DNA of 38,181 nt from a virus, in IMG/VR virus record IMGVR_UViG_3300033553_000282, positions 1-38,181 of that record. One strand, given 5' to 3'. Below the pieces are notes generated by a model. That model saw only the letters and a program-made list of their open reading frames with translations. It did not search any database and was not told the origin of the DNA. This document shows, piece by piece, positions 1 to 38,181 of this stretch (position 1 is the first letter of the stretch; each line of letters starts with the position of its first letter). A program made the translations under genes and the position numbers.

Positions 1-141
1 CGAAAAAACTGACCGGCCGGCCGGAGCTGCGCCAAGCATTCCGGCTGGCCGCCTTGATGCGATGCCCGGTCGGCGAACTCGGCGAACGGATGACGGCCGA
101 GGAGTTTGGATTGTGGCTCGCCTGGCTGGAAAACGAACCCG
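1..141. repeat. Terminal direct repeat, left copy (contig circularity overlap)
   Basis: These 141 bases are identical to the last 141 bases of the window. The repeat starts and ends inside the tail chaperone coding sequence and not at a packaging or attachment site. A fixed 141-base overlap is what a de Bruijn assembler with k=141 leaves at the ends of a circular contig. I read it as an assembly signature of a circular map, not as a physical terminal repeat. Confidence 0.93.
3..51 (+). promoter_or_regulatory. Programmed -1 ribosomal frameshift signal in the tail chaperone gene
   Basis: The slippery heptamer A AAA AAC lies at 3-9 (also 38043-38049), in the correct phase for the upstream G frame: codons CGA AAA AAC, then the stop TGA. 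Four bases later a strong hairpin can form between 14-24 and 41-51. It has 11 pairs, almost all G-C with one G-U, and a loop of about 16 nt. A heptamer, a short spacer, a stable stem and an immediate zero-frame stop are the classic parts of a -1 frameshift signal. The same strategy is conserved in tail chaperone genes of lambda-like phages (G and GT). Confidence 0.85.
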
Positions 142-335
142 CCGACGCGGCCGTCCTCTGGGCGAGCCTCATGGCGGCGATCGCCAACGGCCCCATGCGC
201 AAGCGCGACAAATCGAATTTTACCGCGGCCGATTTTCTGTCGCCCGAGCGCTGGCAAGCACCCCCCGAGCCGAGCGCGCCGGCCACCCGCGCACAGACCG
301 CGGCGGCGTTGCGCGCGATGTTCAAGCGAGGTTGA
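9..335 (+). CDS. Tail assembly chaperone T extension (expressed as the GT frameshift product)
   Basis: This frame is open from the slippery site and gives 108 residues, which added to the 109 of the upstream frame would make a 217-residue GT fusion. The part just after the shift (LTGRPELRQAFRLAALM) and the following segment with GELGERMTAEEFGLWLAWLENEP look like the conserved T domain of siphovirus tail chaperones, which links the tape measure protein to tail tube subunits during tail assembly. An independent start at TTG 54 or ATG 57 would cut off clearly coding sequence, so frameshift expression is preferred. The stop is four bases before the tape measure ATG. This gene and its upstream partner are split by the contig ends. 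Confidence 0.85.
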   Translation: MTGRPELRQAFRLAALMRCPVGELGERMTAEEFGLWLAWLENEPADAAVLWASLMAAIANGPMRKRDKSNFTAADFLSPERWQAPPEPSAPATRAQTAAALRAMFKRG

Positions 336-338
336 CCC

Positions 339-3113
339 ATGGTGACTAGAAAGGCCAAAGTCGAGATCTCCGCGGTCGACAAGACCAAGGCGGGGATCGA
401 GAGCGCGAAGCGCAACATCGATAGCCTCAAGAACTCCGCGAGCGGCGCGCTCCTGCGCTTTGGTGCGATCGGCGCGGCGATCGGCAGCGCGATCGCCGGC
501 GCCAGCCTCAAAGGCCTCATCGACGCCGGCGACCAGCTCGCCAAGCTCAGCCAAAAAACCGGCATATCCGCCGAGAGCCTTTCCGTTTTGCGCTACGCTG
601 GCCAGCTCGCCGGCGTCGAGGTAGAGGATCTCGCCAAAGGGCTCAACAAGCTCGCCGTAAACATGGCCGACGCCGCACGCGGCGGCAAGGAAACCGGCGC
701 CGCCTTCACCGCCATCGGCGTCAAAGTACAGGCCGCCGGCGGACACTTGCGCAACACCGACGAGGTGCTCGGCGATATCGCCGATCGGTTCGCCAGCTAT
801 GAGGATGGCGCAGAAAAGGCCGCGATCGCCACCGCGCTTTTCGGCAAAAACGGCGCCGCCCTGATCCCGTTTTTGAACCAGGGCCGGCGCGGCCTGGCGG
901 AAATGAAAGAGGAGGCCCAGCGCCTCGGGATCATTTTTTCGGGCGACCTGGCGCGCAAATCCGAGGAATTTAACGACAACCTGACGCGCATGAGCGCGCT
1001 CCTCGATGGCCTGAAAATGTCCATCCTGCCGGGCGTGGTCGAGTGGCTCAACAAAATGGCCGCCGAGCTCCTCGCCGGCCAGGCCGCATTTGGCGGTTTT
1101 GGCCGCGCGCTGGTCGGCCTCGGCCTGGGCACGAGCCCCTTCACCACCTACGGCGAAGGCGCCCGCAACGCGCGCGAGGAAATCGAACGGCTCGAGGCCT
1201 CGATCCGGCGCATCGGGCCCGACAATCCCCTCCTCGCCGGCACCGGATACCCCGAGCAACTCAAATACGCCCAGCAGCGCCTCGCCTACTTTCAAGGCCA
1301 ACAGGAGCGCGAGGCGCTCGCCGCCGGCGCCGGCGTCACCGATACCCGCGGCATCCTGCGCACGCCCCCCAAAGGCAAGGCGCCCCGCATGGCCAGCGCC
1401 AACGCCGGCGGCGAAGCCGATGCGCTGCGCCGCAAGCAATTCGAGGGCGACCTCAAGAAACTGCAGCAGGGCCTCGCCAATGAGCGCGACCTCTTCACTT
1501 TTCACAATTCGCAGCTCAGCCGCCTCTATGCCGAGGGCGAGCTTTCCATCGATAAATACTTCGACGCCCGCGACGCGGCGCAAAAGGAATTTCTCACCAA
1601 GCAAAGCGCATCGATCGACGCCGAAATCGCGTTGCTCGAGAAATACAAAGCCAAGGCGACCAAGGGCGCCGATCGGGAGGATTTTAGCAACCGCATCACC
1701 GAGGCGCTCGTCCGCCAGGCCGTCGCCCACCGCGAGGCCGGCCAGGCCGCCACCGATTCGGAGGCGCAGCGCACCGCCGCGGTGCGCAACTTCATCAGCG
1801 CCGTTTATGAGCTCGACGCCCAGCTCGCCGATATGGCCGGCGACGAATACGGCGCCGCGGTGCTACGCAACGCCCAAAAACTCGCCGACGCCGCTGCTCT
1901 CTTGGCCAAGGGCGGCGGCGATCCGGCACGCCTGGTGGCGCTGCGCGACCTGTTGAACCTGCAGACCGAGCAGGCGCGCGTGCAAACCACGCTCGCCCAA
2001 CTGGCCGAGCGCCAGGCCGTCGCCGAGGAGGCCTACCAGGTGAGCGCGCGCGCGCGCGGCATCGGACTCCTCGAGCAGGAGCGCGCGATCTACATGATGC
2101 GCAGCGCCTCGCTCGAGCAACTCAAGGCGCTCAGCGAACAGGCCGCGGCCCTCGCCGATCGCAGCGCCGACCCGCGCGTGCGCCTATTCGCCGACCAACT
2201 CGCGCTCACGCTGGCCAAAGCGCGCGAGGAAATCGACCCGACCGTGCAACGCTTGAATGCGGCCACCGACCAAGCCGCCGACAACCTCGCGCGCGCCGCC
2301 GAGGATGCGATCATCAATTTCGGCAGCATCCGCGACATTCTGCAGGGCCTCGGCAATGACCTCTTGCGCCTGGGCACGCAGGTACTCGTCACCGACCCGC
2401 TGCGCGAGGCCGCCAAGGGCTATTTTAAAGGCCTCACCGCCCAAACCGGCGCCGCCGATATGCTGCGCGGCGGGCCGGCCGGCCCTGGCGCCGATGCCGT
2501 CAAAACGCTCGCCACCAGCGCCAGCGCCGGCACCGATGCCCTAAAAGGCATGGCCGATTCGCTGGGCATCACCTCTACCGCGCTCGCCGCCATCCCCAGC
2601 GCCGCGGCCACGCCGCTCGCCGCCTCGTTTGCCGCACTCACCGCCGCCGCACAAAGCGCCGCCGCCGCACTCGCCGCGGTGGCCGCTACGGGCGGCGGCG
2701 GCGGCGGCGGCGCCGCCGGCTCGGCCCTCGCCGGAATGTTTAGCGGCGCCTTTTCCAGCAGCGGCGCCGCCAGCTCGGCCCAGGCCGCGGCCCTGCGCGC
2801 GCAATGGTTCCACGATGGCGGCATCGTCGGCGCCGGCGGGCGCTCGGGAATCGTGCCGGCCGGCATTTTCACCGACGCCCCACGCTACCACCGCGGCGGC
2901 CTGGCCGGCGACGAAGTGCCGGCGATCCTGCGCCGCGGCGAAGAAGTGCTCACCGCTGCGGATCCGCGCCACCGCGACAACGCGCCGGCGCGCGGCGGCA
3001 ACGTCTACAACATGAACATCAACGTGCCGCGCGACACGGACCGAATGACCGCCACCCAAATCGCCAACCGCATCGCCGCGCGTGCCGCCTTCGCGTCGCG
3101 CCGCAACGGATAA
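339..3113 (+). CDS. Tail tape measure protein
   Basis: A 924-residue protein directly after the chaperones, which is the invariant siphovirus position for the tape measure protein that sets tail length. The N-terminus is basic and helical, followed by a small hydrophobic, glycine/alanine-rich segment near residues 45-65. Long Ala/Glu/Arg-rich helical stretches fill the middle. The region near residues 690-830 is very low in complexity, with Ala and Gly runs (a GGC repeat at about 2690-2715). The C-terminus carries glycine-rich motifs (FHDGGIVGAGG, RRGEEVLTAADPRH) that are common at the end of prophage tape measures. If the usual figure of about 1.5 angstrom per residue holds, the tail would be about 140 nm long. 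The start ATG lies six bases after a GAGG ribosome-binding site. Confidence 0.93.
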   Translation: MVTRKAKVEISAVDKTKAGIESAKRNIDSLKNSASGALLRFGAIGAAIGSAIAGASLKGLIDAGDQLAKLSQKTGISAESLSVLRYAGQLAGVEVEDLAKGLNKLAVNMADAARGGKETGAAFTAIGVKVQAAGGHLRNTDEVLGDIADRFASYEDGAEKAAIATALFGKNGAALIPFLNQGRRGLAEMKEEAQRLGIIFSGDLARKSEEFNDNLTRMSALLDGLKMSILPGVVEWLNKMAAELLAGQAAFGGFGRALVGLGLGTSPFTTYGEGARNAREEIERLEASIRRIGPDNPLLAGTGYPEQLKYAQQRLAYFQGQQEREALAAGAGVTDTRGILRTPPKGKAPRMASANAGGEADALRRKQFEGDLKKLQQGLANERDLFTFHNSQLSRLYAEGELSIDKYFDARDAAQKEFLTKQSASIDAEIALLEKYKAKATKGADREDFSNRITEALVRQAVAHREAGQAATDSEAQRTAAVRNFISAVYELDAQLADMAGDEYGAAVLRNAQKLADAAALLAKGGGDPARLVALRDLLNLQTEQARVQTTLAQLAERQAVAEEAYQVSARARGIGLLEQERAIYMMRSASLEQLKALSEQAAALADRSADPRVRLFADQLALTLAKAREEIDPTVQRLNAATDQAADNLARAAEDAIINFGSIRDILQGLGNDLLRLGTQVLVTDPLREAAKGYFKGLTAQTGAADMLRGGPAGPGADAVKTLATSASAGTDALKGMADSLGITSTALAAIPSAAATPLAASFAALTAAAQSAAAALAAVAATGGGGGGGAAGSALAGMFSGAFSSSGAASSAQAAALRAQWFHDGGIVGAGGRSGIVPAGIFTDAPRYHRGGLAGDEVPAILRRGEEVLTAADPRHRDNAPARGGNVYNMNINVPRDTDRMTATQIANRIAARAAFASRRNG

Positions 3114-3116
3114 GCC

Positions 3117-3758
3117 ATGGCATTCATCGAAAGCCCCCGCTTTCCCGATGACGTCGCCCTCGACGGCATGGAGGGCGGCCCGCGCTACCGCACCGAAATC
3201 GTCGTGGTAGCCGGCGGCGCCGAACAACGCAATATCGCCTGGGCCCTCGACCTGGGCAGTTGGAATTTAGCCACCGGCATCAAAACCCCCTCCAACTTCG
3301 AGGCAGTCCGCGACCTTTTCCACATGGCCCGCGGCCGCGCCCATGGGTTTCGCTTGCGCGATTGGTCGGACTATGGGTGCTCCTACTCCCGCGGAATTAT
3401 CGTGATGCTCAGCACCACCGTCGGCCAGCTCCACAAGCGCCGCGGCTTCGGCGTGTTCGAGGATCGCATCATCACCAAACCCGTCGCCGGCACCGTAACC
3501 GTGCGCCGCACCCGCGCCGGCGTGCCCAGCGATATCAGCGTCACCCTCGACGCCACCACCGGCGGCGTGACGATCGCCGGCCACCAGGCCGGCGACACCT
3601 ACGCCTGGGCCGGCGAATTCGACCGGCCGGTGCGCTTCGACACCGATGAGCTGATGGTGACGCAGACCGGGCCGGCGCGCTACGAGGATGGCCGGCCGCT
3701 GCTCTCCTGCGATTCGCTCCCCCTGGTCGAAATCCGCGTGCCGGGCGCCGTCGCATGA
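3117..3758 (+). CDS. DUF2460 distal tail / baseplate hub protein
   Basis: A 213-residue protein three bases after the tape measure gene. The opening AFIESPRFPDDVALDGMEGGPRYRTEI and the segment with ARGRAHGFRLRDWSDY match the DUF2460 family, which in gene transfer agents and related siphophages is the distal tail protein (Orfg12 position). It would form the hexameric ring joining the tube to the hub. It is followed by the same partners as in those systems: DUF2163, an NlpC/P60 peptidase and a large tip protein. Family assignment is by recognition of the sequence and gene order. Confidence 0.85.
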   Translation: MAFIESPRFPDDVALDGMEGGPRYRTEIVVVAGGAEQRNIAWALDLGSWNLATGIKTPSNFEAVRDLFHMARGRAHGFRLRDWSDYGCSYSRGIIVMLSTTVGQLHKRRGFGVFEDRIITKPVAGTVTVRRTRAGVPSDISVTLDATTGGVTIAGHQAGDTYAWAGEFDRPVRFDTDELMVTQTGPARYEDGRPLLSCDSLPLVEIRVPGAVA

Positions 3759-4864
3759 AGCTCGGCATCTCCGCCTCGCTCGCGGCGCACTACGCCGGCG
3801 AAAGCATCAGCATCACGCAATGCTGGAAGGTCACGCTACGCGACCCCCAGCCGAACGGCACCGTGCTCGGGTTCACCGCGCTCGACCGGGATATCACTTT
3901 CGGCGGCGTGACCTACCTGGCCGCCTCGGGATTCATCCCGCAGAACGTCGAAACGCAAACAAAGCTCGCCGTCGACAATACCCAAGTGATCGGCGTGCTC
4001 GACTCCGCCATCATCACCCATGATGACCTGACCGCGGGCCGCTGGGATTTTGCGCGCGTCGAGCTCCTGCAAGTGAATTGGCAAGACCCGGCCGCCGACG
4101 TCGACATTCTGATGACCGGCAACCTCGGCGAAGTCTCGATCGATGGCAACCAGTACACCGCCGAGCTGCGCGGCCTTACCGCCGCCTATGCACACAACGT
4201 CGGCGAGGTCTACACGATCACGTGCCGCGCGGCGCTCGGTGACGCGCGCTGCGGCGTGAACCTGGCGCCCCTGACCGTCACCGGCACGCTCTCGGCAGTA
4301 TCCGCCGGCGGCCTGGTGCTCAGCGACCCGGCCCGCACCGAACCGGGCCCCATCGGCGGCAAGGCCATCACCAACATCACCCGCGACATGCTCCCACTTG
4401 TCTCGGTCGCCGCGCACGGTTTCGTCGCGCAGCAAATTATCTACATCGCCGGCGTGCTCGGAATGCTCGATATTAATGGCGATAACTACGTCATCGCCAC
4501 CGTTCCCAACGCAAACAGCTTCACGCTCGCCGGCGTCGATACCAGCGACTTCGGCGCCTACACCAGCGGCGGCACCGCAACGCCGCAGGGCGACGCCGGC
4601 TATTTTGACTACGGCATTATGACGATGCTAACCGGCGCCAGCGCCGGGCTCGCGATGGAGGTCAAAGCCTATTCGCCGGCAACGCTTACGCTCCAACTCC
4701 AATTCCCGCGCGGCGTCGCCCCCGGCGACACCTATTCGCTCGTCGCCGGATGCGGCAAGCGCTTCGCCGAGGATTGCGTCGCGCGTCACGCCAATGGCGA
4801 CAACTTTCGAGGCGAGCCGCATCTCCCCGGCATCGATCGATCATTGCGCATAGGAGGCCAGTAA
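3755..4864 (+). CDS. DUF2163 / BR0599-type tail hub protein
   Basis: A 369-residue protein whose ATG overlaps the stop of the DUF2460 gene (ATGA), so translation is probably coupled. The N-terminal part resembles DUF2163. The C-terminal part, from about residue 285, has the BR0599 signature: a GYFDYG start, two cysteines in CGKRFAEDC, and NFRGEPHLPG near the end. It corresponds to Orfg13, the hub protein that seats the peptidase and tip protein. An inserted segment at about residues 205-275 (VAAHGFVAQQIIYIAGVLG and onward) looks like a small accessory beta domain. Confidence 0.85.
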   Translation: MKLGISASLAAHYAGESISITQCWKVTLRDPQPNGTVLGFTALDRDITFGGVTYLAASGFIPQNVETQTKLAVDNTQVIGVLDSAIITHDDLTAGRWDFARVELLQVNWQDPAADVDILMTGNLGEVSIDGNQYTAELRGLTAAYAHNVGEVYTITCRAALGDARCGVNLAPLTVTGTLSAVSAGGLVLSDPARTEPGPIGGKAITNITRDMLPLVSVAAHGFVAQQIIYIAGVLGMLDINGDNYVIATVPNANSFTLAGVDTSDFGAYTSGGTATPQGDAGYFDYGIMTMLTGASAGLAMEVKAYSPATLTLQLQFPRGVAPGDTYSLVAGCGKRFAEDCVARHANGDNFRGEPHLPGIDRSLRIGGQ

Positions 4865-5278
4865 GTGCCAACGCGCGCCGACGTCGTGGCCGCTGCGCGC
4901 TCCTATTTGGGCGTGCGCTGGCACCACCAGGGACGCAATCGCGCCGGGCTGGATTGCGTCGGCCTGGTGGTCGTTGTGGCCCAAGAGCTCGGGCTGAGCA
5001 CCTACGATCCCCAGGACTACGGCCGCACCCCGGATGCTGTGCAAATGCGCGCGCAGCTCGCCGCTCACCTCGACCCGCGCCGCACACCCGCGCCGGGCGA
5101 CGTCATCCTGCTGCGCTATGACCGCTTCCCTCTACATATGGGCATCGCCAGCGAGCTCAACGGCGAGCTGGCGATCGTGCACGCATTCGCAACGATGCGC
5201 CGCGTGGTCGAGCACCGGCTCGATGCCACCTGGCTCGCGCGCGTCGTTTCCGCCCACGCTTTTCGCGGGATCGCATAA
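4865..5278 (+). CDS. NlpC/P60-family tail peptidoglycan hydrolase
   Basis: A 137-residue cysteine peptidase of the NlpC/P60 superfamily. It starts at GTG directly after the TAA of the previous gene. The nucleophile Cys31 sits in LDCVGLV, and likely catalytic or structural histidines are His91 (PLHMGI) and His106 (VHAF). In this gene order (Orfg14) the enzyme is carried in the tail tip and cuts murein peptides during DNA entry. The protein is the usual length for the phage subfamily and has no signal peptide, as expected for a virion component. Confidence 0.88.
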   Translation: MPTRADVVAAARSYLGVRWHHQGRNRAGLDCVGLVVVVAQELGLSTYDPQDYGRTPDAVQMRAQLAAHLDPRRTPAPGDVILLRYDRFPLHMGIASELNGELAIVHAFATMRRVVEHRLDATWLARVVSAHAFRGIA

Positions 5279-8200
5279 TGGCCGAGCTCGCCATCGCTTA
5301 TGCGGGATCGCTGATCGGCGGCGCCGCCATCACCGGAACCGTGATGGGACTCTCGGGCGCCGCTTTCGGCTGGATGGCCGGCTCGATGCTCGGCTCGATC
5401 CTGTTTGCCCCCAAGGCGCCCGACGGCCCGCGCATTTCCGACCTGTCAATTCAAACCAGCACCTACGGGCAACCGATCCCGCGCATTTTCGGAACCGCGC
5501 GCATCGCCGGCAACGTGATATGGGCGACCGACCTGGTGGAGCACGCCGGCGGCGGCGGTAAAAAGGGCGGCACCAGCTATAGCTATACGGTGAGCTTTGC
5601 CGTGGCCCTTTGCGAAGGGCCGATCGTTGGCGTGCGGCGCATTTGGGCCGACGGGAAACTGATTTACGATATCCGCCCCACCAATACCGGCGACCAGCAA
5701 GCCTTCACCGCGCTCGCCATGGTGGTCTATCCCGGCGACGAGGTGCAGGGCGTCGACCCGACCATCGCCGCCCATCAAGGCGACACCCCCGCTTATCGCG
5801 GCCTGGCCTACGTGGTATTCACCGAGCTCGAGCTCACCAAGTACGGCAACCGCATCCCAAACCTCACCTTCGAGGTGGTCACCGCGGGCAGCATGGTTCA
5901 AGAGGTCGACATTGAGCAATATGGGGAGCGCTACACCACGACCGGCGATTTTGTATTCAGCGCCGACATGGACAGCAACGGCTCGCTATGGCTCAACACC
6001 CTCACCGGGCACGCCGACCCCGCTGACGGCGAATTTAATTTTTCGGCCCCAGGCCAGGCGCAAGTACACGTTTACGACCCCGTTGCGCGCCAGCTCAAAC
6101 GCATAATTGGCATTCCGCTCGAAACCGTCGAAGTACAGTACGGCTCGCACAGTTGCTATCCCATCGGCGGCCACGGCATTTGCTACGGTGATGCCTTTTA
6201 CGTCGGGCGAGGCGCCCCCGGCGTGACACGGCTACCTTCGATCCCCTGCGAACCTCCGAGCAACGACTACTGCGGCAACCCGAACCCCTACGCGCACGGC
6301 TACTACTTCAAAGAGCCGGGCACCGCCGAGCCAATCCGCGATAGTGCCTCGAGCGGCCAATTCGAAAACGCTTTTTATTGGCCATCCGTGCCGGTGCGTT
6401 ACGCCGAGGCCCATGTCGCAATGTGCGGCGGAAACGGCCTTTCGGGCGGCTTTGGCGTCGGTTTTCGATTCCCAACCGTCGGGTTTGGTGCAACGCCACA
6501 GCAAGACCGCCCTAACAATCCCTGCGTCTGCCCCGATGATGGGAAGGTGCCCAACTACTTCGATGGCAACTACGTCCGACTGCCATCGTGGGGTTTTCGT
6601 GCCATCGCAACAGGCGAGCATGGCGCCTGGGCCCAAGGCTACGCGGCGGGCGCCGGCGGCTCATTCCTCTCCACGGATGATACAGGTGGGGATGATACAG
6701 GTGGTTTTATCCTTCCCGGTAGCTCGGTCAAGATGCCGGCGGCCTGTTGGGATGACACGCGCGGGCTCATTTGGTCATTTGCCGGCGACTCACAAAATGA
6801 GCTCTATGCCTGGGGCACGGCCGCCGGTTTTGCGTTTCCGGCGGTGCCCGGCACATCCCAGGGAAATAATGTGCGCGGCGTCACCGTCGATAAAACCACC
6901 GGGCATTTGCGCATCATCAAGGGCGGCGGCGCACTCCACACCCCGTCGCTCATCCTGTTCAACCCCGATACGCTCACCGTGCTCGAGGAGGTGACACTCA
7001 CCGGGCTCAGCCTGGCCAATACCACCGGGCGCCTGTTCGATATGCCGGCGCAGCGTCAGGTGGTTTTTGCAAACGGCTATGGCCTGTACTGGATAACCTA
7101 CGGTGCGCACATGGACGCGCGCCCGGCGATCCTCGCCGATATTGTCACCGCACTCTCACTCGACGCCGGGCTCACCACCGCGCAAATCGACGTCACCGAG
7201 CTCACCGATGAGGTGCTCGGCTACGTCGTGCCCCGCCAGGCCCCGACGCGCGCCGCGCTCGAGCCCCTGATGATGGCGTTTTTCTTTGACGCCGTGGAGA
7301 GCGAGGGAAAAATCAAATTCGTTAAGCGCGGCAAACCGCCGGCGCTCACCATCGACGCGGCCGACCTCGGCGCCCATGAGCTCGGCCAGGCCGCGCCGGC
7401 ACTCCTCGGGCTCACGCGCACCGATGAGCTCGATTTGCCCCGTAGCATCAGCATCCGATACATCAACCCCGAGGCCGACTATCAGACCAGCGTGCAAAGC
7501 GCGCGCCGACAAACCGTGCTCGCGCGCGCCGAACTGACCCCCGAAATCCCGGTGGTTCTCCCCGACGCGCACGCCAAGGCCGTCGCCGATATCGGACTCT
7601 ACGCCGCATGGGTCGCACGCACCACCGCCACCTGGTCGACCACGCTGAAATATGCCCGCGTCGAGCCCACCGACGTCGTGACCATCGACGGCAACCTGAT
7701 CCGCGTCACAAAACGCTCGCTACAGCGCAATGTGCTCAGCTTCGAGGGCAGTTTCGACACCGGCCGCATCATCACCGCCGGCGCCGTCGCGGGCAACATC
7801 TACGCGAGCGGCCAGGTGATCGTCACCTATGGGCAATCCCGCCTCAACTTGCTCGACGTCGCGCTCCTCGATGACGCCCACGACACGACCGGATTTTACG
7901 TCGCGGCCGCCGGCCTCACCTCGCCCTGGCCTGGCGCGCAACTCATCCAAAGCACCGACGGCGGCGCCAATTACTCGGCGCTCATCAATATCATCGACCC
8001 GGCCACCCAGGGTTACGCGCACGGCACGCTCGCCGACTTCGCGCAAAACACCTTTGACGAATTCAACACCGTCACCGTTACGCTCACCAGCGGCACGCTC
8101 GAGAGCACCACCGAGCTCGCGGTGCTCAATGGTGCCAACCGCGCCATCCTCGGAATCGAGCTCCTCCAGTTCAAGCGCGCCACGCTCAACATCGATGGCA

Positions 8201-8748
8201 CGTACACCCTCAGCGGGCTTTTGCGCGGGCGCCGCGGTTCACCGACCACCGGGCACGCCGCCGGCGAGCGCTTTGTCCTGGTTTCCGGCGCCATCCTGCC
8301 CCTCACCGCATCCCCCGCCGAAATCGGCCTGGCGCGACTCTATAAAGGCGTCACGCTCGGCGCGAGCTACGCCTCGGCCGATGCGCAAACCTTCACGAAC
8401 CACGCGCGCCGCCTCCTCTGCCTCGCCCCGGTGCACTTGGGCGGCGGGCGCAACAGCGCCGGCGACGTCACGATCCATTGCACGCGCCGCACCCGCCTCG
8501 ATGGCGCCTGGCGCGATGGCGTCGACGCCGGGCTCGGCGAAGCGCTCGAGCAATACGCATTCGACATTGGCAACGATCCGCAAATTTCGGTCGTAATGCG
8601 CACGATCCCCACCACCACGCCGAGCATCGTCTACACCGCGGCGCAACAGGTCGCCGACTTCGGCGGCCTCGAGGCGCCCGTCTATGTGCGCGTCTGCCAA
8701 ATCAACGCGACCACCGGCCGCGGCGATTACGTACTAGGAGCAATTTGA
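5278..8748 (+). CDS. Tail tip / host-specificity protein with a large inserted domain
   Basis: A 1156-residue protein that starts in a TAATG overlap with the peptidase gene. Residues 1-200 and about 615-1156 match the tip protein of gene transfer agents and related phages (Orfg15/gpJ-like). They include a glycine-rich N-terminus (LIGGAAITGTVMGLSGAAFG), the repeated QPIPRIFGTARIAGNVIW-type segment, a tail_3-like domain (APTRAALEPLMMAFFFDAV near residues 655-675), and a C-terminal domain with LSGLLRGRRGSPTTGHAAGE. Between about 203 and 613 lies an unrelated Cys-rich, Tyr/Trp/Gly-rich insertion that reads like a beta-propeller. The insertion has more mixed base and codon use than its flanks. Inside it, at 6673-6710, a 15-bp unit encoding DDTGG is duplicated. 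Confidence 0.88.
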   Translation: MAELAIAYAGSLIGGAAITGTVMGLSGAAFGWMAGSMLGSILFAPKAPDGPRISDLSIQTSTYGQPIPRIFGTARIAGNVIWATDLVEHAGGGGKKGGTSYSYTVSFAVALCEGPIVGVRRIWADGKLIYDIRPTNTGDQQAFTALAMVVYPGDEVQGVDPTIAAHQGDTPAYRGLAYVVFTELELTKYGNRIPNLTFEVVTAGSMVQEVDIEQYGERYTTTGDFVFSADMDSNGSLWLNTLTGHADPADGEFNFSAPGQAQVHVYDPVARQLKRIIGIPLETVEVQYGSHSCYPIGGHGICYGDAFYVGRGAPGVTRLPSIPCEPPSNDYCGNPNPYAHGYYFKEPGTAEPIRDSASSGQFENAFYWPSVPVRYAEAHVAMCGGNGLSGGFGVGFRFPTVGFGATPQQDRPNNPCVCPDDGKVPNYFDGNYVRLPSWGFRAIATGEHGAWAQGYAAGAGGSFLSTDDTGGDDTGGFILPGSSVKMPAACWDDTRGLIWSFAGDSQNELYAWGTAAGFAFPAVPGTSQGNNVRGVTVDKTTGHLRIIKGGGALHTPSLILFNPDTLTVLEEVTLTGLSLANTTGRLFDMPAQRQVVFANGYGLYWITYGAHMDARPAILADIVTALSLDAGLTTAQIDVTELTDEVLGYVVPRQAPTRAALEPLMMAFFFDAVESEGKIKFVKRGKPPALTIDAADLGAHELGQAAPALLGLTRTDELDLPRSISIRYINPEADYQTSVQSARRQTVLARAELTPEIPVVLPDAHAKAVADIGLYAAWVARTTATWSTTLKYARVEPTDVVTIDGNLIRVTKRSLQRNVLSFEGSFDTGRIITAGAVAGNIYASGQVIVTYGQSRLNLLDVALLDDAHDTTGFYVAAAGLTSPWPGAQLIQSTDGGANYSALINIIDPATQGYAHGTLADFAQNTFDEFNTVTVTLTSGTLESTTELAVLNGANRAILGIELLQFKRATLNIDGTYTLSGLLRGRRGSPTTGHAAGERFVLVSGAILPLTASPAEIGLARLYKGVTLGASYASADAQTFTNHARRLLCLAPVHLGGGRNSAGDVTIHCTRRTRLDGAWRDGVDAGLGEALEQYAFDIGNDPQISVVMRTIPTTTPSIVYTAAQQVADFGGLEAPVYVRVCQINATTGRGDYVLGAI

Positions 8749-8749
8749 C

Positions 8750-9655
8750 ATGGCCGGAAGCACCACCATCCTCGACCTGATCGCCACCGCCCAGGCGCAA
8801 AAAGAAGTTACCGCCAACGCGCTTTTCGACGCCACCAGCCCCGCGGCGCTTTTCGGGCGGCGCGCGAGCACCAGCGCGGCGCTCACCTGGGGCTATTACG
8901 GCGGCCCGATGAACGTGAGCGGCACACTCACCCAAATCCCCAGCGCCACCGTCCAGCTCGCCGACGATGCGACCAACTATGTCGAGGTCGACGCCGCCGG
9001 CGCCGTGAGCGCCAATACAACCGCATTCACCGGCGGGAGCACGCCGCTTTATACCGTCATCACCGCCGGCGGCCTGGTGAGCACCTACACCGATTGGCGC
9101 ATCAATATCATCGGCGTCGCGGGCGTCGGCTCGGTCAGCAGCGTCGCCCTCACCGCGCCCGCCGAGTTTACCGTGAGCGGTTCGCCGGTCACGCAAACCG
9201 GCACGCTCGCGCTCACCAAGGCCAACCAGGACGCAAATCTAGTATGGGCCGGCCCGAGCTCGGGCGACGCCGCCGCGCCGGCATTCCGCGCTTTGGTACA
9301 AGCTGATCTACCGCCGCAGCCGTTTGATGCTCCGCTTTTCTTCCCCGGGATCCCGACTGACGCTCAGTTGCTATTGCGCGTGCCGCTGGCGCGGGCGATC
9401 ACTTACCCAGCCAATATGGCGGGAGCTTATGGAACGGCGACCGCCGCCAGCACCGGCACGGTAAGCGTGGACTTCCAGAAGAACGGCGTGACCTTCGCGA
9501 CGGCAACCTTCACCGCGTCCGACACGCCGACGTGGACAACGGCAGGGGGCACGGAGCAGTCATTCGCCGCTGGTGACATTCTCTCGATCTATGCCCCCAG
9601 CACAGCGGACGCGACGCTTGCGGACATGGGCTTCGTGTTCGCTGGCACCCGATAA
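8750..9655 (+). CDS. Tail fibre / adhesin with DUF2793-like N-terminus
   Basis: A 301-residue protein just after the tip gene. The N-terminus (ILDLIATAQAQKEVTANALFDA) resembles the DUF2793-type attachment segment seen in many tail fibres. Residues about 125-185 form the common fibre linker (VSGSPVTQTGTLALTKAN, then GPSSGDAAAPAFRALVQADLPP). The C-terminal domain from about residue 190 is a predicted beta-sandwich (TASDTPTWTTAGGTEQSFAAGD) that could bind receptor. Base composition changes sharply at about 9290, exactly at the linker, which suggests that the C-terminal domain was exchanged by recombination. Confidence 0.75.
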   Translation: MAGSTTILDLIATAQAQKEVTANALFDATSPAALFGRRASTSAALTWGYYGGPMNVSGTLTQIPSATVQLADDATNYVEVDAAGAVSANTTAFTGGSTPLYTVITAGGLVSTYTDWRINIIGVAGVGSVSSVALTAPAEFTVSGSPVTQTGTLALTKANQDANLVWAGPSSGDAAAPAFRALVQADLPPQPFDAPLFFPGIPTDAQLLLRVPLARAITYPANMAGAYGTATAASTGTVSVDFQKNGVTFATATFTASDTPTWTTAGGTEQSFAAGDILSIYAPSTADATLADMGFVFAGTR

Positions 9656-9666
9656 AGGAAAGGCAA

Positions 9667-10704
9667 ATGACACTCTTGTTTATGGAAAGTTTCAAGCACC
9701 ACGTAACCGCCGATCTGAGCAAGAAATGGACGGCCGTGACAACGAACGCGGCTATTTCCGCCGGACTAGGACGACGGGGCGGGGCTTGTTATACAAACTC
9801 ATCGAATCAAGCGGGACTCGCAAAAACTGTGCCGCAGGGCGCGTCGTTTGTCATGGGCATGGCGTTTTACCTAAGTGCTCTGCCCACCATCGCCGCCCGT
9901 TCGATCTTCGCCTTGCTTGATGGCGGAACCTTTCAATGTGACCTTCGTGTGAATCTAGACGGCACACTATCTGTGACCCGATTTGGAACCGTATTAACTG
10001 ACGGGACATCGGTGGGCGCGCTCTCTCTCGCTGCTTGGAACTACATTGAATGGAAGGTCACCATCGCAGATTCAATCAGCGCAGGTTCTTGTGTCGTGAA
10101 AGTAAACGGGGCAACAGTCATCACCGTGGCAACGGGGCAAGACACGAAGAACACAGCAAACGCGTTTGCGAATCAGGTGGGAATCGGCCACTACAATGGC
10201 GCCTCTTCGGGTGGTGGCTCGGTCAGAATTGAAGATTTCTATATCTGCGACCAAAGCGGCAGCGTGAACAATGATTTCCTTGGCGACTGTCGTGTTGATA
10301 TGGTGCTGCCGACTGGCGACGGCACCTATCAGGATTTCACCAAATCAGCGGGTTCTACGCATTACGAACTCGTTGACGAAGCCGCACCGAACACAACGGA
10401 TTACGTCTACTCCACGACTGTCGGCCACCGGGACAGTTTCACAAATCCTGCCCTGCCAACGTTGACCGATCAGAGCATTTTCGGAGTGCAAGTAAACGCC
10501 GCCGTCTCAAAGGACGACGCGGGCGCGCGCAGCGCCGGGGTGATGATCCGCTCGGGAACCACAGACTCAGATGGCGCGGGTGTGGCGCTTTCCACGTCGC
10601 AAGTCTATCTGTCGCAAATCTACGAGACAAACCCTGACGGCGCGGTGCCGTGGACTGAAAGCGCGGTGAACGCCGCCGAAATAGGGGTCAAGGTGACGGC
10701 ATGA
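9667..10704 (+). CDS. Lectin-like tail protein (LamG-type fold predicted)
   Basis: A 345-residue protein with an AAAGG ribosome-binding site before its ATG. The first about 205 residues read like a concanavalin/LamG jelly-roll: alternating beta strands, AWNYIEWKVTI, SCVVKVNGATVITV, and RIEDFYICDQSG at the end. The remaining 140 residues are a second beta-rich domain (DSFTNPALPTLTDQSIFGVQV). Similar proteins sit beside tail fibres in many phages and are thought to bind carbohydrate, but the ligand here is unknown. Codon and base usage is lower in GC than in the upstream tail genes, in keeping with exchange of the adhesin block. Confidence 0.65.
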   Translation: MTLLFMESFKHHVTADLSKKWTAVTTNAAISAGLGRRGGACYTNSSNQAGLAKTVPQGASFVMGMAFYLSALPTIAARSIFALLDGGTFQCDLRVNLDGTLSVTRFGTVLTDGTSVGALSLAAWNYIEWKVTIADSISAGSCVVKVNGATVITVATGQDTKNTANAFANQVGIGHYNGASSGGGSVRIEDFYICDQSGSVNNDFLGDCRVDMVLPTGDGTYQDFTKSAGSTHYELVDEAAPNTTDYVYSTTVGHRDSFTNPALPTLTDQSIFGVQVNAAVSKDDAGARSAGVMIRSGTTDSDGAGVALSTSQVYLSQIYETNPDGAVPWTESAVNAAEIGVKVTA

Positions 10705-11351
10705 CCGCGCACGTCTATTGGCGGATCAATGTTTCTGCGAACGCGGGGGATGCCAGTTTCCTCGCAATCGCAGAAGTGGAGATGCGCGCAACGGTTGGCG
10801 GCGCGGATCAATGCGCCGGGGGCACCGGGCTAGCCTCAGCTTCGTTCTCGGCAAGTTTCGATGGGCCAAAGGCGTTCGATAACTCCGCAGCGACCTACTG
10901 GGCAACTCCAAGTGGAACTCTGAGCGGATGGTTGCGTTATCAGTTCGCCAGCGCCGTCGAGGTCGCTGAATACACGATACAGGCGCATCCGAGTGCCCCG
11001 TCGCGCTCCCCGTCGGCGTGGGCGCTGGAATGGTCGGATGACGGTTCGGCGTGGACGCCACTCGAAACCCGCAGCGGGTTCACCAGTTGGACGAACGGGC
11101 AGATACGCACATTTGCCGTGCCAACGGGGGCCATGCAAGTCCGTGCGTCACAACTGCCACTCGAAGTGCTCCGCACCAATCTCGCGCCGCAAGCGCACGC
11201 ATCACAACTCGCGCTCGAAGTGCTGCGGACGAACACTCCCCCGTATGCGCGGGCCTCGCAACTTGCGCTCGAAGTGCTGCGCCCGAATGCCGCGGAAAGT
11301 GGTGGTGGTGGTGGTGCCGCCGCGCGCCCGATGGTTTTCTTTGCAACCTAA
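10701..11351 (+). CDS. Discoidin-like tail protein with three C-terminal ASQL repeats
   Basis: A 216-residue protein coupled to the previous gene by an ATGA overlap. Residues 1-145 resemble an F5/8 type C (discoidin) carbohydrate-binding domain: FLAIAEVEMRA, SASFDGPKAFDNSAATYWAT, WALEWSDDGSAWTPLETR. Next come three exact-period repeats of 18 residues, each containing ASQL-LEVLR. The end has a Gly run and a short hydrophobic tail. The repeats occur in other phage tail proteins and may be trimerisation or docking elements. It is likely part of the receptor-binding apparatus. Confidence 0.7.
   Translation: MTAHVYWRINVSANAGDASFLAIAEVEMRATVGGADQCAGGTGLASASFSASFDGPKAFDNSAATYWATPSGTLSGWLRYQFASAVEVAEYTIQAHPSAPSRSPSAWALEWSDDGSAWTPLETRSGFTSWTNGQIRTFAVPTGAMQVRASQLPLEVLRTNLAPQAHASQLALEVLRTNTPPYARASQLALEVLRPNAAESGGGGGAAARPMVFFAT
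11142..11297 (+). repeat. Three tandem 54-bp coding repeats (ASQLxLEVLR motif)
   Basis: The codon for the Ala of ASQL falls at 11145, 11199 and 11253, so the period is exactly 54 bp (18 residues). The protein motif is ASQL(P/A)LEVLR(T/P)N. The DNA copies have diverged at wobble positions while the peptide is conserved, so the repeat is kept at protein level. Confidence 0.85.
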
Positions 11352-11369
11352 CCGACCAGGAGGCCGACC

Positions 11370-11531
11370 GTGGAATGGTTCGAGCTCGCCGCGCAGATTC
11401 TCCTCCTTTTCACCATCGGCGCCATGCTCTATTTCGCCGTGATGTTTTACCGCAATCGGCCCCCACCCCGCCCGCCTGGTTCTCGCACCAGACGCACAGA
11501 CTATGAGGAATCCTGCGATGAGTGCTCCTGA
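11370..11531 (+). CDS. Small single-membrane-segment protein (53 aa)
   Basis: The GTG start at 11370 is preceded by a perfect AGGAGG at 11358-11363. The product begins MEWFELAAQILLLFTIGAML, giving one membrane helix (about residues 7-27). A basic, proline-rich tail follows (RNRPPPRPPGSRTRR) and then an acidic end with two cysteines. It opens the lysis cassette and overlaps the next gene by 14 bases. Holin, antiholin or inner-membrane accessory protein are all possible. The function cannot be set from sequence. Confidence 0.65.
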   Translation: MEWFELAAQILLLFTIGAMLYFAVMFYRNRPPPRPPGSRTRRTDYEESCDECS

Positions 11532-11829
11532 CAAGCAAGAAGAATCGATGACCGTTCTCCACAGCTTCATCCCGTGGCGCGATATCACGGAAGGGCGGAT
11601 CACCAGGGTCGAGAGTCAGCTCGGCGATCTGCGCGTCATGGTCACGAAAGTGGAGAAGGATCTGGAACACAACAGCCGGTTGACCACCGAGATCAAGAGA
11701 GACACCTCTGCCGTAGTCAGCGCGGTCAATGGGTTGGTGACACTCGGGAAGGTCGCGGTGTGGGTCGGGGCAATCGCCACGCTCGTCGTTACGTTCAACT
11801 TCCTCACGCGGTACTTCGGGGCGACATGA
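11518..11829 (+). CDS. Coiled-coil, C-terminal membrane-anchored protein (holin candidate)
   Basis: A 103-residue protein. The ATG at 11518 is chosen because GAGG lies about eight bases upstream; an in-frame ATG at 11503 would add five residues. The middle (TRVESQLGDLRVMVTKVEKDLEHNSR) is a predicted coiled coil, and the last 30 residues form a hydrophobic helix (VAVWVGAIATLVVTFNFLTRYF). A helix followed by a tail anchor resembles XhlA-type and related lysis accessory proteins. It overlaps the endolysin start by four bases, which supports a holin-type role, but this is inference. Confidence 0.7.
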   Translation: MSAPDKQEESMTVLHSFIPWRDITEGRITRVESQLGDLRVMVTKVEKDLEHNSRLTTEIKRDTSAVVSAVNGLVTLGKVAVWVGAIATLVVTFNFLTRYFGAT

Positions 11830-12344
11830 CCGGCTTCACCACCTTCTTCGATCGCCTGATCGACCACGAGAAAGGGCTGTCGCTCGACCCGAAAGACCCC
11901 GGCAACTGGACGGGTGGACGGGTCGGCGTGGGCGAACTCCTGGGCACGAAGTACGGGATCGCAGCGAACACCTACCCAGACGTGGACATTCGCAATCTCA
12001 CGCTCGACAAGGCCAAGGCGATCTACTACCGCGACTGGTGGTTGAAGATCGGCGCCGATGAGTTGCACTCGGCGATCGTGTTCCAACTGTGGGACTTCGC
12101 TATCAACGCCAGCATGAGTACCGCCAAGCGCGCGCTGCAACGCGCCGCGCGGGTGGCTGACGACGGGAAGATCGGGCCGATCACGCTGCGGGCGGTGAAC
12201 GCGATGGAACTTAACGATGTGCTGCTGCGCTTCAACTCCCGGCGGCTTCGGTTCTACACGAGCCTGAGCATTTGGCCCAGCCAAGGAAAAGGTTGGACGA
12301 ACCGGGTCGCGACGAACATGGATTACGCCGCTGAGGACAACTAG
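11826..12344 (+). CDS. Endolysin, GH108-type muramidase
   Basis: A 172-residue protein starting in an ATGA overlap. The N-terminus matches glycoside hydrolase family 108: the catalytic Glu15 sits in HEKGLSLDPKDPGNWTGG, followed by GTKYGIAANTYP. In the family this motif is usually EGG; here it is EKG. The C-terminal part (RFYTSL, GWTNRV) fits the linked peptidoglycan-binding domain. It would cut the glycan backbone of the host wall. There is no signal peptide or membrane anchor, so export depends on a holin. Confidence 0.9.
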   Translation: MTGFTTFFDRLIDHEKGLSLDPKDPGNWTGGRVGVGELLGTKYGIAANTYPDVDIRNLTLDKAKAIYYRDWWLKIGADELHSAIVFQLWDFAINASMSTAKRALQRAARVADDGKIGPITLRAVNAMELNDVLLRFNSRRLRFYTSLSIWPSQGKGWTNRVATNMDYAAEDN

Positions 12345-12352
12345 GAGGGCGC

Positions 12353-12550
12353 ATGGCTACTCGGAGAGGAAAGTACGAGTTTTGGCGGTCTGAAAAGGAC
12401 CGTCAGTGGTACTGGCACTTGCGGTCGAGCAACGGCCGGATCGTTGCCCAGGGCGAGGGATACAAACGCCGTGGCGGGGTTTTGAAAGGTATCGCGGTGC
12501 ACATCCGCACCGCATCAACCGCTCGCATAGTCGAGCTAAAAGGAGAGTGA
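12353..12550 (+). CDS. DUF1508 (YegP-like) small protein
   Basis: A 65-residue protein with an AGGAGG ribosome-binding site. The sequence YEFWRSEKDRQWYWHLRSSNGRIVAQGEGYKRRGG matches a single DUF1508 repeat, a small beta-alpha fold known from YegP of enteric bacteria. Its biochemical role is unknown. Copies occur sporadically in phages, often near lysis genes. Confidence 0.85.
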   Translation: MATRRGKYEFWRSEKDRQWYWHLRSSNGRIVAQGEGYKRRGGVLKGIAVHIRTASTARIVELKGE

Positions 12551-12551
12551 A

Positions 12552-12761
12552 ATGGGAATGTTTGCAAACGCAATCAGCAAGTTGGTCACGCCCTCGGTCG
12601 AGGCCGCGCTGGAACCGGTGCAGGAAGCGATCACGCAACTGACCGCAGATGTGCGCGCACTCAAAATGCAGGAACAGGCAGAGCCGTTCGATCCGATTCT
12701 GCTCGGCAAGTTGAAGGCGCTGGTCGAGGAACTGGAAGCCATCCAAACGAACGAGGGCTGA
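12552..12761 (+). CDS. Small helical protein of unknown function
   Basis: 69 residues, starting one base after the DUF1508 stop with an AGGAGA site upstream. The sequence is helical and acidic with a coiled-coil-like centre (VQEAITQLTADVRALKMQEQ). No family is recognised. It belongs to the lysis-region operon. Confidence 0.6.
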   Translation: MGMFANAISKLVTPSVEAALEPVQEAITQLTADVRALKMQEQAEPFDPILLGKLKALVEELEAIQTNEG

Positions 12762-12762
12762 C

Positions 12763-13137
12763 ATGAAGATCCTCGTCGCCACGCTGCTGCTCCTGCTGCC
12801 GATCATCGCCCCGGCGCAGGCCATCACGAAGATGAACCAGGAGACGAAGGCGCTCCAAGTCGAGGTGGCCGCGCTCAAGGTCGAAGTGGCCTCTCTCAAG
12901 GCACAGCACGCGCTGATGATCCAGGACACGGCCAACATCATCAGCAATGTGGACGCACGGTTGCGCTACGACTTGGTGCTGGCCTGTGAGTACAACAAGA
13001 AGGTCGACACCTGGAAGGGCGTTCTGATCGGGCTGACTCCGATTCCGATCCCTGCGAATCTGCCTTGCCCGGCGATGCCGGTGAAGGTCTACCCGCCGTA
13101 CTGGATCTCGAAGGACGGCCCGCCGATCCCGCAGTAA
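12763..13137 (+). CDS. Secreted coiled-coil protein with signal peptide
   Basis: 124 residues. The N-terminus MKILVATLLLLLPIIAPAQA is a clear Sec signal peptide, with a likely cut after AQA at residue 20. The mature part begins with a heptad-like coiled coil (about residues 25-60, with two near-copies of ALKVEVASLK) and ends in a proline-rich segment (IPIPANLPCPAMPVKVYPP) with two cysteines in the mature chain. A periplasmic location is expected. No family is recognised. Its place in the lysis cassette suggests an envelope role. Confidence 0.65.
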   Translation: MKILVATLLLLLPIIAPAQAITKMNQETKALQVEVAALKVEVASLKAQHALMIQDTANIISNVDARLRYDLVLACEYNKKVDTWKGVLIGLTPIPIPANLPCPAMPVKVYPPYWISKDGPPIPQ

Positions 13138-13146
13138 GGAGACGAT

Positions 13147-13320
13147 ATGTTCTGGCTCACCGGCTCTGTTGTGGTCTGGGTTCTCGTTGGCGTGGGCGTG
13201 CAGATGGCCTTGGGTCAACCCGACCAGACCGTCTGGATGTGGCTGAAAGCGATCCCGTGGGAGTCGATTAAAGGGGTGGCGGCATGGCCGGTGACTCTGT
13301 GGAATCGCTGGAAGAAATAG
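13147..13320 (+). CDS. Small Trp-rich membrane protein (57 aa)
   Basis: The ATG at 13147 follows an AAGGAGA site. The first 20 residues (FWLTGSVVVWVLVGVGVQMAL) form a membrane helix, and a Trp-rich, basic amphipathic tail (six Trp in all) follows. It lies within the lysis region between other membrane proteins. Holin or antiholin function is possible but not shown. Confidence 0.6.
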   Translation: MFWLTGSVVVWVLVGVGVQMALGQPDQTVWMWLKAIPWESIKGVAAWPVTLWNRWKK

Positions 13321-13321
13321 C

Positions 13322-13597
13322 GTGGACCCGCGCCAAGGCAACAAGGATCAGTTCCTCCACCGCCGCAGGATGACGTGGCTCGCGGTAGTGAGCGGAATGT
13401 TGCTCTATCCGCTGCTGGTGGCGTTTTCCCCGCCGGCCTCGCAGGCCGCGCTGTCCACGCTCACGATCCCGTACTACGGTTTTTTGGTGACCGTGGCGGG
13501 GGCCTATTTTGCGACCAGCACGATCGAGCACAACAACGTGCGGGCTACAGGCGTGGCGATCACCAGGGCAGAAGGTGGGGGTGAGCCAAATGCCTAG
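13322..13597 (+). CDS. Two-helix membrane protein (class II holin candidate)
   Basis: 91 residues, starting at GTG one base after the previous stop. It has a basic N-terminus (DPRQGNKDQFLHRRR) and two membrane segments (about residues 18-36 and 48-68) joined by a short loop. The tail is charged. Two helices with short charged ends are the class II holin layout. It overlaps the Rz-like gene by eight bases. This is a better holin candidate than the single-helix proteins upstream, but it is still inference. Confidence 0.65.
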   Translation: MDPRQGNKDQFLHRRRMTWLAVVSGMLLYPLLVAFSPPASQAALSTLTIPYYGFLVTVAGAYFATSTIEHNNVRATGVAITRAEGGGEPNA

Positions 13598-14096
13598 TAT
13601 TCAACTTGCCGCGATTGCGTTTGCGCTGGGCCTCGCGCTCGGTGGCGCGGGTGCGTGGAAAGCGACCTCGGTGGTTTACAAGGCGGAGGTCGCCGACCAG
13701 AAGATCGAAGCCGCCGCGCAGCTGCAGGCGGCCACCGAGCGGGCAATTGCAACCGAGCGGGCCAATATCCGGCTCGCAGACCAAGTAGAGGCCGACCATG
13801 CTGCATCACAAACGAAGCTCGACCGTGCGCTGGCTGACAATCGCCGCCTTGCTCGGGATCTTGGCGGGTTGCGCGACCCCGGACCTCGGCCGGGTTGCGG
13901 TGACGCCGTGCCCGCCGGCACCACAGCCGCCGGCCACGTTGCGGCAACCGCCACCGGAGGCGAACTTCCAACAGCGAGTCAGGGCCTTCTTTCTCGCGCC
14001 GCTTCCGACTTCATCCTCGAGCTCGCAGCCGAAGCCGACCGAGCCGCCGAGTACGCCAAAGCGTGTTACCGATGGGCAAGCGAAATAAGCCGGTAA
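13590..14096 (+). CDS. i-spanin (Rz-like)
   Basis: 168 residues. The ATG at 13590 is preceded by a GGGGGTGA site; an in-frame GTG nine bases upstream is the alternative. The N-terminal membrane anchor (SIQLAAIAFALGLALGGAGAW) is followed by a long Ala/Glu/Arg coiled coil (VADQKIEAAAQLQAATERAIATERA and beyond), the standard form of inner-membrane spanins. The gene for an o-spanin lies inside it in another frame. Together they would join inner and outer membranes in the last step of lysis of a Gram-negative host. Confidence 0.85.
   Translation: MPSIQLAAIAFALGLALGGAGAWKATSVVYKAEVADQKIEAAAQLQAATERAIATERANIRLADQVEADHAASQTKLDRALADNRRLARDLGGLRDPGPRPGCGDAVPAGTTAAGHVAATATGGELPTASQGLLSRAASDFILELAAEADRAAEYAKACYRWASEISR
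13798..14088 (+). CDS. o-spanin lipoprotein (Rz1-like), nested in the Rz-like gene
   Basis: 96 residues encoded wholly within the i-spanin gene in a different frame. It has a lipoprotein signal with the lipobox LAGC (Cys25 would be acylated). The mature chain is proline-rich (CPPAPQPPATLRQPPPE). Complete nesting of Rz1 in Rz is a known arrangement in lambda-like phages. The mature protein is longer than that of lambda Rz1, with a Ser/Pro-rich C-terminal extension. Confidence 0.88.
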   Translation: MLHHKRSSTVRWLTIAALLGILAGCATPDLGRVAVTPCPPAPQPPATLRQPPPEANFQQRVRAFFLAPLPTSSSSSQPKPTEPPSTPKRVTDGQAK

Positions 14097-14344
14097 TCGC
14101 CCCACCGATCTCGAGTCCGTCGGAAGCACTGGAGCTGCTGCGGGTCGCGATCAAGCCGCGAACCGGGGTCCGCGAGCGCACGCAGGGCTTGATTGCTGTG
14201 CGCAATTGGCTCGAAGAGCGCGAACAAGAGATTGTCGACATCGAGCGGGGTGCGGCCTGGCTCTTGCTGCAGGGTGCGCAGATGGTGGGGGAGAGGCAGC
14301 GAACTGCTCCGGTCGTGATACAGAAAGGCCGGAAAGCCGCGTGA
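14072..14344 (+). CDS. Small helical protein at the end of the lysis operon
   Basis: 90 residues from ATG 14072 (a GTG at 14063 is also in frame). It overlaps the end of the Rz-like gene by 25 bases. The sequence is mainly helical with a charged centre (IAVRNWLEEREQEIVDIERG). No family is recognised. It is the last rightward gene before the convergent integrase. Confidence 0.5.
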   Translation: MGKRNKPVIAPPISSPSEALELLRVAIKPRTGVRERTQGLIAVRNWLEEREQEIVDIERGAAWLLLQGAQMVGERQRTAPVVIQKGRKAA

Positions 14345-14511
14345 GCGCTGTCTAAAACTCCGACCACGTTTCTAACGTAATCAATGGCTTACGAGTGCAA
14401 AAACCACCCATACATTTTAGACAACCGAGCATAGAAAAGCAAAGAAACTCCCATAAAAACAAAGGGTTGCGCCGAAAAGGACTAGGGGTTGACCGAGTAC
14501 ATTCGCGCCTT
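14345..14511. other. Candidate attP region downstream of the integrase
   Basis: This 167-bp gap between the convergent lysis and integrase genes is clearly AT-richer than its surroundings. It holds an 8-bp inverted repeat, GTCTAAAA at 14350-14357 and TTTTAGAC at 14415-14422. The octamer TAAAACTC occurs at 14353 and twice more, 11 bp apart, in the end of the integrase gene (14551 and 14562); such repeats could be arm-type integrase sites. No host tRNA end is recognised, so the core cannot be named. Confidence 0.4.
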
Positions 14512-15528
14512 CTAAGCCTTTGATTTCCTTGGATTTGTTGGTGGAGCTGGTAAAACTCTGTTAAAACTCGGGCCGCTCACCACCTTCGCGGACTTGTCGC
14601 GCAGGTAGATTCGCGTCGTCTGCGCGCTGGTGTGACCGAGCAACTTCTGCGGGTCGATCCCCTGGGCATCTGCTGCCGTCCCCGACATGGCCCGGAGGTC
14701 GTGCAGGGTGATGTTCTCGACCGCTGCAAGCGCCGCGGCGCGTTTGAACTGCCGCCACACGTTGGCGTGGTTCGGAGTGCCGCCACGGGCGTAAAACAGG
14801 GTCAGTGGGGCAACGCTGCCGGTGATCGCTTTCGCACGATCCACGGCCGCTCTGAGTTCCGGCGACCACGCGACGATCAGTCTCTTCGCCGGCTTGCCGA
14901 ATTTGTGCTTCTGCTGTTCGAAGTAGATCCCCTCTTCGAGCAGATCGGCGCGGCGGATCTTCAACACGTCGCCGATGCGTTGCCCGGTGAGGTAGCACAG
15001 GTCCATGATGCACTGGAGACGCTTCCCGGCCTTGGCGTGGACGGCCTTGTACTCGCCCATCGTCGGCAGTCGTTCGCGTGCATGCGTTTCCAGTCGCTTG
15101 ACGCTGGCGCAGGGGTTGAGCTCCACCAGGCCGCGGTCGAGCGCCCAGTTGTAGGTCATCTTCAGCACCGTCAGCATTCGGTTCCCGATGGACGCATGGT
15201 CGATGTACGGGTCGAGCATCTGCACCACGTCCCCGTGCCGCACGTCCTCGGGCCGAAACTCGATCAGGGCTTCCTTGATCTTGACGGCAGAGACAAGATA
15301 GCGTTCTCGCGTGGACGGGGTGACCTTCTTGGTGATGGCCGGGAACGCCTTGTCGATCAGTTCCCCGACTCCGCCGGCGGGTTGCGCGACGATCCTGGCG
15401 TACTCCGCAAGGGCATCAGGCAGGCGAACGCCGAGCGGGGTCCACTTGCCGGCTTTGACGTGCCAGTAACTACCTCGGCGTTGGTAAACGCACGCGGGGA
15501 GGTGTCTGTCTGTTTTGCGTGGTCGCAT
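14512..15528 (-). CDS. Tyrosine-type site-specific integrase
   Basis: A 338-residue tyrosine recombinase with a short N-terminal arm-binding part, a SAM-like core-binding domain (about residues 53-140) and a C-terminal catalytic domain. Catalytic residues are visible: Arg184 (TGQRIGD), His276 and Arg279 (HDLR), His299 (LGHTSAQTT) and the nucleophile Tyr308 (RIYLR). It would insert and excise the phage at attP/attB. It is the last gene of the leftward operon, and its start lies inside the upstream DUF4224 gene, so it is probably coupled to that gene. Confidence 0.95.
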   Translation of the reverse strand: MRPRKTDRHLPACVYQRRGSYWHVKAGKWTPLGVRLPDALAEYARIVAQPAGGVGELIDKAFPAITKKVTPSTRERYLVSAVKIKEALIEFRPEDVRHGDVVQMLDPYIDHASIGNRMLTVLKMTYNWALDRGLVELNPCASVKRLETHARERLPTMGEYKAVHAKAGKRLQCIMDLCYLTGQRIGDVLKIRRADLLEEGIYFEQQKHKFGKPAKRLIVAWSPELRAAVDRAKAITGSVAPLTLFYARGGTPNHANVWRQFKRAAALAAVENITLHDLRAMSGTAADAQGIDPQKLLGHTSAQTTRIYLRDKSAKVVSGPSFNRVLPAPPTNPRKSKA

Positions 15529-15682
15529 AGCCGAGGGCCGCTTCTAGGGCGGCGCGCAAGACGACAGGCGTGCCGTCGGGGCGGGTCTTGTATGGTATGC
15601 CGAGCGCGGCCAGAACATCAACCTGCGAGCGCGCACGGCGCTTGCCGGTGACCTCTTCGAGCTGGTCGGCGGTGAGGATCAT
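15470..15682 (-). CDS. DUF4224 protein next to integrase
   Basis: 70 residues from ATG 15682. The pattern ILTADQLEEVTGKRRARSQVDVLAALGIPYKTRPDGTPVV is typical of DUF4224. These small proteins are usually found directly before phage integrases and may act as excision or regulatory factors; no function is proved. The gene overlaps the integrase by 59 bases. Confidence 0.85.
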   Translation of the reverse strand: MILTADQLEEVTGKRRARSQVDVLAALGIPYKTRPDGTPVVLRAALEAALGYATTQNRQTPPRVRLPTPR

Positions 15683-15704
15683 GCTATCTCGCGGGCGTCG
15701 AGCC

Positions 15705-15926
15705 TCATGGCTGCGGTTCACTGGTCGCTTTGACCTGCTGCTGACAAGTGGGAAACTCCGTTGGGAGAGGATCGCCAATCCGAAAGGAAATCGGAATCAA
15801 TTGAACAGGCCGTCCTATCGCATTCGCAACAGCGACCAGTTTTGATGCGTGTTCCGCGCAGATGGTGGACTCATCCTCACCTGGCCATGTGTAACGAAAG
15901 CTCGCAAGGTTTTGGCACTTGCTCAT
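15705..15926 (-). CDS. Small Cys-containing phage protein
   Basis: 73 residues, with ATG overlapping the J-domain gene stop (ATGA). The centre reads YTWPGEDESTICAEHASKLVAVANAIGRPVQLIP, a pattern found in small phage proteins of early regions. Cysteines at about 4 and 23 plus one near the end and a His could bind zinc. The function is unknown. Confidence 0.7.
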   Translation of the reverse strand: MSKCQNLASFRYTWPGEDESTICAEHASKLVAVANAIGRPVQLIPISFRIGDPLPTEFPTCQQQVKATSEPQP

Positions 15927-16516
15927 GTCCGCTTCTCCTGTGCTGTTGCCCATGCGGCGTTGATCTTCGCCATTCGCTCATGCGATCCGCCGCGGTCTGG
16001 GTGGGCCTCGCCCGCTGCGCGACGATAGGCGGCGCGGCACTCATCAAGGCTTGCGGTGGGCGTGACGCCGAGCGTTTGAAACCACTCAGAGCGTCCTGGC
16101 GCCGGCAGCGCGGTGAACCCGGTGAAGGCCGCGGCGAGCATGTCGCCAGTCCCCCACCGTGCGATGCCGCGCAGCGCCTCGATCGTCTTGGAGATGGCCT
16201 GCATGTTGTCGGCGATCGCGTTCCAGCGATCGCACGCGAAACAGCGCTGCTCGCCCTTATAGGTGAAGTACACCGCCACGCCAACGTCGTCGATCTTCTT
16301 GAACGCTGCCATGGGGAGACCGTCACGACGTAGCGGAAGGTTCGTGCTGATGATCGTGTCAGGTTCCCGGAAGGGATTGGCGACCAACAGCTTGACCTGG
16401 CGAACGATGTTGCCGCGGGCTCGCGCGAAGCTCGTGTCGAAGCGCGCTGTTTCGCGGTTGTAGGGTTGGGTGCGCGGACGGTGTTCAGGCCAGCAGAGGG
16501 GGTAGGCTTCGATCAT
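15923..16516 (-). CDS. Phage J-domain protein
   Basis: 197 residues. The last 50 form a J-domain: WFQTLGVTPTASLDECRAAYRR, then the HPD motif at 172-174, a Gly-Gly turn and MAKINAAW. J-domains stimulate the ATPase of host DnaK. The N-terminal 140 residues contain conserved-looking motifs (MIEAYPLCWPEHRPRT, ISTNLPLRRDGLP, GVAVYFTYKGEQRCFACDRW) found in a wide family of phage early proteins. The phage may redirect the host chaperone to replication or another early step. Which client it serves is not known. Confidence 0.85.
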   Translation of the reverse strand: MIEAYPLCWPEHRPRTQPYNRETARFDTSFARARGNIVRQVKLLVANPFREPDTIISTNLPLRRDGLPMAAFKKIDDVGVAVYFTYKGEQRCFACDRWNAIADNMQAISKTIEALRGIARWGTGDMLAAAFTGFTALPAPGRSEWFQTLGVTPTASLDECRAAYRRAAGEAHPDRGGSHERMAKINAAWATAQEKRT

Positions 16517-16524
16517 CGTTTCGG

Positions 16525-16680
16525 TTACCGGAACAGCGAAATCACGGCGTGCGACACGATCGCCGCCGCAACGTAGGACAGGCCGCGTTCTACTGGGTCA
16601 CCGCTCGCGATGTTCCCCAGCGCGCCCTGGCAGCCAGTTAGCAGCACGAGTGCAGCCAGTATCAGCCATCGCATGTTCAC
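16525..16680 (-). CDS. Small lipoprotein
   Basis: 51 residues from GTG 16680, or 49 from ATG 16674. The start overlaps the previous stop as GTGA. The N-terminus MRWLILAALVLLTGCQ has a lipobox (LTGC), so the mature protein would be membrane-anchored, with a short second hydrophobic stretch (YVAAAIVSHAVISLF). A surface or periplasmic early protein could alter the envelope, for example in superinfection exclusion. This is only a suggestion. Confidence 0.6.
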   Translation of the reverse strand: MNMRWLILAALVLLTGCQGALGNIASGDPVERGLSYVAAAIVSHAVISLFR

Positions 16681-16901
16681 CCTTTCCTCTCCTCTGCATC
16701 CATCCACACGCAATCCGTCGAATCGCAACGTGCCAGGACTTCGCCGTTGTTGCCGGCCAGGCGGAAGCTGAGCCGCGTGTCGCGTCGGTACGCCACGTCA
16801 CACAGCTCCTCGGTTGCGTCCTTCGCGATGGACAGATCGCCACCGGTGAGGTCGCGCAGCACCGTGCGCCAGGCGCCGTTGGTGTTGATCTCGAGCTTCA
16901 T
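16677..16901 (-). CDS. Small protein of unknown function
   Basis: 74 residues, joined to its upstream neighbour by ATGA. The sequence is a likely beta/alpha mini-fold (MKLEINTNGAWRTVLRDLTG, then LSFRLAGNNGEVLARC). No family is recognised. The tight coupling supports real translation. Confidence 0.6.
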   Translation of the reverse strand: MKLEINTNGAWRTVLRDLTGGDLSIAKDATEELCDVAYRRDTRLSFRLAGNNGEVLARCDSTDCVWMDAEERKG

Positions 16902-17149
16902 GCCCGCGCCCGTGCGTCACGGACGATTCTCGCGAGAGCAGGCCGCGACAATCCGCCAATGTAGGCCCGCAAGCCTCGCAGCTGCGTAGCACGTGGGAGC
17001 CACAGCCAGTTGATGTGATCTCTAATTCTCTCCATTTTGGTCACGCTCGCCCTTCGCGCCACTTGCCGCACGGGCTTGTACTCCATGAGCGGCCCCGCCG
17101 ACTTCAGCGGGTTGCGGAGCTTGATCTTCTTCGGTTTGCGGCTTTTCAT
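16898..17149 (-). CDS. Small basic protein of unknown function
   Basis: 83 residues, ATGA-coupled to the gene before it. It is rich in Lys and Arg, with a very basic N-terminus (MKSRKPKKIKLRNPLKSAG). Nucleic-acid binding is possible from the charge alone. No family is recognised. Confidence 0.6.
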   Translation of the reverse strand: MKSRKPKKIKLRNPLKSAGPLMEYKPVRQVARRASVTKMERIRDHINWLWLPRATQLRGLRAYIGGLSRPALARIVRDARARA

Positions 17150-17340
17150 GCTTTTCCTTGTTGTTCGTTGGTGCGTTCGGCGCGTACTTCACGGATTGCA
17201 AATTTGATTGCCGTCAACGTGTCGAGGGCACCCTTGAATGCGAACCCCCAACCCCATCCGTCGTGTCCACCATTGAAGGCGAGCAGGGCTGCGATGATCC
17301 AAAGGACAGACAAAATTTCCTCTTGTATGCTGCGGCTCAT
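17146..17340 (-). CDS. Small membrane protein
   Basis: 64 residues from ATG 17340, which overlaps the upstream stop (ATGA). One hydrophobic helix (about residues 8-23, ILSVLWIIAALLAFNGG) is followed by a glycine/tryptophan segment and a charged C-terminus. The function is unknown. Confidence 0.6.
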   Translation of the reverse strand: MSRSIQEEILSVLWIIAALLAFNGGHDGWGWGFAFKGALDTLTAIKFAIREVRAERTNEQQGKA

Positions 17341-17555
17341 GGGTGCGTCGCCTCGTGGTCGTTGCACCAGCCATGCGCCTTCACCGCCGCCCGGTGATGC
17401 TCGCAGCGCTTGTCATAGCGCGTGAGGCCGTACACGCCCGCGGGCGGGCGGTTGTGCGCACACGCGTCGCATCGCGACTTAAATATGGGCTGTCCGGTGC
17501 GGTAATCGGCGGCCCGAAGGCGCTCGACGGAGGCGGCGTGTGATCCGGTGGCCAT
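17337..17555 (-). CDS. Small putative zinc-finger protein
   Basis: 72 residues. Cys and His residues are spaced as in zinc-binding modules: CDAC at about 32-35, then CEHH and later CNDH. The ATG lies one base after the upstream stop. Small Cys/His proteins of this kind are frequent in phage early operons. The function is unknown. Confidence 0.6.
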   Translation of the reverse strand: MATGSHAASVERLRAADYRTGQPIFKSRCDACAHNRPPAGVYGLTRYDKRCEHHRAAVKAHGWCNDHEATHP

Positions 17556-17556
17556 G

Positions 17557-17811
17557 TCACCTGATCCGGTGTCGCATGATGCTGGTGATGCCGTCTGGCA
17601 GCTCACCGGGGCCTTTCTTTCCCTCCAGAAAACCGCTGTCTGCGCCGTCGGTGACGCGAAGGTAGTCGACCTCGACCTTCGCTGAATTGATAATCGTCTG
17701 CGCGACCTCGGCGATCGCCTTGGCGCGTTCGATCGGCAGCGGGTTTTCCCTGTCGGCGAGTCCGTCGAGGGCGTTAAACAGGTGCGTGCGCACGTCATCG
17801 ATGTTCTTCAT
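17557..17811 (-). CDS. Conserved phage early protein of unknown function
   Basis: 84 residues. The ATG at 17811 follows an AGGAGAAGGA site and lies 17 bases inside the HNH gene. The segment LFNALDGLADRENPLPIERAKAIAEVAQTIINSAKVEVDYLRV is a strong helical pattern that recurs in small proteins of temperate phages of Proteobacteria. The function is not known. Confidence 0.75.
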   Translation of the reverse strand: MKNIDDVRTHLFNALDGLADRENPLPIERAKAIAEVAQTIINSAKVEVDYLRVTDGADSGFLEGKKGPGELPDGITSIMRHRIR

Positions 17812-18439
17812 CGATCCTTCTCCTGAGTTTGGCGGCGAGCCGGATCGCGTCTTTGAGCGCCGGCGGATAGCGGTGGATCGTGTTCCGCCGGGCGAGTTCA
17901 TGGCGGCTGATGCACTCGAGTGCCTCGGGCGTGATCGCGGCGAGCTCAGTGGTCCTGCGGTTTCGCTTGAAGGCGACGACGTGCCCGGCGGGGATCTCGC
18001 CGTGCGCCTCGATCCAGACCAGGCGATGAACGCGCTCCCAGTGCTTATAGGCAGGGCCGTCGTCGGTGATCTTGCGATCCAGGTACCCGTCGCTGTTGAC
18101 GCGATAGCTCCCGATCGGAACCCATGTGTGCGGCACTGATCCGCGCTTAAAGCGTGTTTCCGCGCTGCGCCCACCGACGACGTAGGAGATCCCCTTGTTC
18201 CAGGGTTTCTGTCCGGGCTTGAAACGGGAAGCCGCGCCCTTCACTCCGTCCAGGCGACACGCCGTGGGGCTGGCGAGGAACTCGGGAGATTTGCGCAGGC
18301 CCATGCGCTTCGCTTTAGCGTGGACCTTGCCGATTGGCATGCCCATGCGCTTGGCGATGTCGCGCGTGACCTGGTCGGGGTAGTCGCGCTCGAGCGCTAC
18401 CACTTCGTCGGGAGTCCAGATGTGGCGGATGCGCATCAC
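17795..18439 (-). CDS. HNH endonuclease with N-terminal HTH
   Basis: 214 residues from GTG 18439 (ATG is the second codon), overlapping the previous stop (GTGA). The N-terminal 50 residues look like a DNA-binding helix-turn-helix (WTPDEVVALERDYPDQVTRDIAKRMGMPIGKVHAKAKRMGL). The central region has VHRLVWIEAHGEIPAGHVVAFKR, the start of an HNH_3-type nuclease, followed by RRTTELAAITPEALECISRHELARRN. In this family the enzymes are usually free-standing homing endonucleases. It sits between short unassigned genes, in keeping with mobility. Confidence 0.85.
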   Translation of the reverse strand: MMRIRHIWTPDEVVALERDYPDQVTRDIAKRMGMPIGKVHAKAKRMGLRKSPEFLASPTACRLDGVKGAASRFKPGQKPWNKGISYVVGGRSAETRFKRGSVPHTWVPIGSYRVNSDGYLDRKITDDGPAYKHWERVHRLVWIEAHGEIPAGHVVAFKRNRRTTELAAITPEALECISRHELARRNTIHRYPPALKDAIRLAAKLRRRIDEEHR

Positions 18440-18678
18440 TTCGTCGTCGGTGCTCGCTGCGCGTCCGCCAGGTCGGATCGCGTGAACAAGCGGGGCACCT
18501 CGATGTGCTGCGTGACGACGACTCCAGCGCTCACCGCGACCTCCCGCTCACCGACTCCAAGCGCGCGCCTGAGCAGCGCGACGTCGGCATCGTTGTGCAT
18601 GCCCAGTTCGACCCTGCGCAGTGCCGCGACCAGCTCCCGGCGCTGCTGCAGAAGCCGCTTGTGTTCCTGGGGCGTCAT
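18436..18678 (-). CDS. Small helical protein of unknown function
   Basis: 80 residues from ATG 18678, overlapping the upstream stop (ATGA). The N-terminus is a charged helix (TPQEHKRLLQQRRELVAALRRVELG), and a beta-like region follows. No family is recognised. Confidence 0.6.
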   Translation of the reverse strand: MTPQEHKRLLQQRRELVAALRRVELGMHNDADVALLRRALGVGEREVAVSAGVVVTQHIEVPRLFTRSDLADAQRAPTTK

Positions 18679-18908
18679 GATCGCGGCTCCCAAAGCTTCC
18701 CTTTCTGCCCGCAAGGGGCAAGCAAAGACCGATTTGTCCTCTGCGTTGCCGCCTCTTCCCCGTCGTTTGAAGATGGGCCGTCAGGTCTGGCGAGCGCCCA
18801 GCCGTTTTTTCTCCACACGCTGGCGTGCTGGCACATCAATACCCAATCCCGGTCATCGCGTAGGACGCTGTGTTTGCAGTCCCGGCAAAGTCTTACTGTG
18901 TCGCTCAT
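18675..18908 (-). CDS. Small zinc-ribbon-like phage protein
   Basis: 77 residues from ATG 18908, overlapping the dNMP kinase stop. Cys8 and Cys11 (LCRDC), Cys26 (LMCQH) and a late Cys in APCGQKGKLWEP make a four-cysteine pattern seen in many small phage early proteins. It could bind zinc. The function is unknown. Confidence 0.75.
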   Translation of the reverse strand: MSDTVRLCRDCKHSVLRDDRDWVLMCQHASVWRKNGWALARPDGPSSNDGEEAATQRTNRSLLAPCGQKGKLWEPRS

Positions 18909-19531
18909 GACTGCAGCTCCACGACGCGCGCCTGAGCGCTCAGCAGCAGATCGGTCACTATCTTCGTGAGCTGCTCGATGGATCCATCGTTGATGATCTC
19001 GGCGTCGACCGGTTCGTCTGCCAGATCCCACTCGCTGCGATGCCCACTCGGACGGGCCAACCCGGGCCTGGCGATGCGCCACAGTTGGCCGCCGTAACGT
19101 CGGATGAGCGCGGCCTCGTTGCGAAAGCGAACGTCGGTGATGATGAGCGTCTTCGCGCCCAACTGGACCGCTCTGTCGATGCGAGCGTCGAGCTTGGTGA
19201 CGAAGTAGTCCGGATCCTGCGACCGCCGCCAGTCGCCCCACGTCTGCATGATGGAGCGCGGGGTGACGGCAGCGAGATTCGCGAGACCCCAGTTTGCGGA
19301 GACGTATCCCGCCTCGCGGCAATTGCGCAACGCCAGGTCATCGGTCGCGACGGATTTGAGCGTGGGGTCGATGAAGAGCAGCGCGTTCGCGTCGAATGCC
19401 TCCATCGCCTCGAGTTTCAGGTGATCCGCGAAGGCGAGTCGGTACACGCCGGCTCGACAAACCAGAAGGGAACTGACGGGATCCTTTCCGGAGCCAGCCT
19501 GGCCGGTCAATCCGATGATCGTGGTGCGCAC
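18905..19531 (-). CDS. Deoxynucleoside monophosphate kinase-like protein
   Basis: 208 residues. The GTG at 19531 is chosen because GAGGAG lies six bases upstream; the frame is open further but without a credible start. The P-loop is GLTGQAGSGKD near residues 7-17. Later motifs such as TLIITDVRFRNEAALIRRYGG and a following RP match phage dNMP kinases of the T4 gene 1 type, which convert dNMPs to dNDPs for DNA synthesis. Lys in the P-loop is followed by Asp and then Pro (GKDPVSSLL), a small change from the common Thr/Ser. The kinase lies in the leftward operon, away from the primase. Confidence 0.82.
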   Translation of the reverse strand: MRTTIIGLTGQAGSGKDPVSSLLVCRAGVYRLAFADHLKLEAMEAFDANALLFIDPTLKSVATDDLALRNCREAGYVSANWGLANLAAVTPRSIMQTWGDWRRSQDPDYFVTKLDARIDRAVQLGAKTLIITDVRFRNEAALIRRYGGQLWRIARPGLARPSGHRSEWDLADEPVDAEIINDGSIEQLTKIVTDLLLSAQARVVELQS

Positions 19532-19580
19532 GATGTGCTCCTCATGGGTGGAATAGGTGCCGGTCTCTCCCGGCGTGTCT

Positions 19581-19958
19581 TTATGCTTTTGCTCGTTGTC
19601 GCCGCTTGCTGAGACGAGCACAGGTCTTGCAGTAGCGCCCACCCCGACTGCGCGATCGAATTCCGTCGAGTGGGTGCCCTTTTTTGCAGACCCCTGATAC
19701 GACTCGTTCTGCAAATGGGGCGTAACGTCTCATGTTCTCCAAGTGAGTCACTGGCTCCAGATGCTGCGGGTTCACGCAGGCTTTGTTCCGACACAGGTGA
19801 TCCAGCTCAAGGCCAGCAGGAATCGGTCCCACTTCCCGCTCGTACACAAAGCGGTGCGCGGTCTTGCTGGTTCGCTCTATGTGGGCGACTCCGTAGCCGT
19901 TGGCTCCGATGGTCTTGGCCCAGTTCCAGCACCCAGTTGTTGTGTCGATGGTGTACAT
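19581..19958 (-). CDS. HNH endonuclease with C-terminal zinc ribbon
   Basis: 125 residues. ATG 19958 has an AAAGGA site upstream. The HNH_3 core reads GCWNWAKTIGANGYG, AHRFVYEREVGPIPAGLELDH, then CRNKACVNPQHLEPVT, so the metal-binding and catalytic residues appear intact. Behind it is a small zinc-binding module (CKKGHPLDG and YCKTC). Such stand-alone genes are typical homing endonucleases. It overlaps the end of the preceding tiny gene by 82 bases, as though it had been inserted there. Confidence 0.9.
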   Translation of the reverse strand: MYTIDTTTGCWNWAKTIGANGYGVAHIERTSKTAHRFVYEREVGPIPAGLELDHLCRNKACVNPQHLEPVTHLENMRRYAPFAERVVSGVCKKGHPLDGIRSRSRGGRYCKTCARLSKRRQRAKA

Positions 19959-20116
19959 AGCGCATCCTTTTGGCTCGGAAGGCCGGAGCGCAGTGCTGCG
20001 ACCAGGTCGAAACAGATCCTCCGCGCGAGCGCGAGGCGCATCGCATCGGTGCGTGCCGCCCGCATGAGCCGCGCACGCTGGCGGGCGTCGTCGAGCAGCG
20101 CGGTCACATCGCTCAC
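19877..20116 (-). CDS. Small protein, possibly truncated by HNH gene insertion
   Basis: 79 residues from GTG 20116, overlapping the upstream stop (GTGA). The first about 50 residues are helical and Arg/Ala-rich (VTALLDDARQRARLMRAARTD). The last 27 are read out of frame through the start of the HNH gene and look unlike a natural protein end (Pro/Thr/Ser-rich). The original C-terminus may have been lost when the HNH gene arrived. Confidence 0.5.
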   Translation of the reverse strand: MSDVTALLDDARQRARLMRAARTDAMRLALARRICFDLVAALRSGLPSQKDALCTPSTQQLGAGTGPRPSEPTATESPT

Positions 20117-20232
20117 GGCAGCACCTGCATGGCGGAGACGAGCGGCGCGAAGATCTCGGCGATCCACTTCGCAAGCGCGACGGCGAACAGGAGCATCAGG
20201 ATCGCGGAAAGAATCACGGCCGGGCGGATCAC
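20113..20232 (-). CDS. Tiny membrane protein (39 aa)
   Basis: GTG 20232 overlaps the upstream stop (GTGA), and the gene's own stop overlaps the next start in the same way. The product is one membrane helix (VILSAILMLLFAVALAKWIA) with short ends. Such peptides are easily missed by gene callers. The double coupling is the main evidence that it is real. The function is unknown. Confidence 0.55.
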   Translation of the reverse strand: MIRPAVILSAILMLLFAVALAKWIAEIFAPLVSAMQVLP

Positions 20233-20354
20233 TGCAGCACCGCCATGAGCGTGGCGAGCGTGTCCAGGCCGGTGAATGAATCGGCCCAAGCGATGCCGAC
20301 CAGGACCGGGAGCAGCATCCCCAACCACAGCAGCGCGTCGAGCAGCCGTTTCAT
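20229..20354 (-). CDS. Tiny membrane or secreted protein (41 aa)
   Basis: ATG 20354 overlaps the previous stop (ATGA). The N-terminus MKRLLDALLWLGMLLPVLVG is a signal peptide or membrane helix, with a possible cut after AWA. The remainder is short and hydrophobic. It is coupled on both sides. The function is unknown. Confidence 0.55.
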   Translation of the reverse strand: MKRLLDALLWLGMLLPVLVGIAWADSFTGLDTLATLMAVLQ

Positions 20355-20569
20355 GGGAGGCTCGCTGGACGTTTGACGACATTCCAGCTTCCCGCGTGGA
20401 TGCGTGCCGCCAGGGGCGGCTCGGCCTGTGAGAGCCAATCGGATCTGATGGCGGGTACGGCGTCGAGCGCCGCCTGGCGCGTCGGGTACTGCCCGCCGCA
20501 CATCGAGCCCGCGCCCTTCGGAAACTCGAGCCACAGCTGGTGGCGATCGCTCGCGCTCATGGTGGTCAC
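20351..20569 (-). CDS. Small protein of unknown function
   Basis: 72 residues from GTG 20569 (in-frame ATG at 20560), overlapping the upstream stop (GTGA). The pattern HQLWLEFPKGAGSMCGGQYPTRQAALDAV resembles small beta-alpha phage proteins with a conserved aromatic N-terminus. No function can be given. Confidence 0.6.
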   Translation of the reverse strand: MTTMSASDRHQLWLEFPKGAGSMCGGQYPTRQAALDAVPAIRSDWLSQAEPPLAARIHAGSWNVVKRPASLP

Positions 20570-21012
20570 CGTGGTGCGCCGGCGCGGACATGGCGGCCCA
20601 GCACCGTCGCGAGCTCAGCGACCATGTGCGGCGGCAAATAGCTGTCGATTGAGTGGGGACGATGGGCCGGGTAATCGCGGACCTCGTTGTGGATCCTCTC
20701 GAGAACCAATTTGCACATCGCGATTTCCGATGTGCGGAGCTTGAGATACGTCTCGCTCTGGTGAGCATCCGGCTCTTTGCGATCGATCTGCGCACGTAGT
20801 TCGTACATGGCGGCGGCTACGTCCGTCTCGCTCGTGTCACGGGACCGAGTCGGTACGCAGTCTTCGCCGGCACGCAGATAGGCTTCCACGAGGTCGCAGA
20901 AGCTCGTTGCAAGGCGCTCCAGCCGCTCAAGGGCGATGGCGGTCGAGAGTGCGTTCTTTGCGTTTGTTGCTGCCAGCTGGGTGGCGCTGGCTGTTGAAAT
21001 GGGCGCTGACAT
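20566..21012 (-). CDS. First gene of the leftward early operon, helical, unknown function
   Basis: 148 residues. ATG 21012 is chosen because GGAGG stands five bases before it; ATG 21024 would add four residues but has no ribosome-binding site. The start is about 20 bases after the predicted start of transcription. The protein is Ala-rich and helical (LERLERLATSFCDLVEAYLRAGED, YLKLRTSEIAMCKLVLERIHNEV). No family is recognised. As the first product of the repressed leftward promoter it should appear at once on infection or induction. Confidence 0.7.
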   Translation of the reverse strand: MSAPISTASATQLAATNAKNALSTAIALERLERLATSFCDLVEAYLRAGEDCVPTRSRDTSETDVAAAMYELRAQIDRKEPDAHQSETYLKLRTSEIAMCKLVLERIHNEVRDYPAHRPHSIDSYLPPHMVAELATVLGRHVRAGAPR

Positions 21013-21039
21013 CGTGGCCTCCATCGGAGTGATGGAGGG

Positions 21040-21069
21040 AGTTTAGCTATACCTAAACGCGCATGTCAA
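21040..21069 (-). promoter_or_regulatory. Leftward early promoter PL
   Basis: On the minus strand a perfect -35 box TTGACA (plus 21064-21069) is separated by 18 bp from the -10 box TAAACT (plus 21040-21045). The gene downstream begins at 21012 with a strong ribosome-binding site. Box sequences, spacing and operator placement match the rightward promoter at 21627-21656, so the two are likely controlled by the same repressor. Confidence 0.75.
21041..21058. promoter_or_regulatory. Operator OL1
   Basis: A perfect inverted repeat GTTTAG-N6-CTAAAC covering the -10 box of PL. The same sequence design occurs at 21638-21655 over the rightward promoter. It is a likely site for the CI-like repressor, the Cro-like protein, or both. 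Confidence 0.75.
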
Positions 21070-21082
21070 GCAGAAACTAAAC
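21065..21082. promoter_or_regulatory. Operator OL2 (degenerate)
   Basis: GTCAAG-N6-CTAAAC: one half is perfect and the other matches 4 of 6, because it contains part of the -35 box. Its centre is exactly 24 bp from that of OL1. The same pairing and the same 24-bp step occur at the rightward promoter. Confidence 0.6.
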
Positions 21083-21111
21083 TATATCGTCGCCGAGACG
21101 TGCCGGGGGGT

Positions 21112-21588
21112 CTACTTCGACGAGGCGGCGATCAGACCGCGGATGACCGCCACCACTTCTGGCCACTGAGTCGGCGACGAGGAAAGAATTCGGAGAGCGT
21201 AACCAATCGCCTCTTTGCGACTGTCTGGAACCATAGCGATGGCGGCCGCCAAGACCTCGATCGCGTGCTCAAGTGGATCTGGCGGCGTTGAGGTGGAGTA
21301 GACGAGCCGCGCGTCTTCAACTCTAAGTGGTGGCGACGACCACGGTGCGTCGAATGGGGTTCCTACTTCACGCTCGAACGTGCGTTGGTCTGGTATCCCG
21401 AGTTGCTTCGCCAAATTGACGCCAGCGAGCTCCCCAAAACCGTCATTCAACAGCTGAGTTACGCGGCCCTTCGTGAGCCGGCTGCGGGCGATCAAGAGCG
21501 CCCGGCGCTCCCGACTCGTGGGCGCCGGGATGGCGCTGAGAAATTCTCGAAGCCTTTCCTTGCGCCGGGTTTTCATTGGATCAGCCAT
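21112..21588 (-). CDS. CI-type repressor without a peptidase domain
   Basis: 158 residues from ATG 21588; TTG 21597 and ATG 21576 are alternative starts and none has a strong ribosome-binding site. The N-terminal part has the helix-turn-helix pattern of phage repressors (RRALLIARSRLTKGRVTQLLNDG, then FGELAGVNLAKQLGIP). The C-terminal half shows no LexA/S24 Ser-Lys peptidase motifs, so cleavage by activated RecA is not expected. The gene is divergent from cro and flanked by the two operator groups. Its likely job is to hold PL and PR off in the lysogen. Confidence 0.8.
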   Translation of the reverse strand: MADPMKTRRKERLREFLSAIPAPTSRERRALLIARSRLTKGRVTQLLNDGFGELAGVNLAKQLGIPDQRTFEREVGTPFDAPWSSPPLRVEDARLVYSTSTPPDPLEHAIEVLAAAIAMVPDSRKEAIGYALRILSSSPTQWPEVVAVIRGLIAASSK

Positions 21589-21613
21589 CTCTGACAAAGG
21601 CTAAACAAAATTA

Positions 21614-21631
21614 GGTTAGAAGTGTCTTGAC
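21614..21631. promoter_or_regulatory. Operator OR2 (degenerate)
   Basis: GGTTAG-N6-CTTGAC: a relative of the GTTTAG-N6-CTAAAC operator in which the right half overlaps the -35 box. Its centre is 24 bp from OR1. A lone CTAAAC half site is also present at 21601-21606, next to the repressor start. Confidence 0.6.
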
Positions 21632-21656
21632 GCCGGGGTTTAGTCTGTTCTAAACT
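21627..21656 (+). promoter_or_regulatory. Rightward early promoter PR
   Basis: -35 box TTGACG (21627-21632), an 18-bp spacer and -10 box TAAACT (21651-21656). This is the same -10 sequence and spacing as PL. Transcription should start about seven bases after the -10 box, at or within a base or two of the cro ATG at 21663. Confidence 0.75.
21638..21655. promoter_or_regulatory. Operator OR1
   Basis: A perfect inverted repeat GTTTAG-N6-CTAAAC over the -10 box of PR. It is identical in both arms to OL1. Binding here would block RNA polymerase at PR. Confidence 0.75.
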
Positions 21657-21662
21657 CTCGCC

Positions 21663-21875
21663 ATGCAACTCAAGGAATGGCTCGATTTAGAGCGAGGTCG
21701 CTACGGCGAACTCGCTGTACGCCTTGGCGTGACGCGCGGTCGCGTGAGTCAGATGGCACGAGACGGAGTGCCGAGGGTGCACTTGTTGGAAGTCCGTGAT
21801 CACACGGACGGAGCGGTGAGCGTCGAGGAGATGCTGGCATCGTCGGTGCCGGCCGAAACAAGAGAGGTAGCCTGA
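21663..21875 (+). CDS. Cro-like HTH regulator
   Basis: 70 residues. The helix-turn-helix lies at about residues 14-35 (YGELAVRLGVTRGRVSQMARDG), followed by a short beta/acidic tail, like Cro and YdaS proteins. It is divergent from the repressor and directly under PR. There is no ribosome-binding site before the ATG and the predicted transcript would begin at or near the ATG, so translation may be leaderless. Its stop overlaps the next start (TGATG). Confidence 0.85.
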   Translation: MQLKEWLDLERGRYGELAVRLGVTRGRVSQMARDGVPRVHLLEVRDHTDGAVSVEEMLASSVPAETREVA

Positions 21876-22279
21876 TGGTTCACACCCTTCCCCCCGGCTG
21901 GAAGTTCGAGCCGCTGCACAAGCATTGTCCGCAATGCGGGTTCAATCTAAGCGAAGACTTCGTAGCCCCCGAAAACGATGAGGCCGAACCCGAGATCCCA
22001 GTCGAGCAGGATCCCGGCGTGTTGCGTCTGACCGCCGACGCGTCTCAGGTCCTGCGCACGCTCTCATCGCTTTCCGAAATCGCTGCCCGTGCGCCGCAGC
22101 TCCGTCAGGCTGTGCTCGACGTCCTCGATGGCCTTCCGCAATCGGGCCGAGCGTATACGGAAGATCGCTCCACAGCCGTGGCAGGTGAACTGCGGATTCG
22201 TCTTGAGATTCCCGATCCGCTCGATGCGCTTGTGGCCGCAATGCGGGCACGCGATGTCCGTCCTCCAGTCGTCGAGTGA
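21875..22279 (+). CDS. Early protein with N-terminal Cys pair, antisense overlap at its 3' half
   Basis: 134 residues, starting in a TGATG overlap with cro. The first 70 residues look like a genuine protein (HTLPPGWKFEPLHKHCPQCGFNLSED, with a CxxC that could be half of a zinc site). From 22064 on it runs opposite to a leftward gene with strong zinc-ribbon features, in the register where spurious antisense frames are common. The true protein may be this length, or the 3' half may be little constrained. The function is unknown. Confidence 0.55.
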   Translation: MVHTLPPGWKFEPLHKHCPQCGFNLSEDFVAPENDEAEPEIPVEQDPGVLRLTADASQVLRTLSSLSEIAARAPQLRQAVLDVLDGLPQSGRAYTEDRSTAVAGELRIRLEIPDPLDALVAAMRARDVRPPVVE

Positions 22280-22285
22280 AGCCAT
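22064..22285 (-). CDS. Zinc-ribbon protein on the opposite strand
   Basis: 73 residues. ATG 22285 is preceded by AAAAGG at a good distance. A four-cysteine zinc ribbon is plain: CPHCGHKRIERIGNLKTN, then PQFTCHGCGAIFRI, followed by a charged helix. It is probably a small nucleic-acid-binding protein. The start context (ATTGCCATGG) is almost the same as that of the next leftward gene upstream, with which it would form an operon. It faces and overlaps the rightward gene at 21875. Confidence 0.75.
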   Translation of the reverse strand: MASLDDWRTDIACPHCGHKRIERIGNLKTNPQFTCHGCGAIFRIRSARLRKAIEDVEHSLTELRRTGSDFGKR

Positions 22286-22314
22286 GGCAATCCTTTTGCG
22301 AGAGGTGACCTAGC

Positions 22315-22650
22315 GTGTGCGACAACCAAACCGTCAGTCGGGCTGATGTCATTCTCCTGCTGGAGCAGGCGAAGGCGAAGGCCAAGCAAGAAAGGTCTGA
22401 TGCTATTCGCGCGTTGGAGCAGCTGAAGGCGGAGACCAAGCAAGAGAGAATGCGAGTGCACCGGTCTCTATTTGATCTAGAGTCCGCTGCCACGCCCGCA
22501 AGATGTCCGGCTGGGCTTGCTGTTCGGGGCCCGACGGAGTGCTGTTGCGGGCGTGCGCGGCGAGGGTCGCCGGGATTTCTCTCGCGGATGCGAACACGTT
22601 TGCGAGATGTTCTTTCGGGTCGGGCTCCAACCGACTCCGCCCGGCCATGA
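22315..22650 (+). CDS. Charged helical protein, doubtful 3' half
   Basis: 111 residues from GTG 22315, with GAGAGGTGA six bases upstream. Residues 1-58 form a highly charged helix with an internal duplication (LEQAKAKAKQER and LEQLKAETKQER, 54 bp apart in DNA). The rest has Cys- and Arg-rich, unnatural sequence and lies opposite the leftward gene 22403-22732. The N-terminal part may be real and the tail only an open antisense frame. Confidence 0.4.
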   Translation: MCDNQTVSRADVILLLEQAKAKAKQERSDAIRALEQLKAETKQERMRVHRSLFDLESAATPARCPAGLAVRGPTECCCGRARRGSPGFLSRMRTRLRDVLSGRAPTDSARP

Positions 22651-22732
22651 GGAACGCAATGCACCAAAGCATAGCCTCGCGCGCCCCCAGTTCGTTGTCG
22701 ATGCCGCCGTCGGTCGGCTTCGTCTGTTCCAT
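22403..22732 (-). CDS. Leftward helical protein of unknown function
   Basis: 109 residues from ATG 22732, with GAGGGG upstream. The sequence is helical (NELGAREAMLWCIAFLMAGRSRLEPDPKEHLANVF) and looks natural up to about residue 90. A promoter-like sequence stands about 42 bases upstream. It is the first gene of a two-gene leftward unit set against the direction of PR. No family is recognised. Confidence 0.6.
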   Translation of the reverse strand: MEQTKPTDGGIDNELGAREAMLWCIAFLMAGRSRLEPDPKEHLANVFASAREIPATLAAHARNSTPSGPEQQAQPDILRAWQRTLDQIETGALAFSLAWSPPSAAPTRE

Positions 22733-22879
22733 GGCAATCCCCTCGTCGGTTGATCGGTTGGTTGGCGCCTTCGATTCTATCGGCGGGGGGTAAGCCTCCA
22801 AAAGTTTTTTTCGTGGTGTCCATGGCCGCATTTTGCGTGCCGGGCAGTGATAACCAATGATCCTGAGTGAGAGAAAATC
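22733..22879. promoter_or_regulatory. Divergent control region with leftward promoter candidate
   Basis: On the minus strand TTGGAG (plus 22796-22801) and TAGAAT (plus 22774-22779) are 16 bp apart and fit a sigma-70 promoter for the leftward pair. On the other side, TGATAAC at 22849-22855 and GTTATCA at 22890-22896 form an inverted repeat around the start of the CII-like gene and might be an operator. No clear rightward -10/-35 pair was found. Confidence 0.45.
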
Positions 22880-23281
22880 ATGTCACCAGTTATCAGTCCT
22901 GATCGTCGCCAGCTCACGCTGGAGCTGGAACCGGGGCTCACTCAGCGCTTCCGATGCGCGCGGGACGCGGTCGCCCAGGGAGTCTACCGCCGTGGCCTGA
23001 AATGCACAGCCGCTGACCTCGACATGGCGCCCGGGAATTTGTCCGTAGCGCTGAGTGATGATGGGGTGCGGCACCTGTCCCTCGACGCATTTGAGCGCTA
23101 CCTGCAGGTGTCGGGTGACCTGACGGGGCTCTACTACCTCGTAGAGCGCTACCTCGGTGACCAGGGGGCAGCGCGTGCCGAGGCGCTCGAGCGGGTGCGC
23201 CTGGTCGCCGAGCAGCTCGAAAATCTGCCCGCAATGCTCGCTGCAGCCGGGTTGGCGCTCAAGAAGAAGGGTGTGCGATGA
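22880..23281 (+). CDS. CII-like phage regulatory protein
   Basis: 133 residues. The segment YRRGLKCTAADLDMAPGNLSVALSDDG with the following HLSLDAFERYLQVSGDLTGLYYLVERYL matches the phage CII (CP76-type) family: an N-terminal helix-turn-helix and a helical C-terminus. Proteins of this family lie between cro and the replication genes and affect the choice between lysis and lysogeny. It has a weak GAGAG site before the ATG. Its stop overlaps the next start (ATGA). Confidence 0.75.
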   Translation: MSPVISPDRRQLTLELEPGLTQRFRCARDAVAQGVYRRGLKCTAADLDMAPGNLSVALSDDGVRHLSLDAFERYLQVSGDLTGLYYLVERYLGDQGAARAEALERVRLVAEQLENLPAMLAAAGLALKKKGVR

Positions 23282-23889
23282 CATACACCCCGAGGCGGGG
23301 CAGTACGGCCGCCGTGATGCTCGCTGCGCTTCAGCAAGTCGATAGCATGACCAGCGCGGAGCTGGCGGCAGCAGGCGGGGTGCGCACGAAAGCGATTTAC
23401 GCGTTGATGGCGGGGGCGATCGCGGCCGGCATGGTCGAGAAGACCATGGAGGGCGATCGGGCACGCTTCCGGTGGCGCGGGGATCGATCCGGCTCGTTGC
23501 CGATTCCGCCGGATCTCTCGGCGCTGCCGAATGTGCTCTCGTGGCCGTTTCTGGGCTCTCCGGCCCCGGTCGCTGGCCCTGAATCGGAACGGCCGCCTAC
23601 CGCCCATGAGGATGACTCGTCGGTCGCTTGTGAGTTCGCGATCGCGCTGTGGCACGACGGCGAGCTCGATATCTTTGGAGCCGGCGAGATTGAGCAAAAC
23701 GGCGTGCCGGGTGTGCGCCTGAATTGCGATCAGGTGGCGCAGCTGCGAGGGTTGCTGAATCGGGTTTCCCTAGCGTGCCATCAACACCCGTCCAGCGGCG
23801 TCGGCCCGGGCCTGCCCGAGCTTGTAATGCCCGGATGGTCTCGGCGCGCCGGATCTTTGCCAACGAGAGAAAACGGCCACCAAGAATGA
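23278..23889 (+). CDS. Winged-helix replication-region protein
   Basis: 203 residues, ATGA-coupled on both sides. Residues 1-65 are a winged helix (TAAVMLAALQQVDSMTSAELAAAGGVRTKAIYALM). A proline-rich linker leads to a beta domain (FAIALWHDGELDIFG, then LNCDQVAQLRGLL). Proteins with this layout lie before primase genes in many temperate phages and are probably DNA-binding partners in replication initiation or control. The C-terminus is low in complexity. Confidence 0.7.
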   Translation: MTYTPRRGSTAAVMLAALQQVDSMTSAELAAAGGVRTKAIYALMAGAIAAGMVEKTMEGDRARFRWRGDRSGSLPIPPDLSALPNVLSWPFLGSPAPVAGPESERPPTAHEDDSSVACEFAIALWHDGELDIFGAGEIEQNGVPGVRLNCDQVAQLRGLLNRVSLACHQHPSSGVGPGLPELVMPGWSRRAGSLPTRENGHQE

Positions 23890-26246
23890 CCTCTCGCGGT
23901 AAGCTCGATTTCCGGCAGATCGCTGAGGCCGCACTGTCTGCGGCCGACCGGCTCGTGCCGCGATGGCTCCCAAACGGTCGCCGCAACGGGTACGAGTGGC
24001 AGGCGCCGAACCCGACGCGCGATGATCGCCATGTCGGATCCTTTTCGGTCAACCTGACGACCGGAGCATGGGCGGACTTTGCCATTTCCGACGCCAAGGG
24101 CGGCGACCTGGTCAGCCTCTACGCCTACCTGTTCACGGGCAACGACCAGGGCAAGGCCGCGCGCGAGTTGGCCGACGAGCTGCGCATCCCGATTGAAGCC
24201 TCCCACGCGGAGCAGCCCAAGGGAGGCGTGGCCCCAGAAAAGAAGCCCCGCACGCAATGGGTGCCGGTAGTTCCGGTACCCGATGGCGTGTCAGCGCCAC
24301 CGGCTGAACACTTCAAGCGTGGCGCGCCGGAGCGCGTCTGGACGTACCGCGATCCCACCGGCGCGGTGCTCGGGCACATTTACCGCTTCCGGACCTCGGA
24401 CGGCGGCAAAGAGATCCTGCCGCTGGTGTGGGCGCGGCACAGCGTCACCGGCGTCGAGGATTGGCGCTGGATGCAGTGGACCGTGCCGCGGCCTCTCTAC
24501 GGCCTGGATCGCCTGCGTGACGGGTTCCCGGTGCTCGTGGTCGAGGGCGAGAAGTGTGCCGATGCGGCGCACGAGGCTCTCGCCACCAAGTTCGATGTGA
24601 TCAGCTGGCCCGGGGGCGGCAAGGCGGCCGACAAAGCGGACTGGGCGCCGATCGCGGGGCGCAACGTCATCATCTGGCCCGACTGCGACGCGCAGCGCCC
24701 CAAGGGCGAGCCGGACGGTGCACCGCTGCCGGAGATCGTGCAGCCGGGCACCGTCACCGCGGAGCGCATCGCGGAGATCCTGCACGAGCTCGAGGCGCGC
24801 GTGCGCATCATGCAAATTCCCGCGCCTGGCGAGAAGTCGCCGGGATGGGACGTCGCCGATGCGATCGCCGATGGCGCGACGGTCGACGATCTGCTGGGCA
24901 TGCTCACCAAGCAGCGATCGCCGCGGGGCATCATGCGGAGGGGCTCTGCGCCGCCAACTGCTGCGCACGCAGCGGAGGAAGATGCGCGCTGGGCGGATAA
25001 GCTGCTCGTGCGCCGCGGCGACGTCGTCGCGTGCCTGTCGAACGTGGTGCTGATCCTGTCATCGCACGAGGCCTGGGCGGGCGTGGTCGCTCGGGACGAT
25101 TTCGCGCAGCGCACGGTGAAATTGAAGCCCGTCCCTGGCCAGAATGAGCTCGGTGGCACCGAGTGGGGCGATGTGGACACGTCGCGCTCGATCATCTGGC
25201 TGACACGGCGCTACGGCATGACCCCGTCTGCGGAGATCGTCGACCAGGCAATCGAGCTGGTGGCTGCAGACCGATCGTTTCATCCGGTGCGCACGTACCT
25301 CGAGGCGCTGCCGGCGTGGGACGGCGAGGGTCGCTGCGATCATTGGCTGGCCGACTTCATGGGCGTTGCGCTCACCGAGTACAGCCGTCGCGTGGGGCGC
25401 TGGTTCCTGATCGGCATGATGGCGCGCGTGTGGCACCCGGGCTGCAAGTTCGATTACGCCCTGGTGCTCGAAGGCGGGCAGGGCAAGCGCAAATCGAGCG
25501 CGCTGCGGGTGCTGGCCGGCGAGTGGTTCTCGGATACCGAGTTGGACCTCTCGAACAAGGATTCGATGAGTGCGATCCGGGGCAAGTGGCTGCACGAGTT
25601 TGCCGAGCTGGGGAGTCTCGCGCGGGCCGAGACCTCGCGACAGAAGAGCTTCCTTTCGCGTCAGATCGACGAATTTCGCCCCACTTATGGTCGGCGTGAG
25701 ATTCGGTGCCCGCGGCAGCTGGTGTTCGCGGGCACGACCAACGAGTGGGCGTGGAACAAGGATCTGACCGGCGGCCGGCGCTTCTGGCCGGTCGAGATCA
25801 GCCAGCAGATCGACACCGACGGTCTCGCCGAAGCACGGGATCAACTGTTTGCCGAAGCGCTGCACCGTTGGCGTGCCGGCGAACGGTATTGGCCGAGTGC
25901 CGACGAGCAGCGCGACCTGTTCGATCCGGAGCAACTCAAGCGCGAGGCGGAGGATTCGTTCTTCGATCCGCTGCACGACTGGATCGAGGCCTCGTGGAAA
26001 CCGGAATTCAGCCTGCACGACGCGATGGCCGACGCGCTGAAGCTCGATGCCGGCCGGCAGACGCGCGACGTGGCCACGCGGGTCGGGCTTCTGCTCAAGA
26101 AAATGGGCTGCAGGCGAATCGAACGGCGCAACGGCGTGAGCCGGTTCGTCTATCTGCTGCCCCTGTGGGCGAAGTTTGAGAAGGACAAGGCTCTCCAGTC
26201 CGCGGCAGCGGTGGTCGGGCGCAGTGATGGGGCGATGCCGTTATGA
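23886..26246 (+). CDS. Primase-helicase (Toprim plus VirE-type AAA+ domain)
   Basis: 786 residues from ATG 23886, which overlaps the upstream stop (ATGA); the open frame extends further up but without support. The N-terminal domain (GYEWQAPNPTRDDRHVGSFS, then DLVSLYAYLF) resembles phage primases without an evident zinc finger. A Toprim-like domain follows at about residue 215 (VLVVEGEKCADAA, IIWPDCD). From about residue 460 comes the VirE/PF05272 ATPase: Walker A EGGQGKRKSS near 528, Walker B-like KWLHEFAELGSL near 570, and FAGTTNEWAWNKDLTGGRRF. It should prime and unwind DNA at the phage origin, which probably lies directly downstream. Confidence 0.93.
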   Translation: MTSRGKLDFRQIAEAALSAADRLVPRWLPNGRRNGYEWQAPNPTRDDRHVGSFSVNLTTGAWADFAISDAKGGDLVSLYAYLFTGNDQGKAARELADELRIPIEASHAEQPKGGVAPEKKPRTQWVPVVPVPDGVSAPPAEHFKRGAPERVWTYRDPTGAVLGHIYRFRTSDGGKEILPLVWARHSVTGVEDWRWMQWTVPRPLYGLDRLRDGFPVLVVEGEKCADAAHEALATKFDVISWPGGGKAADKADWAPIAGRNVIIWPDCDAQRPKGEPDGAPLPEIVQPGTVTAERIAEILHELEARVRIMQIPAPGEKSPGWDVADAIADGATVDDLLGMLTKQRSPRGIMRRGSAPPTAAHAAEEDARWADKLLVRRGDVVACLSNVVLILSSHEAWAGVVARDDFAQRTVKLKPVPGQNELGGTEWGDVDTSRSIIWLTRRYGMTPSAEIVDQAIELVAADRSFHPVRTYLEALPAWDGEGRCDHWLADFMGVALTEYSRRVGRWFLIGMMARVWHPGCKFDYALVLEGGQGKRKSSALRVLAGEWFSDTELDLSNKDSMSAIRGKWLHEFAELGSLARAETSRQKSFLSRQIDEFRPTYGRREIRCPRQLVFAGTTNEWAWNKDLTGGRRFWPVEISQQIDTDGLAEARDQLFAEALHRWRAGERYWPSADEQRDLFDPEQLKREAEDSFFDPLHDWIEASWKPEFSLHDAMADALKLDAGRQTRDVATRVGLLLKKMGCRRIERRNGVSRFVYLLPLWAKFEKDKALQSAAAVVGRSDGAMPL

Positions 26247-26286
26247 CCCCGAAAAGCGCCGGCTTCCCGCTGCAGGTTCCATACCT

Positions 26287-26315
26287 CTTCCATACCTTCG
26301 CTCAACGTATGGAAG
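26287..26315. repeat. Hairpin formed by opposed iterons
   Basis: CTTCCATAC at 26287-26295 and GTATGGAAG at 26307-26315 are perfect inverted copies with an 11-nt loop. This is the first of two hairpins at the edges of the iteron array. Confidence 0.7.
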
Positions 26316-26501
26316 GCTGGAACCCGCATGCAGACTGGGGGTTCCATACGTTCCATACGTTCCATACCTCTTTTCCCCCGCGCGTGCGGCGGCGCGGGTG
26401 CGCGCGCACACCCGCGCGTGCGGCTCCGCGCGCGCGCGTATTTTTAACGTCTGGAACGTATGGAAGGTATGGAAGAGCAAGGCCCAGCAAGGCTTTCAGC
26501 C

Positions 26502-26528
26502 TTCCATACGTTGGTCCAACGTATGGAA
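26502..26528. repeat. Perfect 27-bp palindrome in the iteron array
   Basis: The arm TTCCATACGTTGG (26502-26514) and its exact complement (26516-26528) are separated by one base. The palindrome includes two opposed iterons and ends 25 bp before the next gene. It could be a binding site for a dimer, a hairpin or a nick site. Confidence 0.85.
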
Positions 26529-26553
26529 CCAGGTATGGAACCCCGAGGAGATC

Positions 26554-26781
26554 ATGAGCGAAACGACCACCACGAGGCCTCCGGGCTACCTGCGCGACGA
26601 GATGCCGGCCTGCGCCGCGTTCATCGCCTCGCTGCGCGAGGTCTTCGGAGCCGACGAGATCAACCTGTCGATCCGGCTCGGCATGGCCGGAACCCCGAAC
26701 AAGTTCCATGCCATCGAGGGCGGTCGCGAGATCGGCACTCCGTTTGACGGGGCATCGATCCACGCGGCGGTGGCGTCGTGA
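26554..26781 (+). CDS. Small protein after the origin region
   Basis: 75 residues from ATG 26554 with GAGGAG upstream. It contains FIASLREVFGADEINLSIRLGMAGTPNKFHAIEGGREIGTP, a pattern that recurs in small phage proteins beside replication genes. No fold or function is known to me. Its stop overlaps the next start. Confidence 0.7.
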   Translation: MSETTTTRPPGYLRDEMPACAAFIASLREVFGADEINLSIRLGMAGTPNKFHAIEGGREIGTPFDGASIHAAVAS

Positions 26782-27086
26782 GGCCGCGCCGAATCGCCGC
26801 CCCGCAAGCGGCCGCATGCACGCAGGCGATGCTTACCGCGCTCGCCCGTGGTGAGCCGCTCACGACGGTCGAGGCGGCCGATGTCGCGGGCATCTCCTCC
26901 ATCGATGCGCGCAAGCTGCTCGAGGCCCTGGTGATCATCGGCGCGGTGGTGCGCGATCCCAACTCCCTGCGGGTCATGCGCTTTGCCCTGCCGCAAGATG
27001 CCGGCGCATTCGAACTGGAACACTCGGCGGTGGCGCCACCCCCACTGTGGGCGCGGTCGGTATTCGAGTGGGGCCGGCGCCCATGA
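26778..27086 (+). CDS. Winged-helix-like small protein
   Basis: 102 residues from GTG 26778 (GTGA overlap). The centre has a helix-turn-helix-like stretch (GEPLTTVEAADVAGISSIDARKLLEALVIIGAVVRDP), compatible with a winged helix. The C-terminus is proline-rich. It may bind DNA in the early/late switch or in replication. This is inference. Confidence 0.6.
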   Translation: MRPRRIAAPQAAACTQAMLTALARGEPLTTVEAADVAGISSIDARKLLEALVIIGAVVRDPNSLRVMRFALPQDAGAFELEHSAVAPPPLWARSVFEWGRRP

Positions 27087-27166
27087 GCGCGCGCCAGGCA
27101 TTGCAGATTCGATCCCTGGCTGGTTTGGGCCGGCTGGTGCTGGCCCCCTTTTACACCGGAGCGTGA
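27083..27166 (+). CDS. Possible 27-residue coupled ORF
   Basis: ATG 27083 overlaps the previous stop (ATGA) and the frame runs for 27 residues to a TGA just before the next gene. It has no recognisable features. The coupling is the only argument for it, so it may simply be spacer. Confidence 0.25.
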   Translation: MSARQALQIRSLAGLGRLVLAPFYTGA

Positions 27167-27170
27167 GCCC

Positions 27171-27905
27171 ATGGAAATCATCCTACGCAACGACTTTCCC
27201 AAGCTCGCGCGCTATCTCGACACGATCGGCAAGCAAGCCCGTTACGCCGCCATGCTCACCATCAACGAGACCGCCTATGAGGTGCGCCGCGCCGAGGCCG
27301 CCGCGATGCGCCAATCATTCGATCGGCCGACGCCCTACACGCTGGGCAGCGTGCTCTACACCAAGGCGACGAAGGATAAGCTGATGGCGCGCATCTATCT
27401 GCGCGACGATCCGGCCGCTACGCCCGCCGACAAGTTCCTCGGCCCGCAGATCGAGGGCGGTGCGCGCAACGTCAAGCGCTTCGAGAAGCTCCTGCAGCGC
27501 TTCGGCAAGATGCCGCCCGGCACCGTTGCCGTGCCCGGCGCAGGCGCGCGGCTCGATCGGTATGGCAACCTGAGCCAGGGCCAGCTCATTCAGATTCTCA
27601 GCCAGCTCAAGGTCACCGGTGCGGCCGGCTACACGCGCAACATCAGCGCCGCCAGCAAGAAGCGCGGTGCGGTGAAGCGCGCTTCCGGTGAGTTTTTTGC
27701 CACGACGCGTCCGCACGGTTCGCTGCAGCCGGGCGTGTACCTGCGCAAGCGCCGCGGCAACATCAAGCCCATCCTGATGTTCGTCAAGGGCGCCAGCTAC
27801 AAGAAGCGCTTGGACTTCTACGGCGTCGCGGAGCGCACCGTGCGCGATGAATTCCCGGCGCGCTTCGATCGCAACCTGGCGCGCGCGTTGGCGACCGCGC
27901 GATGA
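27171..27905 (+). CDS. Conserved phage protein of unknown function upstream of terminase
   Basis: 244 residues. Motifs such as INETAYEVRRAEAAAMRQSFDRPTPYTLGS, FLGPQIEGGARNVKRFEKLL, VPGAGARLDRYGNLSQGQ and FVKGASYKKRLDFYGVAERTV belong to a protein that recurs in this place or among minor structural genes of temperate phages. It is basic and could be a virion-associated or DNA-binding protein. The role is not established. Confidence 0.75.
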   Translation: MEIILRNDFPKLARYLDTIGKQARYAAMLTINETAYEVRRAEAAAMRQSFDRPTPYTLGSVLYTKATKDKLMARIYLRDDPAATPADKFLGPQIEGGARNVKRFEKLLQRFGKMPPGTVAVPGAGARLDRYGNLSQGQLIQILSQLKVTGAAGYTRNISAASKKRGAVKRASGEFFATTRPHGSLQPGVYLRKRRGNIKPILMFVKGASYKKRLDFYGVAERTVRDEFPARFDRNLARALATAR

Positions 27906-28106
27906 TGGGCGCCCATGACCCGGCGAGTCGTCGCCGGCCGGCATGCCCCTCGCGCCCCGCTTTGGTGCATGGTGCGCCGCACCACGCGGCCGCGGGTCCT
28001 TCCACGAGAGGGTCGCGTGCGGGTAATTCGCACCTCGATTATTTTTTAGTGGCTGCCCATGGATTAGGTTGCGGTCTCGGTTGTGTCTTGCCATTGGTGG
28101 GTTGCG
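27906..28106. other. Non-coding region before terminase, candidate cos site
   Basis: Two hundred bases without a convincing gene. There is a perfect 13-bp palindrome GGTGCGCCGCACC at 27971-27983 and a hairpin GTGCG-N7-CGCAC at 28017-28033, so the CGCACC motif occurs twice, about 51 bp apart. The second is followed by an AT-rich run (28035-28050). Symmetric motifs and a bend-prone AT run directly before the terminase small subunit are the usual form of a cos region. The cut point cannot be read from sequence. Confidence 0.4.
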
Positions 28107-28652
28107 ATGCCTGAGCTGATCAGCGCAGAAGCCCTGGCGCCGATGCTCGGCGTGTCTCCGCAGGCCGTGCGCAAGGCGCATGCCGCGGGGCGTCTTTCGT
28201 CGATCGGCGGAAAGTTCGATCCGGCCGTTGCGCGGATTCAATGGGAGACGAACCGCCGACGCCGGCCGGCGCAACCAAAGGCGCCTGCAGGTGACGGAGC
28301 AAAAGCCGGAGAGGCTGGACAGTCACCGAGCGGCGGGGGGTCGGACTACTGGCAGAGCAAGACCAGGCGTGAGACCGCCGAGGCGTCGATGGCGGAGCTG
28401 GAGTTGTCCAAGCTGGCGGGCACCCTGGTGCTGCGCGAAGAAGTGGACCGCATGCTGTTCGGAGCTGCGCGCGTCATGCGTGATCAGATGCTTGCGATCG
28501 CTCCACGCCTGGCGGCAACGCTTGCTCCGATCAGTGATCCGGCCGTCATCGAGCTGCGCATCGGCGACGAGATCCGCGTCGCTTTGACGGCATTCGCGCA
28601 GCAGGTGCGCGCCGGTGGGCTGTTGGACGTGAGCGATGGGCAGCCTGGCTGA
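28107..28652 (+). CDS. Terminase small subunit (Nu1-like)
   Basis: 181 residues from ATG 28107. The N-terminal winged helix (LISAEALAPMLGVSPQAVRKAHAAGRL) is like that of lambda Nu1. A Pro/Lys/Gly linker is followed by a long helix (RRETAEASMAELELSKLAGTLVLREEVDRMLF) used for oligomerisation and for binding the large subunit. It would recognise cos DNA and load the motor. It overlaps the large subunit gene by 17 bases. Confidence 0.87.
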   Translation: MPELISAEALAPMLGVSPQAVRKAHAAGRLSSIGGKFDPAVARIQWETNRRRRPAQPKAPAGDGAKAGEAGQSPSGGGSDYWQSKTRRETAEASMAELELSKLAGTLVLREEVDRMLFGAARVMRDQMLAIAPRLAATLAPISDPAVIELRIGDEIRVALTAFAQQVRAGGLLDVSDGQPG

Positions 28653-30585
28653 GGGTCTGCTCGAGCTGGGCCTTGCGTGTGCGCAGGCGCAGCGGGACGC
28701 ACTCGCCGCCGGCGCGGAGCCTGATGAATCGCTGACGGTCGACGAATGGGCCGCGCGGCACATGGTGATTCCGAAAGCTGCAGGGGCGGCGGAGCCCGGC
28801 CCGTATCGCGTCGAGCGCACGCCGTATGCGCGTGGCGTGATGCGCGCGCTGTCCGCCTCGGACCCGTGCCGCCGAGTGGTCGTGGTCGCCGCTTCGCAGA
28901 TGCTCAAGACGCAGGTGGCGCTCAACTGGATCGGGTCCTGTGTGCATCAGACGCCGGCCAACATCCTGGTGCTTCTCCCGACACTCGGACTGGCCAAGCG
29001 CACGAGCGCGCGCATCAGCAAGGCGATCGATGCCGTGGACGTGCTCTCGCGTCGCGTGGCCAAGCCACGTAGCCGGGACTCGGCCAACACGATCGACACC
29101 AAGGAATTCGATGGTGGGACGATGTACATCACCACCGCGGGGTCGGCCGCGAACCTTGCGGAAATTTCCGCGCGCTATCTTTACGGCGACGAGGTCGATC
29201 GCTGGGAGGCGGACGTCGGATCAGAGGGGGATCCAGTCGAGCTGGCGCAAAAGCGTCTGACCACGTTCTCGCATTCGTCGAAGAGTTACTTCTCATCGTC
29301 TCCCACCGCTGAGGGTGAGAGTCCGATTGACATGCTCTACGCGGCGTCGACCCAGCGGCGGTACTTCGTGCCCTGTCCGCACTGTGGCGAAATGCACACG
29401 CTCGAGTGGGACAACGTGCGCTGGGCGGAAGATCTGTCCCGCGCGTGGATGGTCTGCCCGGCGTGCGGCGCAGAGATCGACGAGTCGGACAAGGCGGCGA
29501 TGCTGGACTCCGGTGACTGGCGCCGCGGCGGCATCGGAGACGGGCGCACCGAAGGGTTCCAGATCAGCGCGCTTTACATGCCGCCCGGCTGGACATCATG
29601 GCTCGACCTGGTGCGCGAGCGCCTGGCCGCGGAAGCGCTATGGAAAGCGGGAGACGATAGGGGGCTAAAAGTCTTTGAAAACACACGCCTCGCAAGGTCG
29701 TACAAGCGCAAGGGCGAAAAGCTCGATCACGAGCGTATCAAGGCGCGGGCCGAAACCTATGAGCTGATGCTCGTGCCTTTCCGTGGTCTGGTGCTGACGA
29801 TGTCGGTCGACGTCCAGCACGATCGCCTCGAGTATCAGATCGTCGCATGGGGTCGTGACGAGGAATCGTGGTTGATCGACTTCGGTCGCATTTACGGAGA
29901 TCCCGGACAACAGATCGTGTGGGAGCGTTTGGACGAGATCCGGTGTCGCCCCGTCACCCATGCCAGCGGTCAGCAGCTGCGGGTCGAGGCTTGCGCGGTC
30001 GACACCGGTGGCCATCACACCCACGAGGTTTACGCCTACTGCCGCACGCGCGAGGCGCAGCGGGTCTTCGCGATCAAAGGCGATCGGGATATCAAGACCC
30101 CGATCAAGGGACGCGCGCGGATGTTCGACGTGAATATTCGGGGGCGTGTGCTCAAGCATGGCGTGCGGTTGTGGTTCGTTGGCGTCCACGTGGCGAAGAA
30201 CCTGCTCGCCAACCGCCTGCAGCTCGAGCAACCAGGCCCCGGGTACATGCATCTTCCGGTGGGCCTGCCCGAGGATTATTGGGAGCAGCTTACCTCCGAG
30301 CAACGCGTGCGCCAGCGCACGGCGCATGGCGAGGTCGAGCGCTGGATCAAGGTCTCCAGTTCGACCCGGAATGAGGCGTGGGATCTGTGGGTGTACTGCC
30401 TATGGGCGGCACACGTGCTGGATTTGAACAAGTATCGCCACGCACAATGGGATCGGCTCGAGCAACTGCTCGTTCCGCGCCAGGCAGATTTGCTGACTGC
30501 CGCGGCCGACCAGGCGTCCGCGCCCGTCGCGCCGATATCCGGATTACCGGGAGCCATTTCCCTGTCGCGTTGGAAGCGGGGTTGA
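28636..30585 (+). CDS. Terminase large subunit (lambda gpA family)
   Basis: 649 residues, the usual gpA length. The ATPase half has a Walker A-like loop (VAASQMLKTQ near residue 85) and Walker B (YLYGDEVDRW near 182), with SSSPTAEGESPI as motif C region. A Cys4 zinc site follows (CPHCG near 245 and CPACG near 275). The nuclease half begins near residue 388 (LTMSVDVQHDRLEY), with further acidic motifs (ACAVDTGGHHTHEVY). GpA-family enzymes cut at cos and pump DNA, which supports cos packaging and cohesive ends. Its stop overlaps the next start (TGATG). Confidence 0.95.
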   Translation: MGSLAEGLLELGLACAQAQRDALAAGAEPDESLTVDEWAARHMVIPKAAGAAEPGPYRVERTPYARGVMRALSASDPCRRVVVVAASQMLKTQVALNWIGSCVHQTPANILVLLPTLGLAKRTSARISKAIDAVDVLSRRVAKPRSRDSANTIDTKEFDGGTMYITTAGSAANLAEISARYLYGDEVDRWEADVGSEGDPVELAQKRLTTFSHSSKSYFSSSPTAEGESPIDMLYAASTQRRYFVPCPHCGEMHTLEWDNVRWAEDLSRAWMVCPACGAEIDESDKAAMLDSGDWRRGGIGDGRTEGFQISALYMPPGWTSWLDLVRERLAAEALWKAGDDRGLKVFENTRLARSYKRKGEKLDHERIKARAETYELMLVPFRGLVLTMSVDVQHDRLEYQIVAWGRDEESWLIDFGRIYGDPGQQIVWERLDEIRCRPVTHASGQQLRVEACAVDTGGHHTHEVYAYCRTREAQRVFAIKGDRDIKTPIKGRARMFDVNIRGRVLKHGVRLWFVGVHVAKNLLANRLQLEQPGPGYMHLPVGLPEDYWEQLTSEQRVRQRTAHGEVERWIKVSSSTRNEAWDLWVYCLWAAHVLDLNKYRHAQWDRLEQLLVPRQADLLTAAADQASAPVAPISGLPGAISLSRWKRG

Positions 30586-30854
30586 TGCAGCTCGCCGACG
30601 ACATCATCGAAGACGTGCTCGAGCACGTGCGCCAGGTGTGCCCGGCGTTCAGTGATGATCAGGCGCGCGAGGTCGATCGACGTGCGCGGCAGGTGTGGGG
30701 CGGGACAGAGCCCTATGTCTACAAAGGGGTGCCACGACGCATCGTGCGCGAGGAAACCGACCACGAGCTACGCAATGGTCGCTCGATCGATGCCGCGTCC
30801 GCTCGGCTTGGCGTCCACCGGTCGACGATTTACCGGATCCTCAAGAAGCGATAG
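30585..30854 (+). CDS. Small HTH protein (Mor/resolvase-like)
   Basis: 89 residues. The C-terminal part is a helix-turn-helix (LRNGRSIDAASARLGVHRSTIYRILKK) preceded by WGGTEPYVYKG, a pattern seen in small phage proteins often compared to Mor-type activators. Its place between terminase and head genes would suit a late regulator or a packaging helper. Its stop codon lies at the edge of a repeated 28-bp palindrome. Confidence 0.75.
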   Translation: MQLADDIIEDVLEHVRQVCPAFSDDQAREVDRRARQVWGGTEPYVYKGVPRRIVREETDHELRNGRSIDAASARLGVHRSTIYRILKKR

Positions 30855-30880
30855 TCGCATTTTCCCCTGAAATTGCGACA
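30853..30880. repeat. 28-bp palindromic element, copy 1
   Basis: Identical over 28 bp to 32766-32793. The arms GTCGCA and TGCGAC are perfect, and the inner T and A runs extend the stem to ten positions with one mismatch. It begins within the stop codon of the upstream gene. There is no T run after the stem, so it is not a usual terminator. Confidence 0.85.
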
Positions 30881-30923
30881 GCCGTCGCCGTAGCCTACTG
30901 ATCAATCGTCATCGGGAGGCCCA

Positions 30924-31151
30924 ATGGCCGGCATCACTCTTGCGCAAGCCGAAGCGCGCCTTGCGACGTACCTGGCGGCGGAAGAGGCCGTGTTGTCGGG
31001 CCAGAGTTACACCATCGGCGATCGCGCCCTTACGCGCGCTGACCTGGCGAAGATCCAGGAAGGGATCAAGGCCTGGGATGAGCGCGTGAAAACGCTGTCC
31101 GGCAGCGCGATCGGCGCCGGCCGGGTTCGCACCGTGCGACCGGGGTGGTGA
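30924..31151 (+). CDS. gpW/DUF6148-like head-tail joining protein
   Basis: 75 residues, with GGGAGG upstream. The sequence AGITLAQAEARLATYLAAEEAVLSGQSYTIGDRALTRADLAKI is typical of the gpW/DUF6148 group found just before portal genes. It would help to complete the head so that the tail can attach. Its stop overlaps the GTG that begins the portal reading frame. Confidence 0.85.
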   Translation: MAGITLAQAEARLATYLAAEEAVLSGQSYTIGDRALTRADLAKIQEGIKAWDERVKTLSGSAIGAGRVRTVRPGW

Positions 31152-31153
31152 TC

Positions 31154-32764
31154 ATGGCCGCCAGCGCGCAGCCGACCCTTCTCGACCGCGCCATCGGAGC
31201 GCTCTCGCCGCAATGGGCATTGAATCGCCAGCGCGCTCGTGTGGCCATGGCACTCGCCGGCGGCTATTTCGGAGGCTCGGCGCGTAACCGTCCAGCGCTG
31301 GCGAACTGGAATCCGGGTGTCGCTGATGCGGACGGTGATATCGCGCCCGACCTCGTCGATCTGCGCGCGTATTCACGCGACCTGGCACGTCGCTCCGCAC
31401 TGGCCGGCGGGGCCATCAACACGGTGGTGACCAACGTCGTGGGCACGGGGCTCTCCTGCCAGCCGCAGCCGGATGCCGCGTTCCTCGGTCTTTCGGAAAC
31501 GGAAACGAGCGAGTGGCAGGCCCTCGTGTTGCGCGAGTATTGCATGTGGGCAGAGTCCAGCGACTGCGACATCACGCGCACCCAGACCATGTATGGCCTG
31601 CAGTCCCTCGCCTTCCGAGCCACGCTTGAGTCCGGTGACGTGCTGGCGCTGCCGACCGCATCCGGCACTGGCCGGCCGTACTCGCTTGCCGTGCAGCTCA
31701 TCGAAGCGGACCGGATCTGCAACCCGGGCCGCCAGGCAGACGGAGCCACGCTTGTGCAGGGCGTGGAGCTTGCGCCAACGGGTGCACCAGTGGCATACCA
31801 CATCACGAAGACGCACCCGGGCGCCCGTCGCGGCGGTGCGTTGGAGTGGCAGCGGGTGCTGGCCTTCGGCGAGCGGACCGGGCGGCGCAATGTGCTGCAT
31901 CTGTTCGACCGGCGCCGGCCTGGACAAACCCGCGGTGTGCCCTACCTGGCCGCCGTCATCGAACCGCTCAAACAGTTGGCACGCTACTCCGAGGCCGAGA
32001 TCAGCGCCGCCGTCATCTCTGCGGCGTTCGCCGTATTTGTGAAGATGGACCCGGATGCGTTCGAGCAGCTCTTCGACAGCTCAGAGACAAAGAACCGATA
32101 TCTGGACGCTGCCATGAAGTGGGACGGTAGCGTGCCCAACGCCAGCATGGATGCTCCGGGCAAAGCCATCAACATGCTGCCCGGGGAATCTGTCGAATCG
32201 CCAGCGCTCGGGCGCCCAAACACCGCTTTCGATCCCTTCGTCATGGCCGTGCTGCGCCAGGTTGGCGTTGGTCTCGAGCTGCCGTTCGAGGTCCTCGTCA
32301 AGCACTTCCAGTCCAGCTACAGCGCCGCGCGTGCCGCGCTGCTCGACGCCTGGCGTTTTTTCCGCTGCCGTCGCGACTGGCTTGCCGGCAATTTTTGCCA
32401 GCCGATCTACGAGCTCTGGCTTGAAGAGGCGGTCGCTCTCGGCCGCGTGCGCGCGCCGGGGTTCTTCGCGGATCCTGCCTATCGTCGCGCCTGGTGCGGC
32501 GCCGTGTGGGTCGGCGACGGGCCCGGCAGCATCGATCCACTCAAGGAGGTCGACGCCGCCAAGCAGCGGATCGACGAGGGCATCAGCACGCGCGCCGCCG
32601 AGTCGATCCTATACGACGGAGTCGACTGGAAAATCAAGCATGCGCAGCGTGTGCGCGAGACCACCGCGCGCCGCGACGCCGGCCTGGAGCCGCCGGCAGT
32701 CGACGCGCCGCCCGCCCGCAACCGCGACACGGCGCCACCGACCTACCCGTCGGACGGCCAATGA
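31154..32764 (+). CDS. Portal protein (lambda gpB family)
   Basis: 536 residues from ATG 31154; in-frame GTG codons at 31145 and 31148 could be used instead. The lambda gpB-like core is plain: DLRAYSRDLARRSALAGGAINTVVTNVVGTGLSCQPQPD, then LGRPNTAFDPFVMAVLRQVGVGLELPFEVLVKHFQSSYSAARAALLD. Twelve copies would form the DNA channel at one capsid vertex. The C-terminus is short and proline-rich. Its stop lies directly before the second 28-bp palindrome. Confidence 0.93.
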   Translation: MAASAQPTLLDRAIGALSPQWALNRQRARVAMALAGGYFGGSARNRPALANWNPGVADADGDIAPDLVDLRAYSRDLARRSALAGGAINTVVTNVVGTGLSCQPQPDAAFLGLSETETSEWQALVLREYCMWAESSDCDITRTQTMYGLQSLAFRATLESGDVLALPTASGTGRPYSLAVQLIEADRICNPGRQADGATLVQGVELAPTGAPVAYHITKTHPGARRGGALEWQRVLAFGERTGRRNVLHLFDRRRPGQTRGVPYLAAVIEPLKQLARYSEAEISAAVISAAFAVFVKMDPDAFEQLFDSSETKNRYLDAAMKWDGSVPNASMDAPGKAINMLPGESVESPALGRPNTAFDPFVMAVLRQVGVGLELPFEVLVKHFQSSYSAARAALLDAWRFFRCRRDWLAGNFCQPIYELWLEEAVALGRVRAPGFFADPAYRRAWCGAVWVGDGPGSIDPLKEVDAAKQRIDEGISTRAAESILYDGVDWKIKHAQRVRETTARRDAGLEPPAVDAPPARNRDTAPPTYPSDGQ

Positions 32765-32765
32765 A

Positions 32766-32793
32766 AGTCGCATTTTCCCCTGAAATTGCGACA
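32766..32793. repeat. 28-bp palindromic element, copy 2
   Basis: An exact copy of 30853-30880, one base after the portal stop codon and 23 bases before the protease ATG. Its location in a gene boundary, like that of the first copy, suggests a boundary, regulatory or RNA element and not coding sequence. Confidence 0.85.
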
Positions 32794-32816
32794 AACAACC
32801 CGAGAAAATCAAGTCC

Positions 32817-34190
32817 ATGTCGAAGACCGTATCGCTGACCATCGAAGACAACGGAGGTGCGCCATGTGACTCCGACTCGCCCCGCAGTGTCGCGCACCGC
32901 GGCAGCGCGTTCGACCTGGTGGCGTCGACGCCCTGGGCGATCCAGCCCGCCATGCTCGAAACCATCAGCGCCATCGCGCGCCGGGAGAACGACTCCCCCG
33001 AAGCACTCGAGGCGCGCCTGGGCCGCCCGCTGCAAAACGCCCGCGCCGTCACCATGCGCGGCAGCGTTGCGCTGGTGCCGGTCACCGGCCCGGTGTTTCG
33101 TTACGCCAATCTGTTCACCGAAGTCAGCGGCGGCACCTCGCTCGGCGTGCTCGCGCAAGACTTCACGACGGCGCTTGAAGATCCCGCCGTTTCGGCCATC
33201 GTGCTCAATATCGACTCGCCTGGCGGCCAGGCCAACGGCATCGCCGAATTCGCGCAGATGGTCCGCGCTGCCACTACCAAGCCCGTAGTGGCCTACGTTG
33301 CCGGCATGGCGGCTAGCGCCGCCTACTGGATCGCCGCCGCCGCGCCAGGGGGCGTTCGAATCAGCAAGACGGCCGAAGTCGGCTCGATCGGCGCGGTCGT
33401 CGCCATCGATCCCGGCAAAAGCTCTGCGGGTGTGGTCGAGATCGTGAGCTCGCAATCGCCTAAAAAGCGCGCCGACGTCACCACCGCTGATGGGCGCTCG
33501 CAAATCCAGACGCGCATCGACAACCTCGCGCAAGTCTTTGTCGAGGACGTTGCCACGTATCGCGGCGTTTCGGTCGACACAGTGCTCGCCGACTTTGGCC
33601 AGGGCGATATGCGCATGGGCGCTGAAGCCGTCGCCCTTGGGATGGCTGATCGCGTGGCCACGCTCGAGGAAGTCATTGCCGAGCTCAACAGCGCCAAAAC
33701 CGTCCGCACCACTACCGCCACCTTCAATGCAAAAGGACCTGTCATGCAAAACCTCAAAGAACTCCGCGCCGCTTACCCCGAGCTTTGCGCCGAGCTTGTC
33801 GAAGAAACCCGCGCCGCCGAACTGGCTCGCATTCACGACGTCGAGGCTCAGGCGCTGCCCGGTCATGAGGAGCTCATCGCGCAACTCAAGGCCGATGGCA
33901 TCAGCACGGGCCCCATGGCCGCGGTCGCAGTGCTCAACGCCGAGCGCGCCGCCAATGCCAGACGCGCCAAGGACATCATCGCCGACGCCCCGGCCCCCGT
34001 TGCGCATGCTGCCGCCCCGGCCGGCGCAGCTGCAGCTGGCGCCGACGAGAGCGCCACGCCCGAAGCGCGCGCTCGTGCCGAGTGGGACAAGAACCCCGCC
34101 TTGCGCGCCGAGTTTTCCAACAATATCGCGCCTTTCCTCGCGTATTCCCTGGCCCAGGCCGCGGGGCGCGTCAAGGTGCTCTCGAAATAA
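32817..34190 (+). CDS. S49-family prohead protease with scaffold-like C-terminus
   Basis: 457 residues. The SppA/ClpP-type core is clear: IVLNIDSPGGQANGI, KPVVAYVAGMAASAAYWIAAAA with nucleophile Ser167, VGSIGAVVAI, and a likely Lys base at 216/217 (QSPKKRAD). The region from about residue 310 is Ala/Glu-rich and helical, like the scaffold part of lambda gpC/Nu3. A second start with a good ribosome-binding site lies at 33744. The ATG used here has only a weak site (GAG). The protease should mature the prohead. Confidence 0.9.
   Translation: MSKTVSLTIEDNGGAPCDSDSPRSVAHRGSAFDLVASTPWAIQPAMLETISAIARRENDSPEALEARLGRPLQNARAVTMRGSVALVPVTGPVFRYANLFTEVSGGTSLGVLAQDFTTALEDPAVSAIVLNIDSPGGQANGIAEFAQMVRAATTKPVVAYVAGMAASAAYWIAAAAPGGVRISKTAEVGSIGAVVAIDPGKSSAGVVEIVSSQSPKKRADVTTADGRSQIQTRIDNLAQVFVEDVATYRGVSVDTVLADFGQGDMRMGAEAVALGMADRVATLEEVIAELNSAKTVRTTTATFNAKGPVMQNLKELRAAYPELCAELVEETRAAELARIHDVEAQALPGHEELIAQLKADGISTGPMAAVAVLNAERAANARRAKDIIADAPAPVAHAAAPAGAAAAGADESATPEARARAEWDKNPALRAEFSNNIAPFLAYSLAQAAGRVKVLSK
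33744..34190 (+). CDS. Nested in-frame scaffold-like product (Nu3-like)
   Basis: 148 residues in the same frame as the end of the protease. ATG 33744 has AAAAGGA six bases upstream, a better site than that of the protease itself. The product is helical (NLKELRAAYPELCAELVEETRAAELARI) with an Ala/Pro-rich linker near the end. In lambda the scaffold Nu3 is made in this way from the end of gene C. The arrangement is inferred from the start site and position. Confidence 0.65.
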   Translation: MQNLKELRAAYPELCAELVEETRAAELARIHDVEAQALPGHEELIAQLKADGISTGPMAAVAVLNAERAANARRAKDIIADAPAPVAHAAAPAGAAAAGADESATPEARARAEWDKNPALRAEFSNNIAPFLAYSLAQAAGRVKVLSK

Positions 34191-34214
34191 TCCGCAACCC
34201 AGGAGCATCAAACC

Positions 34215-34982
34215 ATGACCACGCTCGCCGCCAATTCCCCCCGCGCCTACGAACTAGGCACCCGTAATGCCTTCGCCGTCATCGCCTCGGACATCATCTA
34301 CGAAGGCGCCGCCATCGGCATCGTCACCGGCACCGGCCACGCTCGCCCGCTCACCTCGGTCGATCGCTTCGGTGGCTTTGCCGAAGCCGCGGCCGACAAC
34401 TCGGCCGGCGCTGCCGCCGTGATCAATGTGCGCGCCATCGAGTCGGGCAAGATCTCGCTCACCGTTTCCGGCGTGGTCATCACCGACGTCGGGCAGCCCG
34501 TATACGCGACCGACGACAATACGTTTTCCCTCTCGCCGGTCGGCGGTGTATTTGTCGGATTTGTGCATCGCCTGGCCTCGTCTGGCGTCGCCATCGTCGC
34601 CTTTGACGCGCTCAACTACCGCGACCCCTGGGTCGCCTACACCGTGCGCGAGGCCATCACCGTCGACAAAACCCTCGACATCGAGGACAACGGCAAGCTG
34701 TTTTGGGTGACCGTCGACGCCAAAGTTATCACCCTGCCAGCCGTCGCGACGCCGGTCAATTGCGCGATCGCCAACGGCGGCGGTTTCGGTGCCGTGCTGG
34801 TCGCCATCAGCCCCGACGCCAATGACAAGATCCAAGGCCCCGACCTGCCGGGCACGAACAACAAGGATCTGCTCAATACCAAGGCCACCGCCCAGCGCGG
34901 CGACTTTGTAACCCTCGTCACCGGCGACGCGAATGGCCCGTTTGTGTCGTCGCTGCGCGGCACCTGGGCCACCGAAGGCTAA
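34215..34982 (+). CDS. Capsid decoration (cement) protein
   Basis: 255 residues with AGGAG upstream. The N-terminal 130 residues resemble the DUF2190-type cement family: ANSPRAYELGTRNAFAVIASDIIYEGAAIGI, GFAEAAADNSAGAAAVINVRAIESGKI, and VGQPVYATDDNTFSL. A second beta-rich domain follows (TVDKTLDIEDNGKLFWVTVDAKVITLP). It lies directly before the major capsid gene, as is usual, and would stabilise the shell against DNA pressure. Confidence 0.82.
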   Translation: MTTLAANSPRAYELGTRNAFAVIASDIIYEGAAIGIVTGTGHARPLTSVDRFGGFAEAAADNSAGAAAVINVRAIESGKISLTVSGVVITDVGQPVYATDDNTFSLSPVGGVFVGFVHRLASSGVAIVAFDALNYRDPWVAYTVREAITVDKTLDIEDNGKLFWVTVDAKVITLPAVATPVNCAIANGGGFGAVLVAISPDANDKIQGPDLPGTNNKDLLNTKATAQRGDFVTLVTGDANGPFVSSLRGTWATEG

Positions 34983-35024
34983 TCCCCCATCCAACCCATC
35001 ACCGACTGACAAGGAACTCTCACC

Positions 35025-35972
35025 ATGGATCAATCTGCCCTCTCCAGCCGCGCTGTCGTCGGCTTGTACTTCGAGGCGCTCGCAGCCCAGGCCGGTCAGG
35101 GCTGGATCGACGCCGTTTCCAACTACTTCACCTCCGACCAGGACTCCGAGCAATACCGCTGGCTCGGAATGCCGCCGGCGTTGCGCGAGTGGATTGGTGG
35201 TCGCAATGCCAAGGGATTCTCGACCAACGGGATCGACATCGCCAACAAGCATTTCGAGTCCACGGTCGAGATTGCCATTCCCGATCTGCGTCGCGACAAG
35301 ACCGGCCAGATCCGCGTGCGCATGGCCGAATTGGCAGAGCGCGGTAACTCGCACTTCGCCAAGCTGCTCTCGACTCTGATCGTTGCCGGCGAGGCTGGGC
35401 TTTGCTATGACGGGCAGTATTTCTTCGATACCGACCACGCCGAAGGCGTGAGCGGCAACCAGTCGAATCTCATCTCGACGGACATTTCCGCGCTGCCCGC
35501 CTCTGCCCACGGCGCCGTCACTGCCCCGAGTCCCGAGGAAATGCAACAAGCGATTCTCAAGTCGATCGCCCAGATGTACGTCTTCGTCGACGACCAGGGC
35601 GAACCGTTGAACGAAATGGCCTCTGAGTTTCTCGTGCTGGTGCCGGTCGGATTGTCGGCCGCCACTCTGGCCGCGCTCTCGATGGTGCGTGCCGCCGGTG
35701 CGTCGACCTTCGCCATGGAGAATTTCCAGGTTCGCGCCGCCGTCAATCCCCGCCTCACCGCCGGCGGCTGGACCGACAAATTCGTCACGCTGCGCACTGA
35801 CGGCAGCGTCAAACCGTTCATTCGCCAGGAAGAAACCGCGCCCGACCTCAAGGTCAAGGACGAAACCTCCGAATTTGCGTTCGACAACGATGCCATCCAG
35901 ATCGGCATCGACACCTGGCGCAACGTCGGCTATGGCCGCTGGCAAGGCGCCGTGCTCAACCAGCTCATCTGA
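35025..35972 (+). CDS. Major capsid protein, Mu gpT family
   Basis: 315 residues with AAGGAA upstream. Recognisable Mu gpT-type segments are WLGMPPALREWIGGRNAKGF, GIDIANKHFESTVEIAIPDLRRDK, LCYDGQYFFDTDHAEG and the C-terminal end with NVGYGRWQGAVLNQLI. The family has the HK97 fold. It is combined here with lambda-like portal, protease and terminase. There is no long cleaved N-terminal delta domain, in keeping with a separate scaffold. Confidence 0.92.
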   Translation: MDQSALSSRAVVGLYFEALAAQAGQGWIDAVSNYFTSDQDSEQYRWLGMPPALREWIGGRNAKGFSTNGIDIANKHFESTVEIAIPDLRRDKTGQIRVRMAELAERGNSHFAKLLSTLIVAGEAGLCYDGQYFFDTDHAEGVSGNQSNLISTDISALPASAHGAVTAPSPEEMQQAILKSIAQMYVFVDDQGEPLNEMASEFLVLVPVGLSAATLAALSMVRAAGASTFAMENFQVRAAVNPRLTAGGWTDKFVTLRTDGSVKPFIRQEETAPDLKVKDETSEFAFDNDAIQIGIDTWRNVGYGRWQGAVLNQLI

Positions 35973-35986
35973 AGCCCTCGCCAACC

Positions 35987-36316
35987 ATGAAAGACGTCAC
36001 TGTAATCGGTCGCAGCGTGACCCTCGCATCGGGCGCGCTGCGACTGAGTGCCAAACAAGCCGCGGCGCGCGCTCCGTTCTTGCGCGCGCTCAAGGGCGAC
36101 ACCTACACCATCATCGCGCCAGTCGTATTCAAGCAGGGCGAATCATTCGGCTATGACGCCGAGATTTCGAAGTCGCTGGCCTTGGTGCTTGAAGGCGGGC
36201 ACCGCGCCGCGCCGGCGCGCAAAAAGGACAGCAATGCAGCAGGCAAGCCCGCTGCTCCACCCGCTGCAGGCAAGCCCGATCTGCTAGCCCCGGCCGCCGC
36301 CGGCGCTGGGGAATGA
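35987..36316 (+). CDS. Small protein after the capsid gene
   Basis: 109 residues. The N-terminal 70 residues form a compact beta/alpha region (SVTLASGALRLSAKQAAARAPFLRAL, TYTIIAPVVFKQGESFGYD). The C-terminus is an Ala/Pro/Lys-rich tail. Its place suggests a role in head completion. No family is named. Confidence 0.7.
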   Translation: MKDVTVIGRSVTLASGALRLSAKQAAARAPFLRALKGDTYTIIAPVVFKQGESFGYDAEISKSLALVLEGGHRAAPARKKDSNAAGKPAAPPAAGKPDLLAPAAAGAGE

Positions 36317-36317
36317 C

Positions 36318-36602
36318 ATGCCCATGGTCGAGAATCTCGACGGCTTTCTGTCGGCCGACGAATTCGCCAGCGAAGCCACGCTCTCGAGCGTGAACGTGCT
36401 CGCGGTCGTCGATACCGAATCAGAACTCGAGCTCGACGGCATGATCGTTCAGGCGCCCAGCGCGCGCCTCAAGACTTCGGACGCCGCTGCCACGCGCCCC
36501 GGCGCGCAGTTCGTTTGCGACGGCATCACCTACGCCGTCCGCCAGGTTCTACGCGACCCCCCCGATGGTGCGTTTACCCGGCTAGTTCTGGCGCGAGTCT
36601 GA
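36318..36602 (+). CDS. Head-tail joining protein (FII-like position)
   Basis: 94 residues starting one base after the previous gene. The core GMIVQAPSARLKTSDAAATRPGAQFVCDGITYAVRQVLRDPPDG is like small beta-barrel head-tail connectors of the lambda FII / HK97 gp7 type. The last segment (FTRLVLARV) is typical of this group. Confidence 0.75.
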   Translation: MPMVENLDGFLSADEFASEATLSSVNVLAVVDTESELELDGMIVQAPSARLKTSDAAATRPGAQFVCDGITYAVRQVLRDPPDGAFTRLVLARV

Positions 36603-36603
36603 T

Positions 36604-37056
36604 ATGGCACTCGCCTCCGCTCAGGCCGTCGATGCGGTCGCCGCCCTGGTGCGCAACGCGAGCGGAATGAGCGCGCGCGTGCACACCGGACGCACCTGGC
36701 CGCTCGAGGAAAGTGAGCTCCCCGCCTGGCGCGTCCTGGCCGGCGCCGAGAGCATCGAGGCGGCGACGATCGGGTTTCCTGCAGCACAAACCCATGAGCT
36801 CGACGTCGAGGCCCAGGGCTACGTGCGGGCCGTCGCAGATTTGGATGACGCTATGCACGCGCTCGCCGAAAACGCGCTCAAGGAGCTCTTCAAAACCGCA
36901 AGCACGGCCAGCCTCGCACCCTTGAATTGCGCGGTGCAACTGGCCGCCATCCGGCGCGACCTGGTAACCGAGGGCGAGGCCGCACTCGGGCGCATCACCC
37001 TTTTTCTGCGCGTCCGCTTCGTCACCCAAAGCAACTCCCCGCAAACCATCGTTTAG
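36604..37056 (+). CDS. Tail terminator (gpU-like)
   Basis: 150 residues. It has the alpha/beta pattern expected for a tail terminator: AVDAVAALVRNASGMSARVHTGRTWPLEESELPAWRVL, a central helix (DLDDAMHALAENALKELF), and a final strand pair ending RITLFLRVRFVTQ. It stands between the connectors and the tube gene, the normal place for this protein, which caps the finished tail. Confidence 0.75.
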   Translation: MALASAQAVDAVAALVRNASGMSARVHTGRTWPLEESELPAWRVLAGAESIEAATIGFPAAQTHELDVEAQGYVRAVADLDDAMHALAENALKELFKTASTASLAPLNCAVQLAAIRRDLVTEGEAALGRITLFLRVRFVTQSNSPQTIV

Positions 37057-37070
37057 AAAAGGATCCAACC

Positions 37071-37712
37071 ATGGCTTACTCATTTTGGGCAAACGTCGGC
37101 GTCGACATTGAAACCGACAAAGGCACCGCAATCACCATCAACAGCATCAGCAAGGCGTCGCCGCCGGTGGTCGGCTACACCGGCACCGACCCGGTAAGTG
37201 GCGATGTGATGCTGCTTTCCATCGCCGGCATGACGCAATTGCACAAGCGCGCGGTGCGCGTCGCCAACGTGGACGTCGGCGCCAACACATTCGAAATCGA
37301 GGATGAGGACAGCACGAACTACTCGACCTTCGTTTCGGGCACCGCCACGCCCATCACGCTCGGCGCCTCGATGACCACCGTGCAAGACGTTTCGAGCGGC
37401 GGCGGTGAGCCGGAATTCAAGGATATCACCACGATTCACGACCAAATCCGTCGCGAGGTGCCCACCGTCGTTTCGGCTTTCAACCTGAGCTTTGGGTGCT
37501 TGTGGGATATGACCGACGCGGCGCACATCGAGCTCAAAAAGGCCACGCTCGAGCTCACCGAGCGCGTGGTGCGCATCCGGTTTTCCAACGGCGTCCAGAT
37601 GATCGGCAGCGCCTACGTCAGCGCGGTCGGCGTGCCCACCGGCGCCGCCCAGGACGTCGTCAAGACGCCCGTGAGCTTCACGATGCAGGGCCTCCCCTCG
37701 ATCGTGTCCTGA
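37071..37712 (+). CDS. Major tail tube protein
   Basis: 213 residues from ATG 37071, with AAAAGGA upstream. It is rich in beta strands (YSFWANVGVDIETDKGTAITINSISKASPPVVGYTG, IEDEDSTNYSTFVSGTATPITL) and resembles lambda gpV-type tube proteins. It lies directly before the chaperone genes. Many copies form the tube around the tape measure. Confidence 0.85.
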   Translation: MAYSFWANVGVDIETDKGTAITINSISKASPPVVGYTGTDPVSGDVMLLSIAGMTQLHKRAVRVANVDVGANTFEIEDEDSTNYSTFVSGTATPITLGASMTTVQDVSSGGGEPEFKDITTIHDQIRREVPTVVSAFNLSFGCLWDMTDAAHIELKKATLELTERVVRIRFSNGVQMIGSAYVSAVGVPTGAAQDVVKTPVSFTMQGLPSIVS

Positions 37713-37722
37713 CGGCGGCCGC

Positions 37723-38052
37723 ATGGCGCTCAAACGTGACGCAATCAAACCACCCACGCTCCCGCGGGAAACGTACCCATGCCCCGAGCTGGGCGGCGAG
37801 GTCATCATCCGCGGGCCGCTCGCCTCGGCGCGGATCGCCATGCAGCGCCACGCCACCGACCCCGGGGCCGGCGTCGAGCAACTTGCGCCGATTCTCCTGG
37901 CGGCCAGCGTGCTCGATGCCGACGATCAACCCATTTTCAGCGCGGAACAATGGGATGCGTGGGGCGGTGGGAACTACGAAGCCTACATCGGACTTTTCAA
38001 TGCCGCGATGCGCCTGTGGGGCTTCGATAGCGAGGCCAACCGAAAAAACTGA
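37723..38052 (+). CDS. Tail assembly chaperone G
   Basis: 109 residues. It is the usual small acidic chaperone between tail tube and tape measure (IRGPLASARIAMQRHATDPGA, then SAEQWDAWGGGNYEAYIGLFNAAMRLWG). It ends in CGA AAA AAC TGA, where a -1 slip on A AAA AAC would continue into the T frame. The free G form and the GT fusion would both be made. The end of the gene is in the duplicated contig end. Confidence 0.88.
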   Translation: MALKRDAIKPPTLPRETYPCPELGGEVIIRGPLASARIAMQRHATDPGAGVEQLAPILLAASVLDADDQPIFSAEQWDAWGGGNYEAYIGLFNAAMRLWGFDSEANRKN

Positions 38053-38181
38053 CCGGCCGGCCGGAGCTGCGCCAAGCATTCCGGCTGGCCGCCTTGATGC
38101 GATGCCCGGTCGGCGAACTCGGCGAACGGATGACGGCCGAGGAGTTTGGATTGTGGCTCGCCTGGCTGGAAAACGAACCCG
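38041..38181. repeat. Terminal direct repeat, right copy
   Basis: An exact copy of positions 1-141. The physical genome is therefore about 38,040 bp on a circular map. The copy contains the second occurrence of the slippery site and the start of the T frame. Confidence 0.93.

Follow-up and report, generated by a model that had tools for sequence, protein, structure and literature searches.

A probable origin of replication of the initiator-helicase kind, with a conserved mirror-image iteron array and an alternating core, in a temperate tailed phage

The window (the whole 38,181-bp stretch of DNA analysed here, a viral contig from IMG/VR) carries terminase, portal, tail and integrase genes and therefore comes from a temperate tailed phage. 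Positions 26277-26540 very probably form the replication origin of this phage, an origin of the self-loading initiator-helicase kind, in which the winged helix of the helicase encoded just upstream would bind 12 iterons and two opposed hexamers would melt the core between them. A sequence-only reading of the same DNA had proposed an iteron origin at this place, and that proposal is now backed by conservation in relatives, by position, by a dyad layout and by the homology of the helicase to SaPI Rep, whose own origin has the corresponding position.

Organization of the array

The array lies between the stop codon of the helicase gene (26246) and a small ORF (26554), and starts 31 bp past that stop. 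All exact TTCCATAC/GTATGGAA octamers of the 38,181-bp window (n = 11) fall inside 26277-26540, compared with 0.26 expected by chance in the whole window, and a count of 11 was not attained in any of 100 dinucleotide shuffles. The sequence-only reading had thus been right about the number of octamers, their two orientations and a density above chance. A twelfth site at 26449 is degenerate (GTCTGGAA) and completes a perfect dyad, in which an 81-bp core separates two halves of six sites and 12 of 12 sites are mirror-paired. The steps of the left half (11, 19, 35, 9 and 9 bp) are mirrored in the right half (9, 9, 35, 19 and 12 bp). The features discussed below are as follows.

23883-26246, + strand: candidate initiator, a 787-aa TOPRIM primase with VapE (AAA+) helicase and C-terminal winged helix
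25962-26162, + strand: C-terminal winged helix (about residues 694-760), the proposed iteron reader, H-H-H-E-E in models
26145-26147, + strand: codon of wing residue F755, which predicts iteron class in relatives
26277-26284, + strand: iteron L1 (TTCCATAC), from the exact octamer count
26288-26295, + strand: iteron L2, exact octamer count
26307-26314, - strand: iteron L3, inverted, exact octamer count
26342-26349, + strand: iteron L4, inner triplet, exact octamer count
26351-26358, + strand: iteron L5, inner triplet, exact octamer count
26360-26367, + strand: iteron L6, inner triplet, exact octamer count
26368-26448, no strand: 81-bp core of alternating purine and pyrimidine, a proposed melting or B-Z element
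26413-26438, + strand: terminator-like hairpin within the core, then TATTTTTA; a possible second role
26449-26456, - strand: degenerate iteron R6 (GTCTGGAA), mirror of L6, a one-mismatch site identified from the sequence
26458-26465, - strand: iteron R5, exact octamer count
26467-26474, - strand: iteron R4, exact octamer count
26502-26509, + strand: iteron R3, inverted, left arm of the 27-bp palindrome, from the palindrome and octamer count
26521-26528, - strand: iteron R2, right arm of the 27-bp palindrome, from the palindrome and octamer count
26533-26540, - strand: iteron R1, exact octamer count

That the whole array is a single dyad had been missed by the earlier reading, which described two opposed triplets with a 9-bp period. 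The left triplet is indeed exact (26342, 26351, 26360); in the right one the sites at 26458 and 26467 are exact and the third (26449) is the degenerate site. The perfect 27-bp palindrome that it reported is exact at 26502-26528 (an odd palindrome, 13+1+13) and is the R3/R2 pair. Its remark that octamers with 9-bp steps are unusual was wrong for origins of this kind, because the same unit and step occur in phage P4: in the P4 record, the crr that adjoins the 3' end of the alpha gene is annotated with 8-bp ori type 1 repeats, including two that are 9 bp apart.

Conservation of the array in relatives

Viral and bacterial contigs supplied relatives of the helicase, which made up 94 distinct loci once exact duplicates were removed; several of these share contigs, and the loci are related, with independence claimed only where a tree was used. 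Each locus was scanned in 450-bp windows for its best 9-bp motif on either strand, a score of at least 6 being taken as a strong array and 4.5-5.5 as intermediate. The stretch just past the helicase stop held a strong array in 67 of the 94 loci and an intermediate one in 13, and the best other window of the same loci typically scored 3-4. By this same scan 14 of the 94 relatives had no clear array.

The layout is kept across relatives, running from an outer pair through an inverted site, about 35 bp, and a triplet with steps of about 9 bp to the core and then the mirror image. The iteron words vary and include TTCCATACC, TTCCACACC, TTCCCAACC, TTCCTAACC and TTCCCAGCC, as well as CGTCCAACC, TGTCCAACC, CGTCCCACC, GTCACAGT, CCCTGCACA and AACCCTGCG. 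The share of sites with a mirror partner was 0.80 in the relatives, compared with 0.47 when orientations were randomized, and 1.0 in the window. Since 67 of 94 relatives keep both place and layout with different words, the array is neither chance nor coding sequence. An ORF at 26176-26781 does span the array, so the window itself offers an open frame for a reading of the iterons as coding repeats; that reading is nevertheless hardly credible, as no open frame runs through 13 of the 67 arrays in relatives, core lengths are spread over all three classes modulo 3 (so that a preserved coding frame does not hold in relatives), and the symmetry acts across strands. A subgroup of the relatives (L085-L088, L029, L034, L069 and L078) carries few iterons only (e.g. 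12+, 112-, 121-), perhaps as reduced or diverged origins.

Cultured phages also carry the array. It is found in Marinobacter phage PS3 (iteron GGTCACCCC) and, 381-650 bp downstream of the helicase gene, in Pseudomonas phages Haddon and LPPA36 (TGTCCCAC), with more distant carriers in Bacteroides phage F2 (GGTAAACG) and Paenibacillus phage Bob (CTGCAACA). Direct DNA similarity between the window and cultured phages was confined to short helicase and terminase matches, with none at the array. In Haddon and LPPA36 a small gene lies between the helicase gene and the array (locus L136, 4221-4571), and the origin therefore need not touch the helicase stop codon.

The genes that accompany the array bear on what it does. 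Across 66 array-bearing loci the two halves of the helicase were found in 66 and 61 respectively, a relative of the large terminase in 24 and a CII-like gene in six, and the genes downstream of the array differ from one relative to another. Terminase genes start 1.5 kb downstream in the window, as might suit a packaging (cos/pac) or partition site, yet the site tracks the helicase and its wing residue and not the terminase (24/66), which makes such a function most improbable. We likewise consider it very unlikely that the array is an operator or other regulatory region through which a phage transcription factor (the CII-like protein or a 203-aa protein encoded at 23278) controls downstream genes. 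The intergenic position in a co-directional operon and the CII-like gene upstream are what would be expected of an operator, but the 1-kb stretch contains no sigma-70-like promoter, the 203-aa gene (1/66) and the CII-like gene (6/66) are rare beside the helicase halves (66/66 and 61/66), the downstream genes vary, and iteron class follows a residue of the helicase.

The primase-helicase as candidate initiator

The helicase ORF was listed from 23724, and alignment to relatives indicates a start at the ATG at 23883. Its product contains a VapE AAA+ domain (PF05272, E 6.6e-70) and matches PHROG entries for primase/helicase; sequence pattern and PHROG matches identify the N-terminal half as a TOPRIM-type primase. 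SaPI5 PriRep1 was matched both by profile (7pds, E 3.8e-77) and as the top hit of a Foldseek search (E 1e-29). The full-length model has a pLDDT of 82. The C-terminal winged helix modelled alone (pLDDT 90) has the same H-H-H-E-E order as in the full model, and its structural matches are generic winged helices.

Two initiator candidates had been put forward from the sequence, the primase-helicase and the 203-aa protein at 23278. The first is strongly supported by covariation of its C-terminal winged helix with the iterons; the second is unlikely, as it has a relative in only one of 66 array-bearing loci. The covariation was established in 40 loci whose iteron has the form TTCC-NN-ACC (26 with AT, 14 with CA or TA). 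Residue 755, which sits in the second strand of the wing, is Tyr in 14 of 14 loci of the CA/TA class (TTCC-(C/T)A-ACC), and in the AT class (TTCC-AT-ACC) it is Phe in 23, His in two and Ser in one. It is the only one of 787 columns that separates the classes (MI/H 1.00, next best 0.50). On a tree built from helicase residues 1-660, iteron class changes 10 times in all, eight of them on supported branches, and residue 755 changes together with iteron class in 8/8 independent pairs (sign test, p 0.008). All 11 loci fetched later fit the rule, two of which (L171 and L173) are near copies.

Five further loci (L043, L045, L046, L053 and L055) have only the primase half in common with the window protein; their C-terminal half is different and not of the VapE type, and their iterons are wholly different (of CCCTGCACA or AACCCTGCG type) with the layout unchanged. 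These appear to be natural module swaps of initiator and origin together. Given the half-swapped relatives, the covariation at residue 755 and the 11 new loci, the iteron reader and initiator is most likely the winged helix of the primase-helicase itself, a reading that is strongly supported, and the covariation strongly implies that the C-terminal domain would bind the iterons.

The alternating core

The core alternates purine and pyrimidine, and this alternation is firmly established across relatives. The cores have a median length of 81 bp, and in 62 of 67 loci the core contains the longest alternating run found anywhere in the locus, which often spans about 9 kb; these runs have a median of 23 nt and a maximum of 59. 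The letters of the core vary between relatives. A transition/transversion test on the cores was discarded because most of the core pairs could not be reliably aligned. G+C makes up 75% of the window core, compared with 64% of its genome; in place of an AT-rich melting region between the iteron sets there are only short T/A tracts near the core ends (26371-26374 and 26440-26447).

Propensity for Z-DNA was modelled from dinucleotide energies, reportedly those of the Ho et al. table, with a cost for switching phase, taking the 24-bp optimum of each locus; it replaced an earlier score without phase continuity that was dominated by G+C and misleading (28/67). The best Z-DNA-forming 24-mer of the 38-kb window lies at 26398, with an energy of 12.5 compared with 16.9 at the next place outside the core. 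In 64 of the 67 loci, as in all 11 new ones, the optimum of the whole locus falls inside the core, the expectation from length being about 1% per locus; the cores of L110, L112 and L043 lack it. The earlier remark on an alternating CG core that could form Z-DNA thus concerned a real tract, the best Z-former of the window by computed energy, and was weightier than its author knew. In low-GC loci the alternating runs have a G+C content of 0.64, compared with 0.47 for the locus and 0.33 for the rest of the core, and the runs are therefore rich in CG, CA and TG with T/A-rich flanking ends. Runs rich in CG, CA and TG are those that Z-DNA prefers.

The Z optimum of the locus also lies in the intergenic stretch past the helicase in the phages Haddon, LPPA36, PS3, VarioGold and Aval, although the motif search scored no array in VarioGold or Aval. 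Farther away, the array cores of phages of Gram-positive hosts and Bacteroides are AT-rich and contain no more than a short CGCGTATA-like block, three distant loci (L196, L197 and L201) have an array without a Z optimum, and in phage P4 the Z-energy minima lie at neither ori nor crr. Since the distant arrays and P4 are without it, the Z-prone core is a feature of the window's own branch and its near neighbours. VapE phages of Bacteroides, Monoglobales, Paenibacillus and Streptococcus (L142, L143, L144 and L145) combine an AT-rich core, 3' of the VapE gene, with a short alternating CGCGTATA(GG)-like block, which these origins may have in common by ancestry.

The same core contains the terminator-like hairpin at 26413-26438 followed by TATTTTTA, and the pattern gives four overlapping matches compared with 0.6 expected. 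The core might therefore be thought to serve mainly as an intrinsic terminator of transcription behind the helicase gene, with its GC-rich alternation a by-product of a strong hairpin, the more so as a terminator is annotated between alpha and crr in P4. Core hairpin energies are slightly better than those of shuffles that keep the purine/pyrimidine order (mean z -1.1), but z falls below -2 in only nine of 62 cores, the alternation (62/67) is far more regular across loci than the hairpin, and a terminator needs neither purine-pyrimidine alternation nor flanking mirror-image iterons. We therefore regard a chiefly terminating core as improbable, and terminator and origin roles may coexist in it. 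A hairpin or cruciform as the chief feature of the core was also set aside, the excess over shuffles being mild except in L110 and L112. In these two loci (L110 = L035; L112 = L038) the Z-prone tract is lost, and there are perfect core palindromes instead, with hairpin z of -8.0 and -9.5.

A core of 75% G+C, as in the window, is unusual for such an origin. It may owe its make-up to pyrimidine-purine steps that stack weakly, to a B-Z transition induced by negative supercoiling, or to a flexibility that allows the two halves to pair; Z-form or easy melting may be the purpose of the core. More tentatively, and with less than even probability, these phages may represent a class of origin whose DNA-unwinding element is a selected Z-DNA-forming tract of alternating purine and pyrimidine between opposed helicase-loading arrays, in which hexamer assembly or negative supercoiling would drive a B-Z transition that aids duplex opening. 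Zalpha structures appear among the matches of the winged helix (Z 6.0, ranks 21 and 23) amid many generic winged helices, and nothing beyond the generic fold supports its being a Zalpha domain. By eye, its conserved helix TRVGxxLKKxG is without the conserved, Z-DNA-contacting Tyr of Zalpha helix 3.

Proposed mechanism and relationship to known origins

In the mechanism that we propose, the C-terminal winged helix of the upstream-encoded primase-helicase would bind the 12 iterons, with wing residue 755 reading the middle of each site. The mirror-image six-site halves would load two opposed helicase hexamers, which would melt the 81-bp core, where T/A tracts lie on both sides of a conserved alternating tract that is weakly stacked and Z-DNA-prone. 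Priming of both strands would fall to the fused TOPRIM primase. Two opposed hexamers opening the core are to be expected from the homology to SaPI/PICI Rep, and the symmetry of the array suggests that replication would be bidirectional. Against an origin at this place, GC skew in the window shows no turn at 26.4 kb; it is negative over the tail genes (1-10000) and for the most part positive between about 10 and 31 kb, with a cumulative minimum near 10 kb and not at the array.

Origins of this kind are already known from P4 alpha/crr and from the Rep-ori systems of SaPIs and PICIs. Members of the SaPI Rep family use their C-terminal domain to recognise iterons that directly follow the rep gene (PMC7581432). 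In PICI origins an AT-rich region separates two sets of iterons, and these origins can sustain the replication of a plasmid in E. coli (PMC6092414); SaPI origins have been likened to that of SV40 T-antigen (PMC9894130). SaPI/PICI Rep proteins (SaPI5 PriRep1, 7pds; EcCICFT073) share with the window protein a homologous VapE/AAA+ helicase, a fused primase and a C-terminal DNA-binding domain, and their ori likewise lies directly 3' of the gene, with a melting region flanked by two opposed sets of iterons (PMC7581432, PMC6092414). They differ in belonging to satellite islands without most virion genes, whereas the window is from a full tailed phage (terminase, portal, tail, integrase); their core is simply AT-rich, whereas here it is alternating purine-pyrimidine and Z-prone, and the array here is a regular six-plus-six dyad with 9- and 35-bp steps.

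P4 has the same primase-helicase fusion, and its 8-bp iterons likewise occur in both orientations and in some cases at 9-bp steps, but its iteron word is different and its ori and crr are separate and distant, whereas all octamers of the window are in one array. SCCmec Cch2, too, has a C-terminal domain that binds short repeats situated shortly after the gene that encodes it (PMC7581432), but there are three 5-nt repeats, a separate polymerase-type primase and a helicase of another branch. SV40 T-antigen resembles the proposed system in that opposed short sites load two head-to-head AAA+ helicase hexamers, and differs in its unrelated N-terminal origin-binding domain and in belonging to a eukaryotic virus. 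Origins of the RepA/lambda O type have direct repeats of 17-22 bp with helical spacing and an initiator that is not a helicase, in contrast to the 8-9 bp units, 9-bp steps, inverted halves and site-predicting helicase wing residue found here.

What looks new is the presence of a P4/SaPI-type origin design in tailed phages, and a core that is alternating rather than simply AT-rich. A search of the open literature (subscription papers lying outside it) found no description of the array in VapE phages and no paper that connects Z-DNA with iterons and an origin of replication. The PICI design, described as common to no other replicon (PMC6092414), would thus be extended to full phages, and a predicted origin with a named initiator is now located for many environmental and cultured tailed phages. 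The rule linking wing residue to iteron amounts to a simple, testable recognition code and, if the Z-DNA reading is true, the conserved Z-DNA-prone core would be a rare case of left-handed DNA with a testable place and testable partners.
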